DNA of 34,666 bases from positions 1 to 34,666 of IMG/VR virus record IMGVR_UViG_3300045996_000470; one strand, written 5' to 3'. Numbering within the stretch: position 1 is the stretch's first letter; each line of letters begins with the position of its first letter. Positions 1 through 34,666 of the stretch are shown here, piece by piece. The position numbers were made by a program, and so were the translations under genes. This stretch comes from a virus. The notes under the pieces are model-generated. The model saw nothing but the letters and a program-made list of their open reading frames with translations. It made no database searches and had not been told where the DNA came from.

Positions 1-1
1 A

Positions 2-106
2 TTCATCCGAGAAAACTGTGTCTTAAATCCGGTAGAAATGGCTTATAAGTGCAAAGAATGCGGAAAAGAACATGACCTAGAGGTCGAAGTAAATAAGGGA
101 GACTAA
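2..106 (+). CDS. C-terminal end of a small zinc-ribbon-like protein (partial)
   Basis: An open frame enters from the left edge and stops at TAA 104-106. The visible 34 residues contain one Cys-x-x-Cys pair (CKECGK), the kind of knuckle found in small zinc-binding phage proteins. The partner cysteines, if any, lie outside the window. An internal ATG at 38 could give a 22-residue product, but its start region has no clear Shine-Dalgarno site, so a longer gene is more likely. The next gene begins 2 nt after the stop, so they are probably co-transcribed. Function unknown. Confidence 0.5.
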   Translation, partial: FIRENCVLNPVEMAYKCKECGKEHDLEVEVNKGD

Positions 107-108
107 TT

Positions 109-360
109 ATGGATAAGGTTAAACTAATGTTTGATGGAAAACTAGTTGATTGTCATGCCGAAGAAGACCGGTTCGGAAGAGATTATCTTTTTGTGACTGA
201 CGACGGGAGCGGACGTTTTGCTAAGTTTAGTAAGGAAGAAAATTTACAGGAAGCTATCGACAAACACAACGAAGTAAACGGTGAAGAAGTAGAAATTATA
301 CCGGATGTCGAGTATGGGGAAGTCACAACTTTCGATGCAGAAGGAAACGAAGTAAAATAA
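109..360 (+). CDS. Hypothetical acidic protein, 83 aa
   Basis: Small acidic soluble protein with no signal peptide, membrane segment or motif I recognise. GGGAG lies about 7 nt upstream of the ATG and supports the start. Alternating hydrophobic and charged residues with GDG-type turns suggest a small beta-rich fold. It sits between a zinc-knuckle fragment and a GTG-started hypothetical in a tightly spaced unit. No function can be assigned. Confidence 0.7.
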   Translation: MDKVKLMFDGKLVDCHAEEDRFGRDYLFVTDDGSGRFAKFSKEENLQEAIDKHNEVNGEEVEIIPDVEYGEVTTFDAEGNEVK

Positions 361-385
361 AATTAACAACACAAAGGAGCAGATT

Positions 386-808
386 GTGGAATTAGAAGAC
401 ATATATAGCTATACGGCTATTTTTGAGGACGGCACGGCTATCGTGCGAGACTGTAATGACCCAATTGGGGATAAATGTTTAAGTGACCCAAACGGAGCAA
501 ACAGATTTACTGATGTTCTAAACAAGGAAAAAGAATCTAAACTCATAAGTTTCGTGGTTCATAACGAACATTTTAAATGGGGAGTGGATTTAGTAGAAGG
601 AAGTTTTTCAGTGAATGGAACTAGGTTCTATCAGCATCGTCCTGATTTGGACGGATATAAAGACTTTAGAATAGTCTGGTATAGGACAGTCCGAAGACAC
701 CTTGACCAAGTAACCGGAAAAGAGATAAGAGCGGAAATTATTGGGTATGGGTTGGGGTGGCAAACAACTCACAACGGAGAGAACATTAAAAAAATACTGT
801 TCTTTTAA
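386..808 (+). CDS. Hypothetical protein, 140 aa, GTG start
   Basis: The GTG start is supported by an AAAGGAG Shine-Dalgarno site 5-6 nt upstream; there is no ATG nearby in this frame. The protein is hydrophilic and rich in aromatic residues and Asp (GVDLVEGSFSVNG, HRPDLDGYKDFRIVWYR), which looks like a compact beta domain. There is no signal sequence or known motif. It is the last gene before a strong terminator at 875-910, so it probably ends a transcription unit. Function not recognised. Confidence 0.7.
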   Translation: MELEDIYSYTAIFEDGTAIVRDCNDPIGDKCLSDPNGANRFTDVLNKEKESKLISFVVHNEHFKWGVDLVEGSFSVNGTRFYQHRPDLDGYKDFRIVWYRTVRRHLDQVTGKEIRAEIIGYGLGWQTTHNGENIKKILFF

Positions 809-874
809 GAGATTTAATATGTGCAATACAATGCGCTGGAAAAAAATGTAATACAATACAATAAACATTTCTAG

Positions 875-910
875 AAGTCTAGCTATTTTATTGTAGCTAG
901 GCTTTTTGTA
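875..910 (+). terminator. Rho-independent terminator
   Basis: An 11-bp stem (875-885 with 894-904, one T-G wobble) encloses an 8-nt loop and is followed by a T-rich tract to 914. It separates the small hypothetical genes from the hemerythrin-like gene and the appendage block. Confidence 0.85.
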
Positions 911-924
911 TTTTAGGAGAGTTT

Positions 925-1326
925 ATGGAAACCACTAGAGGATTAATTACCTTTCAACACAGGGAAATAATTGATTTACTGAGTCAAATTGTTTCTAAGG
1001 ATGTACCTTTGCAAAATCAAATCATACAAAAGATTAATGACCATTTGGCTTTAGTGGATGTTCATTTTTATCCTTACTTTGATGTAAAAGCTGAATGTAT
1101 TTCTACTTCCACTTATATTCAAGATACTAATGCCTTTTTAATAACCTTAATGGATGGATGGAACTCTAAAACAGGAAGCCAGTGGGTAGCTAGGGCAGAA
1201 GAAATTAGAACTGCATTTGCAGCCCATACTAATGATGAAGAAATTGCTTTGTTCAATCATTTAGAAAGTACATTCAGCGAAGAAGAAAGAGAAATTATCA
1301 GAACTGCTATAACAGGAGAAATTTAA
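925..1326 (+). CDS. Hemerythrin-like (HHE) helical protein, 133 aa
   Basis: The His/Glu pattern resembles the hemerythrin HHE cation-binding fold: His12 in the first helix (QHREII), His40 and His47 in the second (NDHLALVDVHFYPYF), and the motif HTNDEEIALFNHLE (His101, Glu105, Glu106, His112), which is close to the family's HxxxEExxLFP helix. The third helix shows no obvious ligand His, so a complete di-iron site is uncertain. In bacteria such domains bind oxygen, NO or iron, or act as redox sensors. AGGAG 6 nt upstream fixes the ATG. The fibre gene follows 1 nt after the stop, so this protein could instead be a small structural helix bundle of the tail. Confidence 0.5.
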   Translation: METTRGLITFQHREIIDLLSQIVSKDVPLQNQIIQKINDHLALVDVHFYPYFDVKAECISTSTYIQDTNAFLITLMDGWNSKTGSQWVARAEEIRTAFAAHTNDEEIALFNHLESTFSEEEREIIRTAITGEI

Positions 1327-1327
1327 T

Positions 1328-2305
1328 ATGCCATTTACAATTCCAGATAAGGGAGAAGGTTTAAGTGATATACAAAGTATTCTATTTCAAGAATATTTAG
1401 ATATTTTGGTGGAGGGGTTAAATGGCGCTAATTGCGTACTTAGTGGGGGAGCAGTAACTGCGCAGGGTAGCCCTGATATGACTGTAGCTGTAGCCAAGTC
1501 TGGAGTTATGACAAATGGAGTCCTAACTGCGGTTACTGCAGGAAATGGAACTATTACTACAGCAGATGGCACTAATCCTAGAATAGATTTGGTTGTCATT
1601 ACGTCCGGTGGAGCTATTGCCGTAAGGGCAGGGACTCCTGCCGCTGCACCTAAACCTCCCACAAGAACTGCAAATGATGTAGCACTTGCTGCCGTGTATG
1701 TTCCTGCCAGTGATACGGCAATCCAGTCTAATCAAATTGTGGATTTACGGGTTGTCCGTGGAGGAGGAGTAGCTGGCGGTGGAGGGGCGCCTTTTACACT
1801 TAAAAAATATACAACTGCGACCGTATTTAATAACACTGCTGTCGAGCAGACATACTTCACGGTCACACTTCCAAGCGGTTTGTTCCTTGCTGGACAAACA
1901 ATGAGAGTTCGTTGTGGTGGAACTATGCTTATTAACTCAGGCACCCCGACTATTCGTTTGGTTATAACTTACGGAGGTACTACTATGTTCTCTGATATTT
2001 CTGGTACTTGGACAGGAGATACTGATAGAAACTCTTGGGACTTAGATTTAACTTTGTCTGCACAAGCCAACAACGACCAAAGTTTAAATGGATTTGCTGC
2101 TATGGGTATTATTGCAGCTAAAACTGCTGCAACTACAGGAATTGGTGATGCTTGGAGCACTGCGGCAAACGTTAACTCTATAAATGGTTCTGCGGCTGTT
2201 GATTCTGATGCTGGAAATAGAGTCTTTGACATTAGATTTACGATGAACGTGGCTAATGCTTCGAATGAAATCACAATGGAGTACGGGTACTGTGAATTGA
2301 TTTAA
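1328..2305 (+). CDS. Tail appendage / receptor-binding fibre-like protein, 325 aa
   Basis: The N-terminal 145 residues follow a pattern common in phage appendage proteins: a short helical start, Gly/Ala-rich strands (AVAKSGVMTNG, TAGNGTITTADGTNPRIDLVVI), then RAGTPAAAPKPP and ALAAVYVPAS ending in IVDLRVV. A GGGVAGGGGAP linker at about residues 145-158 leads to a C-terminal beta-sandwich (about 160-325), plausibly a receptor-binding or trimerising knob. It is the first gene of a four-gene appendage block. The structural assignment is inferred from composition and context. Confidence 0.65.
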   Translation: MPFTIPDKGEGLSDIQSILFQEYLDILVEGLNGANCVLSGGAVTAQGSPDMTVAVAKSGVMTNGVLTAVTAGNGTITTADGTNPRIDLVVITSGGAIAVRAGTPAAAPKPPTRTANDVALAAVYVPASDTAIQSNQIVDLRVVRGGGVAGGGGAPFTLKKYTTATVFNNTAVEQTYFTVTLPSGLFLAGQTMRVRCGGTMLINSGTPTIRLVITYGGTTMFSDISGTWTGDTDRNSWDLDLTLSAQANNDQSLNGFAAMGIIAAKTAATTGIGDAWSTAANVNSINGSAAVDSDAGNRVFDIRFTMNVANASNEITMEYGYCELI

Positions 2306-2316
2306 GGAACCAATAA

Positions 2317-3219
2317 ATGCCGACACTGATTATAGGAGACCAGTACATAGGAGAGGGAGAAGTAGGAGGTGCTCTTAGTTCGTCGGTCACTACTACGCAA
2401 ACGCAGACCGGTAAAGCCCGTGTCCAGAGAACTGAACCTAAAGACCAGACCGGTAAAGCCCGTGTCCAGAGAACTGAATCTGGAATCCAAACAGGAATAG
2501 CTCGCCTTCAAAAGTCAGTAACCCAAGCCCAAACAGGATTAGCTAGATTACAGAGAGTGGAATCTCGAACCCAAACTGGTATTTCTAGAATACAGCAAGC
2601 CGTTGAAAGAACCCAATCCGGTGTTTCTAGGGTACAGCAAACTGCACCTCAGACTCAACTGGGTATTGCTCGTATAACAGTTTTTTCTGCTAGTACTCAG
2701 ACGGGTACAGCTAGGGTTCAAAATACCTTCACACAAACTCAACAAGGTGTGGCTAGGGTTCAAAATACCTTCACACAAACTCAACAAGGTACAGCTAGAA
2801 TTGTATCTTCTTATACCAGAGATACTCTCACCTCTTTGCCTACTACTAATACTCTTCTTGCTGTCAGTTATAGCCCACAAGATGTTACAGACGTATCTAC
2901 GAGTGACGATGTGAGAGTAGGGCAAACCGGAATTGTAGGAACGGATTTTGTTATTCACCAGTTCAAGAGAAGCGGACTTAACAATACTTCCACTATTTCT
3001 GTAAGTATTGAATTGCAATCAGATTTGGCGCCGTCCATTAGTCCTGTTTATTTACAGATTTATAACGTAGATTCCGGAATTTGGGAAACTATCGACTCCG
3101 ACAGTACAACCGCAGCTAGTACTGATTTTATTTTATCCGCCACAGTGTCCTCTAATAAAGAGGATTACTATGAGCCAGACTTTACTATTACTTGTAGGGT
3201 TTATCAGGAGGGAGTCTAA
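2317..3219 (+). CDS. 14-residue-repeat appendage protein, 300 aa
   Basis: After about 29 residues the protein holds ten tandem 14-residue units of consensus QTGxARxQxxxxxT (about residues 30-163). A C-terminal beta domain of about 135 residues follows (VSYSPQDVTDVS, PVYLQIYNVDSGIWETID). Each unit has a Gly and a small-x-Arg-hydrophobic strand, which would suit a regular beta-solenoid or fibrous shaft. Two units at 2700-2800 are exact 42-bp copies, a sign of recent slippage. The next gene starts within the stop codon (TAATG) and has the same repeat, so the two probably form one fibre. No known family recognised; structural role inferred. Confidence 0.65.
   Translation: MPTLIIGDQYIGEGEVGGALSSSVTTTQTQTGKARVQRTEPKDQTGKARVQRTESGIQTGIARLQKSVTQAQTGLARLQRVESRTQTGISRIQQAVERTQSGVSRVQQTAPQTQLGIARITVFSASTQTGTARVQNTFTQTQQGVARVQNTFTQTQQGTARIVSSYTRDTLTSLPTTNTLLAVSYSPQDVTDVSTSDDVRVGQTGIVGTDFVIHQFKRSGLNNTSTISVSIELQSDLAPSISPVYLQIYNVDSGIWETIDSDSTTAASTDFILSATVSSNKEDYYEPDFTITCRVYQEGV
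2404..2805 (+). repeat. Ten tandem 42-bp coding repeats
   Basis: In-frame 42-bp units encode QTGxARxQxxxxxT. A run of about 34 bp near 2408-2441 recurs at 2450-2483, and a complete 42-bp unit is duplicated exactly between about 2708 and 2800. The other copies have diverged at synonymous positions. Confidence 0.85.
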
Positions 3220-6200
3220 TGGGTAGTCAGTTATTTACAACCCTAGGCTTACAAACGTGGGACTGGCCTGCGGGTGTAACTCAAGTTACCGCCGAGTGTC
3301 TTGGCGCTGGCGGTGGTGCGGGTTCTGCCACAGGCAATCCGGCAACTGGCGGCGGCGGCAGGGGCGGGGGTTATGGAAAGGCTGTAATCACAAAAGGTGC
3401 TGAATCGTCCTTAAGTCTTTTTGTAGGAGCTGGTGGTGCGGGTGGAGTTGACGCAACATCTGCCGGTAACGGGGAGGAATCTAGTGTTTTCCAGTCTGGT
3501 AATATGCGTTGCCAAGGTGCAGGCGGTGGTTTTGGTAATTCAGGCACTACTAATAATTCTAACGGGGCGGGTGGTACTACGAGTCCCACCATAAATTTTG
3601 GTAGTACAACATTTGTTGGCGGTAATGGTGGGACTGGTACTTTTGATACAATATCAGGTGCTGGCGGTGGCTCGGCTGGTCCAACTTCTGCCGGCGGTAA
3701 TGCAACTAGCGGTACTGCTGGTACTGCTGGTACTGGTAATTTTTTAGATGGTGTTAATTATTCTAGTGCGGGTGCGGCTGGTATAGCGGCATCAAATCCC
3801 GGCATTAACGCACCTTCCTCTGGGACAGATTACGGTGGAGGCGGGGGCGGTGGTCACGCCTCTACAAACCCCAATCAGGAGGGTGGTGCTGGTCGTCAGG
3901 GTCTAATTCTTCTTACTTGGACTGACCCTGCACCATTTGAAGGTGACCAAGACGCCTTTCGTTTCTATGAAGATGGAACTGAATCAGGTTCTACAGCTAT
4001 TGCAGCACAAGGGACAGACATTGCTGTTGATACATCGGGTGGAAATGTCAATACTCTTTTACGCGTCAGAGTTCAAGAAACTGGAGATGGTGCGGGAGGT
4101 CTATCCACCGATGACTACGTTTTACGATTCTCTCACAATGGTGGAGCATACAATGCCATAGGTTCTGGTGCTGTAGTAGGTTTTAGTTCTACTAATTTAA
4201 CAGATAACGGCTCTACTACTAACAGGCTTACTGGTGGTACTGGTTCGTTTGTTGCGGGTACGGTGTCTGAGGACGGCACCGTGGATAATCACAGTATTAC
4301 GCCCTCTAATTTTACCGAATATCTTTTTGCTATTACAATTGTAGCCGCCTCTGTATCACCTTCAGATACATTAGATTTTCGTATTTACAGAAATGGTTCT
4401 ACTCTTGATGTTTATACAGATACCCCAAGAATTACAATTGAGGCTGGAGATACGACCACTCCTCAGACTATAACAGGTACAGCTAGAGTCCAAAGAACAG
4501 AGCCTAAAACTCAAATGGGTGTGGCTCGTGTTCAAAGGACAGAGCCTAAAGACCAGACTGGTACAGCTAGGATATCATTAGCTGTGGCGCAAACTCAGAC
4601 TGGTATAGCTAGAATTACAGCCACAACCCCTGCTACTCAAGCAGGTATTTCTAGAATTACTGCCTCAACGACTAGAACTCAGACCGGTATATCTAGAGTC
4701 CAGAAAACTGTTGGACTACAGCCCAGTATTACAGTTTCAGATACAAGTGTCAACGGTGTTTATACTTATCGTGGAGTTCACGATGGAGCACCTTATTATA
4801 ATTTAGAAGGAAGCGCCTCAGACCCCAACACTTCGGCAATAAGATTTAGTGATTTAAATGGTTATTGGGAACTTATAGTTATATCTGACCCCGAATTTAT
4901 TGAGGCAACAGGTACGCCCACTACAAGTCTTGGTTTACCTAGTTACCCTATTGACCCCGATATAACTTGGAATGATGCAACTTTAACTTGGACATCCTCT
5001 TTTCCTCCTAGTTTTCAGCAAGGTAAAGCCTCTATTAGAACTACTACCACCAAAACTCAAACTGGTAGGGCTAGAATTCGTGTAACTACAACTAGAACTC
5101 AACTGGGTAAGGCTGCGATTCAAAAGAGTGTATCTCAAACGCAAACTGGTGTTGCAAGTATAGTTGTTACTGCAACACAGACGCAAACAGGTGTATCTAG
5201 AATTCAACAAAGCGCAGTTCAAACCCAGTCTGGTAAGGCATTTGTCCTTAATTCCACTACACAGAATCAAACAGGTAAAGCTGCTATTCGTAAGACGGTG
5301 GAGCAGGCACAAGCTGGTGTCTCTAGAATACAGTTAGCTGTTCAGAGAACCCAAACGGGTATCTCTAGAATCCAGTTAGCCGTTGAAAGAACGCAGACGG
5401 GTATTTCTAGAATCCAGAGGACTGAATCTAGGACGCAAACTGGTGTCTCTAGAATTCAACAAACTGCGGTAAAGACTCAAACTGGTGTTGCGAGAATACA
5501 GAAAATCGAACCCAAGATTCAAGCAGGTATATCTAGAATTACAGCGGCTACCAACAGAACGCAGGAGGGAGTTTCTAGAATTACGACCACTACAGGCGTA
5601 ACTCAGACAGGAACTTCAAGAGTTACAGCTTCTGCCCAGAGAACGCAAGCAGGTAAGGCTGCAATTCAAAATACTACTTCTCAAACCCAGTCAGGTAAGG
5701 CCAATATAGTTGAGGTTCAAGACTTTACACTTTCGGTAGACCGAGTATTTATTGACTTTACTGAAAATGTAACTAGTACTCAAACGCAGACGGGTAAAGC
5801 ATCTATTCGAAAAACTGCAACTCAGACTCAAACGGGTGTTGCGAGAATTCAGAAGACCGTAGCTCAAACCCAGCAGGGTGCGGCTAGGATACAACTTGCT
5901 GTCCAACAGACCCAAACCGGTAAGGCTGCGATTCAGAAGACCGTAGCTCAAACCCAATTAGGTGTTGCGAGAATTCAGAAGACCGTAGCTCAAACCCAAT
6001 TAGGTGTTGCGAGAATTCAGCTTGCTGTCCAACAGACTCAAGCGGGTATTTCTAGAATTCAAAATATATCTACACAGACCCAGTTAGGTGTTGCGAGAAT
6101 TACGGCTGTTGCAATTCGTACCCAAACTGGTGTGGCTAGAGTTCAACTTGCAACTCAGCAAAACCAGACTGGTAAGGCTGCAATCCAGAAAACTCAGACG

Positions 6201-7127
6201 CAAACACAACAAGGCGTTGCGTATGTTTCTAGCTCCATACAGCAAAACCAGAATGGTAAGGCTGCAATCCAGAAGGCTCAGCCACAAACCCAAACCGGTA
6301 AGGCTAGTATTGTAGTTACAGTAACACAAACCCAAACCGGTGTTGCTAGAATTCAGAAAACAGCAATCCAAACCCAAACTGGTGTGGCTAGAATTCAGCT
6401 TGCATCCCAACAATTACAACCGGGTGTTGCGAGAATTATGGCATCGACAGCACGCGCTCAAGCGGGCGTGGCACGTATTCAATTGGCTGCCCAGAGAACG
6501 CAAACTGGTGTGGCTAGAATTCAACTTGCCGTTCAGCAAACCCAAAATGGTGTTGGAAGAATCACAGCGGCTACGACCAGAACCCAAACTGGCGTCGCTA
6601 GGATAACTGTATCCACACAAATAACAAATACAGGTACAGCTAGAATCCAGAGTACTGTAGCCCGAACACAAACCGGCGTTGCCAACATTCGTGCAACCAC
6701 GAGTAGACCTCAAACAGGTACAGCCAGTGTTGTAAGTTCTACACAAAGAACACAGACCGGTGTTGCTAGAATTCAAACTACGTACACACAAGCTCAGACG
6801 GGTAAAGCATCTATTCGAAAAACTACCTCCCAGAGCATAGGTGGCGTAGCTCGAATTATAACGTTTACCGTTGTTATAAGAGATATTACCTTCTCTAACT
6901 TGACAGGAGAGGGTAAACTAGTGTCTAATCTAGTTGGAGACGCTGCATTAGAATCCTCTTTAAGTGGAGACGCTGCATTAGAGTCCTCGCTAACTACGGA
7001 AGCAAAACTAATTTCTGCACTTCCTTCTGAGGCAGGACTGGAAAGTGATTTAACTAAGGACGGAAAACTAATTTCCGAATTAATAAAGGACGGAAAAGGG
7101 ACTTCTAATATAACGAATAGTCCTTAA
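3219..7127 (+). CDS. Giant repeat-shaft tail fibre with Gly-rich N-terminal domain, 1302 aa
   Basis: Modules in order: a Gly-rich domain (residues 1-235; repeated GAGGGG and GGTG stretches typical of phage appendage tips or bases); a beta-sandwich (about 240-415); six 14-residue repeats (418-500); a roughly 95-residue inserted domain (YTYRGVHDGAPYYNLEG, NGYWELIV, a small-sandwich pattern seen in tail proteins); 17 repeats (600-831); a short break; 26 repeats (857-1216); and seven 10-residue repeats (L-x-x-[DE]-[GA]-x-L-x-S-x, about 1228-1297). Repeat consensus QTGVARIQxTxxQT. The start overlaps the upstream stop (TAATG), so the genes are translationally coupled. Probably a long rigid shaft; the repeat family is not one I can name. 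Confidence 0.7.
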   Translation: MGSQLFTTLGLQTWDWPAGVTQVTAECLGAGGGAGSATGNPATGGGGRGGGYGKAVITKGAESSLSLFVGAGGAGGVDATSAGNGEESSVFQSGNMRCQGAGGGFGNSGTTNNSNGAGGTTSPTINFGSTTFVGGNGGTGTFDTISGAGGGSAGPTSAGGNATSGTAGTAGTGNFLDGVNYSSAGAAGIAASNPGINAPSSGTDYGGGGGGGHASTNPNQEGGAGRQGLILLTWTDPAPFEGDQDAFRFYEDGTESGSTAIAAQGTDIAVDTSGGNVNTLLRVRVQETGDGAGGLSTDDYVLRFSHNGGAYNAIGSGAVVGFSSTNLTDNGSTTNRLTGGTGSFVAGTVSEDGTVDNHSITPSNFTEYLFAITIVAASVSPSDTLDFRIYRNGSTLDVYTDTPRITIEAGDTTTPQTITGTARVQRTEPKTQMGVARVQRTEPKDQTGTARISLAVAQTQTGIARITATTPATQAGISRITASTTRTQTGISRVQKTVGLQPSITVSDTSVNGVYTYRGVHDGAPYYNLEGSASDPNTSAIRFSDLNGYWELIVISDPEFIEATGTPTTSLGLPSYPIDPDITWNDATLTWTSSFPPSFQQGKASIRTTTTKTQTGRARIRVTTTRTQLGKAAIQKSVSQTQTGVASIVVTATQTQTGVSRIQQSAVQTQSGKAFVLNSTTQNQTGKAAIRKTVEQAQAGVSRIQLAVQRTQTGISRIQLAVERTQTGISRIQRTESRTQTGVSRIQQTAVKTQTGVARIQKIEPKIQAGISRITAATNRTQEGVSRITTTTGVTQTGTSRVTASAQRTQAGKAAIQNTTSQTQSGKANIVEVQDFTLSVDRVFIDFTENVTSTQTQTGKASIRKTATQTQTGVARIQKTVAQTQQGAARIQLAVQQTQTGKAAIQKTVAQTQLGVARIQKTVAQTQLGVARIQLAVQQTQAGISRIQNISTQTQLGVARITAVAIRTQTGVARVQLATQQNQTGKAAIQKTQTQTQQGVAYVSSSIQQNQNGKAAIQKAQPQTQTGKASIVVTVTQTQTGVARIQKTAIQTQTGVARIQLASQQLQPGVARIMASTARAQAGVARIQLAAQRTQTGVARIQLAVQQTQNGVGRITAATTRTQTGVARITVSTQITNTGTARIQSTVARTQTGVANIRATTSRPQTGTASVVSSTQRTQTGVARIQTTYTQAQTGKASIRKTTSQSIGGVARIITFTVVIRDITFSNLTGEGKLVSNLVGDAALESSLSGDAALESSLTTEAKLISALPSEAGLESDLTKDGKLISELIKDGKGTSNITNSP
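4470..6875 (+). repeat. 49 coding 42-bp repeats in three blocks
   Basis: Blocks lie at 4470-4715 (6 units), 5016-5725 (17) and 5787-6875 (26), all in perfect 42-bp register. Protein consensus is QTGVARIQ followed by a variable hexamer. Nucleotide divergence is mostly synonymous, with a few near-identical neighbours (for example 5935-6020), so the array is old but still changing by slippage. Confidence 0.85.
6900..7109 (+). repeat. Seven tandem 30-bp coding repeats
   Basis: Seven 10-residue units of form L-x-x-E/D-G/A-x-L-x-S-x close the giant repeat protein. Leu spacing and small residues suggest a narrow beta-helix or trimeric coil at the tip. The units at about 6930-6990 are nearly identical (GDAALESSL twice). 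Confidence 0.7.
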
Positions 7128-7133
7128 TAAATT

Positions 7134-7481
7134 ATGGCAAATACATTTTACTTAAAGAAAGGGGATACTTATCCTAACATTGAAACTATTTTATCGGATT
7201 CTAGCGGTCCAGTTGATTTAACGGGCAGCACAGTAGACTTTATAATGAGTGTCGCTAATACCGGAAATTTAATGATTGATAAGCCTGCAAATATAGTCCT
7301 TCCACAAACGGGAGGGGATATAGGAAAAGTTTACGCAGAATTTGAAACAGGAGACACTGATGCCTTGGGTACATATAGAGTTGAATGGAGGGTAACTTTT
7401 TCTAACGGCAAGATTGCTACATTTCCTAGAGGACAGACTGACAATTTCAACGAGGTAATTATTCAAGAAATTGTAGATTAA
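7134..7481 (+). CDS. BppU-like / Ig-like baseplate protein, 115 aa
   Basis: The sequence follows the N-terminal domain of BppU-type baseplate upper proteins: KKGDTYPNIETILSDSSG, PVDLTGSTVDFIM, a GDIGKVYAEF strand and a final DALGTYRVEWRV...GKIATFP. In that family the domain attaches receptor-binding proteins to the baseplate. Here it stands alone, 6 nt after the giant repeat protein, so it may link that fibre to the tail. Three other proteins in the window share the 'GTYY/Y-x-V' C-terminal strand pattern. Confidence 0.65.
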   Translation: MANTFYLKKGDTYPNIETILSDSSGPVDLTGSTVDFIMSVANTGNLMIDKPANIVLPQTGGDIGKVYAEFETGDTDALGTYRVEWRVTFSNGKIATFPRGQTDNFNEVIIQEIVD

Positions 7482-7487
7482 GGCCAG

Positions 7488-7516
7488 TTGACTTTTTTCA
7501 AGGTGTGTTATATAAT
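7488..7516 (+). promoter_or_regulatory. Sigma70-type promoter giving a leaderless start
   Basis: TTGACT at 7488-7493, 17-bp spacer, perfect TATAAT at 7511-7516. The ATG of the next gene is 5 nt after the -10 box, so transcription should begin at or next to the start codon. Confidence 0.8.
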
Positions 7517-7521
7517 AGGAC

Positions 7522-7842
7522 ATGAAACCAAATTGGCATTATTTTGAAGCACACATTAATCTCGGGCAAATGTCTGAGGCGTTAGAGGAAAAGCTCCCTA
7601 GAGTCTTGGAGAATATAAACTTCAAGACTACGGACATTGTAGCTATGCCCTATGAGGGCTTGGAGCAAGAGGACTTTTACAAAATCATCACTACCAAGGA
7701 CGCCAACTTACGGGCATTGACTAGTAGAATTGAGAATTCTGTAAGCCTTTTGCGCTATTTAGGTTACGAAGTGCAAAGATATAAAATCGAAAGCACGGTT
7801 TACGACAGTAAATATGAGGACAAGTTAGACTTGTTAGTGTAA
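7522..7842 (+). CDS. Hypothetical protein, 106 aa
   Basis: Transcribed from a near-consensus promoter whose expected +1 coincides with the ATG; there is no Shine-Dalgarno site. The sequence (WHYFEAHINLGQ..., LRALTSRIENSVSLLRYLGYEVQRYKIES) looks like a small alpha/beta protein whose opening HINL and closing 'GYEVxRYKIE' strands resemble phage proteins thought to handle ligands or RNA, but I cannot assign a family. It is coupled to the NADAR gene by a 1-nt TAATG overlap, so the pair may act together. Confidence 0.65.
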   Translation: MKPNWHYFEAHINLGQMSEALEEKLPRVLENINFKTTDIVAMPYEGLEQEDFYKIITTKDANLRALTSRIENSVSLLRYLGYEVQRYKIESTVYDSKYEDKLDLLV

Positions 7843-8294
7843 TGATAAAAGGATTCAGAGGAAAAAACAGATGGCTATCAAACTTTGTCGAGGCAGAAGT
7901 GTCTTTTCAAGGGGAAAAATATGCTTCGGTGGAACATGCTTACGTAGCTGCAAAGACTCAAGATAAAGAGCTTAGAAAGATAATCCAGTCTTTTGCTACA
8001 GCAGGAGAAGCTAAGCGTTTCGGAAAGTCTCTAGACCTTAGACCTAATTGGGACAAGATGAAGCTATGTGTGATGGAAAATCTGGTCAAACAGAAATTTT
8101 CTCTCCCTGAATTTGCTGAAAAGCTTTTAGCGACAGGTGACCAAGAAATTGTTGAGGAGAACACTTGGCATGATAACTTCTTTGGTTCTTGCCTTTGCGA
8201 GGACTGCGGTAATAAGGGAGAAAACCATTTGGGTAAAATCCTAATGAAGGTAAGGGAAGGCTTAAATCAGCTTTCCCTTGACTTTTCTAAATAA
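7842..8294 (+). CDS. NADAR (YbiA-like) N-glycosidase, 150 aa
   Basis: Hallmarks of the NADAR/YbiA family are present in order: FRGKNRWLSNF near the N-terminus, VEHAYVAAKT, the block GKSLDLRPNWDKMKLCVM, KFS...LLATGDQEIVEE, and WHDNFFGSC near the end. Length (150 aa) matches single-domain NADARs. Family members hydrolyse N-glycosidic bonds: YbiA acts on riboflavin intermediates, and some NADARs remove ADP-ribose from guanosine in DNA and neutralise DarT-type toxins. On a phage the second activity would be useful against ADP-ribosylating defence, but that is inference. The start overlaps the previous stop by 1 nt. Confidence 0.85.
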   Translation: MIKGFRGKNRWLSNFVEAEVSFQGEKYASVEHAYVAAKTQDKELRKIIQSFATAGEAKRFGKSLDLRPNWDKMKLCVMENLVKQKFSLPEFAEKLLATGDQEIVEENTWHDNFFGSCLCEDCGNKGENHLGKILMKVREGLNQLSLDFSK

Positions 8295-8306
8295 TCGAGT
8301 TATAAT
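8278..8306 (+). promoter_or_regulatory. Sigma70-type promoter for tRNA-Gly and downstream genes
   Basis: TTGACT 8278-8283, 17-bp spacer, TATAAT 8301-8306. The -35 lies inside the end of the NADAR gene. Expected start at about 8313 is 6 nt before the tRNA. Confidence 0.8.
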
Positions 8307-8318
8307 ATAGCTTTACGT

Positions 8319-8393
8319 GTGGGTGTAGCATAGAAGTAAATGCAGAACATTGCCAATGTTCGGAAGGGAGAGCGTTACTCCTCACTCACTCCA
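8319..8393 (+). tRNA. tRNA-Gly(GCC) with non-canonical T-loop
   Basis: Acceptor 8319-8325/8383-8389 (one G-T), D-stem GCAT/ATGC, anticodon stem GAACA/TGTTC with loop TTGCCAA (anticodon 8352-8354), discriminator T and encoded CCA. The T-stem is GGGAG/CTCCT, but its loop is AGCGTTA instead of TTCNANY, and the D-loop AGAAGTAA lacks GG. The same pairing of oddities recurs in two other tRNAs here. Confidence 0.85.
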
Positions 8394-8401
8394 TTTTATT
8401 T

Positions 8402-8779
8402 ATGAGTGACTTCGAAGCCCTATTAAATGCCGAGATAGTAGAAGCGGGTAGAGTTCCTGATATACGGGTAGTCTCTAGGGCAAGAAGAATTGGTGAAATC
8501 CTTGAAGAGCATTATCCTGACAGGAACACTATGACTCCTTCTGTGTCTCCAAGTGATGATATCATTATCTTTACGGGAGAAATCACAGACGATAGTGGGT
8601 TTAAATTAACTGTTCTCATTAAAGAGGACGACCAGAAAGTGGAAGAGCAATTGATTGTCTGGCACAGCGCAGACAATGTTTTTATAAACATTAAGGGAAC
8701 TCTAGCCGTCAAAGATTTAGAATATGCCCTGAATAGGGATAAAGAATATGCCTATTTGGACGAGCCTATTGAAGATTAG
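8402..8779 (+). CDS. Hypothetical protein, 125 aa
   Basis: The ATG lies 8 nt after the tRNA-Gly CCA with no Shine-Dalgarno site, so tRNA 3' processing would leave a nearly leaderless mRNA. The N-terminal half is helical (RVVSRARRIGEILEEHYP), followed by strands (DDIIIFTGEITDDSGFKLTVLI). It resembles many small acidic phage accessory proteins and no specific family. It ends in TAG; because this phage encodes an amber-suppressor tRNA, note that readthrough would be in frame with the next ATG at 8789. Confidence 0.65.
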   Translation: MSDFEALLNAEIVEAGRVPDIRVVSRARRIGEILEEHYPDRNTMTPSVSPSDDIIIFTGEITDDSGFKLTVLIKEDDQKVEEQLIVWHSADNVFINIKGTLAVKDLEYALNRDKEYAYLDEPIED

Positions 8780-8788
8780 GAGATAGCT

Positions 8789-9094
8789 ATGAAGAAACTA
8801 TTAATCACAGCAGTAATGGCAGTCGGCTTCTTTTTTGCAGCACAGACCGCTAATGCTCAGGACTATAGATATGAGAGAGAATGTAGATGGCAAAGAAATT
8901 ACTATGGAAGATTAGTTTATGTTTGCCAGAACAGAAGGGTTTATAGGAATTACGGCGATTACAGAAGTCGTCAGGTAAGAAGGGATTATAACAGAGGGCA
9001 TAGATGCTTCGGGCGTTACAATGACCGCAGATGTTATAGACCGGAGCGTAGAAACGGACTGAGAATTTATATTCCTCTCCATATAAGATTTTAA
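8789..9094 (+). CDS. Exported Arg/Tyr-rich small protein, 101 aa
   Basis: AGGAG 8-9 nt upstream supports the ATG. A classical Sec signal peptide (KK, hydrophobic stretch, cleavage after about ANA at residues 21-23) precedes a mature part of about 78 residues that is extremely rich in Arg, Tyr and Asn with four Cys (RYERECRWQRNYYGR, RGHRCFGRYNDRRCYRPERR). Two disulfides are possible. Such a basic exported protein could bind the envelope, nucleic acid or lipopolysaccharide in the periplasm. Function unknown. Confidence 0.7.
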   Translation: MKKLLITAVMAVGFFFAAQTANAQDYRYERECRWQRNYYGRLVYVCQNRRVYRNYGDYRSRQVRRDYNRGHRCFGRYNDRRCYRPERRNGLRIYIPLHIRF

Positions 9095-9099
9095 TTTAA

Positions 9100-9188
9100 G
9101 CAGGTGCGGACATTGGAAGAGTCAGCTAGTCTTCGAAACTAGTACCGTACATAGATACGTGGGGGTTCGAATCCCTCCACCTGCACCA
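9100..9188 (+). tRNA. tRNA-Arg(TCG) with long variable arm
   Basis: Acceptor GCAGGTG/CACCTGC is perfect, D-stem GAC/GTC with GG in the loop, anticodon stem CTAGT/ACTAG with loop CTTCGAA (TCG), T-loop TTCGAAT, encoded CCA. The variable region is 18 nt and folds as CGTA-CATAGA-TACG, a class II arm not expected on an Arg tRNA. It could derive from a Ser or Leu tRNA, so charging is uncertain. It starts 5 nt after the previous stop codon. Confidence 0.8.
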
Positions 9189-9190
9189 GT

Positions 9191-9374
9191 TTGAAATATA
9201 GTTGTAGGGGTCTGCAACTTGATACAAGGGGTCGTTTGAAGTGTAAGTAGAGATACTAGGCACTATATGGAGCGGCTGAAATAATCGGTAATACGTCCTC
9301 AATGTGGCAAGGCTGTCCTATAGAAGGAATGTAACTGCATCCACTACGTTAATTACGGACTTGTAATATTTCAA
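9191..9374 (+). ncRNA. Candidate structured RNA between two tRNA-Arg genes
   Basis: This 184-nt stretch has no ORF and is closed by a perfect 9-bp stem (9191-9199 with 9366-9374) followed by TTTT. Inside are a GTTGT/GCAAC hairpin (9201-9218), an AGTA-GAGA-TACT tetraloop hairpin within AGTG/CACT (9240-9264), and short GTGG/CCAC and GTCC/GGAC pairings (9295-9360). It starts 3 nt after one tRNA and ends 6 nt before the next. It matches no RNA family I can identify. Confidence 0.45.
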
Positions 9375-9380
9375 TTTTAT

Positions 9381-9469
9381 GCTCGTGTAGTTTAGATGGA
9401 GAAAATACACCGCTACGAACGGTGAGAGAGCGAAAGCCGTCGCAGGTTCGAGTCCTGCCACGAGTGCCA
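9381..9469 (+). tRNA. tRNA-Arg(ACG) with long variable arm
   Basis: Acceptor GCTCGTG/CACGAGT (one G-T), D-stem GTTT/AAAT, anticodon stem CACCG/CGGTG with loop CTACGAA, T-stem GCAGG/CCTGC with loop TTCGAGT, CCA encoded. The variable region is 17 nt and contains GC-GAAA-GC, a tetraloop-capped arm unusual for Arg. The A34 anticodon would be edited to inosine if TadA acts on it. Confidence 0.85.
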
Positions 9470-9490
9470 ATTTATTATCTGGAGGATAAC

Positions 9491-9751
9491 ATGAAGAAGT
9501 TACTAGGAATTTTATTTTTATCCGCGTTTTTAATGGCGTGTGATGACGGAAAGCCCAAGCCTCCGTTTGGGGTGGTACTTGATAGGGTAAACTATGCTGA
9601 AAAGCATGTCCTCAAGGTACAAATGGAAGAAGATAAGGCAATCAAGTATTGTGTAGTGGATGAAGATAACTTTGGTCATTACCCAACAGGAAAGAGGGCT
9701 TCCCTTTACGGAGAAGATTGTTCATACAATTCCCTCACAGAAATTAAATAA
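9491..9751 (+). CDS. Small lipoprotein, 86 aa
   Basis: The start at 9491 is chosen for its GGAGG site 8-9 nt upstream and because it begins a lipoprotein signal (MKKLLGILFL...) with lipobox L-M-A-C; a longer frame upstream would run into the tRNA. After lipidation at Cys17 the mature protein is short, with two more Cys that may pair (Cys54 and the one in GEDCSY). Asp at +2 would favour inner-membrane retention under E. coli Lol rules. The TAA stop is directly followed by a tRNA. Function unknown; phage lipoproteins often act in superinfection exclusion or lysis. Confidence 0.7.
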   Translation: MKKLLGILFLSAFLMACDDGKPKPPFGVVLDRVNYAEKHVLKVQMEEDKAIKYCVVDEDNFGHYPTGKRASLYGEDCSYNSLTEIK

Positions 9752-9830
9752 GCTCCTGTACCGGAACACTTTCCTAAAGTGTACAACCGTAATCGGAAGT
9801 ATGTGGGTTCGAGTCCCATCAGGAGTTCCA
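9752..9830 (+). tRNA. tRNA-Arg(CCT) lacking a D-arm
   Basis: Acceptor GCTCCTG/CAGGAGT, anticodon stem ACACT/AGTGT with loop TTCCTAA (CCT), T-stem GTGGG/CCCAT with loop TTCGAGT, discriminator T, CCA. Only 7 nt (TACCGGA) join the acceptor to the anticodon stem, so no D-arm can form. The variable region is 20 nt with a CCG-TAAT-CGG hairpin. It starts immediately after the lipoprotein stop codon. Confidence 0.75.
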
Positions 9831-9837
9831 GTTTATT

Positions 9838-10215
9838 ATGGACACATTAATTACAGTTCTAGCGTGGATGCTACTAGTTTGGGCAATAGTAGAAGTAGTA
9901 GTATCCGCCATTAAAGCACTCAGGGGACAAACTCAAGACACTTGGAAGGGCGGTAATGGGTGTAATTGGTTCAATGCCCCCGACAGGGAAGCTTGTTGCA
10001 CAGAGCATGACCGAGAATATAAAGCAGGTGGCTGGTATTTATCCAGACTTGGTGCTGACTGGCGTGTATTCAAATGCTCTTGGAAAGAAGGAGCTAAAAT
10101 CTATCCCTTCCTTTATTTTATAGGCTCCAGACTTGGGGGAATGTTTACTTTTCAGTGGGGAAAGAAGAGGCATGTTGACTACCCCACGGTAGAAAGCAAA
10201 GAAGAAAATGCATAA
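9838..10215 (+). CDS. Membrane-anchored phospholipase A2-like protein, 125 aa
   Basis: Residues 3-28 form one membrane segment. Then GGNGCNWFNAPDREACCTEHDREYKAGG (in parts: residues 38-65) matches the phospholipase A2 calcium loop plus the active-site C-C-x-x-H-D-x-x-Y motif; His57 and Asp58 would be catalytic, Tyr61 structural. A later Asp74 and aromatic helices suit a minimal PLA2 fold. In capsid PLA2s of parvoviruses and some phage or bacterial toxins this activity opens membranes. Here it could aid lysis or alter host lipids. The ATG lies 7 nt after the tRNA-Arg CCA, with no Shine-Dalgarno site. Confidence 0.6.
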   Translation: MDTLITVLAWMLLVWAIVEVVVSAIKALRGQTQDTWKGGNGCNWFNAPDREACCTEHDREYKAGGWYLSRLGADWRVFKCSWKEGAKIYPFLYFIGSRLGGMFTFQWGKKRHVDYPTVESKEENA

Positions 10216-10360
10216 AATATCTGATAAATTATTTACCTTGCTAATAAAAATTAGCTATAAGCTTCCCTTAAAATGGCAAGCAAAAATTTACTCTTATCTA
10301 ATGTCTAAGGCGTTAGAAGGACAAACTGGAAAGAAAATTCCTGTTAAGATTGAAATATAA
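10208..10360 (+). CDS. Small basic protein, 50 aa
   Basis: ATG 10208 overlaps the end of the PLA2-like gene (ATGCATAA) and the frame stops at TAA 10358-10360, directly against the tRNA-Thr. The product is basic and amphipathic (ISDKLFTLLIKISYKLPLKWQAKIYSYLM), which may lie on a membrane. The overlap suggests translational coupling to the PLA2-like protein, so it may be a cofactor, chaperone or inhibitor of that enzyme. No family recognised. Confidence 0.55.
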   Translation: MHKISDKLFTLLIKISYKLPLKWQAKIYSYLMSKALEGQTGKKIPVKIEI

Positions 10361-10436
10361 GCCGCTGTAGCACGTTCGGAAGTGCCCATCTTTGGTAAAG
10401 ATGAGGTAGTGGGTTCAAATCCCATCTGCGGCTCCA
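10361..10436 (+). tRNA. tRNA-Thr(GGT)
   Basis: Canonical cloverleaf: acceptor GCCGCTG/CTGCGGC with one T-T mismatch at pair 6, D-stem GCAC/GTGC, anticodon loop TTGGTAA, 5-nt variable region, T-loop TTCAAAT, CCA. It begins at the nucleotide after the previous stop codon and ends 7 nt before the protease ATG. Confidence 0.92.
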
Positions 10437-10443
10437 AAAAATT

Positions 10444-11865
10444 ATGAAAAGACTAGTATCTATAGCACTTCTATTGATGTGTGCAGCAGTCTTCGTTACT
10501 GCCCAACCTAAGAAAAACTGGGAACCAGTTCCCGATTCCTACATCGTCGTAATCAAGAAAGACAGAGATTTAAAGAAAAACTTTGACAGAGGAAAAGGAA
10601 GACAAAAGAAAATACTTGCCCACTCCGTCCACGGTTATCTAGTCAAAATGTCTAAGGAAGAATTAGAAGAAACTAGAAAGAATCCAGATGTAGCGTTTAT
10701 TGAAGTAGATAGACATATTGCCCCTAATCAGACAGCCCCTATTTGGAATCTAGATAGAATTGACCAAGTAAACCTTCCTTTAGACGGTGTATTTAATTCT
10801 GTTAGGGACGGTAGAGGCGTTTCTGTGTATGTTATAGACTCAGGAATTAATTACTCCCACGTAGATTTTGAGGGTCGTGCATCTTTTGGTATGGATGCTA
10901 TGGGAGAAGATGGCGGAGATTGTCACGGACACGGTACTCACGTTGCAGGCACAATAGGTTCAGCGACTTACGGAGTTGCAAAGAAGGTCGATATTTATTC
11001 TACGAGAATTGCGGGGTGTGACGGGTTTTCTTATGTTTCCAGTTTATTACAAGCTGTAGACTGGATTAACGCTAACCACAAAAAACCTGCTGTAGCAAAC
11101 CTCAGTTATGGATTATCAGGAATCTCTCAAACCCTAACTCTAGCATTTGAAAGGGGGTATGACTACGGAGTAATTTATGTAGTCGCTGCTGGTAATTTGA
11201 ATAGAGATTCTTGTACATACAGTCCCTCTAATGTGCTAAAAAACATAGTAGTTGGCGCCTCTGCTTCCACCTCTACGGATGATTATAGAGCCGGATTTTC
11301 TAATTGGGGAGCTTGTGTAGATATTTTTGCTCCGGGCACTAACATTCTTTCTACTTACATTGGAAGCGATACTGCTGTGAGGGCTATGAACGGTACATCT
11401 ATGGCATCTCCAATGGTTGCAGGAGCAGTAGCCGCTCATTTAGGTATTCGTCCCTTAGATTCTCCAGACTTGGCGCAGAGCGTACTTATGTCTGAGTCTA
11501 GTAAAGACTTGTTAATAAATGTTCCGGCAGGAACATACAACAGATTTCTTTATACGGGGTACGGCATTCATCCAACTGAAAATTATGAAGTATGCGGTGA
11601 CACTAAGGAAAATGAAACTATTTTATTGGGAGAAACTAAAGAAGTAGCTTTTCTGGATGTGCGTGGGAATAGGACACTGACAGCTTCAGTTAGTCCTCAA
11701 TTAGGGTTGGGCGTCTTAATCCATTTGGAATCCTTAAAGGGAAGCAACTGGACTGCTGTTACCTCAGAGTCAACGAGTGTAACTCATACAGTAAAAAGAG
11801 GAAGGCACCGTTGGATGGCACGAAGTACATATGGAAGTGGTGCATTCAACTTCTGCCACAATTAA
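10444..11865 (+). CDS. Secreted subtilisin/proteinase K-like protease, 473 aa
   Basis: A signal peptide (about 1-20, ending VTAQ) precedes an inhibitor I9 propeptide (about 30-92, DSYIVVIKKD...HGYLVKMS...VAFIEVDR). The S8 catalytic domain (about 100-370) has Asp132 in VIDSGIN, His163 in HGHGTHVAG, oxyanion Asn251 in AAGN and Ser319 in NGTSMASPMVAG. A C-terminal region of about 95 residues is predicted beta-rich. The order and spacing match the proteinase K/aqualysin group, whose members are exported and self-processed. An exported endopeptidase is rare in phages; it could degrade host surface or competitor proteins or mature virion parts. The ATG is 7 nt after the tRNA CCA without a Shine-Dalgarno site. 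Confidence 0.93.
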   Translation: MKRLVSIALLLMCAAVFVTAQPKKNWEPVPDSYIVVIKKDRDLKKNFDRGKGRQKKILAHSVHGYLVKMSKEELEETRKNPDVAFIEVDRHIAPNQTAPIWNLDRIDQVNLPLDGVFNSVRDGRGVSVYVIDSGINYSHVDFEGRASFGMDAMGEDGGDCHGHGTHVAGTIGSATYGVAKKVDIYSTRIAGCDGFSYVSSLLQAVDWINANHKKPAVANLSYGLSGISQTLTLAFERGYDYGVIYVVAAGNLNRDSCTYSPSNVLKNIVVGASASTSTDDYRAGFSNWGACVDIFAPGTNILSTYIGSDTAVRAMNGTSMASPMVAGAVAAHLGIRPLDSPDLAQSVLMSESSKDLLINVPAGTYNRFLYTGYGIHPTENYEVCGDTKENETILLGETKEVAFLDVRGNRTLTASVSPQLGLGVLIHLESLKGSNWTAVTSESTSVTHTVKRGRHRWMARSTYGSGAFNFCHN

Positions 11866-11870
11866 ACTCT

Positions 11871-11899
11871 TTGCAAACAGGCATCCAATGTGGTAGAAT
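11871..11899 (+). promoter_or_regulatory. Promoter giving a leaderless start
   Basis: TTGCAA 11871-11876, 17-bp spacer, TAGAAT 11894-11899, then 6 nt to the ATG at 11906. Confidence 0.65.
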
Positions 11900-11905
11900 A
11901 TTCGT

Positions 11906-12232
11906 ATGAAGATGCCGAAAGAAATCTCAATTGCTAGAGAGGCGTACTACAAAGCTTACGATAAAATCCAAGCTAAAGTTAGGGAGAATAAGCGCAAGTA
12001 TCTTGGCACAAAATTTGAAGACTGTCCTCCGCTTATCAAAGAGCAGGGACAGTTTTTTGTTAAAAAGGCATCCCTCGAAAAAACGAAAGAAAGATTAGAA
12101 AAGAAATACAAGAAAGAGATTCCCTCAACTTGGGTGTACTGGGTAACTTGGTATGAAACGAACAGCGTTCAAAAAGAAACCGTATCAGTGGACGATAAAG
12201 CCAAAAAAAGAAGGCAAGACCCTGATTCCTAA
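11906..12232 (+). CDS. Hypothetical charged helical protein, 108 aa
   Basis: Lys/Glu-rich, mostly helical (AYYKAYDKIQAKVRENKRKYL, EKTKERLEKKYKKE), with a WVYWVTWYE aromatic patch near residue 75. No catalytic motif. Expected transcription start coincides with its ATG. Its 3' end overlaps the next gene by 80 nt in another frame, which is long but both frames look coding. It may help or bind the nuclease encoded downstream. Function unknown. Confidence 0.6.
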   Translation: MKMPKEISIAREAYYKAYDKIQAKVRENKRKYLGTKFEDCPPLIKEQGQFFVKKASLEKTKERLEKKYKKEIPSTWVYWVTWYETNSVQKETVSVDDKAKKRRQDPDS

Positions 12233-12587
12233 AAAAGAAACTAAGGATGAAGAGTGGCGTAGAATCAAAGTAGACATTCTAGACCCTTTCTTTAAAGCCA
12301 AGAACCTTTACAACGGGTGTGAATTATTGTTAGATGATATATGTATAGGGAATGTTCTCAAACTCTGTTATGCCCACTCTAAGAAGCGCGATGATATAGC
12401 CCTAGAAGAGCCACAGAGGACGCAGGAGCTGTGTGAAGTGGTAAGGGCATGTCCTAGCTGCCATAATTACATAGAGTACCTCCCAGAGCGTAAGGGGATT
12501 AGCGGTAAAGAGCAGATGTACAAAATAGTTACAGACGCAATATCTCGAAGAAACAGACGTTTAGCTAGGTGGAAACGGGTGACTTGA
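12153..12587 (+). CDS. HNH-type zinc nuclease-like protein (NinG-like), 144 aa
   Basis: The N-terminus MKRTAFKKKPY is typical of phage HNH/NinG proteins. The core has C-x4-C before a His (NGCELLLDDICIG...CYAHSKKRDD) and a later ACPSCHNYIEYL zinc knuckle, matching the H-N-H metal site with paired cysteines. Such proteins nick DNA or process recombination junctions. It overlaps the upstream gene by 80 nt, and the next promoter's -35 lies over its TGA stop. Alternative: an inactive zinc-binding relative, since the central Asn is less clear. Confidence 0.6.
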   Translation: MKRTAFKKKPYQWTIKPKKEGKTLIPKKETKDEEWRRIKVDILDPFFKAKNLYNGCELLLDDICIGNVLKLCYAHSKKRDDIALEEPQRTQELCEVVRACPSCHNYIEYLPERKGISGKEQMYKIVTDAISRRNRRLARWKRVT

Positions 12588-12612
12588 CTTTTATACAGCG
12601 ATAGTCTATAAT
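12584..12612 (+). promoter_or_regulatory. Sigma70-type promoter upstream of HNH gene
   Basis: TTGACT 12584-12589, 17-bp spacer, TATAAT 12607-12612. Unlike others here it gives a leader of about 60 nt before 12679, containing AGGAG and a short ATG-TTG-TAG frame. Confidence 0.8.
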
Positions 12613-12645
12613 GATTTTGTAAATTAAACACAGGAGAACAACTAA

Positions 12646-12654
12646 ATGTTGTAG
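12646..12654 (+). other. Mini-ORF ATG-TTG-TAG in frame with the HNH gene
   Basis: AGGAG (12632-12636) is well placed for ATG 12646. The frame stops at TAG after two codons but continues open for 8 codons into the annotated ATG at 12679, which has its own AAGAAGG site. This is either a regulatory minimal ORF or an N-terminal extension opened by amber suppression. Confidence 0.4.
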
Positions 12655-12678
12655 AATAAACAGAAGAAGGACAAAAAT

Positions 12679-13290
12679 ATGTTGAAGGGTAGAGTTTTAC
12701 TATTAAATGCGACTTACGAAGTGCTTGGCACAATTGGGGTTGCTAGGGCTATGAGGATGACTTTGAGAAAAGAAAACCCGGTAGTCGTACAGGAATACAT
12801 CCCTGACCGTTTTTTAACAAGCGGTAAGGGTGAAAAGTATCCTGTTCCTAGCGTTATCACGTTGAAGCATTTTGTAAATGTGCGTAAAAAGAGGCAAGAA
12901 TCTGGTGCGAAGAGAATGAAAATTTATCTTCGTGACAAGTATCAGTGTCAGTATTGCTCTGCCAAGGTGACTAAAAAGCATCCGCTACTTAAGAGAGTTC
13001 TTGAAGTTAAGGATTTAACTCTTGACCATATTACTCCTAAGAGTAGGGGCGGAAGTAACCTACCTTCTAACTTGGTAACGGCTTGTAAGCCTTGTAATCA
13101 GAGAAAGGCAGACAGAACTCCTGAGGAAGCTAAAATGCCTCTTAGGACTGAGATTCACGATATTACAAACGTAGGACTTGATAAACTTATGCTTTGTAAG
13201 TACGTTGAGCATCGTCCAGAATGGAAACCTTACCTTGAAATGCAAGAAGGTTTTAAGGAAATGTTTGAAGAGCTAGAAATGGCAGCTTAA
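12679..13290 (+). CDS. HNH endonuclease, 203 aa
   Basis: Residues about 75-150 hold a full HNH domain: RDKYQCQYCSAK, then LTLDHITPKSRGGSNLPSNLVTACKPCNQRKADRTPEEA, with two Cys-x2-Cys zinc pairs, His of LDHI and the downstream Asn. The N-terminal 70 residues (LLLNATYEVLG...VPSVITLKHFV) are the usual lead-in of this family, which is found in phages and bacteria. Free-standing HNH enzymes often act as homing endonucleases. Start 12679 has AAGAAGG upstream; an in-frame ATG at 12646 is separated from it by a TAG. Confidence 0.92.
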   Translation: MLKGRVLLLNATYEVLGTIGVARAMRMTLRKENPVVVQEYIPDRFLTSGKGEKYPVPSVITLKHFVNVRKKRQESGAKRMKIYLRDKYQCQYCSAKVTKKHPLLKRVLEVKDLTLDHITPKSRGGSNLPSNLVTACKPCNQRKADRTPEEAKMPLRTEIHDITNVGLDKLMLCKYVEHRPEWKPYLEMQEGFKEMFEELEMAA

Positions 13291-13293
13291 ACT

Positions 13294-13689
13294 ATGAAGA
13301 AAATAAGTGCGAAGGAAGCCCGACAACAAGGGCTTCCTCATTATTTTACCGGAGTTCCTTGTGTCAAAGGACACATCACCAAAAGGTACGCAACAAATAA
13401 TAGATGCGTAATATGTTGTGACAATGTAAGGCGTAGGTGCGAAAGGAATAATATGGTCGCTACGTTAAGGGCGATTAAGAGGAGAGCGGCTAAATTAAAA
13501 AGAACTCCTTTGTGGTCGAATAAAGAAGAAATAGACCAGTTCTACTTGAACACACCAAGAGGAATGACTGTAGACCACATCATTCCCCTACAAGGTGAGT
13601 TGGTTAGTGGGCTTCACGTCCTTGATAATTTACAGTATCTTACTAAAGCAGAGAACTCTAGGAAAAAAAATAAATATGAAGTTGGTTAA
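13294..13689 (+). CDS. HNH endonuclease, 131 aa
   Basis: The zinc knuckles C-x6-H and CVICC (residues 22-41) and the active-site block TVDHIIPLQGELVSGLHVLDNLQYLTKAENSRKKNKY identify an HNH endonuclease; VDHI supplies the catalytic His and HVLDNLQ the Asn. The N-terminus SAKEARQQGLPHYFTGVPC is typical of tail-region phage HNH genes. It starts 3 nt after the previous HNH gene, so the two are one unit. Likely a homing nuclease, second in a row. Confidence 0.9.
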   Translation: MKKISAKEARQQGLPHYFTGVPCVKGHITKRYATNNRCVICCDNVRRRCERNNMVATLRAIKRRAAKLKRTPLWSNKEEIDQFYLNTPRGMTVDHIIPLQGELVSGLHVLDNLQYLTKAENSRKKNKYEVG

Positions 13690-13737
13690 TCACGCATCAG
13701 GAGGAATTGCTCATTAGAAAACCATAGGAGGTATTTA

Positions 13738-14142
13738 ATGAGTCGTTCTTATAGAAAAAACGTTTTTAGTAGCATAGTTTGCTGCGGTTCTCACTCTATG
13801 AAACAGTGGAGAACACGGGAAAATCGTCGCCTACGTCATAATGCCAAGCAGATTATTAATATTTGCGAGAATTATGACAACCTTATCATTCCAGTTCTAA
13901 ATGATTACGATACCCTTTGGGGCAGTCCCCAAGATGGGCGTAAACGATATATCCCTAAACCTGCGTTGAATCAATGTGAACTTGATTTACAACGTTATCT
14001 TATAAGTTCCTTCCGTTGGTATGGAACGATTAGTGAAGAAAGGTTAGATAAACTTGTAAACAGCTTTAGACACGGAGGAAGAGACTGCGAGTGCTATTCC
14101 AACAAACGCCACTGTTCGTATTGGAAAATAAAGAGAAAATAG
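13738..14142 (+). CDS. Hypothetical Arg/Lys-rich protein, 134 aa
   Basis: GGAGG 8 nt before the ATG supports the start. The opening MSRSYRKNVFSS...SMKQWRTRENRRLRHNAKQ resembles a family of small basic phage proteins of unknown role. The C-terminus has a Cys-rich stretch (DCECYSNKRHCSYWK) that may bind a metal. The basic N-terminus suggests nucleic-acid binding. Ends in TAG, followed after 1 nt by a promoter. Confidence 0.65.
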   Translation: MSRSYRKNVFSSIVCCGSHSMKQWRTRENRRLRHNAKQIINICENYDNLIIPVLNDYDTLWGSPQDGRKRYIPKPALNQCELDLQRYLISSFRWYGTISEERLDKLVNSFRHGGRDCECYSNKRHCSYWKIKRK

Positions 14143-14143
14143 C

Positions 14144-14172
14144 TTGACAGAATTCCTTTACTGTGCTATCCT
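14144..14172 (+). promoter_or_regulatory. Promoter for tRNA-Ile/tRNA-Thr
   Basis: TTGACA 14144-14149, 17-bp spacer, TATCCT 14167-14172; expected start at about 14179, 6 nt before tRNA-Ile. Confidence 0.65.
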
Positions 14173-14184
14173 TCAGAATTCAAT

Positions 14185-14259
14185 GCATAGTTAGCTTAGT
14201 GGGAAAGCCCAGAGCTGATAACTCTGTGAGACTAGGTTCGATTCCTAGGCTATGCACCA
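14185..14259 (+). tRNA. tRNA-Ile(GAT)
   Basis: Canonical: acceptor GCATAGT/GCTATGC, D-stem GCTT/AAGC with GG, anticodon loop CTGATAA on CAGAG/CTCTG, 5-nt variable region, T-stem CTAGG/CCTAG with loop TTCGATT, discriminator A, CCA. Confidence 0.92.
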
Positions 14260-14264
14260 ATTAA

Positions 14265-14334
14265 GCCTATGGTACTGGGTACGTAGAAGTTTCGTAAACT
14301 TCAAACCGGAGTTCGACTCTCCGTGTAGGCTCCA
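14265..14334 (+). tRNA. tRNA-Thr(CGT) with miniature D-arm
   Basis: Acceptor GCCTATG/TGTAGGC, anticodon stem GAAGT/ACTTC with loop TTCGTAA, T-stem CGGAG/CTCCG with loop TTCGACT, CCA. The D-region is only 14 nt and folds as GTAC-TGG-GTAC. Total 70 nt. Three Thr isoacceptors (GGT, CGT, TGT) occur in this window. Confidence 0.85.
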
Positions 14335-14346
14335 AATTATTGATTT

Positions 14347-14376
14347 AAGTCCATTAGAAATAATGGACTTTTATTT
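14347..14376 (+). terminator. Rho-independent terminator with GAAA loop
   Basis: Perfect 10-bp stem (14347-14356 with 14361-14370), GAAA tetraloop, then TTATTTTTT. It closes the tRNA-Ile/tRNA-Thr transcript. Confidence 0.95.
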
Positions 14377-14388
14377 TTTCTTTGTAAC

Positions 14389-14418
14389 TTGACTTCCTTT
14401 AAGTAAAGCAGCTATAAT
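14389..14418 (+). promoter_or_regulatory. Promoter of the long tail-fibre gene, leaderless
   Basis: TTGACT 14389-14394, 18-bp spacer, TATAAT 14413-14418. ATG 14427 is 8 nt after the -10 box; no Shine-Dalgarno site fits. Confidence 0.8.
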
Positions 14419-14426
14419 GATTTACT

Positions 14427-17400
14427 ATGGCTATTTATCTCACTACTCAAGAATTAAGACAAGGCAGTTTAGGATTCAATTTAGGACTGCAATTCCATAT
14501 GCCGGGAAACTATAAACCCACGATTTTTGATGTGTGGCAAGTCAAAATAGTTTGCCCCGATGGGACAATCTTATTCAAAACAGATGATATAGGTATCGAC
14601 CATAAAGCAACAATTCCCACTATTTTTGTTCCCATCGTTGATTATGATTTAATTTTAGCAGGAACGTATTACTATCAAGTTTCCTTAATAACTGGGGGAG
14701 GTCTCGTTAATTCTTCTGTAGAATCTTTTGAAATTGAGCCTAGCATTCAAGAACAATTTGAGTACAGTATAATCTCTAGTAATTTTGGTCATTTTCCTAT
14801 TTACACAGTTGGAGGGGCTTTGGCTTCTTCCAATTTGCGTGTAGATGAAAACACTGCTTTGAATTATTCTGGAGGGGGAGCAGTTTTTAACGGGCAAGTC
14901 ACCTTAGCCGACGAAGCTTATGACCCTGTGTGGAATGGAAAGCTGGAAGCAGCAACTAAAAACGCAATTTATGACAAATTTCAGTCTTTAACTAAAGCAG
15001 ACGTAGGACTGGGGAATGTAGACAATACTTCTGATGCCAATAAACCTGTATCTATTGCCGCACAAGCTGCTCTTAATCTTAAATCCGACCTAGCAGGAGC
15101 TACTTTTACGGGGGCAGTCAATGTTCCTGATGAAGCTTATGGCGCTTTGTGGGAAGCTAACTCATCCGTTCCAACTAAAAATTCTATTTATGACTTAATA
15201 ACTTCTAATGCCATAGTAGGAAAATTCCTACACGCCTTTGATACAACAATAGATGGACAGACTTCTCCTTGGCCAGTAATTGCTCCTAGTGTTATACCAG
15301 AAAGGAAAATGGGGTTTGGTAGAGGAGGCATTAATCCTGATGGTTCAGGAGCAATTGCTCATATTTTAGTGCTTAATAGTGGGTATGGGTCAGCAGGAGA
15401 GTTGACAGACCATTATCAAGCCGCTTTGGCTGTGGCAGCGTCCCCTTTTACTTACGCTATGAGAGTCCTCAAAGCTCGTGGAGATGCTTCTACTTATGGA
15501 ACTGCTTATGCTAATGTGGTTTTAAATTTAAACACTGAAGAACCAACAACTATAAATTATTTACCTAAGTGGACAGCCCTTGAAGGGACAAGAATAGGAA
15601 GCTCTGATGTAGAAAATGTTAGTTTAGGAGTAATAAGAGTTCATAGAAGTGCCTCCGTTTATTCTCAAATCTGGTGCCAGACTAATGGAAGTACAGCTTT
15701 TTCTATCGTCGGTACGGGTAGTCCTCTTTTTAGTTTTAGTCACCCCGTTTCCATACAAACATCCGTTAGAATTAATCCGGGAACATTTAATCCCGGAACT
15801 TATAGTATAGATGCATGGAATGGAAATGCGGGTCCAACTCCTTTTGTTGCAGGAACTTACCTTGGAAATATGGATGGAGGAACTCCCCGACCTCCTGACC
15901 CTGCTTTAATTTTATCTAGGCGTGGAACTCCTAGTATAGCTAGGGATAACTACGCTGAATTTAAACTTGTCAGGTATGAAACTACTGGAGGAGGGGCACA
16001 GCACCCAAGAACCAGAATGGACATTGCTTTAACTCACACTGAAACAGATTCTGTGGGAGTAGATGTAATGTCTTTAAGAAGTGACGGACGAGTGGGAATA
16101 AATACAGTCACTCCTGCTTATATGCTTGAGGTAGTTGCTAAATCCACAACTGTGAGTGTTCTTAATGCTTCTGCTTTTAGTTCTAGTGGATACAATGCTA
16201 GGTACAGCGTACAAACTTCAGGGGCTGCGTGGTCTCATTGGATTGAAGACGGAGCATTTGGAGCAGATACAAATGCTTTTGTGTGGGATTCCACTGTCGG
16301 AGGTGGAGGTAGGGTTATATTTAACCACTTGGGAAGACTGGGACTAGGTCTAGGGTATGTTCCTGTGTTGGCGTCCATTCACGCGAGAGGAACTGGAGAC
16401 CATTTGAGACTAGAATACGATGGCTCTAATCGTATGTTATTAACTGTAGGGTCAACTGGAACTGTGACACTAGATGCAGTAGGTTCAGGTGCGGGGTTTG
16501 TATTTTCCGACAGTGTAACCGTTCCGGATGAAGTTTATGGAGTGGGATGGGACGGCAATCTGTCAGTTCCTACCAAGAATGCTCTTTACGATTTAATAAC
16601 CGCAACTACTTACAACTTCGGTCCAGTGGGTGATATAGACTTGTGGTACTTAGACCCCGCACCGTGGATATCTGGTTTGGAATCTCCTGTTTCGATTTCA
16701 ACTGGGACAACTGTATATGCTGTAACGGACAGTTTTGCCGGGCTAGAGCTTATCTCAGAGTTGACTGGGACGGGTGCGAGTAAGTTTTACATTGGGTCGT
16801 TGAATAACATCAATGTCCGAGGCGACCATACCAATAGTTGGATTTACGGCTTTTACAGTCTAGCGAACAATAGGTTCGCAACTGGAAGCGGAACCAAGAT
16901 AATTGGAGCTAATATAGCGGCACAGGTCGAAGCGGCTGCGGCCAGTGTTGTAGGAGCTAGTATCGGGGCAATTCGTGGAAACATTAATAGCACTCCCCTA
17001 ATTACTGGGTTAGAGGTCGTAGCGTATAACGGTTATTCTAATGCAACAGAATTAATTGCCCAGAAAATTACAATTGGAGGGCAATCATCACCAGCAACTG
17101 TTGCCCTTGGAAAAGCGTTACAGATTAGAGCAATTAATAGCGGTGGAGCACACGCATGGACGGAATTACGAGGCATATCCTTGGATACATGGACGTGGGG
17201 AGGAACAGAAACATGTGCCTTAAGTTATGGAATTTATGCAGATGCAACTATAGATAAAGGAACTACCAAATATTTTATTTATTCCCTTTCTACGAGTCCA
17301 AGTATATTCACTGGTTCTATAAGTGTTCCAGATGCGGCGTATGGAGCGGGCTGGGACGGTTCGTTAGAGGTTCCGACTAAGAATGCTGTTTATGATAAGA

Positions 17401-18401
17401 TTGAGGCGTTGATAATAGGAGGGGGTAGCGGAGACGCCGTCCTTGCTGGACAATCTGGGGGACAAATCCTACACGGTGGAACTGATGCAGGAGACGACTT
17501 AACTTTACGCTCAACATCACATGCTACTAAAGGTTCTATTTTTATTGGAGCAGCATCAGCATATGACCATGTGAACGAGAGGCTGGGAGTGGGTACTCTC
17601 GCCCCAGTGTCCTCGTTGGAAATAATCTCGCCAATGAGTACCCAAGCTTTCAAGGCGACAGGAACTCAATTGACTCCTGCAAATGGGGCAGGAAGTGGAA
17701 CCACGGCTGGAAACTTTATGGCTATAACTGCACCGGCAGGTCAGGCATCGTCAAGCACGACGGGTAGTACCTTCGGAGGGCAGGGAGGACTGATAACAGT
17801 TAATGCGGGTGTTGGAGGAGCGCATTCTGGAATTCCAGCCTCTGGCTTTACTAGAGGAGGAGCAGGAGGTACTCTTACTTTTACGGGAGGTACGGGAGGA
17901 GCAAATACAGCAGGCAGTGGAGATAATAGAGGGGGCACAGGTGGAGGAGCCACTGTGTCGGGAGGAACGGGCGGTGCTACAAATGGTGCTGGAGCAGCAG
18001 GCAATGGCGGTGGTTTGACGTTATTCGCAGGAGGCGGAGGTAATGCTACCGCTGCGGGCGGTACAGCAGGAACAGGCGGTGTTGTGGCTATAAGCGGTGG
18101 AGCGGCTGGAGTGGCATCGGGCGGGGCTGCGGGTTCAACTCACGGTGGAATACGAATGGGAGACTTGGTCAACTTTAATTCTTTTATAGTTATAGGGCAC
18201 TCTACAATTACGATAGGATTCTTCGGAGCGGCGCCTGTAGTGCAACCCAACGGGACTGGAGAGACCACGGGATTTACGGCCGGCGCAGGAACGCCTGTGT
18301 TGGACGATTCAACTTTTACAGGAAACGTTGGAACTAAAGCGTATAGAATCTCTGATATTGTAAAAGCCCTTAAAAACCTAGGGTTGATAGCTTCCTCGTA
18401 A
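14427..18401 (+). CDS. Long tail fibre, 1324 aa
   Basis: An N-terminal domain (1-110) resembles the stand-alone protein at 18930 (shared FNLGL, P-G, ILxKT, AGTYYYQV pattern) and probably anchors the fibre to the baseplate. The shaft contains 'KADVGLGNVDNTSDANKP' and at least four copies of a module 'VPDexYGxxWdgnxxVPTKNaxYDxI' (about residues 155, 235, 700, 980) common in tail fibres, alternating with beta-rich domains. A Gly-rich segment (about 1110-1245) leads to a C-terminal region ending ITIGFFGAAPVVQPNG...RISDIVKALKNLGL, a frequent closing motif. Role: host recognition or adhesion. Confidence 0.85.
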   Translation: MAIYLTTQELRQGSLGFNLGLQFHMPGNYKPTIFDVWQVKIVCPDGTILFKTDDIGIDHKATIPTIFVPIVDYDLILAGTYYYQVSLITGGGLVNSSVESFEIEPSIQEQFEYSIISSNFGHFPIYTVGGALASSNLRVDENTALNYSGGGAVFNGQVTLADEAYDPVWNGKLEAATKNAIYDKFQSLTKADVGLGNVDNTSDANKPVSIAAQAALNLKSDLAGATFTGAVNVPDEAYGALWEANSSVPTKNSIYDLITSNAIVGKFLHAFDTTIDGQTSPWPVIAPSVIPERKMGFGRGGINPDGSGAIAHILVLNSGYGSAGELTDHYQAALAVAASPFTYAMRVLKARGDASTYGTAYANVVLNLNTEEPTTINYLPKWTALEGTRIGSSDVENVSLGVIRVHRSASVYSQIWCQTNGSTAFSIVGTGSPLFSFSHPVSIQTSVRINPGTFNPGTYSIDAWNGNAGPTPFVAGTYLGNMDGGTPRPPDPALILSRRGTPSIARDNYAEFKLVRYETTGGGAQHPRTRMDIALTHTETDSVGVDVMSLRSDGRVGINTVTPAYMLEVVAKSTTVSVLNASAFSSSGYNARYSVQTSGAAWSHWIEDGAFGADTNAFVWDSTVGGGGRVIFNHLGRLGLGLGYVPVLASIHARGTGDHLRLEYDGSNRMLLTVGSTGTVTLDAVGSGAGFVFSDSVTVPDEVYGVGWDGNLSVPTKNALYDLITATTYNFGPVGDIDLWYLDPAPWISGLESPVSISTGTTVYAVTDSFAGLELISELTGTGASKFYIGSLNNINVRGDHTNSWIYGFYSLANNRFATGSGTKIIGANIAAQVEAAAASVVGASIGAIRGNINSTPLITGLEVVAYNGYSNATELIAQKITIGGQSSPATVALGKALQIRAINSGGAHAWTELRGISLDTWTWGGTETCALSYGIYADATIDKGTTKYFIYSLSTSPSIFTGSISVPDAAYGAGWDGSLEVPTKNAVYDKIEALIIGGGSGDAVLAGQSGGQILHGGTDAGDDLTLRSTSHATKGSIFIGAASAYDHVNERLGVGTLAPVSSLEIISPMSTQAFKATGTQLTPANGAGSGTTAGNFMAITAPAGQASSSTTGSTFGGQGGLITVNAGVGGAHSGIPASGFTRGGAGGTLTFTGGTGGANTAGSGDNRGGTGGGATVSGGTGGATNGAGAAGNGGGLTLFAGGGGNATAAGGTAGTGGVVAISGGAAGVASGGAAGSTHGGIRMGDLVNFNSFIVIGHSTITIGFFGAAPVVQPNGTGETTGFTAGAGTPVLDDSTFTGNVGTKAYRISDIVKALKNLGLIASS

Positions 18402-18439
18402 GCACTAAACTTTTAGAACACAGGACTTGGTTCAACCTA

Positions 18440-18468
18440 TTGACTTAGTCATTAGTTTGTGTTAAAAT
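18440..18468 (+). promoter_or_regulatory. Sigma70-type promoter
   Basis: TTGACT 18440-18445, 17-bp spacer, TAAAAT 18463-18468. The expected +1 coincides with a TTG at 18475; an ATG follows at 18487. Confidence 0.65.
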
Positions 18469-18474
18469 TAAAAA

Positions 18475-18927
18475 TTGAGCAGAATTATGAAATTACCTTA
18501 CAGACGATTATTGAACAGTATTACGGCGTTTAGAGAATTACAGGAGATTAAATTTCCTCCTAGAACTTCTCTGGATATTTATAAATTAGGTAAATCTTTG
18601 GACAAGGAACTTGAAACTTATCAAGCTATGCAGAGAGAGCTTTATAAGAGATACGAAGTTCCTGAGAAAGGGCAAGGCTACGACTTAGCTGCCCTTAAAG
18701 AAGACGAAGCTTCAAAATTAATAGCAGACATTGAAGAACTTATGGATGCAGAAGCGGACGTTAAGGAAATGGAAATCCCGTTGGAAATTTTCGAACAGAA
18801 CGGAGTTCCTATTTCTACTAATCTACTTGTAGCCCTTGACTGGCTCATTAAGATTGGGGATGAAAAAGAAGAAGCTTCTATCACAGAAGAAAAAGAAGAG
18901 AAAGCAGAAGCAGCAGTTAGTGATTAA
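18475..18927 (+). CDS. Helical phage protein, possible fibre/tail accessory, 150 aa
   Basis: Helical N-terminal half (SLDIYKLGKSLDKELETYQAMQRELYKRYEVPEKG) then 'ELMDAEADVKEMEIPLEIF', a pattern seen in small phage tail-region proteins such as those grouped under DUF1617; the match is by eye and weak. The C-terminal 25 residues are almost pure Glu/Lys/Ala. The start is unsure: TTG 18475 sits 6 nt after the -10 box like the leaderless ATGs here, while ATG 18487 (MKLPYRRLL) is a more usual codon but has no Shine-Dalgarno site. Followed 2 nt later by an Ig/BppU-like gene. Confidence 0.6.
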   Translation: MSRIMKLPYRRLLNSITAFRELQEIKFPPRTSLDIYKLGKSLDKELETYQAMQRELYKRYEVPEKGQGYDLAALKEDEASKLIADIEELMDAEADVKEMEIPLEIFEQNGVPISTNLLVALDWLIKIGDEKEEASITEEKEEKAEAAVSD

Positions 18928-18929
18928 GT

Positions 18930-19277
18930 ATGCCAAATATAGCAACGAGCATAATTCCACAAGGCAGTCATACCTTTAATTTGGGATTAACATTTGTAAT
19001 TCCGGGTTATGCCGATGTTTTATACCATGATTCAGGAGTTCCGGACACTTGGGAAGTTAGGGTTGTTACTCCGGAAGGGGTTTTATTAGTAAAAACCTCC
19101 GGAATTACATTTCCTACTCCGGAGGCACCACAAATCTTTTTTCCTATTACTACAGGAGACTTGGATAGAGCAGGAACCTATTATTATCAGGTTACTAAAA
19201 CAACTGGTGGTGCAAAGATTAAGTCCGAAGTTAGTATGTTTACAGTGGAGGAAAGCGTACCGTCGCTTGCATTTTAA
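18930..19277 (+). CDS. Ig/BppU-like fibre-anchor protein, 115 aa
   Basis: Stand-alone version of the N-terminal domain of the 1324-aa fibre: IPQGSHTFNLGLTFVIPG, TWEVRVVTPEGVLLVKTSGI, FPITTGDLDRAGTYYYQVTKTTGG, SEVSMFTVE. Such domains occur at the N-termini of baseplate and fibre proteins and give attachment. It sits 2 nt after the preceding gene and 3 nt before another protein of the same style, so a small adaptor complex is likely. It may alternatively be the remnant of a split fibre gene. Confidence 0.65.
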   Translation: MPNIATSIIPQGSHTFNLGLTFVIPGYADVLYHDSGVPDTWEVRVVTPEGVLLVKTSGITFPTPEAPQIFFPITTGDLDRAGTYYYQVTKTTGGAKIKSEVSMFTVEESVPSLAF

Positions 19278-19280
19278 GAT

Positions 19281-19643
19281 ATGCCATACCCAACAATGGA
19301 CATTGGGGCTAGCCCCACAGCAGGAAAAACAAATGCTTATATTCCTTTGCTTATAGAGGGTGTGGACTTATATCGTTGGCTAGTAGATACCGCTGGAACA
19401 TTCACCGGAAAGCTAAAAGGGACTTTAATTAAACCCGATGCCTCTACGGTTAGCAAGGTTTGGGCAGCTTCTGATTCTCCTATTCTTCTAATGAATACGG
19501 AGCCTAAGTATATAAAGGTACTTTTAGAGACAACAGATATAGCAGCAGCAGGGACGTACCAATTCGTTGCGGAGTTTAAACAAGCAGATGGTTGGCTTGT
19601 AGCGCCTCCGGTATCGTTCACAGTGATAACAGCAACAGTTTAA
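19281..19643 (+). CDS. Ig-like structural protein, 120 aa
   Basis: Beta-rich domain of the BppU/Ig type: TFTGKLKGTLIKPDAST, IKVLLETTDIAAAGTYQFVAEFKQADGW, PPVSFTV. The AGTY(Q/Y)(F/Y) strand and the closing hydrophobic strand match the proteins at 7134 and 18930. Probably a baseplate or fibre adaptor made with the preceding gene. No distinct enzymatic motif. Confidence 0.6.
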   Translation: MPYPTMDIGASPTAGKTNAYIPLLIEGVDLYRWLVDTAGTFTGKLKGTLIKPDASTVSKVWAASDSPILLMNTEPKYIKVLLETTDIAAAGTYQFVAEFKQADGWLVAPPVSFTVITATV

Positions 19644-19660
19644 TGTCAGTGACCACTAGA

Positions 19661-19689
19661 GATTCATAATAAGTTGACTTTTATGAATC
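19661..19689 (+). promoter_or_regulatory. Inverted repeat around the -35 box (operator or weak terminator)
   Basis: GATTCATAA at 19661-19669 and TTATGAATC at 19681-19689 form a perfect 9-bp inverted repeat with the TTGACT -35 box in its 11-nt centre. Confidence 0.6.
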
Positions 19690-19702
19690 ATTATGGTAAA
19701 CT
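19674..19702 (+). promoter_or_regulatory. Promoter giving a leaderless HNH mRNA
   Basis: TTGACT 19674-19679, 17-bp spacer, TAAACT 19697-19702, then 6 nt to ATG 19709. Confidence 0.7.
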
Positions 19703-19708
19703 GTTGAA

Positions 19709-20146
19709 ATGAAACACTGCTACAGATGCAAAAAAGATAAGCCTCTAGAAGATTTTGGCGACCACCGTAAAAGGAAGGACGGTAAACAGACTCAATGCAA
19801 GGCGTGTAGAAGACAAAGACAGAAAGATTGGTATAAAAATAATGCCAAAGTTCAGTATCAAAGAACGAGGGAAGGAAAAACCACTTCTATACGAAAAGCT
19901 AGGGAATTTGTTACAAGGTTTTTAAAGAAAAATCCTTGCGTAGATTGCGGAGAAAAGGATTACGTTGTTTTAGAGTTCGACCACTTAGAACCTAGCTTGA
20001 AATTTAAGGAAATTTCTCATATGGTTCATGTTGGCTATGGCATAGAGTCTATTGAAAAAGAGATATCCAAATGTCAAGTGCTTTGTGCTAATTGCCATAG
20101 AAGAAAGACTGCAAAACAATTTAATTGGTATAAAGCAACCAATTGA
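19709..20146 (+). CDS. HNH endonuclease, 145 aa
   Basis: An N-terminal zinc ribbon (CYRCKKDKPLEDFGDH...CKACRRQRQKDWY) is followed by the HNH core: CVDCGEKDYVVLEFDHLEP, ...KEISKCQVLCANCHRRKTAKQ. Both Cys pairs, the EFDH His and the CANCH element are present. This 'FxxDH...CQVLCANCHR' subtype is widespread in phages as a free-standing homing nuclease and is also used by the gene at 22165. The TGA stop overlaps the first two bases of tRNA-Met, so RNase P cleavage would remove part of the stop codon. Leaderless start predicted. Confidence 0.92.
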   Translation: MKHCYRCKKDKPLEDFGDHRKRKDGKQTQCKACRRQRQKDWYKNNAKVQYQRTREGKTTSIRKAREFVTRFLKKNPCVDCGEKDYVVLEFDHLEPSLKFKEISHMVHVGYGIESIEKEISKCQVLCANCHRRKTAKQFNWYKATN

Positions 20147-20226
20147 CAGTGACCACAGGTAACGAAAGTGGAGCAGAGTCTCATAAACTCTAGCGGGCAG
20201 AGGTTCAACTCCTCCCACTGTCACCA
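20145..20226 (+). tRNA. tRNA-Met or tRNA-Ile2 (CAT)
   Basis: Acceptor GACAGTG/CACTGTC is perfect; D-stem CCAC/GTGG; anticodon stem AGAGT/ACTCT with loop CTCATAA; T-loop TTCAACT on a 4-bp stem plus mismatch; CCA. The CAT anticodon could be Met or, if C34 becomes lysidine, Ile(AUA). It overlaps the upstream stop codon by 2 nt and ends 7 nt before the next ATG. Confidence 0.88.
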
Positions 20227-20233
20227 ATTTTAT

Positions 20234-20575
20234 ATGACTACAGCCCAAAAGAAAAGAGCTTTACGGGCACAAATTCGTGCTAAGAAAGCTATCAAATTTA
20301 CCTACCAACATGACCCAAAAGGTTCTGACCCTAGAACTGGGAATCCACATACATTAGGAATATCTACAACGGAAAAATGGGCTGTTAGAATCTATCAAAC
20401 AAATGGCCCTAGTACGAGGGGTCTAGTCGGTAACAATTCTCCTGAAGATTTTAGGTTTTTTTTGTTGGAAGACATTGATGGTATTGTTGAACAATCCACA
20501 GAATTTGAAGTGCATCCTGCGTTTAAGAAGGGAGATAAACTATTTTCCAAGATTGATGTAGAAGTGCAAAAATGA
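20234..20575 (+). CDS. WYL-like small protein, 113 aa
   Basis: The start is set at 20234 (MTTAQKKRAL), 7 nt after the tRNA CCA; an earlier ATG in frame would run through the tRNA. After a basic helix (ALRAQIRAKKAI) the sequence KFTYQHDPKG...NPHTLGISTTEKWAVRIYQTNGPSTRG...FRFFLLEDIDGI resembles a WYL-type Sm-fold domain (R-x-Y, then the F-F-L strand). WYL domains sense ligands in CRISPR/CBASS regulators; a stand-alone phage form could be a regulator or an inhibitor of host defence. Assignment tentative. Confidence 0.5.
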   Translation: MTTAQKKRALRAQIRAKKAIKFTYQHDPKGSDPRTGNPHTLGISTTEKWAVRIYQTNGPSTRGLVGNNSPEDFRFFLLEDIDGIVEQSTEFEVHPAFKKGDKLFSKIDVEVQK

Positions 20576-20600
20576 TTTTCTGAATATAACAGGGGTTTCA

Positions 20601-20987
20601 ATGCAAAATAACATATTCGTTTTCGGGTCAAATACCGCAGGGCGTCACGGAGCAGGTGCTGCCCGCCGCGCACGTTTAGCTTACGGCGCTAAGTATGGGC
20701 AAGGAAAGGGATTACAGGGACGGTCTTATGCTATTCCTACTAAAGATAGTTCTTTGAAAACATTACCTATTGGCAAAATTTCCTCTTATATAAAAGAGTT
20801 TAAGGAATTTGTTGCGCTAAATCCTGACAAAGAGTTCTATGTAACAGCTATAGGAACTGGGCTTGCAGGACTTAGTCACGAACAAATAGCTCCATTGTTT
20901 GAGAATTCTCCTCTAAATTGTGTGTTTCCTAAGACTTGGGAAACATATTTGGGAGCTAAGTATCGGTACTTTACCGAAAATCTATAG
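20601..20987 (+). CDS. A1S_2505-type phage non-structural protein, 128 aa
   Basis: The opening IFVFGSNTAGRHGAGAARRARLAYGAKYGQGKGLQGRSYAIPTKD and the later VTAIGTGLAGLSHEQIAPLF match a phage/bacterial family annotated as A1S_2505-like non-structural protein. The Gly-rich loops (FGSN-x-x-G-x-H-G-x-G-A-A) resemble the ligand-binding loops of macro domains, which bind ADP-ribose; this similarity is my inference. With the NADAR protein at 7842 it could form an anti-ADP-ribosylation set. AGGGG lies 7-11 nt before the ATG. Confidence 0.75.
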   Translation: MQNNIFVFGSNTAGRHGAGAARRARLAYGAKYGQGKGLQGRSYAIPTKDSSLKTLPIGKISSYIKEFKEFVALNPDKEFYVTAIGTGLAGLSHEQIAPLFENSPLNCVFPKTWETYLGAKYRYFTENL

Positions 20988-21004
20988 GAAGTGAGGTTAA
21001 TAAA

Positions 21005-21571
21005 ATGAGAAAATTTAGAAATATTGTGATGATGTTTGCACTCATCTTAGCGGTTTCGTTGTCGGGTTGTGGGGATGATTCCCCCAAGATGCCGGGGAAT
21101 ACGGTATACACTCCCCACCCAATACCAACTGTGACCCCCTTTGTTCCTCAATCAGTAGCAGGGAAAATTAATATACAGTCCCCCGTTGTGTTAGACTCCT
21201 CTACAATTGAAGGTATGAACGCTGCCTTCACACAGCTTTTTTCGGAAGCCAAGTCCAGAGGTTACACCAAGTACGTAGGTCATTCGGATTACACTGTCAT
21301 AGTGAGAAATGATTGCCAATTAATTAACGGAACAATGGCTTGGAAGGAATACGTCCCTGATTATGGAGAGATTTGGCAAGCGGAACAGGTCAGGATATCT
21401 AGCAACAAAGTTCAGACTTTTCAAATATGTAAAGATGTTTCTCAGAATATGAGCAACACTACTAGATATGGTGCAGAGCATATCATTCTGTACTTTAACA
21501 ATAGACCGGAGTTTGAAAGAACTAAGATTCACACAGATGCTCCGGAGACTTGGCATCCTATCATCAGGTAG
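21005..21571 (+). CDS. Lipoprotein, 188 aa
   Basis: A type II signal peptide (MRKFRNIVMMFALILAVSLSGC) has the lipobox L-S-G-C with Cys22. A Pro/Thr/Val-rich linker (residues 27-50) leads to a folded domain with Cys104 and Cys142 (NDCQLINGTMAWKEYV, FQICKDV) able to form a disulfide. After lipidation it would sit in the host envelope. Phage lipoproteins often block superinfection; no specific family seen. GAGG upstream of the ATG. Ends in TAG. Confidence 0.75.
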   Translation: MRKFRNIVMMFALILAVSLSGCGDDSPKMPGNTVYTPHPIPTVTPFVPQSVAGKINIQSPVVLDSSTIEGMNAAFTQLFSEAKSRGYTKYVGHSDYTVIVRNDCQLINGTMAWKEYVPDYGEIWQAEQVRISSNKVQTFQICKDVSQNMSNTTRYGAEHIILYFNNRPEFERTKIHTDAPETWHPIIR

Positions 21572-21576
21572 GGTGC

Positions 21577-21605
21577 TTGACAAATAGCGGGGGTTAGTGT
21601 ATACT
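21577..21605 (+). promoter_or_regulatory. Promoter of the attenuator/leader-peptide transcript
   Basis: TTGACA 21577-21582, 17-bp spacer, TATACT 21600-21605; 6 nt later an ATG starts an 8-codon ORF. Confidence 0.8.
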
Positions 21606-21611
21606 CTTAAT

Positions 21612-21638
21612 ATGATTTTAACAGTGAATACAGTTTAA
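21612..21638 (+). CDS. Putative leaderless leader peptide, 8 aa
   Basis: ATG 21612 lies exactly where this phage's leaderless genes start (6 nt after the -10 box) and encodes MILTVNTV before TAA. A terminator follows 30 nt later, then a gene at 21700. The arrangement resembles transcription attenuation, though the ORF is very short and may be chance. Confidence 0.4.
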   Translation: MILTVNTV

Positions 21639-21667
21639 CCCTTGCAAGTAGTCTGACGGTGACGACA

Positions 21668-21696
21668 CCCTAGGACTATGTTCTGGGGCGTTTTTA
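21668..21696 (+). terminator. Terminator/attenuator
   Basis: Nine-pair stem (21668-21676 with 21680-21688, two G-T pairs), then CGTTTTTATTT. It ends a transcript of about 85 nt and lies just before the ATG at 21700, so readthrough would be needed to express that gene from this promoter. Confidence 0.8.
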
Positions 21697-21699
21697 TTT

Positions 21700-21933
21700 A
21701 TGCTGGAATTACTAATAGACGAAGAAGATTATTTGATAAACATAAAACAGCTTAAAGACTTTGCAGAAAGTCAGGGAATTCCCTTTGATGGTTCTTCTCG
21801 AAAAGTTGTTGAAGTAGCATTAACAATGATGATTGCCACAGAGCTAGATGCCGATGCAGTTGTAATGCTAGGAAAATTGATTTATAATGTAGGTTACAGG
21901 GACAATAATTTTAAGACTCTGAACATACACTAA
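21700..21933 (+). CDS. Hypothetical protein, 77 aa
   Basis: The ATG follows the terminator T-tract by 3 nt with no Shine-Dalgarno site, so expression likely depends on readthrough or on a processed end. The protein is helical and acidic (DEEDYLINIKQLKDFAESQGI, RKVVEVALTMMIATELDADAVVML). It looks like a small DNA-binding or adaptor fold but has no recognised motif. Ends 5 nt before tRNA-Thr(TGT). Confidence 0.55.
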   Translation: MLELLIDEEDYLINIKQLKDFAESQGIPFDGSSRKVVEVALTMMIATELDADAVVMLGKLIYNVGYRDNNFKTLNIH

Positions 21934-21938
21934 GAAAT

Positions 21939-22025
21939 GCCTGTGTTCCTCGTGTTGGCTAGAGGCACTGTCTTGTAAGCAGTCGAGCGAAAGCGTCGGG
22001 GGTTCGATTCCCCTCTCAGGCTCCA
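21939..22025 (+). tRNA. tRNA-Thr(TGT) with GAAA-capped variable arm
   Basis: Acceptor GCCTGTG/CTCAGGC with a T-T mismatch at pair 6 (as in tRNA-Thr(GGT)), D-stem CCTC/GAGG with GG in the loop, anticodon loop CTTGTAA on ACTGT/GCAGT, T-loop TTCGATT, CCA. The 14-nt variable region contains GC-GAAA-GC, not normal for Thr. Confidence 0.88.
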
Positions 22026-22032
22026 GATTTAT

Positions 22033-22110
22033 TCAAGCGGAGCACGTAAGTATGTTGCGGCAGTCTGTTAAACTGCGTCGAAGGTGGAGCGTTACCACTC
22101 GCTTGAGCCA
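22033..22110 (+). tRNA. tRNA-Asn(GTT) with non-canonical T-loop
   Basis: Acceptor TCAAGCG/CGCTTGA perfect; D-stem GCA/TGC with loop lacking GG and containing AAGTA; anticodon stem GCAGT/ACTGC, loop CTGTTAA; T-stem GGTGG/CCACT with loop AGCGTTA; discriminator G; CCA. Same altered elbow as tRNA-Gly(GCC). Confidence 0.85.
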
Positions 22111-22116
22111 TTACAG

Positions 22117-22152
22117 TATGGTTATAACTTGCAATGTTATAGCCATATTTGT
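22117..22152 (+). terminator. Hairpin combining terminator and promoter
   Basis: A 12-bp inverted repeat (22117-22128 with 22136-22147, one G-T) is followed by ATTTGTT. Its 7-nt loop carries the -35 box of the next promoter. It probably ends the tRNA-Asn transcript and may also act as an operator. Confidence 0.65.
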
Positions 22153-22158
22153 TATACT
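22129..22158 (+). promoter_or_regulatory. Promoter giving a leaderless HNH mRNA
   Basis: TTGCAA 22129-22134, 18-bp spacer, TATACT 22153-22158, then 6 nt to ATG 22165. Confidence 0.7.
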
Positions 22159-22164
22159 ATCTAA

Positions 22165-22521
22165 ATGCTAAAAGAAAAGTATGTAGATAGAACATGTAGA
22201 ACTCACGGTCTTACGGAATACGTTTTAGATTATCGTAATTCTTACCGATGCAAAAAATGTAGAGTAGATGCAGTAACGAAGAGACGAAGAGTTCTTAAAC
22301 TTAAGGCAGTTGAGTATAAAGGTGGAAAATGTCAGAGATGTGGTTATAGTAAGTGCGTCCAAGCCTTACAGTTTCATCATACAGACGATAACAAAGAGTT
22401 TACTATTGCCAGAAAGGGAGTTACTCGTTCTTGGGAAAAAGTAAAAAAAGAAATTGATAAGTGTATGCTAGTGTGTGCTAATTGTCACGCAGAAATACAC
22501 GCAGAAAAATATAATGTTTAA
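22165..22521 (+). CDS. HNH endonuclease, 118 aa
   Basis: N-terminal zinc ribbon (CRTHG...YRCKKCRVDAVTKRRR) and HNH core: GGKCQRCGYSKCVQALQFHHTDDNKEF, then EIDKCMLVCANCHAEIHAE. Same subtype as the gene at 19709 but shorter; 'FHH' gives the catalytic His and CANCHAEIH the second metal site. This subtype is very common as a free-standing phage nuclease. The TAA stop touches the first base of tRNA-Val. Likely a homing nuclease. Confidence 0.93.
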   Translation: MLKEKYVDRTCRTHGLTEYVLDYRNSYRCKKCRVDAVTKRRRVLKLKAVEYKGGKCQRCGYSKCVQALQFHHTDDNKEFTIARKGVTRSWEKVKKEIDKCMLVCANCHAEIHAEKYNV

Positions 22522-22598
22522 GCGCTTCGGACTGTGGCTGGCTAACAATCTCGTTTACACCGAGAAAATGCGGGGTTCGATTCCTCGGAGGCGCACCA
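22522..22598 (+). tRNA. tRNA-Val(TAC)
   Basis: Acceptor GCGCTTC/GAGGCGC, anticodon stem TCTCG/CGAGA with loop TTTACAC (TAC), T-stem CGGGG/CCTCG with loop TTCGATT, CCA. The D-arm is shifted: a 3-bp TGT/ACA stem with 4 linker nucleotides. Starts at the base after the HNH stop codon. Confidence 0.85.
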
Positions 22599-22617
22599 AC
22601 TTTAGGAGGATAAAGTT

Positions 22618-22719
22618 ATGGCGATAAGAGATATAGCAAAAGCAGGCGCACTTACTTGGCTTTTGGGTGGAGGGTTCTTGATGTTCCTTCTCATCATGTT
22701 GTTCATGTACGGTTGTTAA
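22618..22719 (+). CDS. Small membrane protein, 33 aa
   Basis: A good AGGAGG-type site 8-9 nt upstream and an ATG start a 33-residue ORF between two tRNAs. Residues 12-30 are a hydrophobic helix (LTWLLGGGFLMFLLIMLFMY) ending in Gly-Cys. Single-span mini-proteins of this kind in phages may act as pinholin-like or antiholin proteins, or alter host membranes. Stops 6 nt before tRNA-Asn. Confidence 0.6.
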   Translation: MAIRDIAKAGALTWLLGGGFLMFLLIMLFMYGC

Positions 22720-22725
22720 GTTTAT

Positions 22726-22801
22726 TCCAGTGTGGGCTAATTGGTAAGTCGGGAGATTGTTAATCTCTACGATTTCGGTTCAAATCCGAACGCTGGAGCC
22801 A
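22726..22801 (+). tRNA. tRNA-Asn(GTT), second copy, canonical
   Basis: Acceptor TCCAGTG/CGCTGGA, D-stem GGCT/AGTC with GG, anticodon stem GGAGA/TCTCT with loop TTGTTAA, T-stem TTCGG/CCGAA with loop TTCAAAT, discriminator G, CCA. Same anticodon as the tRNA at 22033, but normal elbow and little sequence likeness, so not a recent duplicate. Confidence 0.9.
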
Positions 22802-22808
22802 GTTTTAT

Positions 22809-22858
22809 TCGGTGAAATATTAACTTCTATTTAGGTGTAAGTCCTAAACGCCGAGCCA
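22809..22858 (+). ncRNA. tRNA-like minihelix with CCA, 50 nt
   Basis: TCGGTG/CGCCGA acceptor (6 bp, plus an A-A mismatch), a T-arm TTAGG/CCTAA with loop TGTAAGT, discriminator G and CCA, 7 nt after tRNA-Asn. Only 15 nt join the acceptor to the T-arm, so D and anticodon arms are missing; AAATA/TATTT could form a competing small arm. Either a decayed tRNA or a minihelix that CCA-recognising enzymes could bind. Confidence 0.5.
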
Positions 22859-22900
22859 GTTTATAAAAAAATGTTATAATGTTCGTGGAGGATTTTATCC

Positions 22901-23347
22901 ATGAACAAAGCAGATAATTATGTTTCTCTTAAGGAACATGTGGCGGCTTTAAGAAAAGCTGACCATCAATGGTTAGTGGAACGTGACCGAAGGTATGCAG
23001 CAGAGCGTGCAGCCGATGCCGCAGCTCTTGCAATTAAAGAGTTGGCAGACAAAGAGGCTCGTGGTTTAGCGAGGGATATTCAAACTTATAAAGACGAAAA
23101 AGCTAACGAACTTCGTGAGCAAATTAGTAGCGAAAGAGGACTGTACTCTACGAAAAGCGATATGATAGCCGCAGTAGAAAAATTTGAGACAGCCTTAAAG
23201 CCTTTAAATGCTTTTATTGCAGGAGAACAGGCTCGGGCAGCAGGAGCAAATTTTTGGTGGTTTATTATATTCGGTTTGATTGCTGCTACAGGAACATTCA
23301 TAGCTATTACCGCTGCTGTCATCGGTCTAGTAATGTATTTAACATAA
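22901..23347 (+). CDS. Coiled-coil protein with C-terminal membrane segments, 148 aa
   Basis: GGAGG 9 nt upstream and a TATAAT-like box at 22875 precede the ATG; no -35 seen. Residues 8-95 are a charged helix rich in Ala/Arg/Glu (RRYAAERAADAAALAIKELADKEA), predicted coiled coil. Residues 115-147 are hydrophobic with a small-residue turn (FWWFIIFGLIAATGTFIAITAAVIGLVMYL), probably one long or two short membrane helices. The pattern resembles phage hemolysin/holin-associated proteins. Followed 12 nt later by the Lys-rich genes, with a holin-like gene at 23831. Confidence 0.65.
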   Translation: MNKADNYVSLKEHVAALRKADHQWLVERDRRYAAERAADAAALAIKELADKEARGLARDIQTYKDEKANELREQISSERGLYSTKSDMIAAVEKFETALKPLNAFIAGEQARAAGANFWWFIIFGLIAATGTFIAITAAVIGLVMYLT

Positions 23348-23359
23348 TTGGAGGAAGTT

Positions 23360-23488
23360 ATGAAACTGTTTGCTACTTCTAAAAAGAAATCTAAGACCAA
23401 GAAAAAGAAGGGAACTTCCAAAGCTAAAACTAGCAAGTCTTCGAAGAGAAAGAAGAGAACCAAAAAGAAAGTGAAGTGGGGGTACTAA
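23360..23488 (+). CDS. Lys-rich mini-protein, 42 aa
   Basis: GGAGG 5-9 nt before the ATG. About half of the residues are Lys or Arg in SKKKSKTKKKKG-type runs, with almost no hydrophobic core, so it is surely disordered and nucleic-acid binding, like a protamine or a phage DNA-condensing peptide. Only the ends (MKLFATS and VKWGY) carry other residues. Followed 2 nt later by a second Lys-rich gene. Confidence 0.65.
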   Translation: MKLFATSKKKSKTKKKKGTSKAKTSKSSKRKKRTKKKVKWGY

Positions 23489-23490
23489 CC

Positions 23491-23649
23491 ATGCCTTTAA
23501 CTAAGAAAGGAAAGAAAATTAAACGTGCTATGCAGAAACAGTATGGCAAGAAGAAAGGATTAAAAGTTTTCTACGCTTCTAGGAATGCCGGTAAAATCAA
23601 AGGTGTTGAAAAGAAAAGTAGGAAGAAGAAAGGTAGGAAAAAGAAATGA
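23491..23649 (+). CDS. Lys-rich phage protein with FYASRNAGKI motif, 52 aa
   Basis: The sequence MPLTKKGKKIKRAMQKQYGKKKG then KVFYASRNAGKIKGVE matches a small protein family often seen in phage structural regions, where 'VFYASxNxGxIxG' is the conserved part. The C-terminus is almost all Lys/Arg. Role unknown; probably DNA- or virion-associated. The stop overlaps the next ATG (ATGA). Confidence 0.7.
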   Translation: MPLTKKGKKIKRAMQKQYGKKKGLKVFYASRNAGKIKGVEKKSRKKKGRKKK

Positions 23650-23834
23650 GAATAAGTAATCAACTTAGAGACGTAGATAGACACTACCTAAACAATTTAA
23701 TCGTCAGTGGACTCGGAGAAATTCCGGACAAGGATGGTAAGGTATCCTCTAGAGCTACGCATAAATTTGTGCTCGAAAAGGGGTTTATTGTTGCGGCAAT
23801 AAAGATAATGAAAAAAGAGGGACATAAAAAATGA
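23646..23834 (+). CDS. Hypothetical protein, 62 aa
   Basis: Small basic helical protein (RDVDRHYLNNLIVSGLGEIP, KFVLEKGFIVAAIKIMKKEG) coupled by ATGA overlaps to genes on both sides. The overlaps indicate one operon for 22901-24178. No recognised motif. Confidence 0.6.
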   Translation: MRISNQLRDVDRHYLNNLIVSGLGEIPDKDGKVSSRATHKFVLEKGFIVAAIKIMKKEGHKK

Positions 23835-24178
23835 CTTTAGCACTCGTGTTCATATTATTGGCTGCTGCCGTAGGCACAGCATTAGGAGTAGAAACTTTAG
23901 TAATGGCTGTACTTGGAGCATTCGGAACGATAATAGTTCAAGGAATCAAGAAATACAGCGGGGCAAACGGAAACAGGGCACTAAACATTACGGTTGGTGT
24001 GTCCGTGGGACTAGCGCTTATGGGAGCATTTGCAACAAAGGCTTTCACAGGAGCAGATGGAGTAACTAATTGGGCTAGCATACTTAACGGAGCATTCGTG
24101 GTATTTGGCGTGGCGACTCTAGCATACAAGTACTTGCTTTCAAAGGACACAGAAATAGTTTCTGAGCCGCCTGTTTAA
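23831..24178 (+). CDS. Holin-like membrane protein, 115 aa
   Basis: Three hydrophobic helices: residues 3-38 (LALVFILLAAAVGTALGVETLVMAVLGAFGTIIV, one or two spans), 50-68 and 82-103, with a short polar C-terminal tail. Size and topology fit a class I holin, which makes membrane holes to release endolysin. It is 5 kb from the endolysin gene, so it could also be another small membrane protein. ATGA overlap with the preceding gene. Confidence 0.6.
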   Translation: MTLALVFILLAAAVGTALGVETLVMAVLGAFGTIIVQGIKKYSGANGNRALNITVGVSVGLALMGAFATKAFTGADGVTNWASILNGAFVVFGVATLAYKYLLSKDTEIVSEPPV

Positions 24179-24196
24179 CTTCAGGTTTGAGGGTAC

Positions 24197-24225
24197 TTGA
24201 CAAAACCTAAATTTAGGTGTAATAT
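24197..24225 (+). promoter_or_regulatory. Promoter with palindromic operator in its spacer
   Basis: TTGACA 24197-24202, 17-bp spacer, TAATAT 24220-24225. The spacer holds a perfect 14-bp palindrome ACCTAAATTTAGGT (24205-24218), well placed for a repressor. Confidence 0.75.
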
Positions 24226-24231
24226 AATTAA

Positions 24232-24273
24232 ATGATGAATTTTTCAACTATAGCCAAGATTAAATCTGAATAA
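24232..24273 (+). CDS. Putative leaderless mini-ORF, 13 aa
   Basis: ATG 24232 is 6 nt after the -10 box and encodes MMNFSTIAKIKSE. The ORF overlaps the left arm of a 10-bp stem (24248-24257 with 24286-24295), so ribosomes would open that hairpin. A terminator follows at 24302. Looks like a leader peptide or a toxin-like micro-protein; unproven. Confidence 0.4.
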   Translation: MMNFSTIAKIKSE

Positions 24274-24301
24274 CTACTTTGTGGTTTGGCTATAGGTGTA
24301 T

Positions 24302-24336
24302 TCCCTTCCAGACCGTGTGTTTGGAGGGGATTTTTA
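24302..24336 (+). terminator. Rho-independent terminator
   Basis: 12-bp stem (24302-24313 with 24319-24330, two G-T) and then TTTTTATTTTT. Confidence 0.92.
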
Positions 24337-24346
24337 TTTTTAGGGG

Positions 24347-24374
24347 TTGACTTTTCCTGAAAATGTGTTAAGAT
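24347..24374 (+). promoter_or_regulatory. Promoter upstream of structured RNA and tRNA cluster
   Basis: TTGACT 24347-24352, 16-bp spacer, TAAGAT 24369-24374; starts 7 nt after the preceding terminator's T-run. Confidence 0.65.
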
Positions 24375-24380
24375 AAAAAA

Positions 24381-24533
24381 GATTGATAGTGGAGGCTAAG
24401 ATTGATAATCACTCCAACTCCGATGAAGAGGCTAATCTGCCTTCTAGAACCCGAAAGGGGACTAGGGTTATACGATAAGAGAAGAAGCTAGCACTTCGCC
24501 GTGCCGTGCTGTGGTCGGAGCAAAAAAGATTAA
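24381..24533 (+). ncRNA. Candidate structured RNA leader before tRNA-Ala
   Basis: No ORF. Elements: direct repeat GATTGATA (24381-24388 and 24399-24406), AGTG/CACT pairing (24388-24413), a closing stem CTCCGA/TCGGAG (24418-24423 with 24515-24520), CCC-GAAA-GGG (24450-24459) and AGCAC/GTGCT (24490-24510). It lies directly between a promoter and the tRNA-Ala gene, so it could be a processed leader or an independent RNA. Family unknown. Confidence 0.45.
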
Positions 24534-24609
24534 GGGGTCATCCAATATTGGCATTGGGTTTTGATTTGCAATCAAAAATCTGAGAGTTCGATTCTCTCTG
24601 GCTCCACCA
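24534..24609 (+). tRNA. tRNA-Ala(TGC)
   Basis: Acceptor GGGGTCA/TGGCTCC (two G-T), D-stem CAAT/ATTG with GG, anticodon stem TTTGA/TCAAA with loop TTTGCAA, T-stem GAGAG/CTCTC with loop TTCGATT, discriminator A, CCA. The linker before the anticodon stem is 3 nt rather than 1. The typical G3-T70 wobble of Ala tRNAs is present as G3-T. Confidence 0.88.
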
Positions 24610-24615
24610 ATTCAT

Positions 24616-24696
24616 TTCTATAGAAAGAAAACTGTTCGCGTTCGACTGATGGCGTGAAGACATAAAGCGGTAAGAGTCCGAATCAAGGTCATAGAA
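24616..24696 (+). other. Unexplained inter-tRNA segment with possible stem
   Basis: Ends pair as TTCTAT/ATAGAA (24616-24621 with 24691-24696) and an inner TTCGCG/CGTGAA stem (24635-24658) is possible. It has no CCA, no 7-nt anticodon loop and no ORF, so I do not call it a tRNA. Confidence 0.3.
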
Positions 24697-24701
24697 TTTA
24701 A

Positions 24702-24786
24702 GCCCTTATGTGGAGAGTGGGATTCCAGCGGTCTTTTAAACCGATGCCATAAGGCGGGCGAGGTTCGATTCCTCGTGGGGGCACCA
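24702..24786 (+). tRNA. tRNA-Lys(TTT) with long variable arm
   Basis: Acceptor GCCCTTA/TGGGGGC, D-stem TGGA/TCCA with GG, anticodon loop CTTTTAA on a 4-bp CGGT/ACCG stem, T-stem CGAGG/CCTCG with loop TTCGATT, CCA. The 14-nt variable region folds as GCC-ATAA-GGC. Confidence 0.88.
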
Positions 24787-24789
24787 TAT

Positions 24790-24865
24790 GGGAGTATGGG
24801 GAAAGTAGTATCCTAGGAGCCTTTTAAGCTTCGGTTCTCCGTGCAAGTCGAGAGTGCTCCTACCA
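24790..24865 (+). tRNA. tRNA-Lys(TTT), second copy with variant T-loop
   Basis: Acceptor GGGAGTA/TGCTCCT, D-stem GGGA/TCCT with loop AAGTAGTA (no GG), anticodon stem GGAGC/GCTTC with loop CTTTTAA, T-stem TTCTC/GAGAG with a bulge and loop TGCAAGT, CCA. Only 3 nt follow the previous tRNA-Lys, and the two differ strongly. It ends 6 nt before an ATG. Confidence 0.75.
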
Positions 24866-24871
24866 AATTAT

Positions 24872-25159
24872 ATGGACAGATTAAAGAGACAAGCAAATTG
24901 GTGTAGGTTTGTTAAGCAAAGATTCAAAGAATCTGTCCAGACTTCGGACGGAAGGTGGAGAATGTTCGGCCCAGTTCACGTTAAATCCGAGGATTACGGC
25001 AAAGATTTCGGAGGACTCGTTCCCTATACTAACAGATACGTTAAGGCTGTTAAGAGAGAACTAAAGATTGAATACCGAGCAGCCAAGCGTGGCGAGAAAC
25101 AAGAGGTAAGGAAGGAAATAGAAAGAATCCTTCTAGAAGAAAATGAAACTGCCGTGTAA
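24872..25159 (+). CDS. Hypothetical basic protein, 95 aa
   Basis: The start is chosen at ATG 24872, 6 nt after the tRNA-Lys CCA; an earlier in-frame ATG lies inside the tRNA. The protein is basic and helical, with RLKRQANWCRFVKQRFKESVQ at the N-terminus and a C-terminal Lys/Glu helix. It overlaps the next gene by 17 nt, so the two are coupled. It may support the HNH protein downstream. Function unknown. Confidence 0.6.
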   Translation: MDRLKRQANWCRFVKQRFKESVQTSDGRWRMFGPVHVKSEDYGKDFGGLVPYTNRYVKAVKRELKIEYRAAKRGEKQEVRKEIERILLEENETAV

Positions 25160-25424
25160 ATATACTCCCTTAACCTTTGTCGAAAGGCGTAACGTTAGGG
25201 GAGAGTATATCAAACAACAAAAAGGATTGTGTTGGTATTGTCAAGGCAAGTTGGATGAAGAACCTCCGGAGAAAATCCTTAAGTATAAGGTCACTCCGAG
25301 GCTGTATCCAAAAGGATTTTTTGATAACCCTATTCACTTGCACCACGACCACGTAACGGATATGACGTTGGGAGCAGTTCACGCATATTGTAATGCAGTG
25401 CTTTGGAAATATTATGGGCAGTAA
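25143..25424 (+). CDS. HNH/endonuclease VII-like protein, 93 aa
   Basis: CWYCQGKLDEEPP supplies a Cys-x2-Cys; IHLHHDHVTDMTLGAVHAYCNAVLWKYYGQ carries H-H-D-H and a terminal A-x-C-N-x-x-L, close to the recombination endonuclease VII/HNH style found in phages ('LHHDHxTG...GxVHxxCNxxLxxYYG'). One metal-binding Cys pair plus His/Asn residues fit a small HNH nuclease. Ends 5 nt before a tRNA. Confidence 0.75.
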   Translation: MKLPCKYTPLTFVERRNVRGEYIKQQKGLCWYCQGKLDEEPPEKILKYKVTPRLYPKGFFDNPIHLHHDHVTDMTLGAVHAYCNAVLWKYYGQ

Positions 25425-25429
25425 TTTAT

Positions 25430-25513
25430 ACTAGCGTGACAGATGGGGATGTAGACAGCCGATTACTGTCGTTCGAAAGAGCTATGAGAGTTCGAATCTC
25501 TCCGCTAGTACCA
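25430..25513 (+). tRNA. tRNA-Ile(GAT), second copy, with C33 and GAAA-capped arm
   Basis: Acceptor ACTAGCG/CGCTAGT is perfect, D-stem ACA/TGT with GG, anticodon stem GACAG/CTGTC, loop CCGATTA: anticodon GAT preceded by C instead of the near-universal T33. The 15-nt variable region folds as GTTC-GAAA-GAGC. T-loop TTCGAAT, CCA. If the reading register were shifted, CGA (Ser) would fit a class II tRNA, so identity is uncertain. Confidence 0.75.
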
Positions 25514-25517
25514 TTAT

Positions 25518-25934
25518 ATGAGCAAAAGATTCAACTCTGAAATCCTTAATCAGTTAATCAACGAGCGTTGGAACGATGAAGGATTAAACATTAAGGTAGA
25601 GTATAAAGATAGCTCACGATGGGCTGGAACAGCAACTATAAAGAAACTGATTAAAGTTAAGAAGGGCTTTAGTTACGAAGAATTAGCTGATGAAATAATC
25701 CAGTATATAAAAGATTGTTTGAATCAGAACGCAGGTACGAGTCCACTAGTTACCTTTCGTAAATGTCCTGATGGAAATTATTTTAACGCAAAGTTTGTTT
25801 GTGGTAGTGATGGAAAGTTTTGGAAAGAAGTTTACGCAAGAGTAACTTCAAATATGATTTATGCCCCAATGACAGAGATAACATTTAACGATGGGGATGA
25901 TTGGGTATTAGATTACTATAGAATGCCGTATTAG
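25518..25934 (+). CDS. Hypothetical protein, 138 aa
   Basis: The ATG is 4 nt after the tRNA CCA with no Shine-Dalgarno site. Helical N-terminus (EILNQLINERWNDEGLNIKVEYK), then a beta-rich middle and C-terminal half (LVTFRKCPDGNYFNAKFVCGSDGKFWKEVYARVTSNM). Two Cys are present. I recognise no family. It ends in TAG, 2 nt before tRNA-Lys(CTT). Confidence 0.65.
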   Translation: MSKRFNSEILNQLINERWNDEGLNIKVEYKDSSRWAGTATIKKLIKVKKGFSYEELADEIIQYIKDCLNQNAGTSPLVTFRKCPDGNYFNAKFVCGSDGKFWKEVYARVTSNMIYAPMTEITFNDGDDWVLDYYRMPY

Positions 25935-25936
25935 AC

Positions 25937-26023
25937 GGGGGTATGTGGAGAGTGGGATTCCTGCTGGCTCTTAACCAGACAAGCGAAAGCTTAGACAAGG
26001 TTCGATTCCTTGTGCCCCTACCA
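25937..26023 (+). tRNA. tRNA-Lys(CTT) with GAAA-capped variable arm
   Basis: Acceptor GGGGGTA/TGCCCCT, D-stem TGGA/TCCT, the same D-loop GAGTGGGAT as tRNA-Lys(TTT), anticodon loop CTCTTAA on CTGG/CCAG, variable arm AAGC-GAAA-GCTT, T-loop TTCGATT, CCA. Clearly related to the tRNA at 24702. Confidence 0.9.
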
Positions 26024-26032
26024 ATTTTATAT

Positions 26033-26127
26033 GGAAGACAGCACAAGTGTGCGGGAGGGTCTTATAACCCCTTAATTGGCAGTAGATAACTGTTCACGGC
26101 TCCGAGCGTTACGGAGGTTTTCTACCA
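26033..26127 (+). tRNA. Long-arm tRNA, anticodon probably TAT (Ile)
   Basis: Acceptor GGAAGAC/GTTTTCT (three G-T/T-A type pairs), tiny D-arm GCAC-AAGT-GTGC without GG, anticodon stem GAGGG/CCCTT closing a TCTTATAAC loop, a 26-nt variable region with CAGT-AGATA-ACTG, T-stem CTCCG/CGGAG with loop AGCGTTA, CCA. Read as 32-38 = CTTATAA the anticodon is TAT, though a T-C mismatch closes the loop; ATA (Tyr) is a possible alternative. Third tRNA with the altered elbow. Confidence 0.65.
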
Positions 26128-26153
26128 AATTTATGCTAGATTTATGACCAGAC

Positions 26154-26190
26154 AAAAAGGCGTTACTTACTTCGGTGAGGACGCTTTTTG
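26154..26190 (+). terminator. Strong, possibly bidirectional terminator with TTCG loop
   Basis: A-tract, bulged stem of about 15 pairs closed by C-TTCG-G, then a T-tract (AAAAA at 26154-26158 pairs with TTTTT at 26185-26189). Ends the Lys-tRNA cluster. Confidence 0.9.
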
Positions 26191-26205
26191 TTCGTTTAAG
26201 GGGAG

Positions 26206-26217
26206 GGGGCCGGCCCC
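26206..26217 (+). promoter_or_regulatory. GC-palindrome operator abutting the -35 box
   Basis: GGGGCCGGCCCC is a perfect 12-bp palindrome in an AT-rich genome, directly adjoining the TTGACT of the next promoter. Confidence 0.55.
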
Positions 26218-26246
26218 TTGACTCCTAGAGAAATTTCCTTTATAAT
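26218..26246 (+). promoter_or_regulatory. Promoter of the DNA-modification operon, leaderless
   Basis: TTGACT 26218-26223, 17-bp spacer, TATAAT 26241-26246, then 6 nt to ATG 26253. The AAGG directly before the ATG is too close to act as a ribosome site. Confidence 0.85.
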
Positions 26247-26252
26247 AGAAGG

Positions 26253-27122
26253 ATGGCTAATGGAGTAAAGAAACAGTCCGTGTGTTGGCAGTATGAGATG
26301 AGGACTGCTAATTTAAAAGAGGATTTGAAAGCAGCGGGGTTTACAAAGAAATATGTGGATGGGCTTACTTGCAGCGATTTTACTTTTAGAATTGTTACAG
26401 ATATACAAGAGAGAAGGAAACTCATTGATTTCATAAAGAGGCACGAGTGGCTTGGAACGATATCCCAATACCCCACTCACTACTTCGGGTGCTATCATAA
26501 AGGAGTGTTGGCAGGAGCTTTAATCCTGAATTTGCCCAACGCCTTTACTAAGATGTTGGGAGAAGAAACCCCGGAACTTGAGAGACTTATAAGTCGTGGT
26601 GCTTGCATTAGTTGGTCGCCTAAAGGTTTAGCCTCCAAGTTCATTATGTGGACTATCCGCTATATGGTGCAGAACACTAGGTATAGATTGTTCTCCGCAT
26701 ACAGTGATGTAGAAGCAGGAGAATTGGGAACTATCTATCAAGCCTGTGGTTTCTATTATATGGGGCAGAACGCAGGCACGACAACTCGCTATATCAATCC
26801 CTACACCGGTAAGGAAGTTAGCGATAGATTCTTTAGGCAGAGAGCGACTTATAAGAAGTATGCTAAAGAATTAAAAATAGAGTGGCAGAAAGATTGGACT
26901 GTAAAGACGGGGATGAACTGGAAAGCAATCCCCACAAAGGTTGCTGACAGGTTGAGAGCCTACAGTAGAGAGCAACAAAAAGCTCAAACACCAATCATTA
27001 AACCCAAAAAACACAAGTACGTTTATGTGCTTGGAAGGGACAAAAGAGAGACAAGGGAATTAAGGAAAAGATTCCTAGCAAATAACAAAACATTCAATTA
27101 TCCAAAAAAACGAGGAATATAA
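26253..27122 (+). CDS. Mom-like GNAT DNA-modification protein, 289 aa
   Basis: The central region follows the pattern of Mu Mom and related phage GNAT proteins: ERRKLIDFIKRHEWLGTI, THYFGCYHKGVLAGALIL, LERLISRGACISWSPKGLASKFIMWTIRYM, LFSAYSDVEAGELGTIYQACGFYYMGQ. In Mu, Mom converts adenine in DNA to a methylcarbamoyl derivative that blocks host restriction. A basic C-terminal tail (about 230-289) could bind DNA. The TAATG overlap with a dNMP kinase supports a DNA-base-modification operon. Alternative: another GNAT acting on nucleotides or proteins. Motif match by eye only. Confidence 0.65.
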   Translation: MANGVKKQSVCWQYEMRTANLKEDLKAAGFTKKYVDGLTCSDFTFRIVTDIQERRKLIDFIKRHEWLGTISQYPTHYFGCYHKGVLAGALILNLPNAFTKMLGEETPELERLISRGACISWSPKGLASKFIMWTIRYMVQNTRYRLFSAYSDVEAGELGTIYQACGFYYMGQNAGTTTRYINPYTGKEVSDRFFRQRATYKKYAKELKIEWQKDWTVKTGMNWKAIPTKVADRLRAYSREQQKAQTPIIKPKKHKYVYVLGRDKRETRELRKRFLANNKTFNYPKKRGI

Positions 27123-27871
27123 TGAATTTAAAACAATACAGCAAGACTAAGGATTGCTACCGAAAACGTGGTGGATTTCTTATCGGCTTAAACGGTGTAG
27201 CTCAATCTGGAAAAGATAGTGTAGGACGTATTTTAGTACAGAGTCATGGATTTGAAAGACTTGCGTTTGCAGACGCTTTAAGGAAAGGACTCTACGACTT
27301 TAATCCTATTGTAGATATTAGGGTAGAACTAGAGCATGAAACCTTTTGGGAATGGCTTAGAGGTAAATCTGGTGGGTATACTACTAGAATTGTTAGGCTT
27401 AGGGAGTTAGTAGACGCGATAGGCTGGGATGAAGCTAAGGTTAAATACGATGAAATCCGGGTTGGGATGCAGAAGTATGGTACTGAAGCGGGGAGAAATA
27501 TTCATGGAGACGATTGCTGGATAAACATCATTAAGAGACAAATTGAGAATACTTCAGGCAAGAGTTATGTCATTACTGACATGAGGTTTGAAAACGAATT
27601 GGAAGAAGTTGAGAAGCTGGGCGGGCTGTTGGTACAAGTCCAAAGAGAAGGAGTCACTTCAGTTAATAATCATATTTCGGACAAGGTTTTGGATGAGAAT
27701 AGGTTTCACGCTATCATAGAGAATAACGGCACTCTGGGTGATTTAGAAGATAAGGTGGGAAGGCTGCTGAATGACCTTAACCCGTTTAAGAATACAGCAG
27801 GAATTTCTTCCTTTTCCAAATTTATAGAGAACAAAATCCCGCAAAAGCCCTTGACAAAGTACGGATATTAG
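27122..27871 (+). CDS. Deoxynucleoside monophosphate kinase, 249 aa
   Basis: The P-loop GLNGVAQSGKDS (22-33) is followed by RLAFADALRKGLYDFNP, IGWDEAKVKYDEIRVGMQKYGTEAGRN, DCWI, YVITDMRFENELEEVEKLGGLLVQV and a terminal 'FHAIIENNGTLGDLEDKV', all matching phage dNMP kinases of the T4 gp1 type. These phosphorylate dNMPs, including modified ones in some phages, to feed replication. Length fits. It is cotranscribed with the Mom-like gene. Ends in TAG, with a promoter for the amber-suppressor tRNA overlapping the end. Confidence 0.88.
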   Translation: MNLKQYSKTKDCYRKRGGFLIGLNGVAQSGKDSVGRILVQSHGFERLAFADALRKGLYDFNPIVDIRVELEHETFWEWLRGKSGGYTTRIVRLRELVDAIGWDEAKVKYDEIRVGMQKYGTEAGRNIHGDDCWINIIKRQIENTSGKSYVITDMRFENELEEVEKLGGLLVQVQREGVTSVNNHISDKVLDENRFHAIIENNGTLGDLEDKVGRLLNDLNPFKNTAGISSFSKFIENKIPQKPLTKYGY

Positions 27872-27879
27872 TATAATAT
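27851..27879 (+). promoter_or_regulatory. Promoter of the suppressor tRNA
   Basis: TTGACA 27851-27856 within the kinase gene, 17-bp spacer, TAATAT 27874-27879 (or TATAAT 27872-27877 at 15 bp); tRNA starts 10 nt later. Confidence 0.65.
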
Positions 27880-27888
27880 ATAGGATAA

Positions 27889-27958
27889 GCGCGGTCTAGG
27901 GTAGGCGATGGGTCTCTAAAACCCTGTAGCGAGGATTCGAACTCCTCATCGCGCGCCA
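27889..27958 (+). tRNA. Amber-suppressor tRNA, anticodon CTA
   Basis: Acceptor GCGCGGT/ATCGCGC, anticodon stem GGGT/ACCC (plus a mismatched pair) with loop CTCTAAA: T33, anticodon CTA, A37, A38. T-stem GAGGA/TCCTC with loop TTCGAAC, discriminator G, CCA. The D-region is short (CTA-GGG-TAG type) with GG. It would decode UAG. The charging amino acid cannot be read from the sequence. It ends 6 nt before the next ATG. Confidence 0.82.
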
Positions 27959-27964
27959 ACATTT

Positions 27965-28180
27965 ATGGATAATAGAGCAAAGAAATTAGAAGAGTTGGAA
28001 GCCCTCCAAAGACTTCAGAACGAAGCGGAACTACAAAGTAGGATTGACTGGCTAGAGACCACAGTGTCCTCCTTAGTTACCGAAGTAACCGAACTTAAAA
28101 GAAATCTCACAGGACTTCAGATGGAGTTTAACAGAGACCACACAAGACTAGGAGCGCAAGATGCTCCCTACAGAAAATAA
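27965..28180 (+). CDS. Coiled-coil protein, 71 aa
   Basis: Start 6 nt after the suppressor tRNA, no Shine-Dalgarno site. Residues 5-58 are a near-perfect heptad coil (LEELEALQRLQNEAELQSRIDWLETTVSSLVTEVTEL), followed by a short polar tail. Such small coiled coils in phages are often virion or scaffold adaptors. Function unknown. Confidence 0.65.
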   Translation: MDNRAKKLEELEALQRLQNEAELQSRIDWLETTVSSLVTEVTELKRNLTGLQMEFNRDHTRLGAQDAPYRK

Positions 28181-28183
28181 CCT

Positions 28184-28486
28184 ATGTTTCATATCTTAAT
28201 TGAGAACTCAACCCCTAATCATTTAGTCGGCGGTCCTTGGACTAGTGTTTTTCCCCGCATTCATTCAGGAGAAGTGGTCGCCTCTTTTCTAGAGTGCGGA
28301 TTACGTGGAGGACAGGTCAGAGAAGCTCTTAGCCACACAGAAGCTAAAAGGCTTATTAAAGCAGGTAAACTAAACAGGGACAGGGCTTGCAAGTCGTGTC
28401 TCCGAAGAATAGGAGGCAGGTATAACGATGGCAAAGTTCAAAAAGATGGTGAAGCAAGTCAATCTAATGGAGAGACGAATGAATAA
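28184..28486 (+). CDS. Hypothetical protein with Cys-x2-Cys, 100 aa
   Basis: Residues 62-75 hold RACKSCLRRIGG, a possible half of a zinc site; a second Cys is at 'LECGLRGGQ'. The middle helix (REALSHTEAKRLIKAGKL) is amphipathic. The C-terminus is polar and overlaps the next gene by 59 nt in another frame. No family recognised. Confidence 0.6.
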   Translation: MFHILIENSTPNHLVGGPWTSVFPRIHSGEVVASFLECGLRGGQVREALSHTEAKRLIKAGKLNRDRACKSCLRRIGGRYNDGKVQKDGEASQSNGETNE

Positions 28487-28658
28487 CCTCGTGGCTATGT
28501 TGGCTGTAACCGCACACAAGAACGGTGGAAAGCTAACTATTACAAAAGAGGACATGGAATCTCTTCCGGAAGTAGGATTTGGGATGGAGCATAACGAAGG
28601 GACTTTTACTGTAACGCTTAAGTATAACAACGAGTTAGCAGAGAAGGCACCCTCCTAA
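28428..28658 (+). CDS. Hypothetical protein, 76 aa
   Basis: GGAGG about 13 nt before the ATG inside the upstream gene supports expression from the overlap. The N-terminus is a basic helix with several Met (KFKKMVKQVNLMERRMNNLVAM); the C-terminal half is beta-like (KLTITKEDMESLP, GTFTVTLKYNN). Function unknown. Confidence 0.6.
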   Translation: MAKFKKMVKQVNLMERRMNNLVAMLAVTAHKNGGKLTITKEDMESLPEVGFGMEHNEGTFTVTLKYNNELAEKAPS

Positions 28659-28691
28659 GGTATTCATAAAAGAGGCACTTAGCCCTGAGCT

Positions 28692-28721
28692 TTGACTTCT
28701 ACCCCTAAAATGGGTTAGAAT
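28692..28721 (+). promoter_or_regulatory. Promoter enclosed by an inverted repeat
   Basis: TTGACT 28692-28697, 18-bp spacer, TAGAAT 28716-28721. Flanking arms AGCCCT (28681-) and AGGGCT (-28736) with extended AGCTTT/AAAGGCT pairing enclose it, and TTTGTATTT follows; this may double as terminator for the upstream genes. Confidence 0.6.
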
Positions 28722-28748
28722 AAAAGGCTGAGGGCTTTGTATTTCTAT

Positions 28749-29384
28749 ATGTTGATTTATCGAATCACTAATAAGGTCAATGATAAACGCTACATAGGAC
28801 AGACTATTCAATCCTTACAGAGAAGGTTTAATCAACACTGTAAAGGAAAATCTGTACTGAGTAGCGCCATACGTAAGTACGGGAAGGATAATTTTATCGT
28901 AGAAGAGTTAGCCATAGCTAAGTCTTTAGAAGAATTGAACGGGCTGGAAAAACAATACATCATAGAGAATAATTGTATTGCTCCTTTGGGGTATAACCTA
29001 CAAAAAGGCGGTAACACGGCTAAAGCTACGGAAAATACTAAGAAGAAGCTGAGTGCATCCATTAAGGCTATGTGGAAGGATAAGGATTATAGAAACAAAA
29101 TGTGTGAATCTATGAAATCTATTCAACACAGTGAACATAACAAAAACAGATTGAGAACTTTATTTGCAGGACACCAACACTCTCCCTCAAGTAAGCAAAA
29201 AATATCGCAAAAAGTTAGGGGAAGTGCCAATGCTAACTCCAAACTAAACGAATTAGACATTAAATTTATTAGACATTGGAAATCAGTTGGCGGCAGAAGT
29301 AAAGATATTTATACTTGTTTCTATATAAGTAAAAGTTTATTTCATGCTATTGTCAACAAAGAATGCTGGAGACACGTAGAATGA
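28749..29384 (+). CDS. GIY-YIG homing endonuclease (SegA-like), 211 aa
   Basis: The N-terminal domain begins MLIYRITNKVNDKRYIGQT (the GIY and YIG elements as LIY...YIG), followed by SLQRRFNQHCKGKS, the conserved R/H helix, and 'SLEELNGLEKQYI' with the catalytic Glu. The C-terminal half has NUMOD-type repeats (TKKKLSASIKAMW, KISQKVRGSANANSKL) that bind DNA in homing enzymes. ATG 28749 is chosen over a TTG at 28737. The stop overlaps the endolysin start (ATGA), typical of an inserted mobile nuclease gene. Confidence 0.9.
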   Translation: MLIYRITNKVNDKRYIGQTIQSLQRRFNQHCKGKSVLSSAIRKYGKDNFIVEELAIAKSLEELNGLEKQYIIENNCIAPLGYNLQKGGNTAKATENTKKKLSASIKAMWKDKDYRNKMCESMKSIQHSEHNKNRLRTLFAGHQHSPSSKQKISQKVRGSANANSKLNELDIKFIRHWKSVGGRSKDIYTCFYISKSLFHAIVNKECWRHVE

Positions 29385-30505
29385 ATATAGACAAGAAGAA
29401 ATTTTTTGACCAATTCAGAGCTTTCTATAAAAGGAAAACCGGAAGGAAATCCCTCTCCGTTCCTGTAGTTGAAGGTGTGGACTTCTTGTTAGACGAGTTC
29501 TCCACAACGCCTGAATGGTCGGATGTGCGGCATGTGGCGTACGCCCTTGCTACCATACACCATGAAACGGCAGCAACTTATCAGCCCATAAAAGAATACA
29601 GAGCAAAAGCAGGAAGTAGAGGCAGAAAGAACCAAGATAGATACTGGCTTTCTGGATACTACGGGCGTGGCTACGTACAGCTTACTTGGCTTAGGAATTA
29701 TCAGAAGGCAATGCAGAAGCTTGGAGTGAATCTTGTGGCTAACCCTGCGTTAGCTCTGTCTCCTGATATAGCATTCCAGATTTTAACTGCCGGTATGTTT
29801 GAGGGATGGTTCACTAATCATAAACTCTCCGACCACATTAACGCAAGAAAGACCGATTACGTAAACGCAAGAAAGATTATTAACGGACTAGATAAAGCCT
29901 CCACTATTGCAGGCTATGCTAGAGATTTTGAGCAGATGCTTCGCATTGCTGTAGAGGACGATGTAGCTTTAGCTCCATTAGTAGGAGGAGAACCTATAAC
30001 TGGAGGCCCTGCGGAAGCTCCACAAGAGTTTGATGCCGAAGGCAATCCTATAGACAGTGCTGCACCAGAGAGTCCAGAAACTCCAGACGGAGCAACTCCG
30101 GGCACTCCCGCACCTGATGAAGCTGCCAAGAAGGATGAAGCTATCGTGGGTGGACGACCAGACGATGCTCCTAAAGAAGTTCCTTCTACCCAGCCAGCGG
30201 AAACAAGTGGATGGGGAACATGGGCTTCTAATATTAGAGCACAGTGGGCATCCTTAGGCATAGGAATTCCCGCTCTTTCAAGTCTAGCGTTCTTACAGAA
30301 TCCAGTATTTATTTATATTGCTGTAGGGCTTGTAATCACAGCAGTTATAGTTTCTGTTACAGTCTTCCTTACTTCTATGTACATAAAGTCTAAGGATAAA
30401 AGAATTAGAGAAGCACAGGCACATGAAATTAATATGGAACAGTTGCGACTAGCTGCTGACCCAACTAAATATAATGTTGTACTGACGGAGGTAAAGAAAT
30501 CATAA
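29381..30505 (+). CDS. GH19-type endolysin with C-terminal membrane segment, 374 aa
   Basis: Start 29381 (GGAG 9 nt upstream; ATGA overlap) rather than 29363. Residues about 20-190 form a GH19/lysozyme-like domain: ALATIHHETAATYQPIKEY (catalytic Glu62 likely), YYGRGYVQLTW, DIAFQILTAGMFEGWFT, RKIINGLDKASTIAGYARDFEQML. A Pro/Ala/Glu-rich linker (200-300) leads to a membrane helix (310-337, VFIYIAVGLVITAVIVSVTVF) and a charged tail. The domain cuts peptidoglycan; the membrane tail is unusual for an endolysin and might instead make it virion-bound or membrane-tethered. Confidence 0.85.
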   Translation: MNIDKKKFFDQFRAFYKRKTGRKSLSVPVVEGVDFLLDEFSTTPEWSDVRHVAYALATIHHETAATYQPIKEYRAKAGSRGRKNQDRYWLSGYYGRGYVQLTWLRNYQKAMQKLGVNLVANPALALSPDIAFQILTAGMFEGWFTNHKLSDHINARKTDYVNARKIINGLDKASTIAGYARDFEQMLRIAVEDDVALAPLVGGEPITGGPAEAPQEFDAEGNPIDSAAPESPETPDGATPGTPAPDEAAKKDEAIVGGRPDDAPKEVPSTQPAETSGWGTWASNIRAQWASLGIGIPALSSLAFLQNPVFIYIAVGLVITAVIVSVTVFLTSMYIKSKDKRIREAQAHEINMEQLRLAADPTKYNVVLTEVKKS

Positions 30506-30972
30506 TGAAGAAAGCATGGGGATGGTTTACAGGACTCGGGTTATTTGCAAAGATAGCCCTCATCGCGGGCATTATTATTGCTGCTGTTTTTATCTGGGAC
30601 TTTCTTACCGGAGGTTTGTCAGACGTTAAAGGCTACATAAACGATAAAGTTTACGAACAACGAATGAAAAAAGATGCAGATTGGCAGAAAGAAGTTGACC
30701 AATTAAGGCTAGAGAAACAGGAACTAGTCAAACAAGCTGTGGAAGCTAAAGCCAAAGAAGCCTTCTTCGAGGAAAGAGAGAAAGAATTAAGTGCGAAGAG
30801 CCAACAAGAGCTACAGAAATTGGAGGAAGCCCTAAAAGCACAAGATGCGGTGGAAGCAGAGACAGCCCAAGAAACTGATGCCTACACTAGATGCGAAAGA
30901 ACAAAGCAGAAGATGCTTCAGGAAAATATTAAATCAGCACAGGAGATAAATTGTGAAACATTTAAACAATAA
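30505..30972 (+). CDS. Spanin-like membrane coiled-coil protein, 155 aa
   Basis: Residues 8-33 are one membrane helix (GLGLFAKIALIAGIIIAAVFIWDF); the rest is a long coiled coil (about 50-140, Glu/Lys/Ala/Gln-rich) with two C-terminal Cys. This is the topology of an i-spanin (Rz-like), which with an o-spanin disrupts the outer membrane at lysis. TAATGA overlap with the endolysin gene supports the role. No separate Rz1-like lipoprotein is evident here. Confidence 0.65.
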   Translation: MKKAWGWFTGLGLFAKIALIAGIIIAAVFIWDFLTGGLSDVKGYINDKVYEQRMKKDADWQKEVDQLRLEKQELVKQAVEAKAKEAFFEEREKELSAKSQQELQKLEEALKAQDAVEAETAQETDAYTRCERTKQKMLQENIKSAQEINCETFKQ

Positions 30973-31414
30973 ATTTGGAATGATGCTTTTAGCTTCTCTT
31001 CTATTTCTAGGGGTAGGAGCGGTAGGCACTAATGCACAGGTTAAGGACGACCCGTTCGTCAAAGCTTGCGAAGAAGCGGTGGACAAAGTTAAAAGATTGG
31101 ATATAGAGAACTCCAGCCTAAAGGCACAGCTAGATTTGGCGAATCAGAGGCTAGTTTTGAAAGATGAGCAGATTGCTAACAAAGAAGAGCAGGTGCAGTT
31201 TTATAAGAAAGCAAGTGAGAAGGGAGACCAGATTGATAGGACACATGAGTTGATGGTGCAAAATCTAAGACAACAGATTGCCGACGATAGACTCAGAATT
31301 AATGATTTGGAAAACGAAAACGACAGTTTGAGACGTTCCAGAACCATTAGGACTATTGCAGGATTTGGCATAGGATTCGGTTTAGGGTACTACGTTAAGA
31401 AGCAAAACTTCTAA
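30953..31414 (+). CDS. Exported coiled-coil protein with C-terminal Gly-rich membrane motif, 153 aa
   Basis: GTG start with AGGAG 7 nt upstream, overlapping the previous gene by 20 nt. A Sec signal (about 8-28, ending TNA-Q) precedes a long coiled coil (residues 40-130), ending in GFGIGFGLGYYVKKQNF, a glycine-zipper-like membrane segment. It could be the outer half of a spanin pair although it has no lipobox, or a periplasmic structural rod. Part of the lysis cassette. Confidence 0.6.
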   Translation: MKHLNNKFGMMLLASLLFLGVGAVGTNAQVKDDPFVKACEEAVDKVKRLDIENSSLKAQLDLANQRLVLKDEQIANKEEQVQFYKKASEKGDQIDRTHELMVQNLRQQIADDRLRINDLENENDSLRRSRTIRTIAGFGIGFGLGYYVKKQNF

Positions 31415-31423
31415 TCAAAGATT

Positions 31424-31747
31424 ATGATACCACCAACACTACTGTTCATTTTAGAGACTCTCTCTTGGGGAGAGATTGCTGGAGGACTTGTGGGTCTCGG
31501 AGTGCTTCTCTGGGCCCTTAAATCCGGTATTCCCCAGAGCTTGTTTTCTACTACTAACAGCTTGTTAGAGAAGAGGACGACAGAAAGAGATGATGCTTTA
31601 AGAGAAAGAGACACAGCATTAAAAGAGGTGGAGCAGCTTGAAGAAGAAATCAAAACTATGAGAAGAGAAATAATTCAAAGGATTGATATCAGTGTTCAAG
31701 ACCAAGAAACAATAAGAAGATTAAGGGATAATCAGAAGGATATATAA
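31424..31747 (+). CDS. Membrane-anchored coiled-coil protein, 107 aa
   Basis: One membrane segment (about 15-35, IAGGLVGLGVLLWALKSG) then a coiled coil (45-100, KRTTERDDALRERDTALKEVEQLEEE). Third single-span coiled-coil protein in a row after the endolysin. The stop overlaps the response-regulator start (TAATGA). Role likely in lysis or envelope complex; function unproven. Confidence 0.6.
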   Translation: MIPPTLLFILETLSWGEIAGGLVGLGVLLWALKSGIPQSLFSTTNSLLEKRTTERDDALRERDTALKEVEQLEEEIKTMRREIIQRIDISVQDQETIRRLRDNQKDI

Positions 31748-32181
31748 TGAAGCACATACTATTTGTTGATGATTCAGCAGAAACAAGGGAACTCGTTCAA
31801 ATGATTTTTAAGTTGGCGGACGAGGATGGGGTAGTTATTGACTATGCCATGAATTCTAGGGAAGCTATTGACTTATTCAATATCAATGCCTACAATGCCT
31901 GCGTGTTAGATGTATCTTTACCTGATTTAACGGGGTATTATTTAGGTAAGCTTATTAGAGAATCCTGTCCTGACATGCCTATTGCTTTTCTTACCAACTA
32001 TGAAGGAGATTTAACTAAGGAAAATGCAGAAGATATAGAGGCAGTATTTTGGGCGAAAAGTGAGGTCTTTGAAAATCCTATACAACTTAAAGGATTAATT
32101 TCAGAGTTATCTTTAGAAAATGCGTGCGAAGCACACGAAAAAATAGAAATGCCTGAGATTATAAAAGAAATCAATGAGTAA
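31747..32181 (+). CDS. Stand-alone response-regulator receiver (CheY-like), 144 aa
   Basis: All receiver-domain hallmarks are present: Asp8/Asp9 (LFVDDS), phospho-acceptor Asp55 in VLDVSLPDLTG, Thr83 in FLTNY and Lys104 in FWAKSE. A C-terminal tail of about 35 residues has no output domain. In bacteria such proteins receive phosphate from a histidine kinase. In a phage it could intercept a host signal or act as a phosphorylation-sensitive regulator. It lies between membrane genes and the terminase, coupled by overlaps on both sides. Confidence 0.85.
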   Translation: MKHILFVDDSAETRELVQMIFKLADEDGVVIDYAMNSREAIDLFNINAYNACVLDVSLPDLTGYYLGKLIRESCPDMPIAFLTNYEGDLTKENAEDIEAVFWAKSEVFENPIQLKGLISELSLENACEAHEKIEMPEIIKEINE

Positions 32182-32893
32182 ACGTACGGAATTAATGATA
32201 GCTACAGACCGGGCTAGGGTCTGTGAGCTTATGCTGCGAGGATATAGAAATAAATCCGAAATGGCTAGAATTATAAATCAAGGAAGGTCTGAAGAATTCC
32301 ATATAAGTCCTCAACAAATAACCAAAGATATTAAATTCATGGAAGAGGAACTTATAGAAAGGGGAGTCGAAGACCTTGCCTTGGCTAGAGAGCAGTCTAA
32401 AGAAGAACTTTACTATCTCCTCAGACTATATTACGAAGGGTTTGAGAGGTCTAGAATTAACAAGATTACTTTGGAATCTGCCCGCCAAATTGATACCCCC
32501 GAAGAATATGACCAAGTGATGGACAATGAGGAATTCGAGCAGGAAGAGTTATTGGAAGAAGGTCTTCATCCTTTTAATAGAAACGCTAAGGTCAAAGAAG
32601 AATTTAGGGGAGAAGGTAACCCAGCTTTTCTTAATGGAGCTAAGAGCGTATTAGATTCTATTCACAAGATGAAGCACGTTGATGGAACAACCAAGGTTTC
32701 TCTTACAGACCCAACAGGCACAGAGGAACATTTAGGTATTGCCGAGTATATGAAGCAGAGGATTGCAGAACTTTCTACTAGAGAAGCTCCCACAGATACA
32801 GACCAGTATCTTTTAGAGTCCGCTCCTGAGCAGAGAGGGGAATACGTCGATGCGGAAGTAATAAGGGAGGAAGAGAAAGAAGAAGATGAGTGA
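32174..32893 (+). CDS. Probable terminase small subunit, 239 aa
   Basis: N-terminal helix-turn-helix-like region (CELMLRGYRNKSEMARIINQG, SPQQITKDIKFMEEEL), then a helical core and an acidic C-terminal tail (EVIREEEKEEDE). It directly precedes and overlaps the large terminase gene by 8 nt, as small subunits usually do. It would recognise the packaging site and stimulate the motor. No strong sequence family; the call rests on position, HTH pattern and size. Confidence 0.7.
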   Translation: MSKRTELMIATDRARVCELMLRGYRNKSEMARIINQGRSEEFHISPQQITKDIKFMEEELIERGVEDLALAREQSKEELYYLLRLYYEGFERSRINKITLESARQIDTPEEYDQVMDNEEFEQEELLEEGLHPFNRNAKVKEEFRGEGNPAFLNGAKSVLDSIHKMKHVDGTTKVSLTDPTGTEEHLGIAEYMKQRIAELSTREAPTDTDQYLLESAPEQRGEYVDAEVIREEEKEEDE

Positions 32894-34340
32894 GTTACAA
32901 GAAAGTCTAGCTCAAAAATTCTCTAAACTTCCTATAGAAGAGCAGGAGAAGATTTGGAATAACATGACTCCTGCCCAGATGAACCAACTCAATTATGATT
33001 GGAACTGGTGGGGAAGACCCAAACAATTAAAGTGTTTTGAAGAAGATAACTGGTCAACATTCCTTTATCTTTGTGGTCGTGGATTTGGAAAGACTAGAAC
33101 GGGAACTGAATGGGTTAAGCATATAGCTGAAACTCGTCCGGGGTCATACATTGCAGTGGTTGGCCCTACTACACAATCTGTTAACCGTACACTGGTGGAA
33201 GGTCCAACCGGACTTACAACTATTTGTGACCCTAGTACTATTCACTACCAACGTACTAAAGCTCAAATTAGGTGGAAGAATGGTTCCGTTGCTATGCTTT
33301 ATTCTGCTGAAAAGCCTGACCGTTTGAGAGGTCCAAACCATCACTACGCGCTGGCTGACGAAATCGTAGCTTGGAAGAACCCTGAAACTTGGGACATGCT
33401 TAAGTTTACACTTCGTATTGGAGTGCGCCCCCAAACCCTTGTAACCACTACACCCAGACCAACGGACTTGGTACTGAAGATTATTGGTGGAGAGGACAAT
33501 GTAGGCAGAGTCAACTCTCACGACTATATAAGATTTAAAAAGACAATAATTGTAAGAGGAACAACTTTTGAGAATACTGCACTATCAGAAGACGCTTTAG
33601 CAGAGTATAAGGACATTTATTTTGATACTGTGATGGGTGACCAAGAGCTTTATGCTAAGTTGCTTGTTAACATTCAGGGAGCGTTATTCAAGAAGGAATG
33701 GATTAGGCATCATGGAGCCTATGCTGATTGGCAACAAACCGAAGAGCCAAGACCAGAACCAGTTTACGTTCAAACAGTGGTCGCAGTTGACCCCGCCGCT
33801 ACTGCTAAAACACACAGCGACCAAACAGCTATCTGTGTGGTGTCCAAAGGAGAGGACGGTAGGTACTATGTTCGCCATTGCGAAGGACATCAATTATCTC
33901 CAGATAAATGGGCGCAAGAAGTAGTTAAGGCTTATTACAAATACAATGCCAACAAGATTGTAGTGGAAGTGAATAACGGAGGAGATATGGTAGAGAATAC
34001 CATCAGACACGTAAAAAGTTATGTTCGTAATAAGAGAACTTATACAGTGGATGCGTATTCTATACCCGTTGAGAAAATTCACGCTAAGAAAGGAAAGTTT
34101 TTGCGAGCAGAAGAGGTTGCTCTTTTGTACGAACAGGGAAGGGTTACCCACATCCACTCTTTCACTGAGTTAGAATCTCAGATGATTGTGTTTAAAGGAG
34201 AACCCAACGGAGCAGATGACTTGGTAGACGCTATGGTTTATGGTATCAAAGAGCTAGCAGGAGTGCGCTTAGTTGAATCCACACGACCAATAGTTATAGG
34301 AGAAGGACTGGTCAGCGATAGGCTGTCTTTGTTATACTAA
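32886..34340 (+). CDS. terL: Terminase large subunit, 484 aa
   Basis: The ATPase domain has Walker A CGRGFGKT (63-70), coupling region and Walker B HYALADEI (about 153-160) with Asp158/Glu159. The RNase H-like nuclease domain shows VVAVDPAAT (Asp302), HSDQTAICVV, VVEVNNGG (Glu361) and the final GADDLVDAMVYG (Asp444/445). This is the DNA-packaging motor and headful or site-specific nuclease. Length is typical. It overlaps the small terminase by 8 nt, and the next gene starts 1 nt after its stop. Confidence 0.97.
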   Translation: MSELQESLAQKFSKLPIEEQEKIWNNMTPAQMNQLNYDWNWWGRPKQLKCFEEDNWSTFLYLCGRGFGKTRTGTEWVKHIAETRPGSYIAVVGPTTQSVNRTLVEGPTGLTTICDPSTIHYQRTKAQIRWKNGSVAMLYSAEKPDRLRGPNHHYALADEIVAWKNPETWDMLKFTLRIGVRPQTLVTTTPRPTDLVLKIIGGEDNVGRVNSHDYIRFKKTIIVRGTTFENTALSEDALAEYKDIYFDTVMGDQELYAKLLVNIQGALFKKEWIRHHGAYADWQQTEEPRPEPVYVQTVVAVDPAATAKTHSDQTAICVVSKGEDGRYYVRHCEGHQLSPDKWAQEVVKAYYKYNANKIVVEVNNGGDMVENTIRHVKSYVRNKRTYTVDAYSIPVEKIHAKKGKFLRAEEVALLYEQGRVTHIHSFTELESQMIVFKGEPNGADDLVDAMVYGIKELAGVRLVESTRPIVIGEGLVSDRLSLLY

Positions 34341-34341
34341 T

Positions 34342-34666
34342 ATGGCAGAAGGACTTAGAGTGGGTAAGTTTTGGTTCAGTTCACTAGTTCCTAAAGAAGT
34401 GCTGGACACTTGCAAGGACACCTTGCTAAAATATGAATGTTTGATTCCTAATTGGTGTAATGAAGTTAGGGTTTATTGGGATGCAGAGGGAAATTCTCCG
34501 GATGATGGAGAAAACACAGCGACAGCTTATATCTCAACAAACTATGCCTACAGATTCGCTTCTCTTAATATCTGTCCTCCGTTTCTTTCAGAGGAAATTG
34601 AAGACAGGGAAACCAGATTAAAGCATGAACTTTGTCACATCGTCAGTTCTCCTTTGGTTTCTTATG
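34342..34666 (+). CDS. HExxH metallopeptidase-like protein, N-terminal part (partial)
   Basis: An ATG 1 nt after the terminase stop opens a frame that runs off the right edge (108 residues visible). Near its end is KHELCHIV, a zinc-protease HExxH motif, preceded by an alpha/beta region (NEVRVYWDAEG, ATAYISTNYAYRFASLNI). Such small HExxH proteins occur in phages next to terminase genes. The rest of the active site lies beyond the window, so activity is unproven. Confidence 0.55.
   Translation, partial: MAEGLRVGKFWFSSLVPKEVLDTCKDTLLKYECLIPNWCNEVRVYWDAEGNSPDDGENTATAYISTNYAYRFASLNICPPFLSEEIEDRETRLKHELCHIVSSPLVSY

Follow-up and report, generated by a model that had tools for sequence, protein, structure and literature searches.

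The window analysed here is a stretch of 34,666 bases (bases 1-34666 of a virus record that is 121,203 bases long and was read throughout), and it carries a tRNA gene with the anticodon CUA between a nucleotide kinase gene and a short open reading frame (ORF). The features at this locus are as follows:

27122..27871, + strand: deoxynucleoside monophosphate kinase gene (PHROG 139, Pfam DNMK)
27851..27879, + strand: sigma70-type promoter, TTGACA-17-TAATAT, identified by motif; it overlaps the end of the upstream gene, and the same family occurs 23 times in the genome
27889..27958, + strand: tRNA-Sup(CUA) gene with encoded CCA, from direct reading and covariance models
27916..27918, + strand: anticodon CTA, reading UAG, from direct reading
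27965..28180, + strand: coiled-coil-like ORF of 71 aa, its ATG 6 nt past the CCA of the tRNA

Read directly from its 5' end, the tRNA gene consists of GCGCGGT (27889-27895), the D-region CTAGGGTAGGCGA (27896-27908), TGGGT, the anticodon loop CTCTAAA (27914-27920), ACCCT, GTAGC, GAGGA-TTCGAAC-TCCTC, ATCGCGC, G73, and the CCA (27956-27958). The acceptor stem is paired at 7 of 7 positions, one of them G·U, and the T-stem at 5 of 5; the anticodon stem has four pairs, with a T·T mismatch at 27:43, and the D-region between the acceptor and anticodon stems measures 13 nt, within which CTA-GGG-TAG is a possible D-hairpin. The first-pass annotation had placed a phage-encoded amber suppressor tRNA here, and its presence is borne out by the 7-bp acceptor stem, the 5-bp T-stem, the GCCA end, and a score of 44.8 bits with a model of phage amber tRNAs; its reading of the CTCTAAA loop as anticodon CTA with T33 and a purine at 37 was confirmed directly, the purine being A37. 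ARAGORN did not call a tRNA at 27889-27958, and the Rfam RF00005 score was 25.3 bits, under the gathering cut-off of 29, both of which are explained by the 13-nt D-region and the four-pair anticodon stem. Although the Rfam gathering score is missed, the tRNA fold, CUA anticodon, T33, and purine 37 by which Sup-CTA tRNAs are recognized are all present. Judged on its sequence, this is a genuine but oddly shrunken tRNA gene, which should read UAG.

The proposal that the tRNA has its own promoter is also supported. The -35 box TTGACA (27851-27856) and the -10 box TAATAT, at 17 nt spacing, match the consensus at 10 of 12 positions, and an alternative, perfect TATAAT is found at 27872-27877 with a spacing of 15 nt. 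The -10 box ends 9 nt before the tRNA, so that the predicted transcript start lies a few nt 5' of it, and the TAG of the kinase gene falls within the promoter, past the end of the Pfam model. The genome contains 23 sites of the form TTGACA-16..18-TAnnnT, whereas 30 first-order Markov simulations gave 3.2 on average, which indicates that the promoter belongs to a real phage-wide family; among the 15 tRNA genes of the phage, only one more, tRNA-Ile at 14185, has a TTGACA promoter immediately 5' of it. At looser promoter sites (n=53), an ATG follows the -10 box by 5-8 nt in 30, which implies that transcripts without a leader are common in this phage, a trait that may hint at the host. Promoters of the leaderless type include those at 14144 and 27851 in the window and, on the minus strand of the record, at 73905, 75752, and 80567. 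The 71-aa ORF may share its transcript with the tRNA. Other genes of the window encode a Mom-like DNA-modification protein (26253-27122), a subtilase-family protease (10444-11865), and a GIY-YIG homing endonuclease (28737-29384).

UAG as a stop codon in the phage genome

The first-pass annotation had argued from TAG-ending genes that UAG is not fully recoded, and this stands: the six genes that it named (ends at 8779, 14142, 20987, 21571, 25934, and 27871) are all true ORF ends, TAG acts as a stop at the ends of conserved proteins, and coding density is standard. Among 152 selected ORFs of at least 90 aa, 20 end in TAG. When coding coverage was calculated as the genome fraction in ORFs of at least 100 aa, treating TAG as sense raised it from 0.796 to 0.838, as compared to 0.823 and 0.877 for TGA and TAA, respectively, used as control stops; the gain thus lies within the controls and is not the clear increase in density that marks code 15.

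In-frame continuation was found after 4 of 20 TAG codons versus 8 of 132 other stops (p = 0.054, raw), an excess attributable to neighboring genes, several of which have a promoter of their own or begin like a signal peptide, and the longest continuations past TAG are adjacent genes. Five TAG-joined frames were considered as readthrough fusions and none was supported, since no family match crosses the TAG in any of them within the 121,203-base record, nor does an in-frame TAG lie inside a conserved gene in these frames. In the clearest case, the ORF at 69558-69938 on the minus strand is joined to an RNA ligase gene: the upstream families stop at its TAG (phrog_8206 to position 149 of 151, phrog_18295 to 104 of 105) and the RNA ligase family starts right after it, so that unrelated families meet exactly there. 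The RNA ligase gene itself and a 544-aa gene at 119178 end in TAG near the ends of their families.

These results bear on true recoding, in which a set of late genes would use UAG for an amino acid in the manner of code-15 phages, and which had been raised as late-stage recoding of the kind seen in gut phages. It could be argued for from the low use of TAG at the ends of late structural genes (1 of 27), as well as from the Sup-CTA tRNAs that mark about half of code-15 phages (375/715; PMC11210395). The late structural genes are, however, not split by TAG, the coding gain does not exceed the controls, families end at TAG rather than spanning it, and neither a release factor nor a synthetase of the PylRS, Gln/Glu, or Trp/Tyr type was found in the phage record. 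True recoding within this record is already largely refuted, and we regard it as very improbable. Partial readthrough, the other use suggested for the tRNA, could still occur, but the genome gives no reason to invoke it and no target was found there. The phage keeps UAG as an ordinary stop, and the amber tRNA is therefore a structural oddity and not evidence of a changed code.

The same situation is encountered elsewhere. By a rough and local coding-gain test on 111 surveyed IMG/VR loci of at least 4 kb, a gain of the TAG-recoding type was seen in 17 among the matches listed, leaving about 94 (~85%) without local recoding, which suggests that phages more often carry an amber tRNA without recoding than with it. 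The present case is thus of an ordinary kind, and it is chiefly its shape that is unusual. As most phage amber tRNAs appear to lie in non-recoded regions, something other than a code switch has to account for their role. The gene could also be a relic of recoding or of host switching in the past, having once served a recoded ancestor, or could help in hosts or against mutations that cannot be seen from this record. Amber tRNAs are indeed widespread in phages, recoded or not, but no recoded relative was found and the promoter and CCA are intact, so that this origin appears improbable.

A reduced tRNA among other unusual tRNAs

An IMG/VR search with the pattern GGTCTCTAAAACC-N9..16-TTCGA returned at least 120 stretches (loci L089-L208), of which 107 fold as amber tRNAs among the matches listed. 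With a covariance model built from 64 others of this set, the window tRNA scored 44.8 bits (E 6e-12) and was the top match in the 121-kb genome. Among the matches listed, the D-region measures 17-24 nt in 101 of the 107 other amber tRNAs and 14-15 nt in 6, so that the 13 nt of the window tRNA are fewer than in any of them. Its 53:61 pair is A-T, versus G-C in 88 of 90 phage amber tRNAs; together, the short D-region and the A-T pair mean that folding and charging may be poor. The discriminator base, by contrast, is not unusual, given A in 65, G in 32, and T in 10 among the matches listed. A 27:43 mismatch occurs in 24 of 108 distinct phage amber tRNAs versus 53 of 505 other tRNAs of the same loci, among the matches listed, an excess (odds ratio 2.4, p=0.002) calculated with statistics that ignore relatedness. 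Short D-regions, of 15 and 14 nt, also mark two further kinds of phage amber tRNA, at loci L102, L103, L119, L146, and L174 and at locus L120. No close relative of the window tRNA was recovered by an exact-core search of IMG/VR; searches with the kinase and terminase proteins gave distant phage relatives or none, blastn against cultured phages gave chance matches only, and a local tblastn of the phage proteins against the surveyed loci gave no syntenic relative.

The phage itself encodes 15 tRNA genes between 9100 and 27958, all on the + strand with encoded CCA, which are interspersed with protein genes and stand alone except for one pair. Two of them, and a set of genes outside the window (positions of the record), are as follows:

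9752..9830, + strand: tRNA-Arg(CCT), D-region of about 7 nt, long variable arm, missed by ARAGORN
14265..14334, + strand: tRNA-Thr(CGT), 14-nt D-region, GTAC-TGG-GTAC, missed by ARAGORN, a parallel for the reduced D-arm
64466-65686, 68415-69545, 72313-73341, 78339-79241, 84550-85203, - strand: tRNA nucleotidyltransferase, three RNA ligases, and polynucleotide kinase

Taken together, the phage's tRNAs are more unusual than the amber tRNA alone. Long, class-II-like variable arms of 14-18 nt are carried by the tRNAs at 9100-9188, 9381-9469, 21939-22025, 24702-24786, and 25937-26023, whose anticodons are those of Arg (TCG, ACG), Thr (TGT), and Lys (TTT, CTT), isotypes that do not usually have such arms; at 27:43, the two Lys tRNAs show a G·A mismatch. 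A tRNA-like gene at 25430-25513 also has a long variable arm, and its best-paired anticodon loop, CCGATTA, has C and not T at position 33. Several tRNAs have an ATG within about 10 nt of their CCA, as if tRNA excision set mRNA 5' ends, and the five minus-strand genes resemble a tRNA-repair set.

The amber gene might instead be degenerate or non-translating, that is, a decaying copy, a tRNA-like processing mark, a nuclease decoy, or a leader of the 71-aa ORF. A score under the Rfam cut-off, the ARAGORN miss, the minimal D-region, the T·T in the anticodon stem, and the loss of G53:C61 are what a degenerate copy could look like, and a non-translating role is consistent with the ATG 6 nt past the CCA, given that many of the phage's genes appear to be leaderless, and with the tRNA-repair-type enzymes that the phage encodes. 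The perfect acceptor and T-stem pairing, an anticodon loop ideal for decoding, and the intact promoter nevertheless argue against decay, which would not keep them, and two more tRNAs of the same phage are similarly reduced. We consider this explanation fairly unlikely. A link to tRNA-nuclease conflict is plausible given the polynucleotide kinase, RNA ligases, and tRNA nucleotidyltransferase, phage tRNAs having been proposed to evade anticodon nucleases (PMC10264068).

The CTCTAAA loop, G1:C72, G73, small D-region, and CUA anticodon also point to tRNAPyl. A PylRS scan of bacterial and archaeal genomes gave 80 loci, within which 61 highly uniform tRNAPyl genes adjoin bacterial pylS. Neither the D-stem nor the anticodon stem, variable loop, or T-loop of the bacterial tRNAPyl matches that of the window tRNA, and their GATC-type D-stem, short variable loop, and TGNRAC-type T-loop, as seen in these 61 genes, are absent from it. 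On a bacterial tRNAPyl model, the window tRNA scored 26.5 bits, ordinary phage amber tRNAs 26-32, and two true members 91 and 95; a bacterial-type tRNAPyl was thereby ruled out. More generally, a viral tRNAPyl inserting pyrrolysine at UAG could draw on the interrupted anticodon stem and canonical T-loop, which are reminiscent of the M. alvus type (features in PMC10810272), but the window tRNA scores like an ordinary phage amber tRNA and the phage has no PylS, the TIGR02367 (PylRS) family being absent from its record. Such a function is extremely improbable; the archaeal PylSn-lacking tRNAPyl type, set against the window tRNA by its published description (PMC10810272), likewise has a low probability.

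Proposed function and comparison with known systems

On balance, we lean towards a functional but structurally reduced phage amber suppressor tRNA, with UAG retained as a stop codon in the phage. At the level of sequence, it has a CUA anticodon, a minimal D-region, an unpinned 27:43 position, an encoded CCA, and a dedicated promoter. The full pairing of acceptor and T-stem, T33 and A37, the CCA, the 44.8-bit score, and a promoter of a phage-wide family speak for function; the shortest D-region, the A-T 53:61 pair, G1:C72, and the failure to find a readthrough target or a close relative speak against it. A short transcript would start a few nt before the tRNA, host RNase P would trim its 5' end, and the CCA is already encoded. 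The CUA anticodon, U35, and G73 are identity elements favoring GlnRS, and tRNA-Gln usually has U1:A72, where the window tRNA has G1:C72. A host synthetase would then charge the tRNA, GlnRS being the likeliest on account of C34/U35/G73 and of the UAG-to-Gln precedent in gut phages, which was demonstrated by proteomics in crAss-like phages (PMC9523058); the predicted amino acid is most likely glutamine. By competing with RF1, the charged tRNA would allow limited UAG readthrough during infection and leave the genome unrecoded, and its effect would most likely be modest, although the four-pair anticodon stem could plausibly raise suppression.

Charging and activity of this tRNA, if real, would show with how little D-arm a bacterial-type tRNA can do, and that phage tRNAs are undercounted by standard tools. 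The wider proposal of a class of functional minimal-D-arm phage tRNAs missed by standard finders, with non-recoding amber suppressors that would adjust, in infected cells, how a few genes of phage or host terminate at UAG, aided by four-pair stems, has a rather small probability.

The 27:43 mismatch is shared with the four-bp anticodon-stem tRNAs of PMC13092985, where UAG was reportedly read through better in a bacterial system when tRNA-Thr(CUA) had a four-pair stem; the main subject of that paper is tRNA-Trp(CCA) and UGA in bacteria, and phage are unmentioned in its text. The Sup-CTA tRNAs of code-15 phages (crAss-like, Lak, and phAss-1) are phage-encoded with a CUA anticodon, as here, but their genomes are TAG-recoded whereas that of the window phage is not. 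The environmental phage amber tRNAs (L089-L208) share the CTCTAAA loop, the GGT/ACC stem core, and the TTCGA T-loop with the window tRNA and, like it, lie mostly in non-recoded loci, the window tRNA differing from them in its 13-nt D-region and the A-T pair at 53:61.
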